This document shows, one piece after another, positions 1 to 64,000 of a DNA stretch of 64,000 nt (its first letter is position 1; every line of letters begins with the position of its first letter). The notes under the pieces were generated by a model, which saw only the letters and a program-made list of their open reading frames with translations, made no database searches and was not told the DNA's origin. Source of the stretch: Rhodothermales bacterium. Its GTDB lineage: Bacteria; Bacteroidota; Rhodothermia; Rhodothermales; VXPQ01. The stretch spans positions 2,587,175-2,651,174 of the forward strand of contig OX638293.1 in NCBI GenBank assembly GCA_951812335.1, in the 5' to 3' direction. The position numbers and the translations under genes are program-made.

Positions 1-169
1 GAAGCCATTCCGCGCTCCGGCGCGGGTCGTCGATCCCTGCGGCAGTCAGCCGTTGCAAGGAATCTTCCAAAAGAATCCCCACAAAAACCCCGTTCTTTTC
101 AATCGAACCCATTTATATTTAGGCGCGCTTGCACATTGCGGCACGAACCATCGAATCGATCCCTGTTGC

Positions 170-2290
170 ATGAATACGTACGAAAAACTCGGAGCGCTCG
201 CAGAAAATCTCTGGTGGAGCTGGAATCCCGAAATCCTCGATCTCTTCGAACGCCTGGATCGAACGACGTTCCGAAACGCCGGAAACAACCCGGTCGCCGT
301 GCTGCAAACGCTTTCCCCGAAGACAACGTTCGAGGACAACCTTGCGAGCGACATCGACACGGCGCATGCCGCAATGACCGCTTACCTCGAAGCGCCTTGC
401 CCTGTCCCGCATGCCCCCCGGACCAGCTACTTCTGCATGGAGTTTGGCATCCATGAAAGCCTGCCGATCTATGCGGGCGGGCTGGGCATACTGGCCGGAG
501 ACCATGCGAAAGCAGCTTCGGACCTCTGCATTCCCTTCACGGCGATCGGCCTCTTTCTGCAACAAGGCTACTTCGAACAACACTTCACCGAAGACGGCTG
601 GCAGCAGGAACGATATCCTGCACTCGACCCGGAAAACCACCCGCTCGAACTCGTTTGCGGGAAAGACGGGAATCCTTCCCTGGTCACTGTCCACTTCGGC
701 AATCAACCCATACGGATACAGGCATGGCGGGCCCAGATCGGCCGCACAATTCTGTACCTGCTAGACACCCGCATCGAGGACAATCCGGAGGAGTTCCGGA
801 ACATCGCGAACCGATTATACCAGGGGGGGCGTCGCACGCGGCTCCAGCAGGAAATCGTCCTCGGCGTCGGAGGCGTCCGGCTCTTGCGCGCGCTCGGGGT
901 GGAAACGGACGTATACCATATGAACGAAGGGCATTGCGCCTTCCTGTCCCTCGAACTGCTCCGCGAACAACTGGACCTGGGCAAAAGCCGGGAGGAAGCC
1001 GTACGCACCGTACGCGACCAGTGCGTGTTCACTACGCATACGCCGGTTCTCGCCGGGCACGACCGGTTCGACCCCGGCATGTTTCTTAACGAAATGAGCG
1101 CCCTCCGGGAAGAGCTGGATCATAGCGAACGCGACCTCATGGCCTATGGACGGGTAGAGCCGGACAATCCCGGAGAATGGTTCACGATGACCGTACTCGG
1201 ATTGAACATGTCGCGGAACGCCAACGGCGTTTCGCAGCGAAACGGGCATGTGGCGCAGCGGCAATGGCATCCCATGTTCCCGGACCGACGCGTACAGGAT
1301 GTGCCCATCGGCGCCATCACGAACGGGATCCATGTCGCCACCTGGGCGGCCCCGATCGCGCGTGCCTTCCTGAACGAAAAACTCGGGGACTGGAAAAAAC
1401 ATGCCGACGACCTGCACTTCTGGCGAGGCATCGACGATATTCCGGACGAAGTATTTTGGGAATACCGCAACGAACTGCGGCGGCAACTGATCCGCTTCGC
1501 TGCGGAGCACACCGAAAAACAATCCCTGTCCATTTCCTGCGAACTCGATCCGGACGCACTGACGCTCGGCTTCGCCCGCCGCTTCGCCACGTACAAGCGC
1601 GCGCCGCTCCTGTTCACGGACATAGAACGGACCATCGCCCTGTTCACTAACCCGGATCGCCCGATACAGATCGTCTACGCCGGCAAATCGCATCCGGAAG
1701 ACGAAGAAGGCAAACAATTCATCCGGCAGATTCTGGAGGCAGCACAACGGCCCGGATTGCAAGGGCGCATCGTGTTTCTCGAAAATTACAATATGCGGAT
1801 AGGCCGCATGCTAACATCCGGCTGCGACGTATGGCTCAACAATCCGAGGAGCCCCATGGAGGCCAGCGGCACGAGCGGACAGAAAGTGGCTGTACACGGC
1901 GGGCTGAATCTGTCCGTACTCGACGGCTGGTGGCCGGAAGGATATAACGGCGAAAACGGCTGGGCCATCGGCCACGGATACGCCGACGGCAGCTTCGACA
2001 AGGCCGAACTGGACCGCCGCGACGCCGAAAGCCTCTACCGGCAACTCGAGCAGGGCGTGGTTCCGGCGTTCTACGAACGGGACGAGCGGGGCATCCCGAC
2101 GCAGTGGATCGGGCGCATGCGCGCCGCAATGAAGGAACTGACGCCCCGATTTTCCGCAACGCGCATGGTGAAGGAATACGCCGAGAGGATGTACCGTGTA
2201 ACGGACAAATCGGATAGCGATTCCCCCTACATCGACAACCCCGCCACGGCGTATGCGAGCAGTGCCCCTCCCGCTACCGTGAGCACGTAG
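170..2290 (+). CDS. glgP: Alpha-glucan (glycogen/maltodextrin) phosphorylase
   Basis: Phosphorolysis of alpha-1,4-glucans to glucose-1-phosphate in the cytoplasm. The protein is 706 residues from the ATG at 170, the right size for the short bacterial TIGR02094-type alpha-glucan phosphorylases. It opens with the family N-terminus (ALAENLWWSWNPE) and carries the PLP site EASGTSGQK, with the pyridoxal lysine at about residue 572, followed by the NGENGWAIG segment. An in-frame ATG at 53 would add 39 residues with no resemblance to the family, so 170 is preferred; no clear Shine-Dalgarno is seen. The last 64 bp overlap the 3' end of the convergent NhaC gene. Identity is secure; the exact glucan substrate is not. 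Confidence 0.95.
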   Translation: MNTYEKLGALAENLWWSWNPEILDLFERLDRTTFRNAGNNPVAVLQTLSPKTTFEDNLASDIDTAHAAMTAYLEAPCPVPHAPRTSYFCMEFGIHESLPIYAGGLGILAGDHAKAASDLCIPFTAIGLFLQQGYFEQHFTEDGWQQERYPALDPENHPLELVCGKDGNPSLVTVHFGNQPIRIQAWRAQIGRTILYLLDTRIEDNPEEFRNIANRLYQGGRRTRLQQEIVLGVGGVRLLRALGVETDVYHMNEGHCAFLSLELLREQLDLGKSREEAVRTVRDQCVFTTHTPVLAGHDRFDPGMFLNEMSALREELDHSERDLMAYGRVEPDNPGEWFTMTVLGLNMSRNANGVSQRNGHVAQRQWHPMFPDRRVQDVPIGAITNGIHVATWAAPIARAFLNEKLGDWKKHADDLHFWRGIDDIPDEVFWEYRNELRRQLIRFAAEHTEKQSLSISCELDPDALTLGFARRFATYKRAPLLFTDIERTIALFTNPDRPIQIVYAGKSHPEDEEGKQFIRQILEAAQRPGLQGRIVFLENYNMRIGRMLTSGCDVWLNNPRSPMEASGTSGQKVAVHGGLNLSVLDGWWPEGYNGENGWAIGHGYADGSFDKAELDRRDAESLYRQLEQGVVPAFYERDERGIPTQWIGRMRAAMKELTPRFSATRMVKEYAERMYRVTDKSDSDSPYIDNPATAYASSAPPATVST

Positions 2291-3648
2291 GGCATCTGCG
2301 AGTTCACGTGGTCCACGTGGTCGCATGCCGCCGACATCGACGAAATGATGGACGTGTCGGAGAGCGGAGAGGCATGATCGCCGAAAACGCCCCCGGAAAG
2401 CACGGCCCCCAGCATAAGCGGGGCCGGTACGCCGGCTCCCTCCGCCAGCGGAAGCGCGATAGGCAGCAGCAGTGCGAATCCCGTCCAGGAAGAACCCAGC
2501 GCGAACGAGACGAAACCCCCGATCAGGAACACGGCGGCGGGCATCCACCACACCGGGCCGCCGGCGTCCAGCAGGCCCACTACATACGCACCCATTTCCA
2601 TTTCGCGGGCCACGCGCCCCAACGCAAAGGCCAGCACGACCAGAAAGGACACACCGACCAGTCCGGAAGACCCCTTCAATACCTGATCCATCGAATCCCC
2701 GATGGTCAGAACCCGGCGGCCACGCCGAGGCAAGGCATACAAAATCATGGCCACTGCCACAGCGGAACCCACAGCCCACAACACCGCCGTCGAGCCGCTA
2801 CCCTCCATGATATTCCCACTGCCCGTCACGTACAGACCGATGAAAATCATCCCCACCATGACCCCAAGGGGAATCATCAGATCCCGGACGTGACGAGGCG
2901 CATGCGGGACCGGTTCTATGCCCGCCAGTTCGTCGGCGATGAGCGGCTTTGAACCGGGCCGAGTCAGCGCTCCTGTCTGCGCCGCCCGCATCTCCGCCCG
3001 CTTCATGGAACCGAACCCCCAGCCTGTGAGGGCCAGCACGAGGGCAAAAAGGATGGCTCCTATACTGTAAAAGTTAAACAGCAGCGACTGGGCCAGCAGA
3101 GATACGGCGCCGCTCGACATCCCTTGCGCCGCCAACAGACCGAGCAAATACGCCCCCCAGCCGTTCAGGGGAATAGACATGCACACGGGCGCACTCGTAG
3201 CGTCGCAGTAATACGCAAGCTTTTCCCGGGGTAATTTCAGTTTATCGAACAGAGGCCGACTGATCGCGCCAACCGTCAGGGAAGTAATGTTCGACTCCAC
3301 GAACACGACCATCCCGACGGACCAGGCCAGGAATTCGGCCCCTTTCCGCGACGTTCCCCATCCCCGGCGCTGCGCCCATTCCACAAAGCCATGCACGCCG
3401 CCGGAGGCCTGCATCAGTGCAATCAGGCCACCCACGAGCAGGCAGAAAAAGATGATCCGCGTATTGCCCGGATCCTCGAAAACGGCCACCAGTTGCTCGA
3501 CCAGTTCGCCCAGGCCCCGCACCGGATTCCCCCCCGCAAGGACGATGGCGCCGACCCACAGTCCGGCCAGCAGGGACAGGTACACCCGCCGGCTCCACAA
3601 TGCCAGGGAAATAGCAATGACGGGGGGTAAAAGGACAATCCACTCCAC
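2227..3648 (-). CDS. nhaC: NhaC-family Na+/H+ antiporter
   Basis: Inner-membrane secondary transporter of 473 residues, hydrophobic throughout with roughly ten or more membrane segments starting directly at the N-terminus (MEWIVLLPPVIAISLALW). The segments around VESNITSLTVGAISRPLFD and SMSAACDHVDHVN match the NhaC/YqkI-type antiporter family. The likely role is Na+ export coupled to H+ entry; an organic-ion exchange role (as in MleN-like members) is possible. It is convergent with and overlaps glgP by 64 bp, so the final residues are encoded opposite the glgP tail. It begins 36 bp after the stop of the thioredoxin-fold gene on the same strand and may be cotranscribed with it. Confidence 0.9.
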   Translation of the reverse strand: MEWIVLLPPVIAISLALWSRRVYLSLLAGLWVGAIVLAGGNPVRGLGELVEQLVAVFEDPGNTRIIFFCLLVGGLIALMQASGGVHGFVEWAQRRGWGTSRKGAEFLAWSVGMVVFVESNITSLTVGAISRPLFDKLKLPREKLAYYCDATSAPVCMSIPLNGWGAYLLGLLAAQGMSSGAVSLLAQSLLFNFYSIGAILFALVLALTGWGFGSMKRAEMRAAQTGALTRPGSKPLIADELAGIEPVPHAPRHVRDLMIPLGVMVGMIFIGLYVTGSGNIMEGSGSTAVLWAVGSAVAVAMILYALPRRGRRVLTIGDSMDQVLKGSSGLVGVSFLVVLAFALGRVAREMEMGAYVVGLLDAGGPVWWMPAAVFLIGGFVSFALGSSWTGFALLLPIALPLAEGAGVPAPLMLGAVLSGGVFGDHASPLSDTSIISSMSAACDHVDHVNSQMPYVLTVAGGALLAYAVAGLSM

Positions 3649-3684
3649 GGAATCACCGGGAAATACGAAGGCGGAGGTGATCGA

Positions 3685-4269
3685 TCAGGCAGGTCTGTTG
3701 CCGGGTTTCCACTTGATATCGCATCCTATGGAAGGAACCTGCTCGGCCAGGACCTCCCCGAACGAAAACAACAAATCGAGCGCATCGTGCAAATCCTTGC
3801 CGGTCGCGACGCCCATGTCGGGACGGGTTTCGTCGTAGCGCCCCCGGTAAACCAGTTTCTTGTCTCGGTCGTACACGAACAGGTCGGGCGTGCATACGGC
3901 CCCGTACGCCTTGGCGACCTCCTGCGATTCGTCGTACAAATAGGGAAACGGATAGTCCTTTGCGGCAGCCCGAGCCGCCATCGCATCGAAGGAGTCTTCC
4001 GGGTACCCCCTGGCGTCGTTTGCGCTGATAAGCACGAACTGTACACCTTTGTCCTCCCAGGCGGCGGCAGACCGGATCAGCGCATCTTCCACATGTTTTG
4101 CGAACGGGCAGTGGTTACAGGTAAAAACGACGACAAGCGCCGCCGCGTCGTACTGGTCGAGGCTCCGGCGATCGCCGGCGAGGCTGTCTGCGGAGGGATT
4201 CGCAACGGGCAGATCGAAGGGCGGAGCCGCCGATCCGAGCTCCTGCATGAGCGAGTAGGTAAGCGCCAT
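3685..4269 (-). CDS. Thioredoxin-like peroxiredoxin/TlpA-type protein
   Basis: A 194-residue thioredoxin-fold protein of the AhpC/TSA-Redoxin class. The sequence shows the CNHCPFAK motif (Cys51 and Cys54) directly after a beta strand (AALVVVFT), then the cis-proline region VCTPDLFVYD. No signal peptide is visible, so it is probably cytoplasmic. Proteins with the CNHCPF(A/V)K motif are common in Bacteroidota and planctomycetes and are usually annotated as thioredoxin family protein; substrate unknown. It lies between nadD (92 bp upstream) and the NhaC gene in the same direction. Confidence 0.9.
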   Translation of the reverse strand: MALTYSLMQELGSAAPPFDLPVANPSADSLAGDRRSLDQYDAAALVVVFTCNHCPFAKHVEDALIRSAAAWEDKGVQFVLISANDARGYPEDSFDAMAARAAAKDYPFPYLYDESQEVAKAYGAVCTPDLFVYDRDKKLVYRGRYDETRPDMGVATGKDLHDALDLLFSFGEVLAEQVPSIGCDIKWKPGNRPA

Positions 4270-4361
4270 AATGTTGTTGGTTTACAATGCTATGGTGAAA
4301 GGAAATACGTTACGGGAGCATCATACGCAGGAAAGCCGGGGCAGGGTTTCAGCACACCCAC

Positions 4362-4979
4362 TTATCGGCGATACAACCCCCGTTCCTCTATGATTTCCAG
4401 CGCCGCCGGGGGAACCATATCCCGGACGGAGCGCCCGGCCCGGATGCGTTCCCGTATGTCCGTACTGGACAAATCGATGAGGGGCGTGTCGGCGAATTCC
4501 ACGTACTTTTCGAACCCTTCCGGAGCCGCCGCCTGCTCGTACCCGGCGCGCGGAAACACGATGAGCGGCGCGCGGCGCACGATCTCCTCCGGCTCGCGCC
4601 ACCGGGAAAATCCGGGTAGCTGATCCCTGCCTGCAATGAGGCGAAAGGCTGCATCGGGATGCGCTTCCCGTAACTTTCGAAGCGTATCCACCGTATACGA
4701 GGCGCCCCTTTGCCATATTTCTATTTCCGAGATCGAAAAGGCAGCTTCTCCCTCCGTGGCGGCGCGAATCATCGCAAGGCGATCCGCGGCATCGGCCAGC
4801 TTCGCGCCGGTCTTGAAAGGAGAACGACTGTTCGGAATCCAGAGCACGCGATCCAGCCCGAATCGCTCGCGCACCATCCCCGCCAGACGAAGATGCCCCA
4901 TGTGCGGCGGATTGAAGGTCCCCCCGAAAACACCGATGCGCAGCACGCTTTCCGTTGCGGATCCAACCACGTAACTCAA
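4362..4979 (-). CDS. nadD: Nicotinate-nucleotide adenylyltransferase
   Basis: Adenylates nicotinate mononucleotide with ATP to form deamido-NAD in NAD biosynthesis. The 205-residue protein has the nucleotidyltransferase signature GGTFNPPHMGH at residues 19-29 and the second ATP-binding motif SSTDIRERI near the C-terminus, both diagnostic for NadD. The start ATG overlaps the bamD stop by 4 bp (ATGA), so the two are translationally coupled. A short extra N-terminus precedes the usual VLRIGVFGG start; an internal GTG could be the true start. Confidence 0.96.
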   Translation of the reverse strand: MSYVVGSATESVLRIGVFGGTFNPPHMGHLRLAGMVRERFGLDRVLWIPNSRSPFKTGAKLADAADRLAMIRAATEGEAAFSISEIEIWQRGASYTVDTLRKLREAHPDAAFRLIAGRDQLPGFSRWREPEEIVRRAPLIVFPRAGYEQAAAPEGFEKYVEFADTPLIDLSSTDIRERIRAGRSVRDMVPPAALEIIEERGLYRR

Positions 4980-5800
4980 TTGCTACTTGTGCTGCTTGCA
5001 AGTTCGGCAAGCCGCCCGGAAGCCACATCGTAAAGCGCCTCCGCTTCCTTCGCAAGCGGACTGTCGCGGAAAAGTTCGATGAGGCGAGTATAATTGTCGA
5101 TCGCCAACTGGAGTCGCTCGGGCTGGCGCGCCTCGATACTCAGATCGGCGAAAGACATATACGAACGCATCGCGCCCAGCAGCGCATCGTCGGCCCACTG
5201 GGTATCCGGATACGTATCGAAGATCCGCTCGTACGAAAGCGCCGCCGCCTCATAGATCCCCCGGCGCTCGTACAAGCCCGCCGACTCGTATCCCTTCTTC
5301 GCCAGCTTCTCGCGCAAAATCCTCAGGTGATCTTCCGCATCCTCCTTGAAGTCGGTATCGGGAAACTGGTCCAGAAACAGCTGCAGGTACGTGATCGCCT
5401 GACGGGTATTGGTTTGATCGAGGTCATATTGCGGAGAAAGATGAAAGTACGCAAGAGCCCGCTCGAAGGTAGCTGCCTCCACATTGGAGTTGGTCCGGTA
5501 GGTGTTCACAAATCGCGTGTATTCGGAAGCGGCCAGAATATAATCGCCGCTTTCGAAATGAGCCCGCGCAAGGTGGAGCTGTGCATCGGCAGCCACTTCG
5601 GAGGTCCGCCCGTAATCGAAAACGCCCTGGAAGAACGGAACGGACCGATCGTATCTTCCCGCCTCGAACAGGCGCAAACCCCTTGTATAGGCGTCTTGAG
5701 GGGAATCGTACCGGATGCGCCCGGCGCCGGCGCACGCAGACAGTGCGATCGCTGCAAGCAACAGTGCGACAGGAAGAAACGGACGCAAGGACCAGGACAT
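4976..5800 (-). CDS. bamD: BamD-like outer-membrane assembly lipoprotein
   Basis: TPR lipoprotein component of the BAM complex that folds beta-barrel proteins into the outer membrane. The 274-residue product has a signal peptide ending in the lipobox LSAC (Cys23) and then tandem TPR-like helices (for example AYTRGLRLFEAGRYDRSVPF and ARAHFESGDYILAASEYTRF). The DSPQDAYTRG start and the ...YPDTQWADDAL segments match the YfiO/BamD family. The coupling to nadD (4-bp overlap) is a frequent Bacteroidota/Rhodothermota arrangement. 143 bp separate it from the upstream periplasmic-binding gene. Confidence 0.93.
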   Translation of the reverse strand: MSWSLRPFLPVALLLAAIALSACAGAGRIRYDSPQDAYTRGLRLFEAGRYDRSVPFFQGVFDYGRTSEVAADAQLHLARAHFESGDYILAASEYTRFVNTYRTNSNVEAATFERALAYFHLSPQYDLDQTNTRQAITYLQLFLDQFPDTDFKEDAEDHLRILREKLAKKGYESAGLYERRGIYEAAALSYERIFDTYPDTQWADDALLGAMRSYMSFADLSIEARQPERLQLAIDNYTRLIELFRDSPLAKEAEALYDVASGRLAELASSTSSN

Positions 5801-5943
5801 AACCAGCGGTGTAAATACTACCCGAAAACAAGGGAAGCGCGCGAAACGCGCCGGGAAAGAAAAGACCGAGAGTATGTACCTCCGCCCGCCCCTGCTGTTC
5901 CTTCTGTCCGGCGTACGGTGCGCCGCGGCGTTTCGCCCGACGC

Positions 5944-7416
5944 CTACCGCAGCCGCCGCACCATGCCGTCCCGATACCTGAACCAGAACATGGCCGCGTT
6001 CACGTTGCCTTCCTCGAAGTCGATGCGCGTACCCAGTCCTTCCCGGAGCGGCGCCGTACGCACGCGATCGACCAGCGCTTCTTCGGCATCGTCCACAAGA
6101 AGCGGAAGCAGAAAGCGGGCCACATCGTACCCGGTAAGCGCAAGACGTCCTTTCGGCTCCGCATCCGAAAGTTCACGGTACCGCGCCGCAAATGCCTGCA
6201 CGGAAGGATCCTCCGCCTCTACGTAAAAATCGTCGGCGTAGGTCGTGGCATACCGGGAAGCCCGTATCGCATTGGGAGCAAGCCGCCAGTCCCCGTTCCC
6301 CAGTATGCGGATCCGATCCGCGAGCCCCATATTTTCGAAACTTCCCATGGCCGCATCGATGCGGGCTACGCTCTCTCCCGATACGATCGGCATGTAGACG
6401 GCGCGTGCACTCAGAATAGTATCCCGGGCCAGCGTTTCGGACAAACGGCTCCAGGCCGTTTGCGAGGCCAACAGCGTATCGTACCGCACAGTCTTTCCCT
6501 CCAGCACCGCCTCCTCGAGAAACCCCTGCGCCATACGTTCGCTGATGCCGTCGCGGTCCCGTTCGGCGATCACCCCGAAATCGTCCAGCCGCAGGCTCCT
6601 CGCAGCAAAGCGGGCCATGAGCCGCCCGCGCATGACGATGGTGGGATTCGCCTGAAAAACGTAGCGCTTCCCGCTCGATACGCTCTCGTCGGTGGCAAGA
6701 GGCGCAACCAGCACCACCTCGGCCCGCTCGGCCGCCTCGGCGGAAGCCATCGCCTCCCCGCTGTAGAGCGGACCGATGATCGCCCTCACACCAAGGAGAG
6801 CCAGTTCCTCCGCGGCCCCGGCGGCACGGGCCGAATCGACGCCCGTGTTTCGAAAAATCATGCGCACGGGACGATCGGGATGCCCCTCGTTATGTTCGTC
6901 CACGGCTATACGCACCCCGGTAAAAAGGGCCTGGGCAAGCGGCGCATCATTGCCGTCCAACGGCAAAAGAATGCCCAGATCGCGCGGCAGCGGAATGCCG
7001 CGTTCCAACCCTTCTTCGGTCATCTCCCGGAGACGCCGGGCCGCTTCGACGTAGCCGCTCGAAGGAAATTCCGACTCGAGGAAGCGGGCGCGTTCCGCGG
7101 CCTCTTCGAAACGCCCCTCCCGGTAGAGCGCTTTCGCTTCCATAAGCAAGGCCGCCGTGGTCTTCCGGTGCAGGTCGTACGCCGATCGGACGATGCCGAA
7201 CAGCCGGCCGGCCATGGCATATTCGCCCTGTTCGAACGCCTCGAGGGCATCCTCGAACACCTGCTCCGCATCCTCCATTTCGGGTACATCCGGAACAGGC
7301 GGAACATCCTGGGCAAGCGCAAGGGCAGGCGCAAACGCAAAACATGCATACGACACCGCGCCCAAAAACAACGCACGAGTCGGACCCCGCATCGCAAATC
7401 GTCTCGTTATTCCCAT
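5944..7416 (-). CDS. TPR plus type-1 periplasmic-binding-fold protein (LpoA-like)
   Basis: A 490-residue exported protein. The start at 7416 (MGITRRF) gives a normal signal peptide ending ALALAQ; this start lies 10 bp inside the guaA 3' end. Residues about 45-130 form TPR-like helices ([20 protein letters not shown]). From about residue 140 a Peripla_BP_6 type-1 fold begins ([21 protein letters not shown], then [19 protein letters not shown]). TPR followed by this fold is the architecture of LpoA, the outer-membrane activator of penicillin-binding protein 1A. Here no lipobox is seen, so a role as an amino-acid-type binding protein cannot be excluded. No ABC permease genes are adjacent, which favours the LpoA-like reading. 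Confidence 0.8.
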
Positions 7417-8975
7417 TCGATCGTTGCCGGAGGTTTGGAACTGATGTCGTATACGGCCCGGTTGACCCCCCGGATCTCGTTCACGATCCGGTTGGACACA
7501 TGCGCCAGAAAACCGGCCGGGAGACGCGCCCAGTCCGCCGTCATGCCGTCCACGCTGGTCACCGCACGGAGCGCGCACACGTTTTCGTAGGTGCGTTCGT
7601 CGCCCATGACGCCCACCGTCTGCACGGGCAGCAGCACGGCAAAGGCCTGCCATACCGTATCGTACAGACCGCTTAAGCGAAGTTCCTCGATAAAAATGGC
7701 GTCGGCCTCGCGCAGTATGGCGAGAGACTCCCGCGTCACCGGACCGACAATCCGCACAGCCAGACCGGGACCGGGAAAAGGATGCCGCCCCACGATAAGT
7801 TTCGGAACGCCAAGCAGGCGGCCTATCTCTCGCACTTCGTCCTTGAAGAGCTCCCGAAAAGGCTCGATCACTTCGAAGTCGAGTTTCTCTGGCAAGCCCC
7901 CCACGTTGTGGTGTGTTTTGATCGTCGCGGACGGTCCCTTGAACGAAACGCTCTCGATGACGTCCGGATACAGGGTCCCCTGGGCCAGAAATGCGGGGCG
8001 ATCGCCCGCCTCTTTCGCAATTTCGTGGGCTGCGCGATCGAATACCTCCACGAACGCATTGCCGATGATCTTGCGCTTCGTCTCCGGATCGGAGACGCCC
8101 GCCAGACGGTCCAGAAACAGATCGGTGGCGTCAATAGCCTTCAGACGCAGGTGAAAATGATCCCGGAAAACAGCTTGCACCTCCTCCCATTCTCCTTTCC
8201 GAAGCACCCCGTTGTTCACGTAAATACACGTGAGCTTATCGCCGATCGACTCGTGCAGCAACACGGCGGCCACCGACGAATCCACGCCGCCGGACAGGCC
8301 GAGAATCACGTGAGCGTCGCCGACAGTCTCCCGTATCTCCCGCTTCTTCTCGTCTACGAAGGAGGCCCGCGTCCAGTCGCCCCGGCACCCGCAGATACCC
8401 ATTGCAAAGTTTTCGATGAGCAGACGCCCGGCGGCCGTATGCACCACTTCGGGATGAAACTGTACCCCGTAGTGGGGAAGTCGGTCGGACGCTACCGCCG
8501 CAATAGGCGCATTGCCGGTATGGGCGATAACCCGATACTTCGGCGGCAAGCGGGTCAGGTGGTCGCCGTGGCTCATCCAGACGATGGAACCGTCGGGTAC
8601 GCCCTGGAAGAGTCCCGCGGTATCGTCGATATGCAGATGAGCGCGTCCGAATTCGCGGCGTTCGGCCGGAGCAACCTCTCCTCCCGACAGGCGAGCCATG
8701 GCCTGCAGGCCGTAGCAAATGCCGAGCACCGGCGTCGGCGACCCGTCGCTCCGCGTCATGTCGAGCAAGGCGGCGTCCAGTTGCGGCGCTCCTGCGTCGA
8801 ATACGGAACAGGGTCCTCCCGACAGGATAATCCCTTGCGGGTTCATCGCCCGGATTTCTTCGGCGGGTTTGGTGCAGGGGTGAATTTCGGAATACACGCC
8901 CGCTTCGCGCACGCGCCGTGCAATGAGCTGCGTATACTGACTCCCGAAATCCAGAATGACGATGCGTTCGTGCAT
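7407..8975 (-). CDS. guaA: GMP synthase (glutamine-hydrolysing)
   Basis: Converts XMP to GMP using glutamine and ATP. The 522-residue protein is full length. The N-terminal class-I amidotransferase domain has the nucleophile in GICYGLQ (Cys87) and the His/Glu pair in VQFHPEV (His174, Glu176). The ATP pyrophosphatase P-loop LSGGVDSS lies at about residues 227-234, and the dimerisation domain ends with IEWE as in other GuaA proteins. It starts 11 bp after gcvH ends and overlaps the downstream periplasmic-binding gene by 10 bp, so it sits inside a tight operon. Confidence 0.98.
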
Positions 8976-8986
8976 CTTGCGCGGGC

Positions 8987-9370
8987 CTACCCGGTCATGC
9001 GTTCGTAATCGTTCGCGGAAAGCAGCTCACCCGTTTCTGCGCCATCGGCGAGCGCAATGCGAATCATCCAGCCCTGCCCGTACGGATCGGTGTTGACGTA
9101 GTCCGGATGCGCCTCCAGGTCCTCATTGATTTCCAGAATGCGACCCGACAGAGGCATATATACATCGGAAACCGTCTTGACCGCCTCGACGGCGCCGAAC
9201 GGCTCGTCCCGGGCAACCTCCGAACCGGGCGGCTGCAATTCGACAAACACGACATCCCCGAGTTCGTCTTGCGCAAAATCCGTAACGCCCACGGTCGCCG
9301 CCGCACCGTCGTCCTCGATGCGTATCCATTCGTGGTTTTTCGTATAAAGAAGGTCGGCAGGGTATTTCAT
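8987..9370 (-). CDS. gcvH: Glycine cleavage system H protein
   Basis: Lipoyl carrier of the glycine cleavage complex, shuttling the aminomethyl group between P and T proteins. The 127-residue length is typical. The lipoylation site is Lys65 in [10 protein letters not shown], preceded by the usual [19 protein letters not shown]-type segment. gcvT and gcvP are not in this window, so the rest of the system must be encoded elsewhere. The gene lies 32 bp after accC and 11 bp before guaA on the same strand. Confidence 0.97.
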
Positions 9371-9402
9371 GGAAACCGTGGTGGCTAATACAGCAAAAAA
9401 TG

Positions 9403-10758
9403 TCAGACTTCCGCTTCCGCAGGCATCAGGTCGAATGTATCGAGGAACGCCGTCGTAAACTCGCCCGCCTGAAAAGAGGGGTCTTCCATAAGCCGGCGGT
9501 GAAACGGGATCGTAGTATGTACGCCTTCTATCACGAATTCGTCAAGCGCGCGCATCATCTTCCGAATCGCAAGGGTGCGGGTCCTGGCATACACGATGAG
9601 CTTGGCGATCATGGAATCGTAGTACGGGGGAATGGCGTACCCGGCATACGCATGCGTATCCACGCGAACGCCTTTCCCGCCCGGCGTATGAAACGCGGTC
9701 ACGACGCCTGGCGAAGGACGGAAATCGTTGAGCGGGTCCTCGGCATTGATCCGGCACTCTATGGCATGGCCCGTCATCGGAACTTCCTTTTCCGGAACTC
9801 CTTCGCCCATCGCGATGCGAATCTGGAGTTCTATCAGGTCGGCGCCGGTCACCTCTTCCGTTGCCGGATGCTCCACCTGAATGCGCGTATTCATCTCCAT
9901 GAAATAGAAATCGCCGAAAGCATCGACGAGAAACTCCACGGTCCCGGCGCCGGCATACTGCACGGCCTTCGCCCCGCGCACCGCCGCATCGCCCATGCGG
10001 GCCCTCAGATCCGCATCGACCACAGGGGAGGGGGATTCCTCAACCAGTTTCTGATGCCTCCGCTGGATGGAGCATTCGCGTTCGCCGAAATGCACGACAT
10101 GCCCCTTGCCGTCCCCGAACACCTGAATTTCAACGTGGCGCGGGCCGTCGACATATTTCTCGATGTACAGGTCGCCGCTGCCGAAAGCGGCCTCGGCCTC
10201 GGCGCCCGCTGCCGAAAACTGGCGCGTGAAATCGCCTGCCTGCCGAACAATCCGCATGCCGCGCCCGCCTCCGCCGGCGGACGCCTTGACCATGACCGGA
10301 TACCCGATACCGTCGGCGATCTTCTTGCCGGTTCGTACGTCGGGCGCCACCCCGTCGGAACCCGGCACCACCGGTACGCCCGCTTTCCGCATGGTTTCCT
10401 TGGCCGCACTCTTGTCCCCCATCAGGGAAATGGTCCCCGCTTTCGGCCCGATGAAAATCACTCCGTGATCTTCGCAAATCGCGCTAAAATCGGCGTTTTC
10501 GGCAAGAAACCCGTAGCCGGGGTGTACGGCGTCCGCCCCCGTCACTTCTACGGCGGCAATGATCCGGTCGGGGCGCAGGTAGCTTTCCCGGGAAGGAGGC
10601 GGGCCGATGCACACCGCCTCGTCCGCAAATCGAACATGCAGGGCATCCCGGTCCGCCGTCGAATAGACGGCCACCGTCCGAAGCCCCATCTCATGGCAGG
10701 TTCGAATGATGCGGAGTGCGATTTCTCCGCGGTTGGCGATGAGCACCTTCTTGATCAC
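9403..10758 (-). CDS. accC: Acetyl-CoA carboxylase, biotin carboxylase subunit
   Basis: ATP-dependent carboxylation of biotin on BCCP, the first half-reaction of fatty acid synthesis. The 451-residue protein has the N-terminal [18 protein letters not shown] motif, the ATP-grasp glycine loop [12 protein letters not shown], and the [18 protein letters not shown] active-site segment. Length and order are normal for AccC. It follows accB by 32 bp, forming the conserved efp-accB-accC cluster. Confidence 0.98.
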
Positions 10759-10790
10759 GACGGCAACGGGATCGACCTGCCCGGAAGTTG

Positions 10791-11318
10791 TCAGGTTTCT
10801 ATAAGAAAGAGGGGGTGATCGAATTCGACAGGCAACGCGTCATCGACCAGAATCTCCGCCACCTTGCCGTCCACCTCGCTCTCGATTTCGTTCATGAGTT
10901 TCATCGCCTCGATGATGCACAGCGTATCCCCTACCCTGACAGTATCTCCTATCTCCACAAACGGCGCTTCACCAGGCGCCGAAGCCCGGTAAAAGGTACC
11001 CACAATGGGCGCCTTGACGACCGTGCCGTTCCGACCGGAGTCCGGCTTGCTTTCGCCCACCTCTTCCTGCGATGGAGGCGGTTCGGGCGCAGGAGCGCTC
11101 GGTGCGGCTTGCGGAGGAGGCGCCGGAGGAGGCGCATACACGACCGGAGGAGGCGCTGCGTATGGGGGCCAGGCCGACGGAGGTGGAGGAGGCGGTCCGG
11201 AGGGCGGCGTCGTACGGATAACCACCTTGAAATCGTCTTCCGTAATCTCGACCTCGGAGACTCCGCTGTCTTTGACGATTTTAATCAGCTTTTTGATCAG
11301 AGGTAGATCCATATGCAA
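10791..11318 (-). CDS. accB: Biotin carboxyl carrier protein of acetyl-CoA carboxylase
   Basis: Carries biotin between the carboxylase and transferase sites of acetyl-CoA carboxylase. The 175-residue protein starts with the AccB N-terminus ([20 protein letters not shown]), has a long Pro/Ala-rich linker at about residues 55-100 (many PPP runs) and ends in the biotinyl domain with EAMKLMNE, the biotinylated lysine being Lys140. It lies 65 bp downstream of efp and 32 bp upstream of accC. Confidence 0.98.
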
Positions 11319-11383
11319 TGCGGTAGCAAGGATCGGTTTCAGCAGGGTAGCAACCGGAAAAATCGGGGTTCGGAAGTAGTCGG

Positions 11384-11962
11384 TCAGGTCTTGTCCGCCG
11401 CGGCCGCGCGCGTTACGTATTCGCCGGTTTGCGTATTGACGGTAACGATGTCTCCCTCGTCGATAAAAAGAGGAACCAGCACGACGGCGCCGCTCTCCAT
11501 AATAGCCGGTTTGGCGCCGCCGGTAGCCGTGTCGCCGCGCACGCCCGGATCCGTATCGACCACGGTAAGATCGACCTTTCCGGGCAATTCGACATTGAGC
11601 GGCTCCTCGGCCTCGGCATGAAACAGAATATCCACGGTGACGCCCTCCATAAGAAAATCCCGCCCCTCCACACGATCCGCAGGCAACGAAAACTGTTCGT
11701 AGGTCTGCGTATTCATCATATGAAGGCCCAGGTCGTCCTGATAAAGGAATTGGTGCGGACGGCGCTCGATGCGCGCCGTCTTTACCTTCTCGCCGGCGCG
11801 AAACGTATGATCCACGACTTTGCCGGAACGAACGTGCTTAAGCTTCGAGCGCACGAAGGCGCCCCCCTTGCCCGGCTTTACGTGCAAAAATTCCAAAATC
11901 GTCCACAGATCGCCGTTCCGGACGAGGGTGAGACCGTTGCGAAAATCGCTTGTATCAGGCAT
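11384..11962 (-). CDS. efp: Translation elongation factor P
   Basis: Relieves ribosome stalling at polyproline stretches. From the ATG at 11962 the protein is 192 residues, the family norm, and starts MPDTSDFRNGLTLV. The modifiable tip is KPGKGGAFVR with Lys32, so a lysine-type (beta-lysylation or related) EF-P is likely rather than the arginine type. An upstream ATG at 11998 would add 12 residues outside the family. The neighbouring AccB has a polyproline linker, a plausible EF-P client. First gene of efp-accB-accC-gcvH-guaA. Confidence 0.97.
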   Translation of the reverse strand: MPDTSDFRNGLTLVRNGDLWTILEFLHVKPGKGGAFVRSKLKHVRSGKVVDHTFRAGEKVKTARIERRPHQFLYQDDLGLHMMNTQTYEQFSLPADRVEGRDFLMEGVTVDILFHAEAEEPLNVELPGKVDLTVVDTDPGVRGDTATGGAKPAIMESGAVVLVPLFIDEGDIVTVNTQTGEYVTRAAAADKT

Positions 11963-12076
11963 GGCGAACGGGATGAGAATCGGTACGTCGCACGGCAAAA
12001 GCCCTTACAGGATGGCTTCCGAGGTCCTGTGCGGAATGCGTATGGCGAAGGGCTAATATACCCCCGGAGAGGCCTG

Positions 12077-12535
12077 TCAGTCAATCCGGGCATGGCCGGA
12101 CGCATTCGCAGGCTGCGCCGGACCGTATTTTTCAACCAGACGCGACACGGAGGTTTCCAGCAATTTCCGTAACGCAGCCATGTCGATATCGTCGATTTTG
12201 TTTACGTAGAGGCACGATTTGCCCGTCTTGTGCTTGCCCAACGCGCTCATGATCTCGTCCTGCCCGTCAAATCCGGTCATGACATAGATAGATAAGGCCC
12301 GCTTGCGCGGCGAGAACCCCGTCAACATCCAGTCGATCTCTCGTCCGCTTGCATATTTGAACCGGTAATTTCCGAAACCGACGATATTTTCGCCCCACAT
12401 GGAGGGTTCGGAACCGGTTATGTCCCGCATCAGGGCAATAAGCGTACGGCTCGCGCGCCGCTTCCGTTCGTCGTCTAGGGATGCGATAAAACCGTCCACG
12501 CTCCGGTCGTTTTTTCTGGTTTTCAGTTCGGCCAT
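12077..12535 (-). CDS. DUF1801 domain protein
   Basis: A 152-residue cytoplasmic protein of the DUF1801/YdhG-like family, recognised from MRDITGSEPSMWGENIVGFGNYRFKYASG and the later RALSIYVMTG and KSCLYVNKIDDID segments (shown here in parts of a continuous domain). The fold is shared with iron-chaperone-like YdhG proteins, but the molecular function is unknown. The start at 12535 (MAELKTRKND) lies 23 bp after the bshB1 stop, suggesting cotranscription with the bacillithiol gene. A much longer open frame extends upstream, but it runs antisense-like across bshB1 and is not coding. Confidence 0.85.
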   Translation of the reverse strand: MAELKTRKNDRSVDGFIASLDDERKRRASRTLIALMRDITGSEPSMWGENIVGFGNYRFKYASGREIDWMLTGFSPRKRALSIYVMTGFDGQDEIMSALGKHKTGKSCLYVNKIDDIDMAALRKLLETSVSRLVEKYGPAQPANASGHARID

Positions 12536-12558
12536 TGTTTGGGGATGCAGGATTGCGC

Positions 12559-13320
12559 CTATCGAAATCGTTTCTTCGTATCGAGCACACGCATAAGATC
12601 GCTCACGCCGACGGGGCCGTGTCGATACAGGAACGGTTCGCCGTATTCGACCCCGATCCGGTGACCGAAGGTCCTTGCCCGGGCATGTACCCAGTCCAGA
12701 AACCCCTTGTTCGACACGAAGGTCTCCGGTTCGCCGGACCCCGCCTCGTAGTCGGAGCGGTAAAACTGCGAACGGAACGCTCCCAGCGCTTCGAGCCGCT
12801 GTTCCCACACGTCCGTCACATCCACCACAAGCGTGGGCTCGAACTCGACAATGTGCATATAATGCAGCACATGGTGCGGGCGCCAGGGAAGCTGAGGCGC
12901 CCCCTCGGCGTCCTCGGTCGGCAGGCCCTGCAACCCCGCATAAAAACAGGCGTCGGCGCACAGGCGGGCTCCGGCGCCATGGTCGGGATGCCGGCACTCC
13001 GGCCCGCCGATCAGCACGATATGCGGGCGCCAGATCCGCAGCGCACGGATGACGGGAAGACGGTTTTCGGGCGTATTGGCGATGTTTCCGTCGGGAAGGC
13101 CCAGGTTTTCGCGCACGACCAGCCGCATGACTTCCGAGGCGCGGGCCGCTTCTTCGGCGCGCAGTTCCGGCGTACCCCGCGTACCCAGCTCGCCCCGCGT
13201 CAGGTCCGCCACGCCGACGCGGTAGCCCTGCTTCGTCAACGCACAGATCGTCCCGCCCGCGCACAATTCCACATCGTCGGGATGCGCGCCAAAGGCGAGC
13301 ACATCCAGCGGGGGCGTCAT
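12559..13320 (-). CDS. bshB1: Bacillithiol biosynthesis deacetylase BshB1
   Basis: Zinc-dependent LmbE/PIG-L-family deacetylase that removes acetyl from GlcNAc-malate, step two of bacillithiol synthesis. The sequence has the metal motif AHPDDVEL (His13, Asp15, Asp16 counted from the 13320 start), LTRGELGTRGTPE and HPDHGAGARL. The BshB1 subtype is indicated by LDVLAFGAHPDDVEL, typical of the family N-terminus, and a length of 253 residues. Two upstream ATGs (13341, 13353) would add an Ala/Ser-rich tail; 13320 fits the family best. It follows leuS by 22 bp. bshC lies at 21.5-23.1 kb; bshA is outside the window. Confidence 0.93.
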   Translation of the reverse strand: MTPPLDVLAFGAHPDDVELCAGGTICALTKQGYRVGVADLTRGELGTRGTPELRAEEAARASEVMRLVVRENLGLPDGNIANTPENRLPVIRALRIWRPHIVLIGGPECRHPDHGAGARLCADACFYAGLQGLPTEDAEGAPQLPWRPHHVLHYMHIVEFEPTLVVDVTDVWEQRLEALGAFRSQFYRSDYEAGSGEPETFVSNKGFLDWVHARARTFGHRIGVEYGEPFLYRHGPVGVSDLMRVLDTKKRFR

Positions 13321-13342
13321 GGAAGCGGAAGCGGAAGCCATG

Positions 13343-15910
13343 TTACACCACAAAGTTTACGATGCGCCCGGGGACGTATACCTCCCGCTTTACGGCGCCT
13401 TGCCCGATATGCTTCGCCACATTCTCTTCCATGCGGGCTGTCTCCAGCACGGCATCCCTTTCGGCATCCTGCGCCACCGTGATCGTCGCCCGTATCTTCC
13501 CGTTCACCTGCACCGCGATCTCCACGGAATCTTCCTGCAGGTATTCCTGCACGAGCTCCGGCCAAGGTTCATAGGCCAGCGTGTGTTCTCCTCCCAGCCT
13601 GCGCCAGAGTTCCTCGCCGAGATGCGGGGCGAAAGGACTCAGCAGAAGCACGAACGTGCGGGCCACCTCATGCGGCACCACATCCCACTTGTACGCGACA
13701 TTGACGAACTCCATCATGGCGGCAATGGCCGTGTTGAAGTGCAGTCGTTCAATGTCGGCGGTGACCTTTGCAATGGTCCGGTGCAACACGCGCAACTGCT
13801 CCTTCGACGCAACGACTCCGTTCACACGGCCCTGCAGGGCGCCCGTCTCCTCGTCGATCATGAGACGCCATACCCGGTTCAAAAAGCGATGTACGCCCTC
13901 GACGCCGCGCATGCTCCAGGGCTTCACCTGTTCCAGCGGCCCCATGAACATCTCGTACAGGCGGAGCGAATCCGCACCGTACTGCTGCACTACGTCTTCC
14001 GGATTGATCACATTGCCCCGGCTCTTGCTCATCTTGTAGGCATGGGCGTCGACCGGAACCGAAGGATCGCTCTTGAGCACAAACCCCTCCCCTTTCCGCA
14101 CCGCCGATTCCTCCACGCGCTGCCCATCGACCGTATACTCCATTTCGCCGAGGATCATCCCCTGGTGTATGAGCCTGCGGAACGGTTCGGGCGTGCTGAC
14201 CACCCCGGCGTCGTAGAGCACTTTGTGCCAGAACCGCGCATACAGGAGGTGCAGCACGGCATGTTCGGCTCCGCCGATATAAAGATCGATCGGCATCCAG
14301 TACCGTTCTTTCTCCGGATCGACCAGCATGCGGTCGTTGTGCGGATCGATGAAGCGGAGAAAATACCAGCACGACCCGGCCCACTGCGGCATGGTATTGG
14401 TCTCCCTGCGGGCCGGCGCACCCGTTTCGGGATCGACCGTATCGACCCATTCGGTCGCCGCCGCCAGCGGGCCTTCCACGTGTCCGGAAGGCCGAAAATC
14501 CGCGATGTCGGGCAGCGTAACGGGCAACGCATCCTCCGGGAGCGGTTTCGGAACGCCGTCCACGAAAATCAGCGGAAACGGCTCGCCCCAGTAGCGCTGG
14601 CGGCTGAACAGCCAGTCGCGCAGTTTGTAGTTGATCTTCGCGCACCCGCAGCGGTTCGCTTCCAGCCAGTCGATCGTTTTCCGCCTGGCGGCGTCCACGT
14701 GCAACCCGTCGATGGAAACGCCCCGCTCCGCAACGCCTGGAATCGCCCGGTGCTCGCTGGAAGAATTGACGAGCACGCCGTCCCCGGTATAGGCTTCCTT
14801 TGCAATGTCGCCGCCCGAAACGACCTCCCGGATCGGCAGGTCGAAGGTTTTTGCGAAATCGTAGTCGCGTTCGTCGTGGGCGGGCACGGCCATGATGGCG
14901 CCCGTCCCGTAGGAAATCAGTACGTAATCTGCGATCCAGATGGGAATGCGCTCCCCGTTCACCGGATTGAGGGCGAATCCGCCGGTAAATGCGCCCGTTT
15001 TGTGATGCTGCAGTTCGGTGCGCTCGAGATCCGTTTTGCGAGACGCCTCCCTGGTATAGGCCGTAACCTCTTCGAGGCGTTCGGGCGTCGTTACCTTCGC
15101 CACAAGGGGATGCTCCGGCGCCAGCACCATGTACGTGGCCCCGAAGAGCGTATCCGGGCGTGTCGTGAACACGCGGATCGTCTCGTCCGGAAGATCGCAC
15201 ACGGGAAAATCCACCTCGGCGCCCTCGGACTTGCCGATCCAGTTGCGCTGCATTTCCTTCGTGCTTTCGGGCCAGTCGAGCTCGTCGAGTCCCTCAAGCA
15301 ACTGTTCCGCATACTCCGTGATACGCAGTATCCACTGGCGCAGCGGCCGGCGTACGCAGTCGTATCCGCCCACTTCGGACTTCCCGTCCACCACCTCTTC
15401 GTTGGCCAGGGTCGTGCCCAGTTCCGGGCACCACCAGACGGGCGCCTCGCTCTGGAACGCCAGCCCCTTTTCGTAGAGCTTGAGGAATATCCACTGGGTC
15501 CACCGGAAGTAATCCGGGGAGGTCGTGTCGATCTCGCGCTCCCAGTCGTACGAAAAGCCGAGCATCTTGAGTTGCTCGCGGAAACGCGCAACGTTCGCTT
15601 CCGTGGCGATACGCGGGTGGATGTTCGTCTTCACCGCGTACTGCTCGGCGGGCAAGCCAAAGGCGTCCCAGCCGATCGGATGCAGCACATTGAAGCCCTT
15701 CATGCGCTTGTAGCGCGCAAGGATGTCTGTCGCCGTATAGCCCTCGGGGTGACCTACGTGCAGGCCCGTTCCGCTCGGATACGGAAACATGTCCAGGATG
15801 TAGAACTTTTCCGTGTCCGGATCCGGATCGTCGGGCGTCCGGAAGGTCTGTTCTTCTTCCCAGTACCGCCGCCATTTCTGCTCTATTTCGGCGAAGGGAT
15901 ATCCGGCCAT
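13343..15910 (-). CDS. leuS: Leucyl-tRNA synthetase
   Basis: Class Ia aminoacyl-tRNA synthetase charging tRNA-Leu. The 855-residue protein is full length, with the HIGH motif as HVGH at residues 51-54 ([14 protein letters not shown]), the editing domain in the middle, and KMSKS at about residues 626-630. The C-terminal anticodon-binding domain ends [10 protein letters not shown]. It is the first gene of a long minus-strand run (leuS-bshB1-DUF1801-efp and beyond); the 487-bp region upstream must hold its promoter. Confidence 0.98.
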
Positions 15911-16397
15911 GCCTGCTCTCGGTGAAGAAAATATCGGTCAAAACGGATAGATACTCTCTGAGGGGTGAAAGGGTTCGGAAGGGGTCGTTTGGGAGAGAAG
16001 GCGGGGGTGTAAAGGTTGCGCCGGCGTTGTGGGGATGTAAAATGCAACGCGAGACGTGGCGAGGACACAGCGAGACGTGGCGAGGACACAGCGAGGCGTA
16101 GCGTAACGTACAGTGCGAGACATGGCGGAGAAGTTGCGGGAATGCGGCGCGGAAGATAGAGCGCGGACAAAATGGCCTCAGCCCCGGCGAAACGTACGGT
16201 CTCGACCCCCCATTCTTACCGATTTTGTGTGGTTTTGAGGCGTTTTTGTATAGTTTTAGGTATTTTTTAGTAGAGTTTTTGGTATGTTTTGGGAGAGTTT
16301 TTACTCAAAATGTAACAATGTTGCAACGATAAGAATCGGGTCTTGCGGAGAAAGAAAGGGGTGTATACCTTGCAGGCATTCCCTAATCGTATCGAGC
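15911..16397. other. Divergent intergenic region with a 21-bp tandem duplication
   Basis: No credible gene. It separates leuS (leftward) from the coiled-coil membrane gene (rightward). Positions 16050-16091 hold two exact tandem copies of a 21-bp unit (CGAGACGTGGCGAGGACACA plus G), with a decayed third copy near 16116. The part from 16223 onward is T-rich and described separately. Confidence 0.8.
16223..16302. promoter_or_regulatory. Helically phased T-tracts, probable curved DNA
   Basis: Eight runs of four to six T start at about 16223, 16233, 16243, 16254, 16263, 16276, 16287 and 16298, so nearly every helical turn carries a T-tract. Phased A/T-tracts of this kind bend DNA. The tract lies 96 bp upstream of the start at 16398 and about 310 bp upstream of leuS. 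A role in promoter architecture or nucleoid-protein binding is inferred. Confidence 0.6.
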
Positions 16398-16799
16398 ATG
16401 GATTTCGACCTCGTTCTCATATCGTCCGTGGGCATAGCGCTCGCCGGCCTGATCGGCTGGATGATCAAGTCGCTCGCCGACTTGCACAGGACGATCGCCG
16501 ACCTCCAGGGACAAATCGGCGATCTTCGGGGAGAGTTCCGGGGAGAAATCAGCGATCTTCGGGGAGAGGTCCGGGGAGAAATCGCCAGCATCAGAGTGGA
16601 TATCAGCGATCTCCGGGCAGAGGTCCGGGGAGAAATCAGCGAACTCCGGGCAGAGGTCCGGGGAGAAATCGCCAGCATCAGAGTGGATATCAGCGATCTC
16701 CGGGCAGAGGTCTACAAGGAACTGGGCGAGATCAACGCCCGCCTCGGGCGAATTGAGGGGCATCTTTTCGGCGCAGACTTACCGGCTGCCGCGACGTAG
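16398..16799 (+). CDS. Small membrane-anchored hendecad coiled-coil protein
   Basis: A 133-residue protein of unknown function. Residues 3-22 (DFDLVLISSVGIALAGLIGW region) form one N-terminal membrane segment. The rest is a charged coiled coil made of 11-residue repeats such as ISDLRGEVRGE, IGDLRGEFRGE and ISELRAEVRGE, interrupted twice by IASIRVD to give an 18-residue repeat. It ends INARLGRIEGHLFGAD. The DNA is correspondingly repetitive, so copy number may vary between strains. The start at 16398 places the membrane helix at the N-terminus; a longer frame from 16284 would hide it. A shorter paralogue with the same C-terminal motif lies at 35037-35264. Confidence 0.75.
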   Translation: MDFDLVLISSVGIALAGLIGWMIKSLADLHRTIADLQGQIGDLRGEFRGEISDLRGEVRGEIASIRVDISDLRAEVRGEISELRAEVRGEIASIRVDISDLRAEVYKELGEINARLGRIEGHLFGADLPAAAT

Positions 16800-16815
16800 G
16801 TGCTAAACACACCCC

Positions 16816-17292
16816 CTACTCCACCTCGCACCCCTCTCTCCGGCGCGTATCGGTAATCTGCGTAATCTTCCAGGCGGAGCCGTCGTGGAAAAAATGAAAG
16901 GCGTTCACGCCGCAGTGGCTGAACGTCTCCCCAAGGTAGAATGCGTAGTTCATCCACGCCTGGGCAAGGTGACCGTCCACGGCGATCTCCACATCCCATA
17001 TCTTCTCGTCCCATACCTCGTCATGAGGGGACCCTACCGCCTCGACGAAGCCGTCCACGCTACCCGTAGACAGAACAGGCTGGCCGTCGCGCACGAACGC
17101 GGACTGCAAGCGCGCTTCCGGGTGAAACGTTTCCCGGACCATCGTACTGTCGCCGGCCCGCATGCCGTCGAAGAGCTGGTCGATGACGGCCTGCACGCCT
17201 TCGGAAGACAGGTCGCCGGACGACTGCGCTGCAACCGGAGCGGCAAACGCCAGCAAGCCAAGCGCCAATATGGTGCGAAAAACGGAACGCAT
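16816..17292 (-). CDS. Exported NTF2-like (DUF4440/SnoaL fold) protein
   Basis: A 158-residue protein with a clear signal peptide (MRSVFRTILALGLLAFAAPVAAQ) and an NTF2-like cone-fold domain: AVIDQLFDGMRAGDSTMVRE, then LQSAFVRDGQP, and the C-terminal AFHFFHDGSAWKITQITDTR. Such proteins are annotated as nuclear transport factor 2 family or putative lumazine-binding; function unknown, probably ligand binding in the periplasm. The 17292 start is chosen because it places the signal peptide at the N-terminus. It is convergent with the coiled-coil gene, 16 bp apart. Confidence 0.85.
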   Translation of the reverse strand: MRSVFRTILALGLLAFAAPVAAQSSGDLSSEGVQAVIDQLFDGMRAGDSTMVRETFHPEARLQSAFVRDGQPVLSTGSVDGFVEAVGSPHDEVWDEKIWDVEIAVDGHLAQAWMNYAFYLGETFSHCGVNAFHFFHDGSAWKITQITDTRRREGCEVE

Positions 17293-17530
17293 GGGGCAAA
17301 GATAGCGACCGAAAGACCTGGATAGCAACTCCTGCTTGTACAGAATCGATCTTCTGTATATCAATAACGAACCACCTCTCTTGCCGACAAGAAAACCGTT
17401 GCAGGCGAACCTTCTAGCATCGCCGATCAAGGCCCGACGGACGGAGTACACACCACGAGCGGATCGCCCACGCTAAAGAGCATGCTCGAGGCGAGAGGCA
17501 TTCGTATCGCCAGAAGTGGCGGACGCAATG

Positions 17531-17810
17531 GCGCCCCCGAGATCTCCGACACGAACCGGGGAGCGCAGTGTACCTCCGAGGCATCCGCAGGAGCGCTCAA
17601 TACGCACGGCGTGCGCATCTCTATGGCAAGGGCCGCTGGCCGGGCAACGTGTACGTGGAGCGCTTCTGGCGTAGTCTCAAGCAGGAAGAGGTCTACCGGC
17701 ATGCGTGCGAGGCGATAGCCGAGGCCGAGAAGGGAATTGCCCACTACTTGTGTTACGTCAACCAGGAACACCCCCGCCAGGGATTTGACAATCGACTCCC
17801 GGCGACGTAA
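17531..17810 (+). pseudogene. IS3-family transposase (OrfB/DDE) C-terminal fragment, frameshifted
   Basis: Two frames together give the end of an IS3-type rve transposase. Frame one reads PEISDTNRGAQCTSEA and THGVRISM, resembling the family pattern PEI..TDQGSQFTS...GI.ISMDGKG. At about 17625 the reading must shift to a second frame giving YGKGRWPGNVYVERFWRSLK, QEEVYRHACEAIAEAEKGI and HPRQGFDNRLPAT, the normal family C-terminus. The N-terminal two thirds and OrfA are missing, so the copy is dead. A partial sister copy is at 21231-21407, so the two flank the LRR gene. Confidence 0.85.
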
Positions 17811-17845
17811 CTTTTCAGAGCCGCCGCTATAAAGCGGCCTTAGCC

Positions 17846-17920
17846 AAGCGCACAGCGCACTTAAAAACACGAAAAAGCCGTTCGGTTGTTTTTTCGTGTT
17901 TTTAAGTGCGCTGTGCGCTT
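17846..17920. repeat. Perfect 31-bp inverted repeat (hairpin/cruciform)
   Basis: Left arm 17846-17876 and right arm 17890-17920 are exact reverse complements, with a 13-nt loop. The arm begins AAGCGCACAGCGCAC and ends with A-rich sequence next to the loop. Because the T-run is inside the stem near the loop rather than after it, this is not a standard intrinsic terminator. A smaller hairpin (GCCGC...GCGGC, 17822-17837) precedes it. It lies 50 bp upstream of the LRR gene start, just after the transposase fragment. A protein-binding or mobile-element end role is inferred. Confidence 0.85.
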
Positions 17921-17970
17921 GCAGGCTTTAAAACCCAAAAAGATCGTACAGAAGCACCGAACTCCGAACC

Positions 17971-20799
17971 ATGAGCAAGAAAAAGGATCCAGCGGCCCAT
18001 TTTACAAAGCATAACGATAACGATGCGTCTTTCGGTGCGCTCCATGTCGGCCGTCGCATCGTAGCCCACCGCTTACGCCGCACGTTCGCCCTCCTCCTTC
18101 GACCGGTGGGGATTCCTGTTGTCGCGGTTGCCTTGCTGGCCGCATCCGGGACGGCGTACGCTCAGACCGACAAAGATGCGCTGGTCGCGCTCTACGATTC
18201 GACCGACGGGGCCAATTGGAGAGACAATACCAACTGGGGCACTAACGCCGCCCTCAATACTTGGTCCGGCGTCGAAATCGATGACGCCGGACGGGTGACC
18301 TCTCTGGTTCTCTACAACAACTCCCTGACGGGGTCGATCCCGGCGGCGTTGGGCGACCTGGACTCTCTCAAGTACCTGGATCTCGTCTTAAACTCCCTTT
18401 CGGGTCCGATCCCGGCGGAGTTGGGAGATTTGATCAACCTCGAGACACTGTATCTCTCCGAAAACTCCCTTACGGGTCCGATCCCGGCGGAGTTGGGCAA
18501 CTTGACCGAACTCGAGAAACTGGCTCTCTCCGAAAACTCCCTGACGGGTTCGATCCCGGCGGCGTTTATCAACTTGAGCAATCTCACGCACTTGTATGTC
18601 GACAACGGGCGGTGCGTGCCGGGGGATACCGCATTCCAGGAATGGCTTGGCGGTCTCGAGGAATTCTCAGGCGACAGCGATAACATCTGCATTGTCGCCG
18701 TGCCGGCGGTTCTATCCAGGATTCTCCGCGTGGGCGGAGGATCCGTTACCGTTAACCTGGATACGGAGTATCCTTACGATTCGGGGGCAAGCTGGAGTAT
18801 ACGTCACTACCGGGTGGGGGACGACGACCCGGCGGACAACCCCGGCCATTCGTTTGTCGTCGAGTCGTACGCCAACGTCGTCCTTACCGGCAATGAGCTC
18901 ACCTTGGATCCGATTTCGGTAGGTGCATTCGAACTCGCTGTGGATCCGGATGCGAGCGCGGAGGACGACGAGAAGCTCATCCTTGTGGAAGTGATGTCCG
19001 CCGATGCGCCCGTGCTGATAGGAGAGGATATTGCCGTGGGAGAAGAGTACAATGATCAAGTCCAGTACTATACGGAGCAAGTCATCCTGACGATAAGGGA
19101 CGACGTGTCGAAAGAACTGGAACTTCGCGATTACTTCCACGACCCGAACGATGTCTCCCTGACCTACGAAGCCAGCGCCGATAAAGTGGGCGCAGGCGAC
19201 GATGCGGTCGATATCGTAACGGCGACGGTATCGGGTTCCAAGCTGACGATCGCACTTACGGACCAGGCGCAAGGTGGCGAATCGACCAACGTTTGGGTGA
19301 CTGCGACGGACGGCGCCGGCGAATATGCCCGGTTGCAAGTTGTTGTGGCCGTGTCCGGGACAACCGGACCGTATGTCGTAACGCCGCTTGCGGATTGGAC
19401 ATTGCGGGAAGACGACACGGACACCACGATCGGCGATCTGGGCGACGGATTCGCGGACGACGACCTTGGCGGGCGTTCGCTGGAGTTGACGATCGAAATC
19501 GGCGACGATACGGCCATAAAAGTGGGCGACGGCGACAGCTTTGCGTGGGTTAAAACGCACATGAAGGCAACGGTCGATCTGGCTGCGGGGACCCTGACTA
19601 TCCTTCCGCGTGGGTCGGGCACGGACACCTTTACGGTGACCGCCACGGACAAGGGAGAGCCGACGTACGTCTGTCCTGCCGGGTATTCGACAAGCGACGA
19701 TCCTGTAACAGCAACCTCTACCTGTACGAAGGACGGCGAGCAGGACGAGACCGCCAAAGCGGAGTATCCGGACGCCCAATCCATATCGGATTCCTTTACG
19801 GTGACGATCGTGAGCGAGACTACGCCGACCGTAGCGCAGGCGATTCCTGACCAGGAACTGGATGCCGACGGCGACGCCGCAACGGTGGATCTGGCGGATT
19901 TGAACGGCGACGAAGACGGCGAACCGGCTGCGTTCAAACATACTTCCACGGGGGAACTCACGTATACGGCGAGCAGTGCGGACAGCACCGTGGTGGAGGT
20001 AGCCGTGGAGGGCTCCGTCATAACGCTTACGCCCGTGTGGCGTACGGACGAGGCATCTACCGTCGTTACGGTGGTGGCCACGAACGCCAGCGAAGAAGCC
20101 ATCTCGCAACGCTTCGGCGTGACGGTCCACGGCGCCACGTTCCCGGTCGTGCGGACCGTCATCGAGGATATTACGCTGAATACGGGCGATCCTGCGACGG
20201 TTCTGGATTTGCGGAATCTGTCGGGCGGAAAAGAGGCCGATCCCGCTTTCCTGGATCCGAATGCGAGAGCGGGCGACGCGCTTCCAGGAGGGTTGTTCTA
20301 CGAGATGGAGGTGGACGCCCCGCACAAATCGCCGTCGAGCACCGCGACCTATGTGATCACCTCGGCCATGAAGTTGACGCTGGATCGATCCGAGGCCACG
20401 CTGACGATCTTGCCGCTCGGGTACAACTCGGCCAAGGTCACGCTTACGGCGACCGATCGAGAGAAGGAGAAGGTTTCGCAGACCTTTACGATCTCTGTGA
20501 TTTCGGGTACCGGCACGGAAGACGAGGAACTGCCGACGGAGGTTGAACTCTCTCGGAACTACCCGAACCCGTTCAACCCGCAAACGACCATAGACTACGC
20601 TTTGCCGCAGGCGGGCGACGTGAGCCTGATCGTATACGACATGCTGGGGCGCGAGGTGGAGGCGCTCGTCGACGGTCCGAAGACGGCAGGTCGTCACACG
20701 GTGCGTTTCGGCGCGAACGACTTGCCGAACGGCGTCTACGTGTATCGCCTGGCGGCGGGCGAGAAGACGATCGTGCGCACGATGGTTCTTGTCAAGTAA
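17971..20799 (+). CDS. Leucine-rich-repeat, cadherin-like surface protein with type IX sorting domain
   Basis: A 942-residue secreted or cell-surface protein. A 60-residue leader ends in a hydrophobic stretch and AYAQ, a likely signal-peptide cleavage. Residues about 65-215 carry plant-type LRRs of 24 residues (LEKLALSENSLTGSIPA pattern, three to four copies). The middle holds several cadherin-like or Ig-like beta domains with repeated DSFTVTI/QTFTISV strands. The C-terminus is a Por-type T9SS sorting domain: LSRNYPNPFNPQTTI, YDMLGREV, then PNGVYVYRL and a final IVRTMVLVK. It is therefore expected to be exported by the Por system. Adhesion or ligand binding is inferred. Decayed transposase fragments flank the gene. 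Confidence 0.9.
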   Translation: MSKKKDPAAHFTKHNDNDASFGALHVGRRIVAHRLRRTFALLLRPVGIPVVAVALLAASGTAYAQTDKDALVALYDSTDGANWRDNTNWGTNAALNTWSGVEIDDAGRVTSLVLYNNSLTGSIPAALGDLDSLKYLDLVLNSLSGPIPAELGDLINLETLYLSENSLTGPIPAELGNLTELEKLALSENSLTGSIPAAFINLSNLTHLYVDNGRCVPGDTAFQEWLGGLEEFSGDSDNICIVAVPAVLSRILRVGGGSVTVNLDTEYPYDSGASWSIRHYRVGDDDPADNPGHSFVVESYANVVLTGNELTLDPISVGAFELAVDPDASAEDDEKLILVEVMSADAPVLIGEDIAVGEEYNDQVQYYTEQVILTIRDDVSKELELRDYFHDPNDVSLTYEASADKVGAGDDAVDIVTATVSGSKLTIALTDQAQGGESTNVWVTATDGAGEYARLQVVVAVSGTTGPYVVTPLADWTLREDDTDTTIGDLGDGFADDDLGGRSLELTIEIGDDTAIKVGDGDSFAWVKTHMKATVDLAAGTLTILPRGSGTDTFTVTATDKGEPTYVCPAGYSTSDDPVTATSTCTKDGEQDETAKAEYPDAQSISDSFTVTIVSETTPTVAQAIPDQELDADGDAATVDLADLNGDEDGEPAAFKHTSTGELTYTASSADSTVVEVAVEGSVITLTPVWRTDEASTVVTVVATNASEEAISQRFGVTVHGATFPVVRTVIEDITLNTGDPATVLDLRNLSGGKEADPAFLDPNARAGDALPGGLFYEMEVDAPHKSPSSTATYVITSAMKLTLDRSEATLTILPLGYNSAKVTLTATDREKEKVSQTFTISVISGTGTEDEELPTEVELSRNYPNPFNPQTTIDYALPQAGDVSLIVYDMLGREVEALVDGPKTAGRHTVRFGANDLPNGVYVYRLAAGEKTIVRTMVLVK

Positions 20800-20961
20800 A
20801 AAACGGCAGCCGAAGTTCTCTCTCGGCTTATGCTCGACAAAGGGTTCCCGTTGCCGTACGGCGGCGGGGTCGCTAAAGACGGCGCTCGTTTTGTACAACG
20901 CAGGCCGCATGCCGGCCGAACTTGCTTAGCGCTTCGAGGTGCATCCGGAGTACAATCCTAA

Positions 20962-21214
20962 GGATACTCTGATTAATTCTGCAAAGTTCAGAGGCTTCGA
21001 GAAGTGCGCTGGCAAGGAATGACGAAGCAATGTGGCAGGCCCCACATAATGAGGAATGACACAGCCAGCGCGCTTCTCGAAGCCTACCGAAGGGCGCTTC
21101 ATGTACGCCATGCACCAAATCACAGCATTTCTCGCTGATTTCAACGACATCGTCATGATGTCCTGTGCGCACAAACATGAAGCGCTGATCGAAGTAGAAT
21201 TAATCAGAGCATCC
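20962..21214 (+). mobile_element. Interspersed MITE-like structured element, copy A
   Basis: A 253-bp non-coding element. It starts GGATACTCTGATTAA and ends TTAATCAGAGCATCC, so the ends are inverted repeats of each other. CTAA (20958-20961 and 21215-21218) is duplicated on both sides. Inside, 20992-21013 and 21064-21085 pair into a 22-bp stem with a single G-U. It encloses an apical hairpin ATGTGG...CCACAT and two copies of AGGAATGAC. It matches copies at 56331 and 59017 and a deleted copy at 48711. No transposase is encoded; movement in trans by an IS5-like enzyme is inferred from the target duplications. Confidence 0.85.
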
Positions 21215-21230
21215 CTAAAATAAACAACCG

Positions 21231-21407
21231 GTGGGGACCGCCGAGGAGGCATTCTCCCGAAACCGCTACGGCGCCCCCGAGATCTCCGACACGAACCGGG
21301 GAGCGCAGTGTACCTCCGAGGCATCCGCAGGAGCGCTCAATACGCACGGCGTGCGCATCTCTATGGCGGCAAAAGCCGCCGGCCGGGCAACGTGTACGTG
21401 GAGCGCC
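21231..21407 (+). pseudogene. IS3-family transposase fragment, second copy
   Basis: Positions 21271-21375 are almost identical to 17531-17635 in the first fragment (PEISDTNRGAQCTSEA, then THGVRISM), preceded by EEAFSRNRYGAPEI, closer to the family pattern than in copy one. The lesion differs: here the sequence after the shared ATCTCTATGG carries extra bases (CGGCAAAAG versus CAAGGG) and the similarity stops at about 21407, right after the codons for YVER. No functional protein is possible. It lies 58 bp beyond the bshC stop. Confidence 0.85.
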
Positions 21408-21464
21408 TATAGCGCTGCATCGCATGGGCAAGTCCTGCCTCGAGGGTGAAAAGGGTTCACAATG

Positions 21465-23075
21465 CTACAACCGCACCACCTGGTGCTCGGCGGTATCCGT
21501 ATCGAGCGTCTCGCGCAGCATATCCACGAAGCTCATACCGTATTTATTGAGAAAATGCAGCACGGACAGCTCGCGTTCCTGCAATACCCCGTTCGGATAC
21601 AGATTCCCTTGCGCCTTTTCGAGGCGGGTTCGCATCAGGTCCTGTTTTTTCTTCTCGGCCCGCACGGCCTTTGCCCGCAGCCGGGCCAGTTCGGCCGTCA
21701 GCGCTTTTTGCGCAGCGTCGGCGGCCTTCGCCAGCGTACCGTCCACTTCCCGGAGGGGTCCGCGCACATGATCGACAATCCCGCCGAGACGCCGGGCGGC
21801 CTCGTCGAACGCTTCCTCGATATTCCCCTGCATCGAGTCCACCACGACGCGATGAAAAAGCCGGTCCGCATCTCCGGCAAAATCCCCCACAGTCAACCCG
21901 TACGCATCTAGCACCTTCGCCACATGCGGTTCGAGGAAGGTGGCGCCGGCCCGGGGATAGATAAGCGGCATCGGAAGCCCCGCCCATTCGTACAGGGAGC
22001 GACACTGCGCAAAGTAGGCGATTTCGCTTGGCCCCCCCACGTACAGCGCCGTGGGAAGCAGAAGGTCCTGCATCAGAGGACGAAGCACTACATTCGGGCT
22101 GAAGGATTCCGGAGAGTGCCGAAGCAACCCCAGGGCTTCCGCCCGCGTCATGCGCCGGCCCCTGCCGCGCTCGACAAAATCCTCGCCATCGAGGTCGAGC
22201 GGAATGCGCCCCTCCTCGTTCAGTAGAAAAAGGTTGGCCGGACGCACGAACACTTGCTCATGGTACGTCCGCCCCAGTTCATCCGAAACCCTGCGCACGA
22301 GTGCGGCAGCGGTCTCGGCCTCCTCGATTTCCCGTGCGAAGAGCGGCGTGGCCAGTCGTTTCAGGGGCGCATCGTCGGGATTGACGATCACCAGACAGGG
22401 AAACAAGGCCCGGAGCATCCGGGCAAAGCCTTCGGAGAGCGTTGCGCCGGCGCCGTACGCTTCCCGGACCATATGCAGCATATCCCCCTTGAAATCCGTG
22501 TCGGGAAGAAGCTCCTCCAGGCGGTCCATAATCCCCTCGTCCGGCCGTATGCGCCCGGCCGGGCCCCGATAACCGGCTTCGTCGGCCTGCAAGCGCAACT
22601 CGACGGGCTGGTTGCTGCGCAGCGCGACAACCCTCGAAATCTCGTCCACATCGTGGTCTTCGCCGCCCAGCCAGAATACCGGCACGATGCGCCGCCCGGT
22701 TTCTTCGGCAAGCCGCTCGGCCAACTGGATCGCCGAAAGCGCCTTCAGAATGGTATAGATCGGCCCCGTAAACAGGCCTACCTGTTGACCGGTAACCACC
22801 GCTGCGGTATCCGGCCTCCGCAGCGCCTCGATGCCGGCGCGCGCCGCTTCCCCGCCTCCCCATGCCGCATGCTGCCCAAGCAACGCATCGGCAAGCGCGT
22901 CCCGATTCCGGTCGAACGCAGCGGCCCGCTCGACGGCGCTTGCCCGTTCTTCGGATCGGCCCCAGTCGCCCGCGAAGTAGTCCGAAAGGGCCTCGTAGTT
23001 CGTGCAGTAATCCCGGAAAAGCGGCGAAAACCCGTGCAGGTCGGTAAACGAAATACGCTCTACGGACGCCTGCAT
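21465..23075 (-). CDS. bshC: Putative cysteine ligase BshC (bacillithiol synthesis)
   Basis: Thought to add cysteine to GlcN-malate, the last step of bacillithiol synthesis. From the ATG at 23075 the protein is 536 residues, the BshC norm. Family features are the N-terminal ISFTDLHGFSPLFRDYCTNY-type region, VTGQQVGLFTGPIYTILKAL, the FWLGGEDHDVDEI core motif with its HxD element, and YVGGPSEIAYFAQ, all diagnostic of BshC. A C-terminal coiled coil (about 435-495) precedes the end ERELSVLHFLNKYG. An upstream extension to 23216 is not supported. It follows the bifunctional nuclease gene by 52 bp in the his operon. Confidence 0.95.
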   Translation of the reverse strand: MQASVERISFTDLHGFSPLFRDYCTNYEALSDYFAGDWGRSEERASAVERAAAFDRNRDALADALLGQHAAWGGGEAARAGIEALRRPDTAAVVTGQQVGLFTGPIYTILKALSAIQLAERLAEETGRRIVPVFWLGGEDHDVDEISRVVALRSNQPVELRLQADEAGYRGPAGRIRPDEGIMDRLEELLPDTDFKGDMLHMVREAYGAGATLSEGFARMLRALFPCLVIVNPDDAPLKRLATPLFAREIEEAETAAALVRRVSDELGRTYHEQVFVRPANLFLLNEEGRIPLDLDGEDFVERGRGRRMTRAEALGLLRHSPESFSPNVVLRPLMQDLLLPTALYVGGPSEIAYFAQCRSLYEWAGLPMPLIYPRAGATFLEPHVAKVLDAYGLTVGDFAGDADRLFHRVVVDSMQGNIEEAFDEAARRLGGIVDHVRGPLREVDGTLAKAADAAQKALTAELARLRAKAVRAEKKKQDLMRTRLEKAQGNLYPNGVLQERELSVLHFLNKYGMSFVDMLRETLDTDTAEHQVVRL

Positions 23076-23127
23076 ATCGGTGGACGAAAAATGGGAACGG
23101 CGTAACCCGATATACGGCGCCGTCGCA

Positions 23128-23682
23128 CTAATTCTGCTGACGCTCGCTTTGAAGCCGTTTGATCTCGTCGCGCAGTTCGGCAGCCTTCTCGTAATTCTCT
23201 TCCTGCACGGCCGCATCGAGCTGATGCTCCATCTGCTCCAGCGGCGTCATGACAACCGGCGTCGGTTCGTTTTCCTTGCGTATGCTGGCGTCCTGCATCA
23301 CATCGGGGGCCACATAAATGGGGGCATCGACACGGACGGCAAGCGCCACGGCGTCGCTCGGACGCGAATCGAGATGGGCTGCCTTCCCGGCATGGGTATA
23401 GCATATCTTGGCGAAGAACGTACCCTCTCTGAGTTCGTCGATGACGACTTCGGTTATTTCGGCCTTCACCGCCTCCAGCGAATCGCGCAGCAGATCGTGC
23501 GTCATGGGCCGGGGCGGCTGAATCTTTTCCATTTCGAGCGCAATGGCCTGCGCCTCGAATGCGCCGATGATAATAGGAAGCCTGCGATCCCCGGCCACCT
23601 CGCCCAGAACAAGGGCATACGCGGCGCCCCCGCTCGAAGGAGTGGTGGAAAGCCCGATGATATCTACCTTTACGTGTTTCAT
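23128..23682 (-). CDS. Bifunctional nuclease (BFN/DUF151) with UVR motif
   Basis: A 184-residue cytoplasmic protein. Residues 1-130 are a BFN/DUF151 domain (PIIIGAFEAQAIALEMEKI, MTHDLLRDSLEAVKAEI, DSRPSDAVALAVR), which in characterised members has RNase/DNase activity. Residues about 145-180 form a UvrB/UvrC (UVR) motif (MEHQLDAAVQEENYEKAAEL). The fusion is common in Bacteroidota and Thermotoga-type genomes. The ATG overlaps the hisC stop by 4 bp, so it is translationally coupled to histidine synthesis; the reason is unknown. Confidence 0.92.
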   Translation of the reverse strand: MKHVKVDIIGLSTTPSSGGAAYALVLGEVAGDRRLPIIIGAFEAQAIALEMEKIQPPRPMTHDLLRDSLEAVKAEITEVVIDELREGTFFAKICYTHAGKAAHLDSRPSDAVALAVRVDAPIYVAPDVMQDASIRKENEPTPVVMTPLEQMEHQLDAAVQEENYEKAAELRDEIKRLQSERQQN

Positions 23683-24776
23683 ACCGACAGCGCACGCTTT
23701 AACGCCGTCATAAATGCCTTGTTCTCGACTTCCGTTCCGGCGTTTACGCGAAGAAAATCCTGTAACTCAGGGTATCCGGACATGGAACGAACAAGCACCC
23801 CTTCCCGGAGAAAACGCCCTTTCAGGTCCGCTGCGTCCTGCGTCGTTCGGAATAGTACGAAATTCGTTTGGGACGGCACCGCTTCTACGCCTTCCATCGC
23901 TGCAAGGGCGGCGGTAATCGCAATACAGTCCTGTCGAATACGGCGGGCGCGCTCCTCGATAACGTCCGGGTAGGCGGTGAGCAGGATATGCGCCGCCGCG
24001 GAGGCCAGCGGATCGATCATGAACGGCATCCTCGCCTTGCGCAGTTCCCGGAGCACGTCGGGATGGGCTATTAGAAAACCGAGGCGCAGCCCGGCAAGGC
24101 CGCACGCCTTGGAAAAGGTGCGAAGCAGAATCAGGTTGGGGTGCTCGTCCGTAAGCCGCAGGGCGCTTCCCTCTTCCGAAAATTCCAGATACGCTTCGTC
24201 GACCACTACAAAGCCCTCCGAGGCGTCGGCAACCGCTGCAATCTCGTCGAGCGTCATCGCGAGGCCGGTGGGATTGTTAGGCGTCGCAAGCATAATGAGC
24301 GACGGGCGGCGCTCCTTCGCCGCCTCGACCAGAGCATCCGTATCGAAGCGAAAATCTTCCCGGCAGGGGACTTCGAGGAGATCGCCGTCATGGAGAAGCA
24401 CCAGCTTCGCGTACAAAGAAAACATGGGGCGTGGCAGCACCACCGGCGTACCGCGCTCAATCAGCGCCAGGACCAGCAGACCGGCAAGGTCGTTGGAGCC
24501 GTTGCCTACGATCACCCCATCGGGGTCGCATCCGGCGTACGCTGCAAACGTGTGGGCCAGCCGCTCCGAAAACTCGTCCGGATACCGGTTGAACGGAATA
24601 CGCGCAAACTCCCGGAGCACCTCCTCTTTGACCTCCGGCGGAAGATCGTACGGGCTTTCGTTCTGGTTCAGTTTTACGGTGGTCGCCTCGGGAAAGCCTA
24701 CCAGATACGGGCGCCGGTCGCGGACAGCCGGACGAATGCGGCGTACGAGCTCATCCATGCGGATCTGCCTGTTCAT
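23679..24776 (-). CDS. hisC: Histidinol-phosphate aminotransferase
   Basis: PLP-dependent transamination of imidazole acetol phosphate to histidinol phosphate. The 365-residue class-II aminotransferase has the PLP lysine Lys223 in RTFSKACGLAGLRLGF, the LNQNESPYDLPP substrate loop, TPNNPTG and VVDEAYLEFS. Length is normal. It overlaps hisD by 26 bp and the nuclease gene by 4 bp. Other his genes (hisG, hisB, hisHAFI) are not in this window. Confidence 0.96.
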   Translation of the reverse strand: MNRQIRMDELVRRIRPAVRDRRPYLVGFPEATTVKLNQNESPYDLPPEVKEEVLREFARIPFNRYPDEFSERLAHTFAAYAGCDPDGVIVGNGSNDLAGLLVLALIERGTPVVLPRPMFSLYAKLVLLHDGDLLEVPCREDFRFDTDALVEAAKERRPSLIMLATPNNPTGLAMTLDEIAAVADASEGFVVVDEAYLEFSEEGSALRLTDEHPNLILLRTFSKACGLAGLRLGFLIAHPDVLRELRKARMPFMIDPLASAAAHILLTAYPDVIEERARRIRQDCIAITAALAAMEGVEAVPSQTNFVLFRTTQDAADLKGRFLREGVLVRSMSGYPELQDFLRVNAGTEVENKAFMTALKRALSV

Positions 24777-26094
24777 CCTCTCGCCTGGTCGATGCGCTGT
24801 GTGTAGAAATATCTCCTGTCAACCGGACCTCCACGGCGCGGGCATGCGCCTCCAGCCCTTCCGCTCTCGCAAACGCGGCGATGCGCGCACCGGTTCTTGC
24901 CAGCCGCGCTTCCGTCCATGCGATAACGGACTGCCGGCGCAGAAAGTCCTCGACGCCCAGCGCCGACGCATACCGGGCCGTGCCGCCGGTAGGAAGCACA
25001 TGATTCGGGCCGGCAAAATAATCGCCCACCGGCTCCGGAGAAAACGGCCCCAAAAAGACGGCGCCTGCATGCCGGATCCGGGGAAGGATGGCTTTGGGGT
25101 CCTGCACAAGCAATTCAACGTGTTCGGGAGCCAGTTCGTTGACAACCTCCACGGCCTGATCCAGCGTGTCGGTCACAATACAAGCGCCGTAATCGGTAAG
25201 CGAGGCCTCGACGATCGCACGCCGCGGCAAGGCCGCCGTCATTGCGGCGATATGGCTGCGTACGGCTTCCGCCAGCCCTGCATCCGGAGTCGCCAGCACT
25301 GCCGAGGCCCGGGGATCGTGCTCGGCTTGCGCAAGCAGATCGGCCGCCGCAAAAAGCGGATCGGCATCCGAATCGGCCAGCACGACGATTTCACTCGGCC
25401 CGGCCACCGAATCGATATCCACCATACCGTAAACTTGCTTCTTGGCCGTCGCCACATAGACATTACCGGGGCCTGTGATCTTGTCGACGCGCGGCACAGT
25501 TTCCGTCCCGAAAGCAAACATGGCGATAGCCTGGGCTCCCCCCGCCACGAATACGCGATCGACGCCAAGAACATGGGCCGCCGCCAGCACAAGCGGATGC
25601 GGCAACCCGTCCGGGCCGGGCGGCGATGCGAGGTACAGGCGCTCCACGCCCGCAACCTGCGCCGGAATGACATTCATCAGTACGCTGGACGGATAGGCCG
25701 CCGTGCCGCCGGGGACGTACACCCCCGCCCTTTCGATCGGTACATACCGTTGTCCCAACCCGGCGCCGTCTTCTTCCGTATCGAACCACGACGCCCGCAG
25801 TTGCTTCTCGTGAAACCGACGGATATTTTCTGCGGCTTCGACAAGAATACCGCGCAGCGCATCGTCCAGACAAGCATGGGCTTCGGCAAGATGAGCAACA
25901 TCCACGCACAACGAGGCGGGGCGCACCCCATCGAACCGCTCCGTATAATCGAGGATCGCCGCATCGCCCCCCGAACGGACTTCCTCCAGGATACGACGCA
26001 CTGCCTCATCGATCCGATCTCCGAACAAGGCGCTGCGGCCGAAAAGGCGCTCCAGTTTTTCCCGGCGCTCGCAAAAAGGTACGACAGGAAGCAT
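24751..26094 (-). CDS. hisD: Histidinol dehydrogenase
   Basis: Zinc enzyme performing the two final NAD-dependent oxidations to L-histidine. From the ATG at 26094 the protein is 447 residues. It shows the HisD signature region (AQAEHDPRASAVL) and NELAPEHVELL with the catalytic Glu-His, and GPNHVLPTGGTARYAS. Upstream open frame to 26217 is not conserved. It overlaps hisC by 26 bp at its 3' end. The hairpin at 26179-26209 lies between it and the DUF3276 gene. Confidence 0.97.
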   Translation of the reverse strand: MLPVVPFCERREKLERLFGRSALFGDRIDEAVRRILEEVRSGGDAAILDYTERFDGVRPASLCVDVAHLAEAHACLDDALRGILVEAAENIRRFHEKQLRASWFDTEEDGAGLGQRYVPIERAGVYVPGGTAAYPSSVLMNVIPAQVAGVERLYLASPPGPDGLPHPLVLAAAHVLGVDRVFVAGGAQAIAMFAFGTETVPRVDKITGPGNVYVATAKKQVYGMVDIDSVAGPSEIVVLADSDADPLFAAADLLAQAEHDPRASAVLATPDAGLAEAVRSHIAAMTAALPRRAIVEASLTDYGACIVTDTLDQAVEVVNELAPEHVELLVQDPKAILPRIRHAGAVFLGPFSPEPVGDYFAGPNHVLPTGGTARYASALGVEDFLRRQSVIAWTEARLARTGARIAAFARAEGLEAHARAVEVRLTGDISTHSASTRREDEQADPHG

Positions 26095-26178
26095 GATGAA
26101 AAGAGAAAGGTTGCGTAAGAACTCAGCGTGCGGCGCCCAAACAGCGCACCCTGCCGGCGCCCCGTGCCCGTAACGGCA

Positions 26179-26209
26179 AAAGCCCTGCCGGTTCGAACGA
26201 CAGGGCTTT
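26179..26209 (-). terminator. Probable intrinsic terminator after DUF3276 gene
   Basis: A 9-bp stem (AAAGCCCTG with CAGGGCTTT) encloses a 13-nt loop. Read on the minus strand it follows the DUF3276 stop by 25 bp and is followed by a short T-run (CTTTTGCC). It would end that transcript before hisD. A his-operon attenuator is an alternative, but no histidine-rich leader peptide is seen. Confidence 0.6.
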
Positions 26210-26234
26210 CCATGCAAGACCGTCTCCGTCCGTA

Positions 26235-26597
26235 TTAGCGGCGGTTCGTGCCTTCCGAGGAATGATCCCGGTCGTCGATGCCGGTAAGCTCCGGCAGATT
26301 ACGGAATTCGTATCCCGGGAGCCGCTCGTCGACCACGTGCTTCACGACATCGTGCAGCGCCGTAATGAACTTGCCGAAATCCTCCTTATAGAGGAAAATT
26401 TTATGCTTCTCGTGCCGGGTTTCCGAGACGCGTTTGCTCTCCGTAATGGTTACGAAGAAATCCTCGCCCGACCGGGTTGTCTTGACATCGAAGTAATAGG
26501 TTCGTTTCCCTGCGGGGACACGCCTCGAATAGATTTCATCGCGGTGCGAATACATATCTACCTGGCCATCCCGTCCAATCAGCTCTTCGTTCGTCAC
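26235..26597 (-). CDS. DUF3276 / PUR-alpha-like nucleic-acid-binding protein
   Basis: A 120-residue basic cytoplasmic protein of the bacterial PUR domain family (DUF3276), related to Borrelia BpuR, which binds single-stranded nucleic acid. Recognised from YSRRVPAGKRTYYFDVK, GEDFFVTITESKRV and HKIFLYKEDFGKFITAL. The C-terminal tail is short and charged. Monocistronic by spacing: a hairpin follows and recX precedes on the same strand 178 bp away. A role in RNA or DNA binding regulation is inferred from the family. Confidence 0.92.
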   Translation of the reverse strand: MTNEELIGRDGQVDMYSHRDEIYSRRVPAGKRTYYFDVKTTRSGEDFFVTITESKRVSETRHEKHKIFLYKEDFGKFITALHDVVKHVVDERLPGYEFRNLPELTGIDDRDHSSEGTNRR

Positions 26598-26775
26598 GTG
26601 CTCAGCGTACGTTTGTTTATAGGATATCGATGGGATTCAAAAGGGCCGACGACGCAACAAACGACGCAACGCCCCTGCATACGGCATTCACCTTACGGGG
26701 AATCCGACCGCAAAATATAACGATCCTGTGAACCCGGAGGCAATTTTTTGTGTTCCCGCATCGGAAATGGCGTGG

Positions 26776-27447
26776 CTACGCTTGCCGATCCGTTTCGCTC
26801 GCAAGATCGAACACGACGCGGCGCGCCAGGTCGAAAGGATACCCCCGGCGCACCAGATAATCGCACACTTTCTTTTTTCGCTTCATCTGGTCCGGCTCTC
26901 TCGACAACCGCTGCCACCATGTTCTCCCCACCTCCACCGCACGGTCTTCAAGGGCATCCTGCTCACCGAACACGGCATCCAGTGCAGCCTCCAGTACGAC
27001 AGGCGCCACGCCCTTCCGAAGCAGATCGGCGCGCACACGCGTGGGACCATGCCCTTCCTGCCGGAACCGGTGCGCGGCAAACGCCTCTGCAAACGCCCCG
27101 TCGTCCAGCAGGCCAGATTTTTTTAGGCGCTCGACCACCTCATCGGCGATTTCTCCCGAATACGCCTTGCGCAACCGGCGGCGGACTTCCGCAGCCGTCC
27201 TGTCCCGATACGCCATATAACGCAAGGCAATCGCTCGCGCTTTGAACACAAGGTCTTGCCGGACCATGCGCACCTGTTCCTCCACGGCGAGCAGTTTTCC
27301 TTTCGCCAGCCCGAATTCGAGAACCACATCCTGGTGCAGAGAGAATGCAAACCGGCCGTCAATATGCACGGAAACGCGCTCTGGGGATTTGTCCAGCGCC
27401 CGCAGCAACGTAACGCGTCCCGGCTCGAATTCGATATCCTGCGTCAT
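26776..27447 (-). CDS. recX: Regulatory protein RecX
   Basis: Modulator of RecA filaments. From the ATG at 27447 the protein is 223 residues, with three-helix RecX repeats: ALRYMAYRDRTAAEVRRRL, then VVERLKKSGLLDDGAFAEAF and RFRQEGHGPTRVRADLLRKG, and the C-terminal KKKVCDYLVRRGYPFDLAR. The N-terminal extension before the repeats is common in Bacteroidota. The gene starts 13 bp after the DUF4249 lipoprotein stop and thus may be the last gene of the Fec-type operon; recA is not in the window. Confidence 0.92.
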   Translation of the reverse strand: MTQDIEFEPGRVTLLRALDKSPERVSVHIDGRFAFSLHQDVVLEFGLAKGKLLAVEEQVRMVRQDLVFKARAIALRYMAYRDRTAAEVRRRLRKAYSGEIADEVVERLKKSGLLDDGAFAEAFAAHRFRQEGHGPTRVRADLLRKGVAPVVLEAALDAVFGEQDALEDRAVEVGRTWWQRLSREPDQMKRKKKVCDYLVRRGYPFDLARRVVFDLASETDRQA

Positions 27448-27460
27448 GGCCAAACCCTCC

Positions 27461-28402
27461 TTACTGCGGCGACGGGAATGCTCCGCCCGCCCCGTCCACC
27501 TGTACGTGCACCGAATCGACGGAGATTGCCGCAAAAATACCGATCCCCCCTTGCACGCCGGAAATGGGCTCGCGTCGGTCGGGATCGTCCCTGCTTGCGG
27601 CAAACCGGGCATAATCCGGCCCGGATCGCACCAGCGATACGCGCAGGCCATGTTCCGGCAACGGATCGCCTTCCTCAGGTACGCTGACGGCATACACCCC
27701 GGTCCATATCTTGCGATCCGCCGTGATTTCCTGCGTTTGCTCTCTGAACACATCGTCGGAACGGAGAAACAGATCCACAATGGGAGAAGAAAATGTGGTG
27801 AAAGGATGCAACTGCGCCCGCACCCAGGACTCTTCCTGAAACAATCCCTCCTCCGGCGCAGCCCATTCGATCGTGGCTTCGATCGGATATATGTACCCGG
27901 TATACGCGCCGGTCGCCAGGGTGTCCGACAACGCCAGCGAGTCGAGCAGCACCGCCGAAACGGGTTCCTCCGGGATTTCGAGCGATACGGCAAGGATTTC
28001 TATTTCGGGCGGGACGACTCCTCGCGCCCCAACCACAACATCCCTCCAGACCACGCTGAATGAGAATATATCGCCGGCGGCCGCAATCCCGGCGCCGTTC
28101 CCCTCCGGCAAATACCGGCCTGCCTGCTCCGGATCCGGCGTATAACGCACCATGTTGTCCCCCAGCAGCATCTCCACATCGGCATTCGAAACGGCGGCTT
28201 GCGCAGCATCGTAGGGCTGCCTGGGCGACAAGGTCCGGTGCACACGCACGGCCTGGAGAGGCTGCCCGGTATTGATGAATCCCTCCACCACGACCTGCGC
28301 CTCGTCAACCGGAGCCACCGTATCGCACCCCGCCGCTGCAAGGCATGCGAACAGCACGCCCGCAAACACCAGCTCCACCCTATGGATTACCTGCGGCTTC
28401 AT
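27461..28402 (-). CDS. DUF4249 outer-membrane-associated lipoprotein
   Basis: A 313-residue lipoprotein with lipobox LAAAGC (Cys26) and a beta-rich domain of the DUF4249 family. The N-terminal VVVEGFINTGQPLQAVRVHRT stretch matches the usual start of that family (VVEGFI..GQP..V.L). DUF4249 genes nearly always follow a TonB receptor in Bacteroidota, and here the ATG overlaps the receptor stop by 4 bp. A surface-exposed accessory or substrate-capturing subunit of the receptor is inferred; substrate unknown. Confidence 0.88.
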   Translation of the reverse strand: MKPQVIHRVELVFAGVLFACLAAAGCDTVAPVDEAQVVVEGFINTGQPLQAVRVHRTLSPRQPYDAAQAAVSNADVEMLLGDNMVRYTPDPEQAGRYLPEGNGAGIAAAGDIFSFSVVWRDVVVGARGVVPPEIEILAVSLEIPEEPVSAVLLDSLALSDTLATGAYTGYIYPIEATIEWAAPEEGLFQEESWVRAQLHPFTTFSSPIVDLFLRSDDVFREQTQEITADRKIWTGVYAVSVPEEGDPLPEHGLRVSLVRSGPDYARFAASRDDPDRREPISGVQGGIGIFAAISVDSVHVQVDGAGGAFPSPQ

Positions 28403-31050
28403 AATTGCATCCTGATTTCGAACAGAGGCAGGATAGGCAGACCGCGGCGGCTCTGCACCTCCATACCCCGATTCGAGGGAAGGTACTGCCGGGCTGTCAC
28501 ATTGCGCCGATTGGTCACGTTGTACAGGTGCAGACGGGCAAGCCAGAATGCGCCCAGCACCCGGAAACTGCGCTCCGCGGCTATGTCCATCCGGAAATAG
28601 GGCGGCAACCGCCCGTTGTTCAGAAACGGACGGTGCAAATACCGATCCGTTTCGTCGAGCGGATCGCCTATGGCGTACTGCGCCACAGGCACTGTCGTCG
28701 GGTAGCCGCTGCGCGCCTCCAGAATAGATGTTACCCGCCACTTTCCGATTTCCCGGGCAACGAGGGCGCCAAAAGATCGGGGCACGTCGTATCGGGACGG
28801 CCGGAACGAGGTCTCTCCCAACTCGATCGAGCGCGTCAGGGATCTTCCCCCGGCATAGTTCAGGCGCACGGACCAGGGCCCACGGTAGGCAACAGCGGAA
28901 AGTTCAACACCGTATGCTCGCGCATTGCCCCGTACATACTGCCCAAGCAACTCGCCCACATCGATCCCCGGCCCAACCAGTTCATTTTTATTGCGAAACT
29001 CGTCTTCCGGCAGCAGGATGTCCGTTACATAACGCCAGTACATATCCCCATGCAGCGTCAGTCCCCGCAAGGGCCTGCCCTCGACCCCCATCGATCCCTG
29101 GTATCCGGAAGACGGCGCAATGTCTTCGCTCGCCGGAATCCAGCGGCTCGTTACGAGATCGTACGTAAAGGCATAGCGGTCGCGCAATCTGTGGAGGTAT
29201 TGCATGGTCCGGCTTACACCGGCGCGCAGGCGGAGCCGCCGGGGATCGATGACACGCTCAAGCGCAAGGCTGGGACTGACGTCCGTGCGAAACTCGGCTC
29301 CGAACACATTCAGCCGCACCCCCGGATGGATGATCCAGCGCTCGTTCAGCTGCCACACATCCTGCGCATACACGGCCAGTTCGGGCTCCGCCGCCTCGTT
29401 GATCTGGTCATGCCGGTCTACCGTCCCTGCCGAGCGCCGGATCACCGCATCGAGCGATGAGGAAAAATCGCGCACGCCGGCTTGCAGACCTACCTGTATC
29501 CGGTGAGAGACGGATCGGAAATATTCAATGTCCATCTTCACCCCTATGTCCTGCAAGTCCACCCGGTAGTCGGACTGCATAACCGCTGAAATCGTCGGGC
29601 GCAGCAAGGTGCTCTCGCGGGCCCGGTAGGTGGACAGGTACGCCGTTCCCGTCGCAAAAAGGCGCTCGGAAAACAGATGCTGATATCTTGCGCTGACCAA
29701 TTGATTGCGCCACTCCTGCGCCACCTCGAAAAAAAGGTCTGCCGGGCGAAGCCAGGACGAGAAATCCAGCGACAAATCGAACGGCAGGCGCAGATCGAGC
29801 TCGTCGCCGCCGCGATAATAACTGATCGAAAGCCGATCCGCGCCCCCGAACCGGTGCGTGTACTTGGCGCTTGCATCGTAGAAATGGTATCCCGTGCGGA
29901 GCGTGTCCCGGCGGCCGTCCGCGTTCTCGACAGGATGCTCGCGTCCGATAATCTTATCGAGATAGGACCTGCGCCCCGCCGCCATGAACGAACTGTTGGC
30001 GGTCACCGGCGACTCGATCACCATCCGCCCGCTGAGCGGGCTCACTGCCATAAGCGCGTGGGGCTCCTGCTGCGATCCGTCCTTCATCTGCGCATCCAGC
30101 ACCGACGATATCCTCCCCCCGTATTCCACGGGGAAAGAGCCGCGGTACAACTTGATGTCCTTGAATGTCTCGGTCTGGAAGATGGAAATAAGGCTGAATG
30201 CGTGCCAGGGATGATACACGGGCGCCCCGTCAAGCATGTAGAGATTCTGATCGGGAGATGCCCCGCGAATCAGCATCCCCCCGTGGAGTTCGCCCGCCTT
30301 GCGTATGCCCGGAAACCGCTGAAGGGCCTGGAACAGGTCCGACTCTCCGGGGAAGGACGGCAACCTTTCGAGACGGCGAACCGATTCCCTGAGCAGGCCG
30401 GGCGAAGCCGCCCCCACCGCATAATCCGCGCGTTCGTCTTCCACCACAATGCCGCCTCCCTCAATCGCTACAGGAACGAGCGGCACGATAACCGGCGAGG
30501 AGGTCTCCGCAATCCGCTGTTCCCCGGTCGTATATCCCAAAAAGGAAGCCTGCACGGCATAATCGCCCGGGGGCAGAGAAGACAGCGCAAAATACCCGGC
30601 GTTGTTCGTCACTGCGCCGATGCGCAGTTCGGAGAGATAGATGTGCGCCCCCGGCAGCGCTTCGCCGCTTTCCCGGTCGATAACGAATCCGCGCAATGTC
30701 CACCGGCTCGCGGTTCCTGTACCGTCGGCAATAGAAGCGCGCACTACAACGTATTGCCTTCGGCGCACGCGCTGCGCTTCAAGCGTCGCCGGTCGAAGCA
30801 CGCACACAAGGGCTTCCTCGACAGACGATCCTTCGTACGTGCAGTTCGTGCGCCGATCCATGACCAACGCTTCCGAAAACACGATATCGACGCCCGCCTG
30901 ATCCCGTACGTCCAGCAGCGCATCCCGCAGCGGCGCTTCTTCGATCTCGATGCGAATGGTTTGCCCCACCGCCGGGAACGACAAAAGCACAGAGAGGAAT
31001 ATGACCGATAGCCAGCGCACGCCCCAAGATACCGATTTACCCCCGGACAC
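28399..31050 (-). CDS. TonB-dependent receptor with STN and carboxypeptidase-like domains
   Basis: Outer-membrane importer that also signals to FecR. From a GTG at 31050 the protein is 883 residues with a clean signal peptide (GVRWLSVIFLSVLLSFPAVG). An STN domain follows (IEIEEAPLRDALLDVRDQAG), then a CarboxypepD_reg-like beta domain (LRGFVIDRESGEALPGAHIY), plug domain (LPSFPGESDLFQALQRFPGI, MLIRGASPDQNLYMLDGAPV) and a beta-barrel. ATGs at 31161 and 31116 give longer N-termini that bury the signal peptide. Together with the ECF sigma and FecR genes upstream it forms a Fec-type cell-surface signalling unit. The imported ligand is unknown. Confidence 0.9.
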   Translation of the reverse strand: MSGGKSVSWGVRWLSVIFLSVLLSFPAVGQTIRIEIEEAPLRDALLDVRDQAGVDIVFSEALVMDRRTNCTYEGSSVEEALVCVLRPATLEAQRVRRRQYVVVRASIADGTGTASRWTLRGFVIDRESGEALPGAHIYLSELRIGAVTNNAGYFALSSLPPGDYAVQASFLGYTTGEQRIAETSSPVIVPLVPVAIEGGGIVVEDERADYAVGAASPGLLRESVRRLERLPSFPGESDLFQALQRFPGIRKAGELHGGMLIRGASPDQNLYMLDGAPVYHPWHAFSLISIFQTETFKDIKLYRGSFPVEYGGRISSVLDAQMKDGSQQEPHALMAVSPLSGRMVIESPVTANSSFMAAGRRSYLDKIIGREHPVENADGRRDTLRTGYHFYDASAKYTHRFGGADRLSISYYRGGDELDLRLPFDLSLDFSSWLRPADLFFEVAQEWRNQLVSARYQHLFSERLFATGTAYLSTYRARESTLLRPTISAVMQSDYRVDLQDIGVKMDIEYFRSVSHRIQVGLQAGVRDFSSSLDAVIRRSAGTVDRHDQINEAAEPELAVYAQDVWQLNERWIIHPGVRLNVFGAEFRTDVSPSLALERVIDPRRLRLRAGVSRTMQYLHRLRDRYAFTYDLVTSRWIPASEDIAPSSGYQGSMGVEGRPLRGLTLHGDMYWRYVTDILLPEDEFRNKNELVGPGIDVGELLGQYVRGNARAYGVELSAVAYRGPWSVRLNYAGGRSLTRSIELGETSFRPSRYDVPRSFGALVAREIGKWRVTSILEARSGYPTTVPVAQYAIGDPLDETDRYLHRPFLNNGRLPPYFRMDIAAERSFRVLGAFWLARLHLYNVTNRRNVTARQYLPSNRGMEVQSRRGLPILPLFEIRMQL

Positions 31051-31207
31051 GCCGCTTCCGATAAAACAATGCGGAATATCGCAGACCCGAGCGGGACGGC
31101 AGAGAAAGAGGTACATATACCCCTCTCCCGAGCGATGAGCATTTCCGACGCGCACGACCACGGCGATGCTGCCGTTCCGGGAAAGGAAAAGTCCGCCGGG
31201 ATTCGCG

Positions 31208-32449
31208 TCAGCGCAAAGATGTGAGGCGATATCCCTCGCTGCCGGCTTCGACGGCGGCGCCTATCGCCATTGCTACGATGTCCAGCGTTCCTTCGAGCGA
31301 TTCCTCCTGCGCAAACCGGCCGGTCACTCGCTCGTCGAGTAGCGTCTCATCTGCCGAAATCCCGACTCCGTAGCGCCCGGAAAGCATGGGAAGTATATCG
31401 CGTACCGACGTGGCGTGGAATACGAACAACCCCGTCCATGCGAGGCGTTCGTGGACCCGTACGGATACGGGTTGGGAAGGAACGCCTGCCGATGTCATGC
31501 GGCTCATTTGGCCGGGAGCGAGTATGACGGCCCCGTCCCGGATCCGCCGGGCGCTCATACGCAGACTTCCCTCGACCAGAATGATTTCCGTTCCGTCATA
31601 GCCGGTGCGCATACCGAAGGAGGTGCCCAGGACGGTCGCTTGCGCATCCGGCGTAACAAGCAGGAAACGCTCCGCATCCGGGACAATGTCGAAAAAGGCG
31701 CGCCCCTCGAATTCTGCACGGCGACTATCGTCCGCTTCCATCGCACCGGACGGATAGGTCAGGCGCGAATCGCCCAGCAGGCGTACGCTGGAGCCGTCGG
31801 GCAATTCGACCGTACGCACTTCGGCGGCGGCGGTCCGGACGGTCACCGTGTCCGGGGACACGGGCAACAGGAAAAACACAAGCGCTGCGAGAACGGATGC
31901 GACAGCCACACCGACCCCTGCCTGCAAAACGCGGCGCCTGGAAGAAGGCGCTGGCGCCGGCGCTCTTCGAGAGGGCCGCGCACGGATGCGATCCCTGCGG
32001 GCGGACCGGTAAGATTGGATAGAGCGGGAAGAAGATACGCGAAGCGAAGCAGGCGCTTTCCCAACGGACGCCTCTTCAAACCACGCCGCCCAATGCGCCT
32101 CGAAATCCTGCATATCTCGGCGAATGTCGGTCGCTACAGCCGCAAGTCCGGGGCTATTGGCAAGAATCTGTCGAAATGCAGGGGCAATCTCTTCGACGCA
32201 CACCTGTTCGGAAGAGGTCAGCGCATCCGCTCGCCCGCTCTCGTGCAGCACGAACAGAACAAATTGTTCTGGATCCACCGAGGCTTCTCCCATCTCGCGA
32301 ACCAGCGACGCACGTACGGTGCACCATTCCCGGAGGAGCACAGCAGCAGCAGGATCGGAAGCCAGGATATCTTGCAGTTCCATGGCACGCTCCGGAGTCA
32401 GGTCGCGACACAAGGCGATCGCATCGATATGTTCAAACGGTGCAGACAC
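31208..32449 (-). CDS. FecR-family anti-sigma/sigma regulator
   Basis: Inner-membrane protein relaying receptor occupancy to the ECF sigma factor. The 413-residue product has a long cytoplasmic N-terminus (about 1-170), one membrane segment (VLQAGVGVAVASVLAALVFF) and a periplasmic FecR domain (VRTVELPDGSSVRLLGDSRL, EGRAFFDIVPDAERFLLVTP, VLGTSFGMRTGYDGTE). The C-terminus resembles the DUF4974/STN-like end (LEGTLDIVAMAIGAAVE). It sits between the sigma gene (102 bp upstream) and the TonB receptor on the same strand. Confidence 0.93.
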   Translation of the reverse strand: MSAPFEHIDAIALCRDLTPERAMELQDILASDPAAAVLLREWCTVRASLVREMGEASVDPEQFVLFVLHESGRADALTSSEQVCVEEIAPAFRQILANSPGLAAVATDIRRDMQDFEAHWAAWFEEASVGKAPASLRVSSSRSIQSYRSARRDRIRARPSRRAPAPAPSSRRRVLQAGVGVAVASVLAALVFFLLPVSPDTVTVRTAAAEVRTVELPDGSSVRLLGDSRLTYPSGAMEADDSRRAEFEGRAFFDIVPDAERFLLVTPDAQATVLGTSFGMRTGYDGTEIILVEGSLRMSARRIRDGAVILAPGQMSRMTSAGVPSQPVSVRVHERLAWTGLFVFHATSVRDILPMLSGRYGVGISADETLLDERVTGRFAQEESLEGTLDIVAMAIGAAVEAGSEGYRLTSLR

Positions 32450-32551
32450 GAAAAAATCCGGGCATAGAGCGGTGCGTTGACATTTTGTTAAGCCGCTCCG
32501 GAGATCGAAAAAGTAACGCGTCGTCCAAAATAAATAAGGCGTAACGAGGGA

Positions 32552-33133
32552 CTATGCGTCCCCGCCGGCAGATTCTCCAAGCGCTTTGCGCAACTTGCGG
32601 AGCGCTCGTTTCACCTGCATCTTCACGGCCGCTTCCGTCATGTCGAGCGACCGCGCGATTTCCGCATACCGATAGCCGTATTCGCGCATTTCCAGAATCG
32701 TGCGGACCTTCTCGCTCAGGAGACCCAAGGCTCGTTCGGCGTCGATGCGAACGCCCGCATCCGGAGCTGTTTCGCTCCATCTCGACAATGCATCGGGGCC
32801 GGCAAGGTGTTCTCTGGGGCCATACCGCCCCCGGTAGTAATCCTGGGTCTCGAACACCGCCGCTCTCATGACAAACGCCTCCAACCGGTGCGGGTCATGA
32901 AGGTCCGGAAGACCCCGGTGGAGGCGCAGAAGCGTGTTCTGCACAAGATCGTCCACCTCTGCCCGCTGTCCGACTCGCGATACGAACCAGGCGCGCAACA
33001 TGGGATCAAGTTGCCTGACGATCGCCTCGAACGCCACTTCGTCGCCGTCCTGCGCTTGCCTGACGAGTGCGGCGTCTATGAGACGGTTCCTGGACAAATC
33101 GGGGAATCCTGAAAGATGCGAGCGAAACGGCAA
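32552..33133 (-). CDS. ECF RNA polymerase sigma factor
   Basis: A 193-residue sigma-70 family protein. Region 2 is at about 35-100 (AEVDDLVQNTLLRLHRGLPD, with the usual DDL.Q.T pattern) and region 4 at about 130-185 (ILEMREYGYRYAEIARSLDM, then EAAVKMQVKRALRKLRKAL). It is the first gene of the FecR-TonB receptor unit and should direct its transcription. The DNA upstream (33134-33211) is short and separates it from a toxin gene. Confidence 0.93.
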   Translation of the reverse strand: MPFRSHLSGFPDLSRNRLIDAALVRQAQDGDEVAFEAIVRQLDPMLRAWFVSRVGQRAEVDDLVQNTLLRLHRGLPDLHDPHRLEAFVMRAAVFETQDYYRGRYGPREHLAGPDALSRWSETAPDAGVRIDAERALGLLSEKVRTILEMREYGYRYAEIARSLDMTEAAVKMQVKRALRKLRKALGESAGGDA

Positions 33134-33211
33134 TAAGACATAACGAACAGAAGATAAGAACCTGAGAAAGGCATGTCTTGTTTTGCGAAGCGGCAGGGGG
33201 ATGCTCCCCGA

Positions 33212-33613
33212 TCACAAGTCAAGTTCCCCTGCAACGCGGCGGAGTTTTTCATCGGCGGTGACGAGTAGGGCGCCATGCCGTTTCGCCAGAGACAGGAACA
33301 GCGCATCGTATACGGTCAGATTGCGCTCCAAAGCCAGATCGCAAGCGGGCCCGATCAGGTCGTGATGGGAAAACAGGCGTATGGGCAGACATAATATACC
33401 GTCCAGGATGGCTGTGACCTCTTCGTCGGACAGCAAGTTCTGCGTCCGCTTCTTGTGTAGTACTTGCCCACTCTCTGCAAGAATGAGTTCGGGAGCGATC
33501 AGGCCGGCATCTCCCCTTTCGGCATGCTGCAAGGCGCCCGTCAGCCCTGCAGGCACCGGCCCATCCGGAATATAGAGCCGAATCAGAGCGGACGTATCCA
33601 CGACATAATTCAT
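33212..33613 (-). CDS. vapC: VapC-type PIN-domain toxin (module 1)
   Basis: Predicted ribonuclease toxin of 133 residues. All four PIN acidic residues are visible: Asp6 (VVDTSAL), Glu47 (ILAESGQ), Asp103 (TVYDALFLSLA) and Asp121 (LLVTADEKL). The ATG overlaps the antitoxin stop by 4 bp, the usual coupling in VapBC operons. RNA target (tRNA or rRNA) cannot be told from sequence. Part of a head-to-head pair with module 2. Confidence 0.93.
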   Translation of the reverse strand: MNYVVDTSALIRLYIPDGPVPAGLTGALQHAERGDAGLIAPELILAESGQVLHKKRTQNLLSDEEVTAILDGILCLPIRLFSHHDLIGPACDLALERNLTVYDALFLSLAKRHGALLVTADEKLRRVAGELDL

Positions 33614-33840
33614 CGCTCTCGCTCACGGCGTATGTCATCCACAATATTCCCCCAGGGTCTGTCGGCCAGGCGCCGGCGCCATTCCTGCGCCTGGTGGAGT
33701 CGACTGCCCCCGGCAAGCTGCACTTCCCGCTCCAGGATCAGCTTGATCTGCGCCTGCAGACTACGTTTGTTTGTTCTGGCCATTTCCTGCAAGCGTCGAT
33801 ACACTTGCTCATCGACATTGCGTATGGTAAGGGCTTTCAT
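33610..33840 (-). CDS. vapB: Ribbon-helix-helix (FitA/Arc-type) antitoxin
   Basis: A 76-residue antitoxin. Residues 1-40 have the RHH pattern of FitA-type proteins (ALTIRNVDEQVYRRLQEMAR, then KRSLQAQIKLILERE). The C-terminus is charged and disordered-looking (IVDDIRRERER), the part expected to wrap the toxin. It precedes and overlaps the PIN toxin gene by 4 bp. The palindrome 10 bp upstream of the ATG is its likely operator. Confidence 0.92.
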   Translation of the reverse strand: MKALTIRNVDEQVYRRLQEMARTNKRSLQAQIKLILEREVQLAGGSRLHQAQEWRRRLADRPWGNIVDDIRRERER

Positions 33841-33849
33841 GGGAATGTG

Positions 33850-33874
33850 TTATGAATGCGTTTTGCATTCATAA
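33850..33874. promoter_or_regulatory. Palindromic operator of the RHH antitoxin
   Basis: TTATGAATGC at 33850-33859 and GCATTCATAA at 33865-33874 are perfect 10-bp arms around GTTTT. The half site AATGCATTC recurs at 33887-33895. It lies 10-34 bp upstream of the antitoxin ATG (minus strand), where RHH antitoxins autorepress. Confidence 0.75.
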
Positions 33875-33985
33875 ATATAAGGGTATAATGCATTCAAATC
33901 AAAAAAACAATAGAAACTCCGAAAATCATTGAAGATGGGGCCGATTTGGACGATGCAACATTGGGGCGCGGTTCCAGTATATTGT

Positions 33986-34008
33986 ATATAGTCTAACATA
34001 GACTATAT
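33986..34008. promoter_or_regulatory. Palindromic operator of the Phd-PIN module
   Basis: ATATAGTCTA (33986-33995) and TAGACTATAT (33999-34008) are perfect 10-bp arms with a 3-nt spacer. It ends 38 bp before the start of the Phd-type antitoxin gene, the position expected for autorepression. Its sequence is unrelated to the operator of the divergent module. Confidence 0.75.
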
Positions 34009-34046
34009 TTAGATGATACCGAAACGTATTCTAAGAGGCGACTATC

Positions 34047-34325
34047 GTGGCTCATTCCCGTTCCCGCAAATCCTGGACCGTAAGCGAAGCCAAAGCGCAC
34101 CTCTCCAGAATCTTGCGGTTGTCCGAAGCGGAGGGACCTCAGCGCATCGGGATCAGAAAATCCTTTGTGGTGATGCCTGCGGACGTATGGGACGCCCATA
34201 CTACGCCGGACAAGCCGCTTGGCCAGTGGCTGATCGAGAACGTCCCGCGAGGAATACATCTCGAGACGCCCGATCGCAACGAGCCAGAACGCGAAATACC
34301 GTTTGTTAACCGGGACAAGACGTGA
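34047..34325 (+). CDS. Phd/YefM-type antitoxin (module 2)
   Basis: A 92-residue antitoxin. The N-terminal KSWTVSEAKAHLSRILRLSE is the Phd/YefM DNA-binding pattern (W.v.eAK..l..ll), followed by FVVMPADVWD in place of the usual avlis...y. The C-terminus (GIHLETPDRNEPEREIPF) is acidic and probably binds the PIN toxin. Its stop overlaps the toxin start by 4 bp. Confidence 0.88.
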   Translation: MAHSRSRKSWTVSEAKAHLSRILRLSEAEGPQRIGIRKSFVVMPADVWDAHTTPDKPLGQWLIENVPRGIHLETPDRNEPEREIPFVNRDKT

Positions 34326-34765
34326 ACGGATTTCTTTTGGACACCAATGTGGTTTCGGAACTGACAAGGGATACGCCGGAACCGCAGGTTATCGAATTTC
34401 TGACGGGACACTCCGAGTTGTGGTTCTCAACCATCGTTCTGCACGAACTGGAGTTTGGCTTGCGGTTGCTGCCCGATGGGCGCCGACGTGAAGATTTGCG
34501 AGCCATGCTGGAGGATTTCATGGAAACGTATGCGAATCGCATCCTCCCTGTCGCATACGAAGAAGGACAGTGGGCCGCGAAATTCCGGGCGGATGCACGG
34601 CGATGCGGTCGTGTCTTGCACCTCGGCGATGCGCTGATTGCGGGAACGGCGAGGGCTCACGACCTCGCCATTGCGACACGAAACGTGAGGGATTTCAACG
34701 GCCTCGATGTCGCAACAGCCAATCCCTGGGAAGGAGGTTTATATCCGGGCGAACGGAGTGTCTAA
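34322..34765 (+). CDS. FitB-like PIN-domain toxin (module 2)
   Basis: A 147-residue PIN-domain ribonuclease toxin of the FitB/VapC type. Acidic residues: Asp7 (LLDTNVVSEL), Glu42 (LHELEFGL), Asp103 (LHLGDALIAGTA) and Asp124 in the FitB-like TRNVRDFNGL motif. Coupled by 4 bp to the Phd antitoxin. The N-terminal FLLDTNVVSEL and C-terminal NPWE are typical of the group. Confidence 0.93.
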   Translation: MNGFLLDTNVVSELTRDTPEPQVIEFLTGHSELWFSTIVLHELEFGLRLLPDGRRREDLRAMLEDFMETYANRILPVAYEEGQWAAKFRADARRCGRVLHLGDALIAGTARAHDLAIATRNVRDFNGLDVATANPWEGGLYPGERSV

Positions 34766-35036
34766 ACATACCGGGCGCCCCGGAAATACGTAAAATCGGC
34801 CGGCCGGCATCCCCGCTCGCGAGCAAACAACGCGCATAATCCCTTACGCGGTACGACAAATAAATCAACCGGCCAAAGGCATCGGTGGCAAGCTCGGATA
34901 AGTCGGCCTGATTGCATGCCAAAAAATGAAAAAACTGCGCCCCCTCTCTAACAGGCCTGCCCCTATCCCGTATATTGCACATAGCAACCGGTTGATACAG
35001 ACATACACATTCCCAACCTCGTTGCAGGAAGTAATT

Positions 35037-35264
35037 ATGAACCTGTCCGAAACCATTACGTCCGCTATCGTAGCAATGGCTTCCCTGTCGTTGCCCGTTA
35101 TTCTCGGCTTTTTGCTGTACAGTACCTTGCAGATCCGCAAGGACCTTAACCAGGATATTCAAGACCTCCGCAAGAACCTGCATCAGGACATCAGCGCAAT
35201 CAACTCCCGGTTAGGACGGATCGAAGGACGGCTTTTCGGCGCAGATGGCTCCACTCCCGGGTAG
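35037..35264 (+). CDS. Small membrane-anchored coiled-coil protein (paralogue)
   Basis: A 75-residue protein. Residues 6-30 form one membrane helix (AIVAMASLSLPVILGFLLYS). A short coiled coil follows (LQIRKDLNQDIQDLRKNLHQ) and the C-terminus is INSRLGRIEGRLFGAD, almost the same as that of the 133-residue protein at 16398-16799 (INARLGRIEGHLFGAD). A good ribosome binding site (AGGAAG) lies 7 bp before the ATG at 35037. Function unknown; the shared motif marks a protein family. Confidence 0.78.
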   Translation: MNLSETITSAIVAMASLSLPVILGFLLYSTLQIRKDLNQDIQDLRKNLHQDISAINSRLGRIEGRLFGADGSTPG

Positions 35265-35368
35265 TTCGCCGGGGATCTTGACGAAGATGTGGAGACGACA
35301 AACTTCAACACTCTTCATGATGTCGTCCGGGATTACAGATAAGGCACAGATCCTGTTTGACGTGCACC

Positions 35369-36271
35369 TCACCCCACTCCATACTCCAGCATCTTTCCGC
35401 GCACGAACGTGACGGACCGGCGCAGGCGTTCCATCCCCCGAACAGGATCGTCGCCGTCCTCGATGGATATCCAGCCGTCGAAATCCACCTCCGCCAGGAT
35501 GGAAAAGATGCGGTCGTAATCGTTGAGGCCCTCGCCGATCACACCGTGCTTCAGGATGTTCGCATAGCCCGTTCCCGGCTCGGCTTCGATCCGGCGCAGG
35601 TCCGCGAGCGTACCTCCCTGGAGCATCCGGTCGCTGGCATGCATCGTTACAACGCGATGCTTCACGGCTTCGAGCAAGGCGATCGGGTCTTCCCCGGCAA
35701 TCAGTGCATTCGACGGATCGTAGTTCACGCCGAAATGGGGAATATCCCCAAGGCGATCCAGCACCTCCAGAAAGGTTTCGCTGTCCTGCGCGAATTCGGG
35801 GTATGTCCAGTACCCGTCCTTGTAGTGGTTCTCCAGAATCAGCGTCACGCCGTGCCGGGAGGCGCAAGCGGCGGCATCCCGGATGCATTCGACCACCCAG
35901 TCCAGCACACGTTTGCGGTCGAGTTCCGGGCGGCGCTGCCCCGTCAGAACGCGGCAATAGCGGCCTCCGAGGGCTGCGGTCGCTTCGATCGTGCGGCACT
36001 GTCGGGCTACCTCCTCCTTCCGCTCCCCGGGATCGGGCCGGGTAAAATCCGGGGAATGGCACATCATGGGAATCGAAAGCCCTGCCGCGCCAGCGGCATA
36101 ATCGCGGAGCCGCGCCAACGCAGCCTCGTCCCCCACAGGCGTAAATCCCTCGTAGAACTCCAGCCCCTCGATGTCCAGCGTCGCCGCAAGATCGATCCAC
36201 TCCTCGGCACGCATGGTGTGCGTCACGCAGAGCGCATCCAGAAAACACTTGGGGAAAACGGCAAGCGGCAT
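35369..36271 (-). CDS. TIM-barrel sugar phosphate isomerase/epimerase
   Basis: A 300-residue cytoplasmic protein of the xylose-isomerase-like AP-endonuclease-2 fold. Metal-binding-type segments are visible: LEFYEGFTP, CHSPDFTRPD, TLILENHYKDG (Glu), NYDPSNALI (Asp), HASDRML (His) and WISIEDGDDP (Glu). The family includes L-xylulose-5-phosphate 3-epimerases (UlaE/SgbU), hydroxypyruvate isomerases and sugar 3-epimerases. Last gene of a five-gene sugar operon, 3 bp after the SDR stop; in that setting a pentulose/hexulose (phosphate) epimerase is a reasonable inference. Confidence 0.88.
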   Translation of the reverse strand: MPLAVFPKCFLDALCVTHTMRAEEWIDLAATLDIEGLEFYEGFTPVGDEAALARLRDYAAGAAGLSIPMMCHSPDFTRPDPGERKEEVARQCRTIEATAALGGRYCRVLTGQRRPELDRKRVLDWVVECIRDAAACASRHGVTLILENHYKDGYWTYPEFAQDSETFLEVLDRLGDIPHFGVNYDPSNALIAGEDPIALLEAVKHRVVTMHASDRMLQGGTLADLRRIEAEPGTGYANILKHGVIGEGLNDYDRIFSILAEVDFDGWISIEDGDDPVRGMERLRRSVTFVRGKMLEYGVG

Positions 36272-36274
36272 CGG

Positions 36275-37054
36275 CTACTTGGATGCATTCTGCCCCACAA
36301 GCGGCCACTGTTCTATTTCAAAGACGGACCCGTTGACAGGCCCCGCCTGATCCGAAAGCCAGAACACGATGTGCGCCGCCGCCTCTTCGGGAGCGAAAAT
36401 ACGGCCGGACGGGGCATGCTCCGGGGGTATGTGTTCCCACCAGCCTTCTTCGGAGCCGTCCTGCACCTTAATCTTCTTCTCGTTTTCGGTGAGGGTCCAT
36501 CCCGCGTTGATCTGGTTGACGCGGATGCCCTCGCTCGCCAGATACGCGGACAGGTTGCGGGTCATCGTCATGAGTCCGCCTTTCGTCATGGAATAGACCA
36601 GCAGATTCCGCTCCCCGCCCAGCGCATTGACGGATCCCACATTCAGAATATGCCCCCCGTCCCCTTGCTTCCTGAACTGCGCAACGGCGGCCTGACTCAG
36701 AATAAGAGGCGCCCGCATGTTCACGGCGACCTGTCGGTCAAAGAGTTCGACAGCCGCATTGTCGAGATTGGAGCGCGCAAGAAAAGCCGCGTTGTTGACG
36801 AGTGCATCCAGGCGTCCGAACCGCTCGACGGTGGCCTCGACAAGATGCGGCGCCACCGTAGGATCCTGCAAATCGCCCAGCGAGAACGCAGCGGCCTCCC
36901 CCAGTTCTTCCGCGAGCGCGGCGGCGCGCTCGGCGTTCCGGCCATGAATCATCACCTGGCCGCCTTCGGCCACGATGCGGCGGGCCGTGCATTCCCCGAT
37001 GCCCGTCGTCGATCCGGTAACGAGGATGACTTTGTCCCTGACGAGTTGTCCCAT
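36275..37054 (-). CDS. Short-chain dehydrogenase/reductase
   Basis: A 259-residue classical SDR. The cofactor loop is TGSTTGIG at about 14-21, the NNAA motif is present, and the catalytic set is Ser in NVGSVNA and Tyr/Lys in YSMTK. The region after the active site (NAGWTLTENEKKIKVQDGSE) is unusual for the generic NPG..T motif because Pro-Gly is replaced. Sugar or polyol oxidation/reduction is inferred from its place between a zinc dehydrogenase and a sugar isomerase. Confidence 0.92.
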   Translation of the reverse strand: MGQLVRDKVILVTGSTTGIGECTARRIVAEGGQVMIHGRNAERAAALAEELGEAAAFSLGDLQDPTVAPHLVEATVERFGRLDALVNNAAFLARSNLDNAAVELFDRQVAVNMRAPLILSQAAVAQFRKQGDGGHILNVGSVNALGGERNLLVYSMTKGGLMTMTRNLSAYLASEGIRVNQINAGWTLTENEKKIKVQDGSEEGWWEHIPPEHAPSGRIFAPEEAAAHIVFWLSDQAGPVNGSVFEIEQWPLVGQNASK

Positions 37055-37091
37055 ATGTCTATCGGATACTATGCTCCCGTAACATACACAA

Positions 37092-38138
37092 TCAGGGAAT
37101 CAGGATCGCCTTTACGTACGTACGTCCGTGCATACGCTCGAAGACCTCTTCCCATTCCTTCATAGGGGCAATACGATCTACAAGAGGCGCCGTATCCAGG
37201 CGGCCGCTTGCAAGCAAACGCAGCACGCGTTCCCAGATTTCCCGATAGTGCGAAAAACTGCCCTGTAACGTAACGGCTTTCTGGACAAGGGGATCAAGAC
37301 TGCCGCCGAACGGCTGTTTACCCCAACCGACTTTAGTGATCCAGCCGCCGGGACGCACGGCATCCAGTGCGGTCCGGAGCGCTTCGGAAACGCCGGCAGC
37401 GTCCACCACCACATCGACGCCGAGACCGTCCCCGAGCGCCCGCCCTGTCTCGACTACATCCTCCGCCGGTACAGGAACGAGCCCCAACTGCCTCGCCACA
37501 GCAAGACGGTGCGCATCCGACACCAAACCGGCCACCTGTACGACCCCCGCACCCGCAAGACGCGCCATGACCCCGCACAGCAAACCGATGGGACCCGGGC
37601 CAAGCACCAGCACATGATCACCCGGTCGAATCCGCGTCTGCACACAGACGGCATGATACGCCACGCAGCACGGTTCCGTAAGCGCCGCCTGCTCGAAGGT
37701 CATTTCGTCCGGTATGCGATGCAGACAACGTTCCGGTACGCGCACATACCCGGCCATAGCGCCGTCCACGCCGTACCCGAAACCGAGGCGCGAGGGGTCC
37801 AGATGGTACCGCCCCTGCCGCACCAGCGGGGAATCCGGATCAATGGCAGCAGCGGTTTCGCTCGTGATTCGATCCTCTTCCCGGAATGTCCGTACGGCGC
37901 TTCCGGCCCGCGCCACGATCCCGCTGAATTCATGCCCAAGCACGCAGGGGTAGTTGACCGGCCAACTGCGCGCGCCCGCCCACTGATGCACATCGCTACC
38001 GCATACGCCGACCGCCCGGACCTCGACAAGCACATCCTCGGGACCGATCTCCGGCACAGGGATCTCGCGAAGCTCGACGCTCTTCGGCGCCGCCGCATGA
38101 TTCACCACGGCCTGCATCGTACGAGGAATCTGCTTCAT
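37092..38138 (-). CDS. Medium-chain zinc-type alcohol/polyol dehydrogenase
   Basis: A 348-residue MDR enzyme. Catalytic zinc ligands are visible (GVCGSDVHQWAG, then GHEFSGIV), as is the Rossmann loop VLGPGPIGLLCG. The structural-zinc lobe with four cysteines is missing: the stretch after GHEFSGIV reads AAIDPDSPLVRQGRYHLDPS instead of C-x2-C-x2-C. Substrates of related enzymes are sorbitol, L-threonine or L-idonate. The ATG at 38138 overlaps the upstream aldolase stop by 4 bp, which decides the start. Confidence 0.9.
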   Translation of the reverse strand: MKQIPRTMQAVVNHAAAPKSVELREIPVPEIGPEDVLVEVRAVGVCGSDVHQWAGARSWPVNYPCVLGHEFSGIVARAGSAVRTFREEDRITSETAAAIDPDSPLVRQGRYHLDPSRLGFGYGVDGAMAGYVRVPERCLHRIPDEMTFEQAALTEPCCVAYHAVCVQTRIRPGDHVLVLGPGPIGLLCGVMARLAGAGVVQVAGLVSDAHRLAVARQLGLVPVPAEDVVETGRALGDGLGVDVVVDAAGVSEALRTALDAVRPGGWITKVGWGKQPFGGSLDPLVQKAVTLQGSFSHYREIWERVLRLLASGRLDTAPLVDRIAPMKEWEEVFERMHGRTYVKAILIP

Positions 38139-38839
38139 GACCCGGTCGTCTCTTTCCCGAAGGCATGCACCCGCACGCATATCTCCCGGAGAATCCCTTC
38201 CACATCCCCGGACGCCGCCCGGAATGCATGCGCATCCACAGCGATCGGGGCCCCTATGACCACGATGGGCGCACCCCAGGCCGGCGCCTGCACAGCCTGT
38301 TCGATATTCAGACCGCCCACGGCCTGCACCGGAATATCCACGGCGGCCACCACTTCGCGCAACCGGTGAAGGGGCGTTTCGAAAGGCTGCCCCCGCTCCT
38401 GACGTAGCGTCCGGTAGTCGTACCCGATATGATGAATGACGTAATCGCAGCCCATCTCTTCGAGCAACCGGGCGCCGGCCACCGGGTCCGGCATTCCGAG
38501 GTTATCCCCCATCACTTCCACGCCCAGTTCCCTGCCGGCCCGCACCACCAGTTCCACCGTTTCCGGCTCGGCCTGCCCCATGACCACCACGTGGGTCGCA
38601 CCGGCCCGGGCCATGATCTCCACTTCGAGTCCGCCTCCGTCCATCGTTTTCAGATCCACCACGAGGGGCTTGTCCGGAAACCGCTCCCGCAAGGCGCGTA
38701 CGCCGTGCATCCCTTCGGCAATGACCAGCGGAGTACCCGCTTCGATCCAGTCGACGCCGGCCCGTACGGCCATCTCCGCCATCTCGACCGCTTCCGGAAC
38801 CGACGTAACGTCCAGCGAGATCTGTACGACCGGCTCCAT
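38135..38839 (-). CDS. HPS/KGPDC-family (OMP decarboxylase superfamily) lyase
   Basis: A 234-residue TIM barrel. The superfamily Asp-x-Lys-x-x-Asp motif is seen in VVDLKTMDGG. HIGYDYRT resembles the H-x-GYD segment of 3-hexulose-6-phosphate synthases, and AVGGLNIEQAVQAPAWGAPI is the phosphate-binding end. Close relatives act as hexulose-6-phosphate synthase (formaldehyde fixation) or 3-keto-L-gulonate-6-phosphate decarboxylase. No PHI isomerase is present beside it, and an epimerase-type gene is in the same operon, so a ketogulonate-like or other sugar-phosphate lyase is at least as likely as HPS. Confidence 0.82.
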   Translation of the reverse strand: MEPVVQISLDVTSVPEAVEMAEMAVRAGVDWIEAGTPLVIAEGMHGVRALRERFPDKPLVVDLKTMDGGGLEVEIMARAGATHVVVMGQAEPETVELVVRAGRELGVEVMGDNLGMPDPVAGARLLEEMGCDYVIHHIGYDYRTLRQERGQPFETPLHRLREVVAAVDIPVQAVGGLNIEQAVQAPAWGAPIVVIGAPIAVDAHAFRAASGDVEGILREICVRVHAFGKETTGS

Positions 38840-38855
38840 GAATTAATAGGATATC

Positions 38856-40010
38856 CTAATACAGGAACATGGGCTTGTTCAGCACATGATGCACCTTCGG
38901 GCGATATGCCTCCACGTCATAGAGTTCGTCCACATCCACGCGTTTCACGCCCGTCGTCACCTCGTCCATGGGGATATGCGTGTAGACGCCGCCGCGCAAG
39001 GCCACCATCCTGCCGCTGGCCCCTTCCCCGAGCAGATCCATCGCCATGTTCGCATAGTTTACGCCCACCATCAGGTCGAGCGCATCCGGTGGGCCGGAAC
39101 GCATCAGATATGCAACGGGCTGCAGCACAATCTTCTCTCCGGTGAGTTTGCTGAGCATATTTCCCGTGGCTTCCCCGATACCGCCCAGCTTGCGATGCCC
39201 GTACGGATCGGCCTCTCCGCTTTCCATCACCTCGCCGCCGATCATATACGCACCCTCGCTGATCGTCACCATGGCGTAGTTGCTGGGATTGGCGAGCTTG
39301 TCCTGCATAATCAGATTCGCCAGTTTCTCCGGGTCGAACGGCACCTCCGAAATGAGTGCCCGGTCCACCCCTGCCAGATACGAACTGATGAGACTGGTTT
39401 GCCCGGAATTTCTTCCGAAGAGTTCGATCACGGCAATGCGTTCGTGGGAACCCGTACTGGTGCGGAGCTGGTGAATGAATTTGATGCTCCGCGTGATGGC
39501 TGTTCCGAACCCGATACAGTAATCCGTGCCGTATACATCGTTGTCCATCGTCTTCGGAATGGCCACGACCGGAAATCCCTCGCGATGCAGGCGCTCCCCG
39601 TAACTCAGGGTATCGTCTCCCCCGATGGGAATGAGCATGTCTATGCCCAGGTGCTTCAGATTCGCGAGGGCATGGGGAGTAAAATCGAAGGGGCCTTCTT
39701 CCGTCATATCGACCGTACCCTTCAGAAAATCGGGCACATTGCCCGGCACCACCCGGCCCGGGTTGATACGGCTCGTATGCAGCATGGTGCCGCCGGTCCG
39801 GTCGATCTTGCGCACGGTCGTGAAATCCAGTTCGACCGTGTATTCGTCGATGCTAGCCTGATCGTTCCGGTCCATCCAAAGCAAACCGCCCCATCCGCGG
39901 CGAATGCCGATGACCTCGTTTCCTTGCTCCATCCCCCGCATGGCGACCGCCTTGATGCAGGGGTTCAGGCCGGGTACATCCCCACCCCCGGTCAGTATGC
40001 CGATTTTCAT
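38856..40010 (-). CDS. pfp: 6-phosphofructokinase, predicted PPi-dependent
   Basis: Phosphorylates fructose-6-phosphate. The 384-residue protein has [11 protein letters not shown] at the N-terminus, [11 protein letters not shown] (Asp133) where ATP enzymes have a Gly after GGD, and [14 protein letters not shown] with Lys153 where E. coli PfkA has Gly124. The Asp plus Lys pair is the known signature of pyrophosphate-using phosphofructokinases, so a reversible PPi-dependent enzyme is predicted rather than an allosteric ATP one. First gene of the sugar operon, 16 bp before the lyase gene. Confidence 0.9.
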
Positions 40011-40136
40011 CGTTATTCGTATGGTTGGTGAATCATTTCAGCTTTACAATATAACGTAAAGCACGGTCTGAGATGCGAGCGCCGAACCCCCGATTTAATA
40101 TGGAATACCCCTTCGGAACGGCTTCGTAACAACCTT

Positions 40137-40934
40137 TTAACGGCCTTCTCGCGGAGACGCCCAGGCGTGCATCAAAATGCCCGCAGCAACCGCCGCATTC
40201 AGCGATTCGACGCCTCGGGCGCCCGGTTTTTCATCTCTGTGCGCCCGCCCCGGAATAAGCACCTGCTCGGCGATCCGCCCCCGAACGTTCCGGGAAATTC
40301 CGTGCGCCTCGCTGCCGAGCACCAGGACGGACGGCAGCGCCGGCATCCAGTCATCCACCGGAATACCCTCGAGATCCGCCCCATAGACGGCGAATCCGCG
40401 CGCAGCAAGGTTCTCAAGCATCCCGGTCGGATCGGGTGTTTCGACATGCTTGATATCCCACACCCCGCCCATGGAAGCGCGCACTACCTTCGGGTGGTAC
40501 GCATCCACGGAATCCGGAGCGGTTATCACGACCTCCACGCCAAACCAGGCCGCCGTCCGGATGATGGCCCCTGCATTCCCCGGATCGCTCACGCCGTCGA
40601 GCAATATCACTCGCCGCATGGATGCAAGCGCCTCCGGCGCCGAACGCCGGATGCCCGCGACCGCCAGCACGCCCTGGCTGGTTTCAACCGCGGATACCGT
40701 GCGCATATCCCGTTCGGACACGAAATATACCCGATCCTCCGGAATACGGAAGCGTTCCGCAAGGCGGCCCTGCGCCGATTCCGACACGAGCAGCGTGCGC
40801 AGTTCGGCCCCCGCGTCGAGCGCCGCTTCCACAGCCCGCACGCCTTCGACGATCGTCTCCCCGTACCGGTCGCGGTACTTTCTGTGTGCCAGCGAGCGGA
40901 TTTCTTTCAGGCGGCGTTGAGGAAGACGGGTCAT
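40137..40934 (-). CDS. TrmH/SpoU-family RNA 2'-O-methyltransferase
   Basis: AdoMet-dependent ribose methylation of rRNA or tRNA. From the ATG at 40934 the protein is 265 residues, with an N-terminal substrate-binding domain (RYGETIVEGVRAVEAALDAG) and the SPOUT knot motifs: DPGNAGAIIRTAAWFG, VLVLGSEAHGISRNV, and ESLNAAVAAGILMHA. RlmB/TsnR-like enzymes share this layout; the modified site cannot be assigned. Longer starts (40961, 41027) add nothing conserved. Confidence 0.93.
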   Translation of the reverse strand: MTRLPQRRLKEIRSLAHRKYRDRYGETIVEGVRAVEAALDAGAELRTLLVSESAQGRLAERFRIPEDRVYFVSERDMRTVSAVETSQGVLAVAGIRRSAPEALASMRRVILLDGVSDPGNAGAIIRTAAWFGVEVVITAPDSVDAYHPKVVRASMGGVWDIKHVETPDPTGMLENLAARGFAVYGADLEGIPVDDWMPALPSVLVLGSEAHGISRNVRGRIAEQVLIPGRAHRDEKPGARGVESLNAAVAAGILMHAWASPREGR

Positions 40935-41134
40935 GGGTACGGCGCGGATGGGTCCCCGCATGTTTTCATGGGGAAGTAAAGATACAATGCGCACGCGCAC
41001 ATCTTCTTTTTTCCTTTTAGGTCGCATACCGCTATTTTGATGCACGCCATACGCCTTTCCCGGTACGGTTCCGAATCTACCGTTTGTATCTTCCTTCGTT
41101 CTGCACTGACGCTTCACCTGTTTTGACCCCGGCC

Positions 41135-42283
41135 ATGACGCTCCCGACTCCTTCGCTCCGCCCTTCCCGAAAAATATCCGTCTTCGTCTTCGCCGCAGCG
41201 TTCGCCTCGATCGCGCTGGCGGTTACCGCGCCCGTTCCCCCCGCACAGGCGCAGGAAATGCAATGGGAAGACTATGCGCCCCGCTCCACGCTGGTCGTCG
41301 AGGAACATGAGGTGACCCGCGCGAAATTCCCGTTCGTGGACGCCCATGCGCACCAGTGGGGCATCGCCGAGATGTCCGCCGAAGAGATCGCCGCCATGGT
41401 TGCGGACATGGACGCAATGAATATGGCTGTCATGGTGAACCTAAGCGGAGGCAGCGGCGAAGAACTCCAGGCGAAAATCGCCGCCACGGATATGCACGCC
41501 CCGGGGCGCTTCGTGCATTACGCGAACATCGACTTCGAGACCCTGGACGATCCGGACTTCGGCGAGAAAGCGGCAGCCCAACTGGAAGAAGACGTACGGC
41601 AGGGCGCCAAAGGCCTGAAGATTTACAAAAGCCTCGGTATGTACATCTTCTACGAGGATGGTACGCGGCTAAAAACCGACGACCCGAAACTGGACCCCAT
41701 CTGGCAGAAGGCCGGCGAACTGGGCATTCCGGTCCTCATCCATACGGCAGACCCGGCCCCCTTCTGGGAGCCGCAGGACCGTTTCAACGAGCGCTGGTTC
41801 GAGCTCAAGGAGCGCCCGCGCCGCAAGCGCGATCCGGTTCCTTCCTGGGAAACCCTCATGACCGAACACTGGAATCTGATCGCCAGACACTCGAACACCA
41901 TTTTCCTCAGCGCGCACCTCGGCTGGCTGGGCAACGATCTCGGGCGGCTGGGCAGCCTGCTTGACAAAATGCCTAACATGTACACCGAACTCGGAGCGGT
42001 CATCGGCGAGCTGGGCCGGCAGCCGCACACCGCGAAGGCCTTCCTGACGAAATACCAGGACCGCGTACTTATGGGCAAGGATTCGTGGGAGCCGTCCGAA
42101 TACTACGTCTACTTCCGCATCTTCGAGACGGCGGACGAATACTTCCCGTATTACCGCAAGCGGCATGCTTTCTGGAGCATGTATGGCATGGATCTCCCGG
42201 ACGAGGTGCTGCGGAAAATCTACTACAAGAACGCGCTCGAGATCATTCCCGGACTCGACCCTGCGCTCTTCCCGGACTCATGA
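41135..42283 (+). CDS. Exported amidohydrolase-family (TIM-barrel metal) enzyme
   Basis: A 382-residue protein with signal peptide ending PAQAQ (start at 41135 chosen for this). The amidohydrolase_2 fold is shown by the first metal motif FVDAHAHQWG, KGLKIYKSLGMY, PVLIHTADPAP (His), IFLSAHLGWLGND (His) and VLMGKDSWEPSEYY (Asp). Relatives include decarboxylases and lactone or amide hydrolases. It is probably periplasmic. The PQQ dehydrogenase gene follows in the same direction after 79 bp, suggesting joint periplasmic oxidation/hydrolysis of one substrate. Confidence 0.9.
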   Translation: MTLPTPSLRPSRKISVFVFAAAFASIALAVTAPVPPAQAQEMQWEDYAPRSTLVVEEHEVTRAKFPFVDAHAHQWGIAEMSAEEIAAMVADMDAMNMAVMVNLSGGSGEELQAKIAATDMHAPGRFVHYANIDFETLDDPDFGEKAAAQLEEDVRQGAKGLKIYKSLGMYIFYEDGTRLKTDDPKLDPIWQKAGELGIPVLIHTADPAPFWEPQDRFNERWFELKERPRRKRDPVPSWETLMTEHWNLIARHSNTIFLSAHLGWLGNDLGRLGSLLDKMPNMYTELGAVIGELGRQPHTAKAFLTKYQDRVLMGKDSWEPSEYYVYFRIFETADEYFPYYRKRHAFWSMYGMDLPDEVLRKIYYKNALEIIPGLDPALFPDS

Positions 42284-42362
42284 TCCTGCGGCATGGGCGC
42301 TCCCTTGCAATAGCGCCGCAACCCGACGCCGGCAGTCCGGCACGCATTCAACTCCTGACAAT

Positions 42363-44522
42363 ATGCCCCGCTTTTTCTCCCGCCTGGCCGTCGCTGCGGC
42401 GCTTGCCGCAACTTTGTCCGCCTGCTCCGAGGCGCCCCCGCGCGCGCCGGTCGGCGCCGGTGCGGACTGGGCGAATTATCTCGGCCATCCGAGCAGCAAC
42501 CAGTATTCCCTGCTCGACCAGATCAACACAGAGAATGTCCACCTGCTGGAAATGGCGTGGAGTTACGATACGGGAGAAGAGAGCGAGTACCAGGCCAACA
42601 ACCTCATCGTGGACGGCGTGCTGTACACGGCTACCCCGACCCGCAAAATGACGGCGCTCGACGCCGCAACGGGCGAACATCTGTGGACCTTCAACCCCGA
42701 CGAAACCAATTCCCACGACGGCGGCATGCACCAGGGCGGCGGCCGTCAACGAGGCCTCATATACTGGAAAGACGGAGAAAACGGGCGCATCTTCACGACG
42801 AAAGGCCCCTGGCTGTACTCCCTCGACGCAGAGACGGGCGAGCCGGTCCCCTCGTTCGGCGAAGGCGGCTGGCTCCATATAGGCGACCGCATCGACTGGG
42901 AAGGCCGTCCGAACGTGGGCCTGAACTCGGGCGGATATGTCTTTGAAGACATGCTTATTTTCGGCGTACGGGTAGCGGAGAACGTGCCCGGGGCGGTCAT
43001 TGCGCTCGACGCGCGGACCGGCGAACGCATCTGGATCTTCCATACTCTGCCCCGTCCGGGGGAATTCGGGTCGGAGACCTGGCCGGAAGGCTATTTGGAA
43101 TACACGGGGGGCGCCTCGGACTGGTCCGGCATCGCAATGGATATGGAGCGGGGCATCGTATACTCCTCCACGGAAACCGCAGGCCCCGACTTCTACGGCG
43201 GGGACCGGTACGGCGAGAATCTGTTCGCCAACTCCCTTATTGCGCTGGATGCGCGGACCGGCGAGCGCCTGTGGCACTTCCAGTTCGTTCATCACGACCT
43301 GTGGGATATGGACCTTCCGACCCCGCCCACGCTGCTGACCGTCCGGCACGAGGGGGAATGGGTAGACATAGCCGCCCAGGGCACGAAGATGGGACTGCTG
43401 TACGTCTTCGACCGGGTTACGGGCGAGCCGCTCTGGCCGATTAAGGAGCGCCCTACCACCGTGTCGGAATTGCCGGATATGCAGGCATGGCCCACGCAGC
43501 CCTTCCCCACATGGCCACCGCCACTCATACGGCAGGAATACACGCTGGACGACGTATCGAATATCTCGCCGGAAGCCCAACAGTTGACCACAGATCTGAT
43601 TACGCAGTCCGGCGCCTACGGGTCGTTCCCCCCGCCGAGTCTGGAACAGAAAATCAAGTTTCCGGGATACGACGGGGGTATGGAATGGGGCGGATCGGCT
43701 GCCGACCCCGACGGCATATTGTACGTGAATGTCAACGAGATGCCGTGGTTTTACCAGCTCATCCCGACGAGGCGACCGGACGGTACGCCGCTGCCTCGCG
43801 GGGAACGGTACTACCGGTCTATCTGCGCGTCCTGCCACGGGCTGGACGGCAGCGGCGATCCGGGAGGCGGCTTTCCGGCGCTCACGAATATGGGCGAACG
43901 CTACAGCCGGGAGCAAGCCATGACGCTACTCGTACAGGGCGGCGCGCGCATGCCCCCCTTCGACCAGGTCCCCGAGGAAGTTTTGAACGCGATTCTCGAC
44001 CATCTCTTCGGCGAGGAAACGGCTATGGAGGAAAACGAGGAGGACGAATATGTGCCGCCGTACGCCTTCCGGGGATTCCAGCGCTGGCTGGATCGCGAAG
44101 GCTACCCGGCCATCAAACCGCCCTGGGGCACGCTGAACGCCGTCGATCTGAACACGGGCGAGATCAAATGGACCGTACCGCTCGGCGAGTACGAGGAATT
44201 GACGGCGCGCGGTATTCCGCAGACCGGTACGGAAAATTACGGCGGACCGGTCGTAACGGCGGGCGGCGTGTTGTTTATCGGCGCGACCGCCGACGAGAAA
44301 ATACGGGGCTTCGACAAGGAAACGGGCGAGGTGCTATGGGAAGCCGATCTGCCTTTCGGAGGGAACGCTACGCCCAGCACCTACATGGCGGACGGAAAAC
44401 AGTATGTGGCGATTTCGGCGGGCGGCGGCAAGTCGAACCGGCCCGTTGGAGGCATGCTGGTTGCGTTTGCGCTGCCGGATGAGGTAGCCGCGGAAGCGGG
44501 GGGCGATACGGCGGGCAAATAA
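42363..44522 (+). CDS. PQQ-dependent quinoprotein dehydrogenase with inserted cytochrome c domain
   Basis: Lipoprotein (LSAC lipobox, 719 residues) of the PQQ beta-propeller family: W-motif repeats such as LDAATGEHLWTFNPD, LDARTGERIWIF, LDARTGERLWHFQFVHHDLW and DKETGEVLWEADLPFGG. A class-I cytochrome c domain is inserted at about 475-560 with the haem motif CASCHG at residues 488-493 and distal Met in ARMPPFDQ. The order propeller-cytochrome-propeller matches glucose/polyol/sorbosone-type dehydrogenases of marine Bacteroidota. Periplasmic sugar or alcohol oxidation is inferred. Start at 42363 places the lipobox correctly. Confidence 0.92.
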   Translation: MPRFFSRLAVAAALAATLSACSEAPPRAPVGAGADWANYLGHPSSNQYSLLDQINTENVHLLEMAWSYDTGEESEYQANNLIVDGVLYTATPTRKMTALDAATGEHLWTFNPDETNSHDGGMHQGGGRQRGLIYWKDGENGRIFTTKGPWLYSLDAETGEPVPSFGEGGWLHIGDRIDWEGRPNVGLNSGGYVFEDMLIFGVRVAENVPGAVIALDARTGERIWIFHTLPRPGEFGSETWPEGYLEYTGGASDWSGIAMDMERGIVYSSTETAGPDFYGGDRYGENLFANSLIALDARTGERLWHFQFVHHDLWDMDLPTPPTLLTVRHEGEWVDIAAQGTKMGLLYVFDRVTGEPLWPIKERPTTVSELPDMQAWPTQPFPTWPPPLIRQEYTLDDVSNISPEAQQLTTDLITQSGAYGSFPPPSLEQKIKFPGYDGGMEWGGSAADPDGILYVNVNEMPWFYQLIPTRRPDGTPLPRGERYYRSICASCHGLDGSGDPGGGFPALTNMGERYSREQAMTLLVQGGARMPPFDQVPEEVLNAILDHLFGEETAMEENEEDEYVPPYAFRGFQRWLDREGYPAIKPPWGTLNAVDLNTGEIKWTVPLGEYEELTARGIPQTGTENYGGPVVTAGGVLFIGATADEKIRGFDKETGEVLWEADLPFGGNATPSTYMADGKQYVAISAGGGKSNRPVGGMLVAFALPDEVAAEAGGDTAGK

Positions 44523-44712
44523 AATGAACCGGGTGAAACAGGCCTGTGCACGACTCGCGTGATCGCATCCCGCACCGGCCACGACGTTCGCCGCAATGGC
44601 CCGCAGGCATGGATCGCGCGTGATCTGTCCGCGGCGCGGACCGCGCCGGAGCCACCACCCCGATCGCGTCACATAGCGCCCCGCATATCTGTTGCGCCCG
44701 CGGGTGCTATAT

Positions 44713-46905
44713 CTATTTCGCCAGTGGGCTGGGCCGCATCTGGAACTGGTACACCTTGCTGGTCGTCCCGGCGCCCGATTCCATGTGGAATGGCGTGCGC
44801 GTACTGATCGTGGCCCACACCCCGCGGCCCTTCCACCCTGCCTCCGGATCGTCGATGCGCCCGTCCAGCCACTTCGTATAGAACCCGGTCGGATACGGCA
44901 CCCGCAGTACGACCCATTCGCCGTCCTTCAGCGCAAGCAGCGCATCGGACTGGTTGCCTGTGCTTATGGGCACATTCTCCCCCAGGCCCAGCGTGTTATA
45001 CCAATCCACCCAGGCGTAATAGCTGCCTCCGCCGCCGCCCGGCCCCTCTACGCCGCCCAGTTGAGGAACCGGTTCCTCATAAAAGGTCCACCCTTCCGGA
45101 CAATGCTGTCCGGTGGCTTCCGGTCCGTTCAGGGGGCCCTCGCACTTGCGGCGGTCAAAACTCGCCAGATGTCCGCTTGCAAGCGGAGTCCATACTACCC
45201 CCTCAAGATCGACGTCCATGCCCCGGGGAGAAAATCCCCATATGTCTGCCCGTTCGTTCCCGTAGGGCAGTTCGTATACCTCGGCCAGCACCGTCTCCGG
45301 CGGGTTGTCTCCCGGATCGAGCCGCACCACTGTGCCGGGGAAATCCAGCACGGACCCCCATACCGTGCCGTCCGGCATGGGCGTGACCGCATAAAAACCC
45401 CGTCCGTAGCGCTTGTCCAGGGCCGGATCCACCGGATCGCCCGGTTCCACGTACGCATCGCGCTGCCCATTGCCGTTCGTGTCCATGATCAGCGCCGTCC
45501 AGCCCTGCGAGGTCTCCTCATCGCCCGTTTCAAGGAAGGCTTCCACATCCAGCCAGCCCACGACCTGCCCGTCCCCACTGGTCCAGAGCGTGTTTTGCTC
45601 GTCCATGGCGAACATCAGATGATGGGTGCTGAAGCACGTACCGATGTTCGTCAGTTCCTCCGTAGCCGGGTCGTACACGGCAAGGTGGCGGTAGGACCTT
45701 GCAAGAGGGAACAGTCTGGCGGAAGGATGTTCCGAACCATCCTTGCAGAAATCCGGGTTGTCCGCCGGGCGGACCCGCGACGTGAGCCAGACGCGCCCGT
45801 CTTCATCGAACATGGGGTTATGTACGTTGGTCTGGCTGTTCCAGATGGGTTCGTCGCCCCAGTACGGCGAAGATGCCAACACGCTGCCGCCCGCGTCGGG
45901 CGTGGCCGGATCCCGCGGATACACCGGCACTTCGCTCCGTTCATGCGTGACCGGATCCAGCACCGGGACATAATCCGAACTCGCTTCCGCCGCCCCGTAC
46001 AATTTGCCGTAGGCATTTACCGTGGGATCCCGCCGGTCGGTCGATACGAGATCGTGGAGATAGGTTTTCGGATCGGCCCAGTCCCACATGGTGATGACCA
46101 CATTGCGTTCGAGGCCCTCCGGGCGCGGCGGCGCGGGCGGCAAGGCGCCTTCCGCAATGCGGTCCGTCCAGTCGGCGAACATTTCGAGCGCGCGTTCGCG
46201 ACCCAATGCATTGAGGCCGTACATCATGCTGCCCCCGGCCTGCCCGGCCTGGAGACGGCGTTCCCAGGCTGCTTCCGACGACACGAAGGCGCCGGTTTCC
46301 GGGTCGATAAAGTGCTCCGGAGACTCCAGATCGGCGAGATTCTCCGGAATGCGGCGGGTGCCCGAACCGCCCATCTGATGACAGGCCATGCACATACCGG
46401 ATTTCAGGATGCGCAGAAATTCGCTCTGGTTGTCGAGGTGCTCGGCAATACCGTTTCCACCCGGTCCCGTACCGGGAAATTCGCTTTCCGCGGGAACGTC
46501 AATCAGAGAAAACCAGTGTCCCGAAGGATATATCTCCGCAGCGGAAGCCTCATCGGGGGCCTCGACCGCCTCAAGGTTCAGCACCTGACCGGGGCGGGCG
46601 GACTGCCGGGGAGAATCCACCAGACCGTAGCCCCGCACCCATACGTCGTATCCGGCGTCGGGCAGATCAGGCAGCACGTAGCGCCCCGCATCGTCCGTCA
46701 CCACGATCTTCGCGAAGGGCGTGGGCAGGTCGCCTGTTTCCGCAATGACCCATACGCCCGCTTCCGGACCATTGGCGCCTGTCACCACGCCGCCGATGTC
46801 GTCGCTGTCGAGAGCGGGTGTCGACATGGCGCCGCATGCAGCAAGCACAAAAGCAAGTGAGGCGGCAAGGAGGAATACGGGGAGGCCGGACCTTGTAGAA
46901 AACAC
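44713..46905 (-). CDS. Lipoprotein with carboxypeptidase-regulatory domain and haem-c motif
   Basis: From a GTG at 46905 the protein is 730 residues with lipoprotein signal LAAC. An ATG at 46992 is possible but would place the signal peptide 29 residues in. Domains: carboxypeptidase-regulatory beta sandwich (about 35-100, IVVTDDAGRYVLPDLPDAGY), a single haem-c motif CMACH at residues 172-176, and a large C-terminal beta-propeller-like region with vgb-lyase-type segments (DIWGFSPRGMDVDLEGVVWT). It is convergent with the PQQ dehydrogenase. A periplasmic redox or lyase role is plausible; substrate unknown. Confidence 0.83.
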   Translation of the reverse strand: MFSTRSGLPVFLLAASLAFVLAACGAMSTPALDSDDIGGVVTGANGPEAGVWVIAETGDLPTPFAKIVVTDDAGRYVLPDLPDAGYDVWVRGYGLVDSPRQSARPGQVLNLEAVEAPDEASAAEIYPSGHWFSLIDVPAESEFPGTGPGGNGIAEHLDNQSEFLRILKSGMCMACHQMGGSGTRRIPENLADLESPEHFIDPETGAFVSSEAAWERRLQAGQAGGSMMYGLNALGRERALEMFADWTDRIAEGALPPAPPRPEGLERNVVITMWDWADPKTYLHDLVSTDRRDPTVNAYGKLYGAAEASSDYVPVLDPVTHERSEVPVYPRDPATPDAGGSVLASSPYWGDEPIWNSQTNVHNPMFDEDGRVWLTSRVRPADNPDFCKDGSEHPSARLFPLARSYRHLAVYDPATEELTNIGTCFSTHHLMFAMDEQNTLWTSGDGQVVGWLDVEAFLETGDEETSQGWTALIMDTNGNGQRDAYVEPGDPVDPALDKRYGRGFYAVTPMPDGTVWGSVLDFPGTVVRLDPGDNPPETVLAEVYELPYGNERADIWGFSPRGMDVDLEGVVWTPLASGHLASFDRRKCEGPLNGPEATGQHCPEGWTFYEEPVPQLGGVEGPGGGGGSYYAWVDWYNTLGLGENVPISTGNQSDALLALKDGEWVVLRVPYPTGFYTKWLDGRIDDPEAGWKGRGVWATISTRTPFHMESGAGTTSKVYQFQMRPSPLAK

Positions 46906-47357
46906 CGGATGCGAATGCGTGCGCGAACGCGGCGACTGTGAAAAAGGCTTCTGCGCATGCAACATGCACAGGCGGACAGGGTGCGTTTTCATGGAGACGG
47001 AAGGCTATGCAGAATCGGGCAAGGGATTTGCTTCATCTATCCTTCAAATATCGCCGTTCGCGAAGACTGGCGCAAGAATCGGGGAATAACAAGGATTGAG
47101 CAGAAATTGAAGGTCTTCGACCAGCGAGAAATCGGAGCGGCGCGGCCTTTGACTGAGCGCTGCAACCAATCAGCGAGACAAGGGATTCTCAAGCGTTTCC
47201 CGTTCGGCTTGCCTAAAGTAGTTTAGGATATCTGGCGCTTCCGACACATCGCACCAGGCACAAGTCATCGACGTGAGCAATCCGGGCGGTACATAAACCC
47301 GGAAGAGAACCTGCTCAAGGGACTGAAAAAGAAATTTCTCCAACAAAAACTTGCATT
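46906..47357. other. Intergenic region, no gene recognised
   Basis: Between the haem-c lipoprotein gene and the DUF4143 ATPase gene. Small open frames are present but have no recognisable protein character. A short inverted repeat CCTAAA...TTTAGG sits at 47212-47227. The sequence becomes AT-rich towards 47340. The first 87 bp would be coding if the 46992 start of the upstream gene were used. Confidence 0.6.
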
Positions 47358-47390
47358 TTACTCATTAAATTAAGTAATTTTACTGAGTAA
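47358..47390. promoter_or_regulatory. AT-rich inverted repeat TTACTCA...TGAGTAA before the ATPase gene
   Basis: TTACTCA (47358-47364) and TGAGTAA (47384-47390) are inverted copies 19 bp apart, 11 bp before the ATPase ATG. The same heptamers form tight palindromes at 53224, 54356 and in variant form at 54698. A shared binding site is inferred. Confidence 0.55.
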
Positions 47391-47400
47391 TTTGAGCAAA

Positions 47401-48642
47401 ATGTATAAACAGAATGGATACAACACATTGAACAACTTCCCTTCAAAGACCTTCGTCCGTCCCCAGGCTGCCGAACTCCTAAGTCGTCTGCGGGAACCGC
47501 GCCGGTTCATTCAGATCGTAGCCGGCCCGCGACAGGTGGGCAAAACCACACTGGCCCTGCATGTAGCAGCGGAATGCGGGTTACCGCACCATATCGCCAG
47601 CGCCGACGAACCAACCTTGCGCGACTCCGCATGGATCGAGACCCAGTGGGAAACGGCGCGACTGCTGGCGGGCGGAACCGGTGGACAAGGAGCCCTCCTC
47701 GTGCTGGACGAAGTGCAAAAAGCGCCGAACTGGTCCGAAACGGTCAAGCGACTCTGGGATGAGGATACGCGCCGTAGATACCCCCTGAAAGTAATGGCCC
47801 TCGGTTCGGCTCCCCTGCTGATCCAGCGGGGATTGACCGAAAGTCTGGCGGGCCGGTTCGAGGTCTTGCGTCTACCCCACTGGAGTTTTTCCGAGATGCG
47901 CGAGGCATTCGGCTGGACATTGGACGAGTATATTTTTTACGGGGCCTATCCCGGCGCCGCGCCGCTGGCAAAACAGCCGGAACGCTGGAGGCGCTACATT
48001 CGCGATGCACTCATCGAAACAACCATTTCGCGCGATGTGCTCCTGTTGTCCCGCGTGGACAAACCCGCACTACTGCGCAGATTGTTCGAACTGGGGTGCG
48101 CGTATTCGGGGCAGATACTCTCCTACACGAAAATGACAGGGCAACTCCACGACGCAGGCAACACAACCACGCTGGCGCATTATCTCGATTTGTTGTCCGG
48201 GGCAGGCATGCTCACAGGTCTGCAAAAGTACTCGGGAAGCACGGTCCGGCGAAGGGCGTCGAGTCCCAAGTTGCAGGTCCTCAACACGGCCCTGATGAAC
48301 GCCCAATCCGAACGAACGCTGGCCGAAGCTCGCGAGGATCTGGCGCTCTGGGGGCGGCTGGTGGAATCCGCAGTAGGCGCCCATCTGGCCAACGCCGCCA
48401 TGACAGGGAAGATTGCACTCTATTACTGGCGCGAACGTAACCGCGAGGTGGATTTCGTCGTGCGCACAGGCCAGAACCTGATCGCGATCGAGGTAAAAAG
48501 CGGCCCGTCGCAACGGACGCTACCGGGCATGACCGCATTCGATCAAGCCTTTGGTCCAGCTCGCAAACTACTGGTGGGCGGGGACGGCGTCCCCGTGGAA
48601 GCGTTTCTGTCCATGCCGGTGCGGGCATGGGTGGAGGGGTAA
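47401..48642 (+). CDS. AAA+ ATPase with C-terminal DUF4143
   Basis: A 413-residue protein of the bacterial/archaeal ATPase group with DUF4143. Walker A is VAGPRQVGKTT (about 40-50), Walker B is ALLVLDEVQKAPNW, and the C-terminus has the nuclease-like EVDFVVRTGQNLIAIEVKSG pattern of the restriction-endonuclease-like fold. The ATG at 47401 is preferred to an in-frame TTG 9 bp earlier. These ATPases are abundant, often laterally moved, and of uncertain function; a toxin or defence-like role has been suggested but is not established. Confidence 0.9.
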   Translation: MYKQNGYNTLNNFPSKTFVRPQAAELLSRLREPRRFIQIVAGPRQVGKTTLALHVAAECGLPHHIASADEPTLRDSAWIETQWETARLLAGGTGGQGALLVLDEVQKAPNWSETVKRLWDEDTRRRYPLKVMALGSAPLLIQRGLTESLAGRFEVLRLPHWSFSEMREAFGWTLDEYIFYGAYPGAAPLAKQPERWRRYIRDALIETTISRDVLLLSRVDKPALLRRLFELGCAYSGQILSYTKMTGQLHDAGNTTTLAHYLDLLSGAGMLTGLQKYSGSTVRRRASSPKLQVLNTALMNAQSERTLAEAREDLALWGRLVESAVGAHLANAAMTGKIALYYWRERNREVDFVVRTGQNLIAIEVKSGPSQRTLPGMTAFDQAFGPARKLLVGGDGVPVEAFLSMPVRAWVEG

Positions 48643-48710
48643 TGAGGTAATCGTCAGGCGATATGCACCATTACCGTTCTGCTTCCCCTGACACCATACC
48701 GCCTTGTTTA

Positions 48711-48772
48711 GAATACTCTGACCAAAATCACCCCCGCAGCTTCTGAGCTTTGCGGACTTAATCAGAGTATCC
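48711..48772 (-). mobile_element. MITE-like element, deletion derivative (copy D)
   Basis: Only 62 bp. On the minus strand it reads GGATACTCTGATTAAG, TCCGCAAAGCTCAGA, then a short remnant and GATTTTGGTCAGAGTATTC. It thus has the first 35 bp and the last 20 bp of the 254-bp family with the whole structured middle deleted, and it points opposite to the other copies. It lies between the ATPase and the interrupted hydrolase genes. Confidence 0.8.
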
Positions 48773-48787
48773 TGATAATCAGACGCA

Positions 48788-49546
48788 CTATGCAACCCCC
48801 CGATCTTCGAGGAACTCCAGCATGATATTGGCGCACTCCTGCGGATCTTCAAGCTGGAGGAAGTGGGTTGTCCTGGGCACGAAGTCGTAGTCGAGACCGA
48901 CCAGACCGATGAGATCCATGCTCGGGAGAAACGACAAGGGCACGGTCGGATCTCCTCCGATCACTTTGATGGGGCATGTGATGTCGTGCGCCTTGGGCTC
49001 GAAATTGTAGGCGAAACTGTACTCGAATATACAGGACTCGTACTCGCGCGGGCACCGGAGTTGATAGCCCTTTCCGTAGGAGGCGGGGCGCAGCGTCTTC
49101 TCGCCGAAGTGCCGGTCAATACACTGAAAGATGTGCTCATTGTCGGAAACGAAGGTTGCGATGTTGTGTGTCTGGATATCGCTCAACGAACTCCAACCGT
49201 GATTTCGGAGATCGTAGAGCACGATATCGAAACGGTCGACAAGCAGGGATCAGAAGGGGTAATACAGATCGGCCGCCAGCCCGTTGCCGTGACACAGCAC
49301 GAGTCGCGGGCCGTCCGGATTACCGTGCTGCCGGATTACACTGGTTGCGCCGTCGGTTACAGCAATCTCGGCGGTAGCCAGCGGTTCAGGCAGCACCCAT
49401 TCCTTATCTCTGGCATAGCGTTGGGGAAAGGGAAAAACGACTGGAGAAGACCGGGTAGCCCGGACGCATAAATGCCCCGTTTGGTTTGTGGGGATCGGCG
49501 CAACAAATTCCACCCGCATAATACCATTCCGCGGGTGCCTTGTCAA
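48788..49546 (-). pseudogene. Alpha/beta hydrolase interrupted by an in-frame TGA
   Basis: Two collinear parts in the same frame. The upstream part ends RLVLCHGNGLAADLYYPF, the oxyanion/strand region of an alpha/beta hydrolase. A TGA at 49252-49250 replaces the Trp expected in the family pattern YFPFW. Reading continues in the same frame SLLVDRFDIVLYDLRNHGWS, then KVIGGDPTVPL and the C-terminal His region TTHFLQLEDPQECA. Without the stop the product would be about 252 residues. A nonsense mutation or sequencing error is likely; UGA read as Trp is unlikely since TGA ends many other genes here. Confidence 0.85.
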
Positions 49547-49640
49547 TCGGGCGGAAGGCGCTCTTCGTGGCAGCAGAGCAGAGAGTCGGCGACCTGTCTA
49601 TGGTGGCAGCAAGTCGCGCTCGGAATCTGTCCGGAGCACG

Positions 49641-50420
49641 CTATCCGTTTTCCCCATCGTCCCCTTCACCCCGATCGCTTTCTTCTTCCTCGTCGTGCCC
49701 TTCACCCTCATCATGCCCTTCGCCATGATCGGCCCCTTCATCCTGATCGTGCCCTTCTTCCTCCTCCCCTCCCATCGCCACGGTCTCCAACCTCGATACA
49801 TGGAGATTCAGGGCATGGTTTACCCGCATGCCGAATACGCCGTCCATGCCGAGATCGGCCCGTGGCAGGGCGGCCACTTCCGCGTCGTTCACGAAAAAAT
49901 GCACCGTTTCGGCGCCGGCCTCGATGGCGAGCACATTCTTCACGGTGGCCGCTTCCTCTTCGCGATCGGCCCAACCGAGAATGGCGTTGTGTCCGGTCCA
50001 GGGATAAATGGTGGGCGCTTCCGGCCCTTCACGCCGCTTGACGATGAATTCTCCCCCGTCGCGCAGCAGGAAATACGTGTAATCGACGGCGTCTCCCGTC
50101 AGGTCCGTTCCGCCGACAAAGATGCCGAAGGCCTCGCGGCGGCCTGCCGGATCGAACAGGTAGACTTCCATTTCGATGCGGTATTCGCCGGACGCTTCCA
50201 TATCCGGCCCCCAGTAGATCGCCGCCGGGCCGGAGGTCACGTGCCATCCTGGCGGCATGGAAACGAACATTTCCAGATCGTCCTCGGATGCTTCGGGATT
50301 GTCGAAACGGACCTGCCACCCTTCCGGGCGCACAAGGTCCTCCTGGGCCTGTGCAGGAATGGAAACGGCGAGAAACAGTACGGTGAATGCGAACAGCGGA
50401 GCGAATAGGGAGCGGGACAT
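49641..50420 (-). CDS. Exported beta-sandwich protein with acidic His-rich tail
   Basis: A 259-residue protein with signal peptide (MSRSLFAPLFAFTVLFLAVS, cleaved near AQAQ). The middle resembles concanavalin-like/DUF1080-type beta-sandwich domains (WHVTSGPAAIYWGPD, YRIEMEVYLFDP, then VNDAEVAALP). The last 42 residues are almost entirely Glu, Asp, Gly and His, with GHDQDEG, GHDEGEGHDEEEE repeats, a composition that often binds divalent metal. Function unknown; the tail is encoded by short DNA repeats and may vary in length. Confidence 0.75.
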   Translation of the reverse strand: MSRSLFAPLFAFTVLFLAVSIPAQAQEDLVRPEGWQVRFDNPEASEDDLEMFVSMPPGWHVTSGPAAIYWGPDMEASGEYRIEMEVYLFDPAGRREAFGIFVGGTDLTGDAVDYTYFLLRDGGEFIVKRREGPEAPTIYPWTGHNAILGWADREEEAATVKNVLAIEAGAETVHFFVNDAEVAALPRADLGMDGVFGMRVNHALNLHVSRLETVAMGGEEEEGHDQDEGADHGEGHDEGEGHDEEEESDRGEGDDGENG

Positions 50421-50630
50421 GGCGGGCAGCGGGTTGGCGGATTGGGAATGAGACAGGAAATGATCCTCTGGAGAGCTTTTCCGGAAAGCCTTGCAGTCAA
50501 AGTAAGCCGATGCGGGGATGATGGCAAGGGGAGTGTTCTTGCTGTTCTGATGGAAAGACGCCTACTGACGGAGGGGTTCCGGCTGGAGAAGATATCAAGG
50601 GGACGGGGCATTGAGCCTATCGAGTACGCC
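50421..50630. other. Intergenic region before the repeat array
   Basis: No gene recognised. A small open frame (50442-50681) overlaps the first array unit and shows no protein character. Confidence 0.5.
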
Positions 50631-50870
50631 GCCTGTGTCAAAGGCTACCTTACATATGGGCGGGGAATTCCTCCATGTTAAAGGCTGTCTTTAATATGCA
50701 AGGGGATGGCGGCCATGTTTAAGGCTGGCTTTTATATGAAACGAAATAACGGCCATATTAAAGGCTGGCTTGCGTATGGAGTATGATTGTTGCTATATTA
50801 AAGGCAGAGTAACATATGCGACCCAAGCAATCTCATATTAAAGCGCAGATTACATACAGAGATACATCCC
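50631..50870. repeat. Six-unit 40-bp tandem array of dyad motifs upstream of fic
   Basis: The hexamer AAGGCT (or a variant) occurs at 50641, 50681, 50721, 50761, 50801 and 50841, exactly 40 bp apart. About 28 bp around it are conserved without gaps: CCATATTAAAGGC then TGGCTTACATATG. The remaining 12 bp of each unit differ. The motif is a weak dyad (CATAT...ATATG outside, AAG...CTT inside). The array ends 75 bp before the fic ATG. Forty base pairs is close to four helical turns, so all sites face the same side. Regulatory protein binding is inferred. Confidence 0.8.
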
Positions 50871-50945
50871 GTCCATAGACCCCCCAGCTTTGCATGTAGC
50901 GGCAATCCCGTCTAAAAAGAACAGTCATCGGAATCAAAAAAAATC

Positions 50946-52124
50946 ATGTCTACCCGTCACCTACAGGATCAGAATATAGTCCAGCGATCCGGGCGGTACG
51001 AACCTCAGCCGTCGGGGTACCGCGCCTTCATACCGGCGCCATTGCCTCCAAATCCGCCCGTGCAAATGACGGACGATCTGCAAGCGTTACTTTCCAGGGC
51101 CGACCGCGCCCTGGGTCGATTAGACGGCTCCATTCAAACCTTGCCGGACCCCGATCTGTTCGTATTCATGTACGTGCGACGAGAAGCTGTGCTCTCAAGC
51201 CAGATCGAAGGAACGCAGAGTTCCCTGCAGGATGTGCTGAACGCCGAAGCGAACATCTTTGTCCCGAACCGCCCGGGCGACGTACACGAGGTCATCAACT
51301 ATGTCAATGCAATGAACTACGGGTTGGAGCGTCTGCAAACGCTGCCGCTTTCCACCCGACTCATCCGGGAAATCCACGAACGACTGATGCAGGGCGTACG
51401 CGGAGGAATGCTTCAACCCGGAGAATTACGACGTTCCCAGAACTGGATCGGGCCTGCCGGTTGCACGCTGAACGAAGCCTCCTATATCCCCCCTCCGCCT
51501 CATGAAGTGCCGAATGCACTGGGCGAACTGGAAAAATTTCTCCACGCCTCCGACAGTATTGCACCACTTCTCCGCATCGGGATGGCGCATGCCCAGTTCG
51601 AGGCCATTCACCCCTTTCTGGACGGAAATGGTCGGACAGGCAGACTGCTCATCACGTTTTTTCTATGCCAGCAAGAAATCCTGCTCAAGCCTGTCCTTTA
51701 TCTTTCCGTCTTTCTGAAAAAGCATCGCACGGAATACTACGAACGACTGCAAGCCATCCGGGACACCGGCGACTGGGAGGGCTGGCTCGCGTTCTTTTTG
51801 CGGGGCGCGGCGGAAGTAAGCAACGAGGCCGTCAAAAGCGTCCGGCGGATATTTACGATGCGAGAGGAGCATCGAAGAATCGTCACCGAACGCTTCGGAC
51901 GAAGTGCTGGAAACGGTCTGCAGGTTCTCGAATACCTGTACCGGTTTCCTATCCTCTCCGTTACCTATGTGCAAGAAATGATCGGAACGAGTTATACCGC
52001 TGCAAATCAACTCGTTGCCCGCCTCGTCGATGCGGGGATACTGGAAGAGGTCACCGGATATCAGCGCAACCGTCGATTCCGCTACGCTCCGTATATCCAT
52101 ATATTCTCGGACGAGCCGGAATAG
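50946..52124 (+). CDS. Fic-domain protein (class II, self-inhibited AMP transferase)
   Basis: A 392-residue Fic protein. The catalytic loop HPFLDGNGRTGR is at 222-233, complete with the catalytic His222. The N-terminal inhibitory helix motif SSQIEGT (84-90, Glu88) makes it class II, self-inhibited. The C-terminal 100 residues contain a winged-helix-like segment (QVLEYLYRFPILSVTYVQEM) as in DUF4172/Fic-HTH proteins. Targets unknown. The gene starts 75 bp after a 40-bp repeat array and is followed by an ankyrin-repeat gene 83 bp downstream. Confidence 0.95.
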   Translation: MSTRHLQDQNIVQRSGRYEPQPSGYRAFIPAPLPPNPPVQMTDDLQALLSRADRALGRLDGSIQTLPDPDLFVFMYVRREAVLSSQIEGTQSSLQDVLNAEANIFVPNRPGDVHEVINYVNAMNYGLERLQTLPLSTRLIREIHERLMQGVRGGMLQPGELRRSQNWIGPAGCTLNEASYIPPPPHEVPNALGELEKFLHASDSIAPLLRIGMAHAQFEAIHPFLDGNGRTGRLLITFFLCQQEILLKPVLYLSVFLKKHRTEYYERLQAIRDTGDWEGWLAFFLRGAAEVSNEAVKSVRRIFTMREEHRRIVTERFGRSAGNGLQVLEYLYRFPILSVTYVQEMIGTSYTAANQLVARLVDAGILEEVTGYQRNRRFRYAPYIHIFSDEPE

Positions 52125-52207
52125 GCTATAAATCGCCTCATACCTTAGTTTCGCAGGAAAACCCGTCTGATTTGGAGGGAAAAACCGCTCCAGAAGCACG
52201 ACCTCGC

Positions 52208-53188
52208 ATGGCGCAAAAACTTCTCCAACAGGCAGCAATAGCCCTGCGCGATGGCGGTGTCGAGGCCCTGGAGCGAATGTTGTCTCGGTCGCCTGCCGTA
52301 CTCACCGCCAGGGACAACAACGGACGGACCCTTCTCGATCTCGCCTGCCGGGCCGCGACATGCGACATCGCGATCCCGCTGGCGCCGGGAACCCCGCAAC
52401 AACATGCCGCCATCGATCTGATCCTCAATGCGGGAGCCGATCCGGCGACCGCCGACAACGACGGGTGGACCCCACTGCATACGGCCGGTATGGCGGGGCA
52501 CGCCGATCTGGCGCGGCGGCTCGTGGAGGCCGGCGCGCCGGTGGACGTGAACGCGTACGGCATGGAGGGCGGCTCGGCCCTGTCCTATGCCCTCTTCTAC
52601 GCCAAGCCGTACATGGGCGAGGTGCTTGTCCCCGTGTACCCCGACAACCTCCGCACCGCCGCAGCCCTTGGCCACGACATAAGCCGGTTCATCGCGGTCG
52701 GCGGAGAGCTAACGCCAGCGGCCCGATACGGGTTGGACTTCTACGCCCCTGTGTTCTTCCCGTCGTGGGACCGGACGCTGGACCGGCAGGAGGTGCTTGA
52801 CGAAGCGTTGTCCTGGGCGGCGCGCAACAACCAATGCGGTTCGATCTCCGCGCTGGTCGCACTCGGCGCCAACGTGAATGCGAATCCGTTCCGCGGCACA
52901 CCGCTCCTCTGGGCCTGTTACAGCGACAAGGTGGAGGCCGCCGCCTGCCTGCTCGACCACGGCGCCGATCCGGATCTCCGGCACGACTTCGGCGGGGAGG
53001 GCCACGGCGTGCAGGCGGTCGCCATGCACCTGGCGGCGCAGCACGACGCGGTGAAGTGTCTGAATCTGTTGCTTGAGCGCGGCGCCGATCCGACTGTTAC
53101 CGACGCCGCCCACCACGCCACTCCCCTTGTGTGGGCAGAGTTCTGTGGCGCGGCCGAGGCGGCCGAGGTGCTGAAGGGGAAGGGGTAA
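52208..53188 (+). CDS. Ankyrin-repeat protein
   Basis: A 326-residue protein with no signal peptide. Ankyrin repeats are visible at about 38-95 (NNGRTLLDLACRA..., DNDGWTPLHTAGMAGHADLA, RRLVEAGAPVDVNAYG) and at about 215-320 (GSISALVALGANVNANPFRG, then ACLLDHGADPDLRHD, LLLERGADPTVTDAAHHATP). A spacer with KPYMGEVLVPVYPDNLRTA separates the two blocks. The ATG at 52208 begins a helical cap MAQKLLQQAAIALRDGG. Likely a cytoplasmic partner of, or cotranscribed with, the Fic protein. A decayed copy of its 3' end is at 54252-54323. Confidence 0.88.
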   Translation: MAQKLLQQAAIALRDGGVEALERMLSRSPAVLTARDNNGRTLLDLACRAATCDIAIPLAPGTPQQHAAIDLILNAGADPATADNDGWTPLHTAGMAGHADLARRLVEAGAPVDVNAYGMEGGSALSYALFYAKPYMGEVLVPVYPDNLRTAAALGHDISRFIAVGGELTPAARYGLDFYAPVFFPSWDRTLDRQEVLDEALSWAARNNQCGSISALVALGANVNANPFRGTPLLWACYSDKVEAAACLLDHGADPDLRHDFGGEGHGVQAVAMHLAAQHDAVKCLNLLLERGADPTVTDAAHHATPLVWAEFCGAAEAAEVLKGKG

Positions 53189-53223
53189 AAAGAGCGGTTG
53201 CCGAAGGGATGCAATTACGATAC

Positions 53224-53250
53224 TGAGTAAAATTACTCAATAGAGTAATT
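53224..53250. promoter_or_regulatory. Palindrome TGAGTAA-AA-TTACTCA with overlapping second dyad
   Basis: TGAGTAA (53224-53230) and TTACTCA (53233-53239) form one perfect palindrome; AATTACTC (53231-53238) and GAGTAATT (53243-53250) form another that overlaps it. It follows the ankyrin gene by 35 bp and precedes the convergent toxin gene end. It could be a terminator-like hairpin or protein site. Confidence 0.65.
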
Positions 53251-53282
53251 CCGGAAAATCGAAGCCGCTCCCATCCGTGCCG

Positions 53283-53723
53283 CTACGAATGAAGAACTTC
53301 TTCAGGGATAATCCTGAACCCAAGCGCTGCGGCATTCTGCCGTATCCGCTCGTCGAAAGAGAGCATACATACATCCGGCGCGAGATTCCGCACAAACACT
53401 GCCGTCGAGAGGTGTATTGCGTCCAGGGAACGAATGGGTTCGTGAGGAAATCGGCGGCGAGAGGCCTCCACGATTTCGGCATCCATAGCGCATAGCGTCC
53501 AGTGTGCAGACGCAGTTTCGACAATAGTCCGCGCTTCGATAGCAACCGACTCGTCTAACTGGCCAATAACGGCGGCGCGATGCAGGACGCGATCGCACTC
53601 GATCAACGTCAAGTCGGAAGTAAAGACCAATTCCGCTTCGGCCAACGCCCGATAAGCCCGACAGCCATTATCCTGACCAAGCAACCACGATAATACGGCG
53701 CTTGTCTCGGCATACAAATTCAC
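53283..53723 (-). CDS. vapC: PIN-domain toxin with Glu in place of first Asp (module 3)
   Basis: A 146-residue PIN protein, predicted ribonuclease toxin. The first acidic residue is Glu6 in NLYAETSAVLSWLL rather than Asp, a known VapC subgroup. Others: Glu42 (TLIECDRV), Asp101 (IRSLDAIHLSTA) and Asp124 (MLSFDERIR). Its start overlaps the antitoxin stop by 4 bp. It is convergent with the ankyrin gene. Confidence 0.9.
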   Translation of the reverse strand: MNLYAETSAVLSWLLGQDNGCRAYRALAEAELVFTSDLTLIECDRVLHRAAVIGQLDESVAIEARTIVETASAHWTLCAMDAEIVEASRRRFPHEPIRSLDAIHLSTAVFVRNLAPDVCMLSFDERIRQNAAALGFRIIPEEVLHS

Positions 53724-54010
53724 GAATCGCCCCGAGTCTCGCTTAACAACTGCTGAAGTTCATTCCCGGTGAGAAGAGGTTTCCTTCGAGCATATACTTC
53801 GGGACGGTTAGGCGCCCCGAGACGCACCTTTCCTTCCCGGGCGCGACGACGCAACCCCATACGAGCCTCCTCCTCCGTAGTGCGAGACGGCGGGCGAATT
53901 TCTGCCGCAATCCGGCCGCGATAGGTGACATATACTGCCCCGCCTTCGCGAACCATGCGAATGCACTCGCTCAAACGATCCTTAAGTTCTCTGACCCCGA
54001 CGGTAAGCAT
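53720..54010 (-). CDS. Phd/YefM-type antitoxin (module 3)
   Basis: A 96-residue antitoxin. N-terminal MLTVGVRELKDRLSECIRMV plus GGAVYVTYRGRIAAEIRP is the Phd/YefM pattern. The C-terminal tail (GNELQQLLSETRGDS) should bind the PIN toxin. An ATG at 54046 would add 12 residues outside the family, so 54010 is preferred. It overlaps the toxin gene by 4 bp. Confidence 0.88.
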   Translation of the reverse strand: MLTVGVRELKDRLSECIRMVREGGAVYVTYRGRIAAEIRPPSRTTEEEARMGLRRRAREGKVRLGAPNRPEVYARRKPLLTGNELQQLLSETRGDS

Positions 54011-54182
54011 AAAAAGCAATGTAGCCTCATGAGGCCACATATACAATACCTGACGCAGATTGTTTCGATACGACTCTCAACAAGCATCGACAGCACCGTT
54101 GGTCCTCCACGCCGGGCCGCCCTGATCGCTTCTCCCCATGCCCCCCCACCATCGTCTCCGTATCTCCCGGCTGAAAGGTCGC

Positions 54183-54323
54183 TGCAAAAGCAATCGCCGG
54201 TTACACTGCGCTCTGGTTATCCGTATACTTTCGGACAAGCTGGAGCAGGGTAGCATTCCCCTTGCGTGGGCAGAGTCCTGTGGTGCGACCGAGGCCGCCG
54301 AGGTGCTGAAGGGAAAGGGGTAA
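54183..54323 (+). pseudogene. Decayed duplicate: fic 3' end joined to ankyrin 3' end
   Basis: Positions 54183-54248 align without gaps to the last 66 bp of fic (52059-52124) at about 70% identity: NRRLHCALVIRILSDKLEQ against NRRFRYAPYIHIFSDEPE, with the fic stop TAG changed to CAG. Immediately after, 54252-54323 match the last codons of the ankyrin gene (PLAWAESCGATEAAEVLKGK against PLVWAEFCGAAEAAEVLKGK), including the stop. The whole middle is missing. After both stops the same TGAGTAA palindrome follows. Confidence 0.75.
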
Positions 54324-54355
54324 GGGGGGTTGTCGGAAGGATGCAATTACGCTAC

Positions 54356-54371
54356 TGAGTAAAATTACTCA
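54356..54371. promoter_or_regulatory. Second copy of the TGAGTAA-AA-TTACTCA palindrome
   Basis: Identical 16-bp palindrome to 53224-53239, located 32 bp after the decayed ankyrin copy, with the same flanking ATGCAATTACG. It was evidently duplicated with that locus. Confidence 0.65.
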
Positions 54372-54470
54372 ATAAGATAATTTACCAGGCACGCCCCACA
54401 TGGGCTTGATCGAATTGCGCGGTAGAGGGCGCGGCGCTTATTGGGTCCGGAAGGGCGGACGGTAGGTAAT

Positions 54471-54652
54471 TCGTGGGCGATTCGTAGGCGATTCGTAGAC
54501 GATTCGTAGGCGATTCGTAGGCGATTCGTAGGCGGATTCGTGGGCGGAGCGTAGACGATTCGTAGGCGATTCGTAGGCGATTCGTAGGCGGATTCGTGGG
54601 CGGAGCGTAGGCGGAGCGTAGGCGATTCGTAGGCGGAGCGTAGACGATTCGT
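54471..54652. repeat. 11-bp minisatellite
   Basis: About sixteen tandem copies of an 11-bp unit GGCGATTCGTA, with variants GGCGGAGCGTA and GACGATTCGTA and some 12-bp units. Open frames across it (repeats of ESPTNRLR type) exist in several frames because 11 is not a multiple of three, so coding is unlikely. Replication-slippage prone. Confidence 0.85.
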
Positions 54653-54697
54653 ACCCTGCTGACCAAGCAAATAGCTCAACCCCATCCCTCAAAAACA

Positions 54698-54737
54698 CAA
54701 TTACCCCATTGAGTGAAATCACTCAATGGGGTAATTG
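54698..54737. promoter_or_regulatory. Perfect 19-bp palindrome with TGAGTGA core
   Basis: The arms 54698-54716 and 54719-54737 are exact reverse complements around AA. The centre TGAGTGA-AA-TCACTCA is a variant of the palindromes at 53224 and 54356, extended outward by CAATTACCCCAT. It lies 41 bp beyond the stop of the lipoprotein gene (minus strand), so a terminator or mobile-element end is possible. Confidence 0.7.
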
Positions 54738-54778
54738 ACCGGGAACAGGCGCCGCGCGCACACCCTTTCGCGCTACGC

Positions 54779-55162
54779 CTAATGCACCCGTATAGCCAGC
54801 GCCTGACCGCGGCGACCGGACTCGTTATAGCCGGTGACAGGATCGCCGGACACTCTGATTTCTCCACCCAGATCCGTCTGGCCCAGCAATACGACGCCGT
54901 TCGCTCCGAGGGCGCCCGCCGCCTCGCGCAGCTTTCCGATCAACTTGCTCTCCGTGGTGATGTTTTCGAAGGTCTTGCCGTAAAGCAGCGCAACACGCGT
55001 GTGCTCTGGCAGTTCGTCCCGCTCAAAGAATATCTGCACCTCGGCCCCCGGCACCGGAGCATACCCCGGTCCTGTGTCGAGCATGGTATGGTTTATGCTG
55101 ACGCAGCCGGAAACCAGTGCAGCGAGCGCGAAGAAAAGGGGAATGCTTGCGTAGGGTTTCAT
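54779..55162 (-). CDS. Small lipoprotein of unknown function
   Basis: A 127-residue lipoprotein with lipobox LVSGC (Cys20). The mature part is a small alpha/beta domain with VQIFFERDELPEHTRVALLY, KLIGKLREAAGALGANGVVL and a C-terminal QALAIRVH. This layout (a beta strand, then a helix followed by LGANGVVLL) resembles the YbjQ/DUF4156-like lipoprotein folds, but no firm assignment can be made. It has its own 400-bp upstream non-coding region. Confidence 0.8.
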   Translation of the reverse strand: MKPYASIPLFFALAALVSGCVSINHTMLDTGPGYAPVPGAEVQIFFERDELPEHTRVALLYGKTFENITTESKLIGKLREAAGALGANGVVLLGQTDLGGEIRVSGDPVTGYNESGRRGQALAIRVH

Positions 55163-55577
55163 ATTGTTACCTCCGTGGCGATGTCCATGAACCGTTTATT
55201 CCGGCCCGCCGATTACATCTCTTTTCCGATACGACCCGTGCATCGGAATATACCGAACGGCCTTGCTTACTGTATCATGATTCTTAGACAATATCCGTGC
55301 CAAATACCAGAATTATCCGTCGTCCCCGGTTTCTCTCGACCGGAATATCCATCGTCGCCGAACACGCACAGCAAGCCAGCACCAGCGCCGTGGACACGCA
55401 GCGGTACACTGCAATCCCCGGTGCAAAATATCTCTTGCACAGCGTTTCAGGCGCAGGGGAGCGCTTCATGTTTACATTCCCGATTACCCTTCGAACACAT
55501 CGTCCATCATCGTCTGCAATTCGTGCATCACGGCATCCCCGGCTCTATAGTGGAGGACGCGACGCGATCTCTTCCAT
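55163..55577. other. Intergenic region, no gene recognised
   Basis: Upstream of the small lipoprotein gene and downstream of hmuY. Short open frames in several phases show no protein character. The sequence ACGGCCTTGCTTACTGTATCATGATT near 55259 may hold a promoter for the lipoprotein gene, but no clear consensus is seen. Confidence 0.5.
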
Positions 55578-56288
55578 TCATTCCGAGGTCAGGTCCCGCG
55601 AGCCGTCGGGCCGGAGGACATACTCGAACGTATAATATCGCGACGGAACCGATGCGTCGGGGGGATCCGGATTGTTTTGGTAATAACTCATAATCCGCAT
55701 TTTCGCGTAGTTGCCACTCGCTGTCTTGAGCACGATCGTGCGGCCCGGGATCGGCAAGAGCAGCATGGTCCCGGCATTATAGCTGTACCAGCCGTTGTCC
55801 GAGCCCGTGCAGATCGCATAGGGCGAGCCCGGAACGGGACCGACGGGCGTGGAGACCTCCGGGCAGGATGTGTTCTCTCCGTCGGCAATATAGCCCCCCT
55901 CGGGCGCTTCGACGACCTCGGCAAAGGGTTGCGCAAGCATCTGCGCCGCCGCTTCGCCCGGCCCGCTCGTACCCCCGTTGAAAATGATCGTCGTGCCTTT
56001 GAAACCGATGTCCCACGCGGTCGATGTGGAATCGCGCTGCCGGGTGGCGGCATCCGTCTGAGACGAAGAAATAAGTATCGAACCCGCCTCGAGATCGTAG
56101 AGCGTGAAGAGGTTGTTGCTGATAGAGGCCCCCGTGTCCGGGTCGCGTCCCGAAGCCGGATCAGCCGGGACATTCCCGGCTATTCGCACATTGAGGACCA
56201 CCGGCTCCGGCTCGGCATCCGTGCTGTCGCAGCCGGTAAGCAGAAGAACGAACCCGAAGAATATGGAAAAAGCAACGGGTGTTTTCAT
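55578..56288 (-). CDS. hmuY: HmuY-family haem-binding lipoprotein
   Basis: A 236-residue lipoprotein (lipobox LLTGC, Cys20 from the ATG at 56288). The mature part has the HmuY features: NLFTLYDLEAGSILISSSQ, DSTSTAWDIGFKGTTIIFNG (WDI.F....I..NGG is the family hallmark) and the C-terminal MRIMSYYQNNPDPPD...YYTFEY. HmuY captures haem and passes it to a TonB receptor. It follows the haem-type receptor gene on the same strand; a MITE-like element sits between the two genes. Confidence 0.92.
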   Translation of the reverse strand: MKTPVAFSIFFGFVLLLTGCDSTDAEPEPVVLNVRIAGNVPADPASGRDPDTGASISNNLFTLYDLEAGSILISSSQTDAATRQRDSTSTAWDIGFKGTTIIFNGGTSGPGEAAAQMLAQPFAEVVEAPEGGYIADGENTSCPEVSTPVGPVPGSPYAICTGSDNGWYSYNAGTMLLLPIPGRTIVLKTASGNYAKMRIMSYYQNNPDPPDASVPSRYYTFEYVLRPDGSRDLTSE

Positions 56289-56330
56289 GGTACGTACGGG
56301 TTGGAATTTCAGGGTTGGTAGTATCCTATA

Positions 56331-56665
56331 GGATACTCTGATTAAGTCCGCAAAACTCAGAGGCTGAAAGGGGTGGGCTGGCAAGGAATGACGAAGCAGT
56401 GTGGCAGGCCCCACACAATAAGGAATGACGCAGCCAGCGTGCCCCTTTCAGCCTCCCGAAGGGCGCGTCACGGCCGCCATGACCCGAATCCGCAGCGTTT
56501 CCCGCTAATTCCGACGATGCAATTATGGTATCCTTATACGCACGAACGTGAAGCGCCGGTCGAAGCGGTTTCGATCAGAGTATCCTTAATTCCGACGATG
56601 AAACCATGACATCCCGTACGCACGAACGTGACGCGCTGAGCGAAGTGGTTTTGATCAGAGTATCC
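56331..56665 (+). mobile_element. MITE-like element, copy B with duplicated right end
   Basis: A 335-bp copy flanked by TATA on both sides (56327-56330, 56666-56669). Left end GGATACTCTGATTAAG, right end TTTTGATCAGAGTATCC. The stem arms are 56361-56382 and 56433-56454 and the apical hairpin is GTGTGG...CCACAC. The final about 80 bp (from ATTCCGACGATG through ATCAGAGTATCC) is present twice in tandem, which explains the extra length. Its last base supplies the G of the TAG stop codon of the receptor gene. Confidence 0.85.
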
Positions 56666-58803
56666 TATAGCATGATGCGGAGAGCGACGTAAAGCCGGCG
56701 ACCGGGAAGCGACGGCACAAGAGCCGGGCGCGTAATATCGAGAACATTGTCCACGCCAAGCTGGATTTCGGCGTCAGCCGGACCCAAAGCCGGGACCGCC
56801 TTGGTAACGGTTGCATCGAAAACGGCATAGGCCGGGACGAACTCGTCGTCGCGATTGGCCAGCGCGTTGCCGTCGAGATCGCGGTAGCCGTAGCGGCTGC
56901 GCCAGCGTCCCCGAACACTGGCGGTGAGACCGAACGGCGTGTGTGCATACACAGCACGGAGTGTCGCCGTATGAGGCGAGCGCCCGAACATTCCGCCATA
57001 GTCGCCCGGACCGAGACGGTACTCCCGCCCGGACGGATCGCGTCCGAACACGGTACCGGTTTCCAGCGCTTCGACAACCTCACGGTCACGCGCCTGGAGA
57101 AACTGATAGCCTAAGGAAAGATCGAGCCGGTTCCGTTGCTCTGCGATCGCCCGGATGGTCGCATCCGCCTCGAGGCCCCGCGTGTAAATCCGCGCAAGGT
57201 TGAAATAGCCGAAAACGAACTGTCCGTTTGTCTTTCGTGCGATCGGCTGGGTCTCAATGAGATCGTGAACGTTGTTGTGGAAAGCATTGGCCGAAAAAGC
57301 TAGCCGGGGAAACGGCTCGATCGAACCCCCGATGTTGACCGCAACGGAACTTTCGGCGCGGATCTCCTCGAGCGTGGCAGGATTGATAAAGAGACGAACG
57401 ATCGCTCCCTCTGCTTGTAGCCGCGCGACCCCTTCCTGCAGCCGGGTTGCGCCAAAGACGGAGTACCCCGCCGCGGCGTTGGTGAAAGCAAGGTAAAATT
57501 GCCGGAAGGCAGGCGCCTTGAAGCCGCTGCCTGCACTTACCCGAAAGCGCAGGTTGTCCGCTGGACGAACAAGAAGAGCGATTTTCGGGGTCAGCCGCGC
57601 AGCGTAATCGGAATGGGCGTCGAAGCGGGCGCTCGCACTCACCTCGACCAGGCGCAACGGAAGCCATTCATGTTGGGCAAAGGCATAGGCCTGATTCGCC
57701 GCCGGACGTTCGCCGGCGGCATCCGTTCCGTAGCGGTCGCCGCCCAGACGCTCACGCACCGCGCCCCCGCCCAGGCTTGTGAGATGACGCCGGTTCCAAA
57801 GCGCGTCGAGTTGGGCCTCGGCCTTCAGGTAGTACTGGCCAAAATCGTCCTCATAGGTGAGCACGCCGTCGCTCTGGCGGCGGTAACGGGTCTCGGTCCG
57901 GTAACGCGCCCCGTAGACCGTCGTCGTGAGGCGAAAACGATCGGAGAGTCGAATTCGGGCTTCCGGATGCAGAGTCCAGTCGACGCGGCGTCCATCGTCG
58001 TCGTAGCGCACTTCGACGCCATCGGCCCTCAAAGCGAATGTGCTTTCCTGATCTTCTACGGTTGCCCGGGCGCCGAGTCGGAGCAAAACGCGATCCGAAA
58101 GGGCAAGGCGGCTGCGCCAATCGGCCGTCCAGTCGGTGAAAGCAGGGCTGGTGGCCCCGAACGATGCAGGTGTCAGGTCGTAGCCCGCCGAGGCATAGCG
58201 GTTGAAAAGCAGGCGCGCACCCGCCCGCTCGCGTCCGGCTTCGACTTCGGTCGTAAGGTCCGTCGTACCGAACGAACCGAACCGGGCGCCAAGAGCGCTG
58301 CGAAAACCTTCGGTCGCAGGCGCCGTGATAAGATTGACGACGCCCGCAAGCGCTTCGCTTCCATAGAGCGACGACGATGGGCCGCGCACGATTTCGACGC
58401 GATCCAGACCCTGCACGGTCAACCGGTTCAGGTCGAGGGTGCCCGCCGTTCGCCCGATGACAGGTTCGCCGTCAAGAAGGATAAGCGTGTAATCCGGCGC
58501 AAAACCCTGCACCTGCAACCCTGTCCCATGATCGTCGAACAGGGTAAGACCGGGAACCGTTAAAAGAACATCGGCCAACCGCACAGCCCCCTGCATCCGC
58601 ATGGTCTCGGCCAGAACGACTGTAGTCGGCACAGCCACATCCTCAAGCGCCTTCTCCGAGCGCGTCGCCGTCACAACGACAGGGGCCATCTCGATGACGC
58701 GAGACGAATCCGCTTTCACAGAATCGGCTGGGACATGCTGAGCGCGCGCCGTCACCGAAGGAATCGCTACGACGAACGCCAAAAACAGGTGGAGCAGCCT
58801 CAT
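56665..58803 (-). CDS. TonB-dependent haem-type outer-membrane receptor
   Basis: A 712-residue receptor with signal peptide (MRLLHLFLAFVVAIPSVTARAQ), TonB box-like VVVTATRSEKALEDVAVPTT, plug domain (LADVLLTVPGLTLFDDHGTG, VEIVRGPSSSLYGSEALAGV) and a 22-strand barrel. Such HmuR/BtuB-type receptors pair with HmuY. The last residues are ALRIML: the usual terminal aromatic residue is absent, and the TAG stop lies at the boundary of the inserted MITE-like element, so the natural terminus may have been altered. Regulated through the palindrome 31 bp upstream, probably by iron. Confidence 0.9.
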   Translation of the reverse strand: MRLLHLFLAFVVAIPSVTARAQHVPADSVKADSSRVIEMAPVVVTATRSEKALEDVAVPTTVVLAETMRMQGAVRLADVLLTVPGLTLFDDHGTGLQVQGFAPDYTLILLDGEPVIGRTAGTLDLNRLTVQGLDRVEIVRGPSSSLYGSEALAGVVNLITAPATEGFRSALGARFGSFGTTDLTTEVEAGRERAGARLLFNRYASAGYDLTPASFGATSPAFTDWTADWRSRLALSDRVLLRLGARATVEDQESTFALRADGVEVRYDDDGRRVDWTLHPEARIRLSDRFRLTTTVYGARYRTETRYRRQSDGVLTYEDDFGQYYLKAEAQLDALWNRRHLTSLGGGAVRERLGGDRYGTDAAGERPAANQAYAFAQHEWLPLRLVEVSASARFDAHSDYAARLTPKIALLVRPADNLRFRVSAGSGFKAPAFRQFYLAFTNAAAGYSVFGATRLQEGVARLQAEGAIVRLFINPATLEEIRAESSVAVNIGGSIEPFPRLAFSANAFHNNVHDLIETQPIARKTNGQFVFGYFNLARIYTRGLEADATIRAIAEQRNRLDLSLGYQFLQARDREVVEALETGTVFGRDPSGREYRLGPGDYGGMFGRSPHTATLRAVYAHTPFGLTASVRGRWRSRYGYRDLDGNALANRDDEFVPAYAVFDATVTKAVPALGPADAEIQLGVDNVLDITRPALVPSLPGRRLYVALRIML

Positions 58804-58833
58804 GGAAGGAAGATTCGACGGTAATACTTTATA

Positions 58834-58850
58834 TTTAGACTGAATCTAAA
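58834..58850. promoter_or_regulatory. Palindromic metal-regulator-like operator
   Basis: TTTAGA (58834-58839) and TCTAAA (58845-58850) are perfect arms with spacer CTGAA, 31 bp upstream of the receptor start. It resembles Fur/DtxR-type sites in size and AT content. Its placement before a haem receptor suggests iron control; the binding protein is inferred. Confidence 0.6.
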
Positions 58851-59016
58851 TTAGGATCCGGTATATTTTCATGGATTTATTATGAAAAGCCTTCGGCTGG
58901 CGGATGCGGAGGATGTGCAACGACAGTAAGGTGGGGGATCCCGGCTTTACGAACGACCGGGGACACCTCGTTACAGAGATTTGGAAACACCTTCAATGTT
59001 TGCGGAAAAACATAAG

Positions 59017-59270
59017 GGATGCTCTGATTAAATCCGCAAAGATTCAGAGGCTGAAAAGGGTGCGCTGGCAAGGAATGACGAAGCAATGTGGCAGGCCCCA
59101 CATAATGAGGAATGACACGGCCAGCGTGCCCCTCTCTGCCTCCCGAAGGGCGCTTCACGTTCGCAAGTACAGGATATCATGATTTTATCATCGGAATCAG
59201 CGGGAAATATGCGAATTCGGGGCGTTGCGAACGTGAAGCGCTGAACGAAGTGGTTTTGATCAGAGTATCC
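59017..59270 (+). mobile_element. MITE-like element, copy C
   Basis: A 254-bp copy: left end GGATGCTCTGATTAAA, right end TTTTGATCAGAGTATCC, flanked by TAA (59013-59015, 59272-59274) if one extra G/C pair is counted as element. Stem arms 59048-59069 and 59120-59141 pair less well than in copies A and B. The apical hairpin ATGTGG...CCACAT is intact. The region on either side (58860-59373) holds no other gene. Confidence 0.85.
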
Positions 59271-59373
59271 CTAAAGGTGCAGATGTGCGCGCCAGACCCT
59301 GCAATGCCACATTGTCAACATCCGTGGCATCGGCCACCCCGTACGCTACGGAGTCAACCGCTCTACGCCACGC

Positions 59374-60732
59374 TCAACCACCAAACAGATTCTCCTGTAC
59401 AAAAGCGTTGCGGAATTTGCCGTCCGGGTCGTATCCCTGAAGCAACTCCCTGAAGGCGGCTGCTTTTTCGTACCGCGATTGCAACCGGTCCGGCGCCATC
59501 GTAAACAGTTTTCCCCAATGCGGACGCGCTTCAAAGGGTTCGAGCGCCTCTTCGATCTCGGGAAGCAGTTGCCGGAGCGCATCCCAGTCCTGCTCCCAGG
59601 TGCAGTGAAAAGCGACGCTGGGCCGGTCGAAACACATACTCATCCACAGATCGTCCCGATCGATGGTGCGCACCTCCGAGATCATCAGGAGCGAACCGAA
59701 ACGCTCGCCCATCCCCTGAAAAATTCTTGCCACCTCTCTCGCGTGTTCCCGCGCGACAAAGTATTCGCTTTGCAATTCCTTGCCGCTGCTCGGAGTAAAG
59801 TCCATGCGGAAATGCGGCAGTCGCTCGTACCAGGGGCCGGGCACGCCCATCTGCTCCGTGCAGTTCACCGCCGAGAGTTCCAGAATCGGATGCACATTCC
59901 TTGTCGCCAGGTTGGCGCCGAAAAACGTGGGTTCCGCCTCGAATGCATCGTCCCCCGCTACCCGCTTGATCCAGACCTGATTGACCGCGTCCGTCCAGTC
60001 CGTGAACAGGCTGACGCTGTAGCCGCTCGACATGATTTCATCGAAATGTTCGTCCAGCGAGGCCACCGGAAGATCCAGATAGACATGCTGGATCATGTCG
60101 AAATCGGGCTGGAGATCCAGCGTAACCTCCGTAACCACGCCGAGTCCGCCAAGGCCCACGACCGCTCCGGCGAATCGTTCGCCGTCCTCCTCGCGGGAAA
60201 GGGTGACCAGATCGCCGTTCGCATCGATGAACGTGATCGCGGCCACCGCCGTGGCCAGATTCCCGTTCGCCACGCCCGAACCGTGGGTGGCCGTCGCGCA
60301 AGCGCCCGCCACGGAGATATGCGGCAGAGAAGCCAGATTGTGCAAGGCATACCCTCTCTCCTGGAGGTACGGAGCAAGATCGCCGTAGCGCATACCGGCC
60401 CCTACCGTCACCCTGTTCGCCGCCTCGTCGAGATGCACCACCTGGTTGAGATGCTCAAGGGATATCTGCGCCTCGGTGCTGTCGGCAATGGCGTTGAAGC
60501 AATGGCGCGAGCCGAGCGGCCGGATCCTGGGCGTATTCCTCACGAGGTCCTGCGCCTCGGCGACCGTTTGCGGCAAATGCAACCGGTCCGTAGAGTAGGT
60601 AAGATTCCCCGCCCAATTCGTCCGGGGGGGCGGAAGGGTAGTGACTTCTTCAGGCCTGCAGGAGGCCAGCGGAGAAAGGATACCGCCCGCCATCAGGGCG
60701 GAGCATGTCTTCAGGAAGGTTCGCTTATCCAT
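59374..60732 (-). CDS. FAD-linked alditol/aldonolactone oxidase-like protein
   Basis: A 452-residue VAO-family flavoprotein. The N-terminus has a Tat-like or lipoprotein leader (KRTFLKTCSALMAGG, then ASC). The FAD domain shows IRPLGSRHCFNAIADS, where the His is the likely covalent flavin site as in alditol oxidases, VTVGAGMRYGDLAPYLQERG, and CATATHGSG. The C-terminal ALO domain ends HWGKLFTM...YDPDGKFRNAFV. Alditol oxidase (AldO/xylitol oxidase) is the best match; L-gulono-1,4-lactone oxidase is an alternative. Confidence 0.9.
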   Translation of the reverse strand: MDKRTFLKTCSALMAGGILSPLASCRPEEVTTLPPPRTNWAGNLTYSTDRLHLPQTVAEAQDLVRNTPRIRPLGSRHCFNAIADSTEAQISLEHLNQVVHLDEAANRVTVGAGMRYGDLAPYLQERGYALHNLASLPHISVAGACATATHGSGVANGNLATAVAAITFIDANGDLVTLSREEDGERFAGAVVGLGGLGVVTEVTLDLQPDFDMIQHVYLDLPVASLDEHFDEIMSSGYSVSLFTDWTDAVNQVWIKRVAGDDAFEAEPTFFGANLATRNVHPILELSAVNCTEQMGVPGPWYERLPHFRMDFTPSSGKELQSEYFVAREHAREVARIFQGMGERFGSLLMISEVRTIDRDDLWMSMCFDRPSVAFHCTWEQDWDALRQLLPEIEEALEPFEARPHWGKLFTMAPDRLQSRYEKAAAFRELLQGYDPDGKFRNAFVQENLFGG

Positions 60733-60953
60733 TCTTTGAATCGATGACAGGGTTTTCCCTCAGAGTCGAATGCGTTTTTACACTGCCGCGGATCGCAACG
60801 ATAATGAATCATTTGTCCCGGCGCGCCAGCTGCGCTCCTTGCACAATACGGCTCGCGAATCCGAATATACCGAACGGTTCCGTGTATTGCGGTATAATGC
60901 GTTCGCCATTATCCTTAAGAAATATCCCATCCGATACGCAAACCCCCTGCATT

Positions 60954-61724
60954 ATGACCTTCGACGGGAAAATTGTTGTCGTCACCGGAGCCGCCCAGGG
61001 AATTGGGGCTGCCGCCATGGAACTGTTTCTGGAAAAGGGCGCGTGCGTAGCCTGCCTGGACATTGCCCCTGAAAAAGAGGAAAATGCGGAAAACGGTCTG
61101 TATGTCCAGTGCGACGTATCGAAAGCGGACCAGGTGGAGCGGGCCTTCCGGCAGGTGCTCGACCGGTTCGGGCGCATCGATGTACTCGTCAACAATGCAG
61201 CGGTACAGACGTACGGCACGGTCGAGGAAACATCCGAGGAGGAGTGGGACCGGGTGCTGGCCGTCAATGTGAAGGGGGCCTTTCTCTGCGCAAAGCAGGC
61301 GCTTCCTGGCATGACCGCCCAACGGAACGGCGTGATCGTGAATGTATCGAGCGTACAGGCGCTGATGAGCGAAGAACACGTGGCCGCCTACGCCACCAGT
61401 AAAGCCGCCATGCTCGGCCTTACGCGCAGCATCGCCGTGGATTACGCGCCGTACAATGTCCGTTCGTCTGCCGTGTGTCCGGGCAGCGTGGACACCCCGC
61501 TCCTGCAATGGGCGGCGGACCAGTCCGGCGACCCGGAAGCCATGATGGACGAGATCCGGGGCATGCACCTCCTGAACCGCGTAGCCGATCCCAGCGAGGC
61601 CGCCCACATGATTGCCTATCTGGCAAGCGATGAAGCCAGCTTCATCACGGGGCAGGCCTTCCGCATCGACGGCGGCCTGGGCATCAAGATCGGAGGCGCC
61701 TTCCGGGGAAAACAAAAGCGGTGA
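60954..61724 (+). CDS. Short-chain dehydrogenase/reductase
   Basis: A 256-residue classical SDR: VVTGAAQGIGAAAMELF at the N-terminus, VNNAAVQTYG, catalytic NVSSVQA and YATSKAAMLG, then CPGSVDTPLL. The C-terminal FITGQAFRIDGGL is typical. Start at 60954 preferred over an open frame reaching to 60705. It is divergent from the FAD oxidase gene, with a 221-bp shared upstream region. The substrate may be the product of that oxidase, but this is inference. Confidence 0.93.
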   Translation: MTFDGKIVVVTGAAQGIGAAAMELFLEKGACVACLDIAPEKEENAENGLYVQCDVSKADQVERAFRQVLDRFGRIDVLVNNAAVQTYGTVEETSEEEWDRVLAVNVKGAFLCAKQALPGMTAQRNGVIVNVSSVQALMSEEHVAAYATSKAAMLGLTRSIAVDYAPYNVRSSAVCPGSVDTPLLQWAADQSGDPEAMMDEIRGMHLLNRVADPSEAAHMIAYLASDEASFITGQAFRIDGGLGIKIGGAFRGKQKR

Positions 61725-61863
61725 GCGCGTTTACTGCGTTTCCGGATCAACTTCCGGCATAATGAGCCCTGTCAGGAAACACGGTGCGCCGATGGCCGGC
61801 TTGACCGGTGCCGAGACGAACTTCCGCCGTTCAATATATGGGATGGTTGCTCAGGCGCGCGCC

Positions 61864-63684
61864 CTACTTCCGCGCACCCAGCGTGACTTCCAGCGTGACC
61901 TCCTCCCCATCCCGCTCCACGACGATCTTCACTACGTCGCCGGGGGACTGCTCGCGCAGCGCATAGGTATATGCGTAGATATCCGCGATAGGCTTGCCGG
62001 CGAATTCCCCCACGATGTCTCCGCCCCGGAGGCCGCCCTCTTCCGCAGGACTGCCCACCCGAACTCCCGTGAGCCGTACCCCGGCGTCGCGCGGAGTCAT
62101 ATCGGGAATGGACCCCAGATACGCCGCACCGTAGCCGCTGGTCGAGGAAGCACTGCCGCCGCCCGGCGAGGGGCGCGGCTGGGCCACGGCAGTCAATGCG
62201 ACCGCTTCCGCGGCTTCCGCGCCTGCAAGCCGGCGCACGACCCCGCTCGCCAGCTCGACCACCAGATCGACCCCCTCCCCGTTGACCTTCTGCCAATCGT
62301 CCGAGGGCCGGTGATAATCCTCATGGGTATTCGTGAAGAAATGAAGCACCGGAATGCCTTCCGCATAAAACGAGGAATGATCGGAAGGACCGTATCCGTC
62401 GGCAACCCCGGCCACTGCAAGCGGCTCGGACAGGTCGGCATTGGCGTCGTCCAGCACATCATCCCATTCTTCCGCAGTGCCGGTTCCGAAAACCGTCAGA
62501 GTGCGGTCCTGCATCCGGCCTACCATGTCGAAATTGAGCATGGCCGCCGCATCGTCCAGCGGCACGGTCGGCTCCGCCACGAAGCGCGCCGAGCCCCAAA
62601 GGCCCTTTTCCTCGCCGGTAAAGGCCATGAAGAGTACGCCCCGATCCAGAGGCGGTCCGTCGGTCAGTTGCCGGGCAATTTCAATCACTGCCGCGACACC
62701 GCTGGCGTTGTCGTCGGCGCCGTTGTGCACATCGCGGGAATCGGGCGCCAGCGAGCCGTCGCCCCCGAAACCCAAGTGGTCGTAGTGAGCGCCTACAATG
62801 ATATACTCGTGCGCGCGATCCGGATGGACGCCGGGCAACAAGGCCACCACATTACGGGCCTCGGCAGTTTCCGGGGCAATGTCCACGGCGAGTCCTGCGG
62901 CGCTTCCTTCCTGCGCAGCAGTGCGAATCGTCCCGGCGGCGTCCCCACTAACCATGATCACCGGGATAGACAACGCAGCACGGGTTTCGTCGGAAAGATC
63001 CGGAAGACGCATGCCGTCCGGCGCCAGCACCAGCAGAGCTGCAGCGCCGCGCCCGGACGCCTCCATTGCCTTGAAATGGGAATCGCCCCGGAGCGACATC
63101 CCGTGCGGCGCATCGGGATCGCCCCATTCCACCACGACGATCCTGCCGGAAATATCCATGCGGGCGTACTCGCCCCCTGCCGCTTCCGCGTCGTCCTTAC
63201 CGGCCTCGCCATCGTTCCCCCCCGAAGCATCCCCGGTCAGTCCATGCCCGCCATACACCAGTGCATGCTCCATATGCCCGCTCGCCGAAAATCCGAGGGG
63301 AACCCACTCCGAGTCGATCATGTATGCTCGCCCCGCTACACGCAGTGCATTCGCGGAACCGAGACGTACGCCTTTCCGAACGGAAAAACGGTGAAAGAAA
63401 TCGTGGTTCGATCCGACGGGTGTCAGCCCGAGGCTGCGAAGTGCTCCGGCAATATATTCCCCCGCGCACCAGGCGCCTCGCGATCCGACTTCGCGGCCTT
63501 CGAGCCGGTCGTCGGCCAGATAACGGATGTGCCGCATGGCCTCGGTTGGATCGGCAGGCAGGTCGTGGGTCAGCTCCTCCACGGGCGGGCACGATACCTG
63601 CCCGAAAGCCGCCTCGCTGGCCGGGCATGCGATAGCAACCCCGCACAGCGCCGCAAGAAAAGACGCATATCGAACAAAAATCAT
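61864..63684 (-). CDS. M28-family metallopeptidase with PDZ domain
   Basis: A 606-residue exported peptidase. Signal peptide from the ATG at 63684 ([20 protein letters not shown]). Domains: N-terminal region, a PA-type insert (about 110-300), and the M28 catalytic part with zinc ligands in [41 protein letters not shown] and the later [17 protein letters not shown] domain follows (about 515-600, [20 protein letters not shown]). Probably a periplasmic aminopeptidase. An ATG at 63711 would overlap the divergent gene start. Confidence 0.92.
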
Positions 63685-63709
63685 AACGAATCTTACAGAT
63701 AACGGAAGC

Positions 63710-64000
63710 ATGACGTTCTTGCACCGTCGTACGCGGATAGCCGCACCCCTGTTCACGGGCGCCGTCTTCTTTGGCGCCGCGCTGTTCCTCGCCGCCTGCG
63801 GTGCGGACAGCGAGCAGCCCGCCACCGGAGAAAACGCAGCGCCGCAGTCCTCCCACGCAGCCGATCACGCGCAACCCGGAGAAACGCACCTGCGCAATGT
63901 CCGCCAACTGACCTTCGGCGGGGAAAATGCCGAGGCATATTGGGCCTTCGACGGATCGGCGCTCATTTACCAGTCCCGCAAGCCCGGCGCCGGGTGCGAC
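63710..64000 (+). CDS. PD40/TolB-like lipoprotein, partial at window end
   Basis: The ATG at 63710 opens a frame that runs off the window after 97 codons. It encodes a lipoprotein leader (LFLAAC, Cys30), an Ala/His/Gln-rich linker, then [20 protein letters not shown] followed by [14 protein letters not shown], a TolB/WD40-like PD40 beta-propeller repeat. Such proteins are often periplasmic propellers or precede peptidase domains. It is divergent from the M28 peptidase, 25 bp apart. Confidence 0.85.

Follow-up and report, generated by a model that had tools for sequence, protein, structure and literature searches.

A MITE of very probable IS5-family origin at the stop codon of a TonB-dependent receptor gene in a Rhodothermales genome

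The receptor-hmuY locus and the structure of copy B

In the window, i.e., the whole stretch of 64,000 nucleotides that was analysed, a gene for a TonB-dependent receptor is followed on the same strand by a gene for a HmuY-family lipoprotein-like protein, which starts 376 nt past the receptor stop codon. Between them lies copy B, a long form of a MITE of which other copies are present in the window as well. The features are listed in Table 1.

Table 1. Features of the receptor-hmuY locus and further copies of the MITE family in the window
Feature	Start	End	Strand	Remarks
Copy A, full-length	20962	21214	+	
Deletion derivative, 62 nt from TIR to TIR	48711	48772	-	
HmuY-family lipoprotein-like gene	55578	56288	-	ATG at 56288; PF14064, E 1.7e-10
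Left TATA, copy of the 4-bp target duplication	56327	56330		Read directly from the sequence
MITE copy B, 335-nt long form	56331	56665	+	254-nt body plus second right end
Left terminal inverted repeat (TIR), GGATACTCTGATTAA	56331	56345	+	
Internal hairpin 1 (GAGGCTGAAAGGGG...CCCCTTTCAGCCTC)	56360	56455	+	From fold and consensus structure
Internal hairpin 2 domain (consensus ~131-232)	56461	56562	+	Loop of this segment inverted in the copy C subfamily
First right end, with inner TIR end GATCAGAGTATCC	56506	56585	+	
Tandem second right end, outer, beside the target duplication	56586	56665	+	83% identical to the first (gapped alignment)
Right TATA, copy of the 4-bp target duplication	56666	56669		56666-56667 belong to the receptor stop codon
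TonB-dependent receptor (Plug + barrel), 712 aa, ending ALRIML	56665	58803	-	PF00593, 4.7e-31; PF07715, 3.4e-20
Copy C, member of the flipped-loop subfamily	59017	59270	+	

Copy B starts with GGATAC at 56331 and ends with GTATCC at 56665, as read directly from the sequence. The receptor gene ends, on the minus strand, with ATC-ATG-CTA-TAG. The TA of this stop codon (positions 56667-56666 of the TAG at 56667-56665) belongs to the target copy, and its G, at 56665, is the first base of copy B on that strand. An earlier note on this DNA had described the TATA on both sides of the element (56327-56330 and 56666-56669) as well as this composite stop codon, and direct coordinates confirm the two descriptions. 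Its claim that a mobile element inserted at the receptor stop codon also holds; the site is empty in G001, G002 and G003. The same kind of stop is found elsewhere: at least two further copies build TAG from TA and the G of the element as copy B does (L023, with 381 open codons, and L090, with 337). A coding-potential scan of insertion sites, which flagged 10 of 178 sides, is too insensitive for generalising on insertion at stop codons.

The family consensus folds into a terminal-repeat stem around two long hairpins, and copy B itself folds far better than shuffled sequences (z -5.7 for one strand and -6.9 for the other). Its doubled right end is common to five other copies (L002, L003, L004, L006 and L008). 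Another variant is formed by six copies (copy C, L065, L082, L093, L170 and L191) that share an inverted loop of hairpin 2. Because their pairwise identity outside the loop is 97-100%, something appears to have mobilised them recently, which argues for a recent movement or burst of this subfamily, though no intact transposase was found. Repeated flip-flop of the loop was considered and rejected, since the flipped copies form one recent subfamily for which a single inversion suffices. Copy C is absent from the sister genomes G001, G002 and G003, of which G001 and G002 may hold a short end remnant.

The MITE family and its target duplication

The family has a consensus of approximately 254 nt with a 15-nt TIR, and its full-length copies are on average 88% identical to this consensus. 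Allowing at most one mismatch, the 15-nt TIR occurs 152 and 163 times in the genome in its two orientations, with none for the reversed control; allowing at most three, there are 241 and 262 occurrences, against 2 and 4 for the control. Roughly 250 copies, fragments included, are thus present in this 2.69-Mb genome. A whole-genome search for the family gave 277 first-look candidates, and all 40 that were scored were matches. Each of the six genus genomes carries the family, and 54 further genomes from the order gave no match; the named relatives are Rhodothermales MAGs. Deletion derivatives of 37-188 nt have kept both ends and lost the middle, and tandem or abutting copies occur as well (L061, L085 and L069). 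Altogether, these are short non-coding elements with TIRs and a target-site duplication, dispersed in many copies, as is characteristic of MITEs. Viral carriage was rejected, as a search of IMG/VR with a 21-nt element end did not find it. In the literature searched, no paper treats MITEs together with Rhodothermales, and this IS5-derived MITE family, while of a known kind, is apparently new and undescribed.

As TATA is self-complementary, copy B alone cannot separate a direct from an inverted flank. The flanks of 83 full copies with clean ends were therefore compared with an expectation from shuffled pairings (500 shuffles). The four nucleotides on the left are exactly equal to the four on the right in 23 of the 83 copies (28%), where 5.3 were expected and the shuffle maximum was 11. 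Agreement between the flanking tetramers is 0.64-0.72 at each of the four positions, and among these copies there is no excess of flank identity at 3 or at 5-6 nt. Empty sites point the same way: at the L076 site, CATG stands on both sides of the element here and only once in G003 and G005, and at the L088 site, the second CAAG is missing at five sister loci. The duplication length is 4 bp. An idea based on the first 30 copies, that the flanks are inverted, was dropped, as the main signal in the 83 copies is a direct duplication of 4 bp, the tetramers being palindromic in part. Because other copies and empty sites settle the matter, the flank of copy B is read as a 4-bp direct duplication too, in agreement with the earlier note, which had taken TATA as the target duplication. 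The empty sites corresponding to copy B read CTATAA or CTATGA in sister genomes, and from such sequences we infer the exact ancestral tetramer at this site. The L076 site has a further variant in G004, where a solo left end (L101) apparently arose when the sequence between two TCAGAGG motifs, one within the element and the other in its flank, was deleted.

Outside the left TATA of copy B stands GTATCC, which gives rise to an 18-nt perfect palindrome, AGTATCCTATAGGATACT, composed of AGTATCC, TATA and GGATACT. The palindrome, with its AGTATCC stub at 56320-56330, is absent from the sisters. It raises the alternative that the flanking TATA and the stub are left over from another copy that abutted copy B, or that copy B inserted into an existing palindrome, in either case with no target duplication. 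The perfect symmetry of the left flank is in line with this, as are the tandem and abutting copies elsewhere and the perfect inverted repeats of 8-11 nt beyond the TIR that flank L011, L012 and L013, i.e., only 3 of the 83 copies, with approximately 0.06 expected. However, the direct duplication is found population-wide and at empty sites, and template switching at the palindrome could equally make the stub; we consider the alternative unlikely. During replication, template switching homogenises the arms of inverted repeats and inverts spacers (PMC8604942). It would account for both the inverted loop of hairpin 2 and the three inverted flanks, for which such homogenisation is a possible origin. 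Perhaps it is also behind the GGATACT stub, which a lost abutting copy would explain equally well. The flank arms of L011 are missing at the empty sites of four sisters and present in G004.

Transposase relics and the origin of copy B

A search of the genus with Pfam DDE_Tnp_1 identified three loci in G004 near the terminal repeat of the MITE. At one of these, L154, both TIR ends lie 666 nt apart around a fused remnant of N- and C-terminal transposase parts. The G004 fragments match the IS5-family model NF033581 (E 5.2e-40), PF01609 (1.2e-22) and the N-terminal DUF772. Because they are incomplete, they score just under the NCBIfam cut-off. The genome of the window has a decayed transposase relic at 2685034. 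An intact transposase flanked by these ends did not turn up in this genome, nor did the genus searches find an intact autonomous copy. L148, the sole PF01609 match in this genome, was rejected as autonomous parent, as its TIRs are different. The best reading is that the parent source has been lost or lies beyond the searches made.

The copy number, the hairpins and the presence of TA in most target tetramers would also suit a REP/REPIN hairpin that depends on a Y1 transposase (RAYT) for its movement, or a TA-targeting MITE of the IS630/Tc1 type. Neither origin is credible. PF01797 (Y1_Tnp, RAYT) and PF13358 (DDE_3, IS630-type) are both absent from all six genus genomes, the duplication is 4 bp and not 0 or 2, and relics of IS5 type carry the same ends. 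A RAYT/REP origin was rejected on the absence of the Y1 transposase, and an IS630-like duplication of TA only on the 4-bp result together with the absence of PF13358.

Very probably, then, copy B is a non-autonomous MITE that descends from an insertion sequence of the IS5 family, was mobilised in trans and inserted with a 4-bp duplication, restoring the receptor stop and showing no evidence of a selected function. Against this reading count the lack of an intact transposase in this genome, the small share of copies (28%) with an exact duplication and target tetramers that do not all conform to YTAR. An IS5-type DDE transposase would have acted in trans on the GGATACTCTGATTAA terminal repeats. 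A 4-bp staggered cut at the receptor gene end, in a sequence such as CTATAA or one resembling it, would then have led to the doubling of TATA. Because the element starts with G, the junction TA/GG restores the stop at the same codon, and the interval to hmuY is widened by a 335-nt structured insert.

The target tetramer of the IS5 group is YTAR, on which a search of the literature gave nothing relevant. TTAA (8 of the 23 exact duplications) and CTAA (1 of 23) fit this pattern, and TTTA, TAAA, TATA, CATG and CAAG do not. The family thus resembles the IS5 family (NF033581, transpos_IS5_4) in that its TIR also encloses transposase fragments in G004, in its 4-bp duplication and in the frequency of TTAA and CTAA among its targets, but the element in the window has no transposase, only relics are present and the target tetramers are looser than YTAR. 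With bacterial MITEs such as Correia, ERIC, Chunjie and QMITE (reviewed in PMC10969869), it shares a short, non-coding, TIR-bounded and target-duplicating organisation, size variants arising from internal deletion, and tens to hundreds of copies, although its sequence differs and it is restricted here to one Rhodothermales genus. BrickBuilt of Porphyromonas gingivalis is likewise a MITE with IS5-like TIRs from the wider Bacteroidota, but has approximately 19 copies, carries a minisatellite and has an unrelated TIR, GAGACC... (PMC4596501). REP/REPIN palindromes, mobilised by RAYT, are high-copy, palindromic and extragenic too; they need a Y1 transposase, whereas the ends of the present element are of DDE type and its duplication measures 4 bp. 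The likely parent is reduced to relics, and approximately 250 copies of the family are present in a compact genome. The filled and empty orthologous sites in six species provide a natural experiment on the decay of hairpin elements and the reshaping of their flanks.

Receptor C-terminus and the receptor-hmuY interval

The receptor gene was detected in the sister genomes G001, G002 and G003, and a search for it in G004 and G005 gave no match. According to its translation, the receptor in the window ends ...YVALRIML. The earlier note had attributed the lack of a C-terminal aromatic residue to the insertion, and had suggested comparing the C-terminus with that of relatives lacking the element. 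This comparison contradicts the proposal, its outcome being the one that the note itself had named as refuting: all three receptor-bearing sisters are without copy B and end LRLTL, with the stop (TAA, TGA and TGA, respectively) at the same codon as in the window. More distant receptors, from Rubrivirga and a related bacterium (64-65% identity), end LSF. Since the three element-free sisters already end LRLTL, the terminal aromatic residue (Phe) was lost in this genus before, and independently of, the insertion of copy B. An insertion that truncated or changed the C-terminus, removing an aromatic residue needed for barrel assembly, might be suspected from the partly element-built stop codon and the terminal Leu of the receptor, but is refuted by the shared end of the sister proteins. 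To judge from the orthologues, only the identity of the stop codon was altered, with receptor length and terminal residue kept, and the insertion was presumably near-neutral on the receptor side. The orthologues thereby correct a tempting but false inference, i.e., that the element caused the loss of the barrel signal. With G as its first base and TA frequent in its target tetramers, the element can insert at stop codons and leave the protein unchanged, which may be part of the reason why so many copies are tolerated in a small genome.

On the hmuY side, the earlier note was right that copy B separates the two genes: the gap between receptor stop and hmuY is 38, 38 and 34 nt in G001, G002 and G003, respectively, compared to 376 nt with copy B. 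It had further suggested that the element may act as a terminator, processing site or attenuator. On a broader reading, selection would have kept copy B as a regulator within the receptor-hmuY transcript, its long hairpins acting as terminator, attenuator or site of RNase III/E processing, so that hmuY is expressed less than the receptor. Besides the enlarged gap, this is suggested by the fold of the transcribed strand, at -146.8 kcal/mol vs -117.9 in shuffles (z -5.7). MITEs inside transcripts elsewhere undergo RNase processing, as is known for transcripts carrying Correia or ERIC elements (PMC10969869). However, copy B contains no terminator-like site (a G+C-rich hairpin followed by a T run) and no promoter-like site, the terminator scan gave one weak site outside copy B at chance rate, and Rfam has no match up to E 1 across 55000-60000. 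Its position is not conserved either, as no sister shares it. The same structure is scattered over approximately 250 unrelated places and therefore reflects the element and not the receptor-hmuY operon. A selected regulatory role is quite unlikely on these grounds, and a terminator or known structured RNA was rejected. RNase processing may occur, but nothing points to selection for it at this place. Still less likely, in our view, is that copies at gene ends were co-opted as 3′-UTR structures that contribute a stop codon together with a double-stranded site for processing, which in this species only would uncouple the expression of receptor and hmuY.

Other differences and repeats were observed nearby. 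In G001 (L047) and G002 (L048), hmuY is separated from the next conserved gene by approximately 750 additional nt, which the window lacks at 55462-55560; the segment apparently codes for a small protein that is lipoprotein-like and perhaps cupredoxin-like. Three places within 1.5 kb (53190-53250, 54322-54382 and 54676-54736) hold another short repeat, a hairpin with TGAGTAAAATTACTCA, which is possibly a further small family of repeats. At 54457-54668, there is a tandem array of the 11-nt unit GATTCGTAGGC and its variants. The 3′ end of an ankyrin-repeat-like gene is doubled, at 53119-53188 and 54254-54323 (90% identity over 70 nt, 1.1 kb apart). Lastly, near copy A, a 104-nt repeat is present at 17524-17627 and 21264-21367, with 98% identity over a distance of 3.7 kb.
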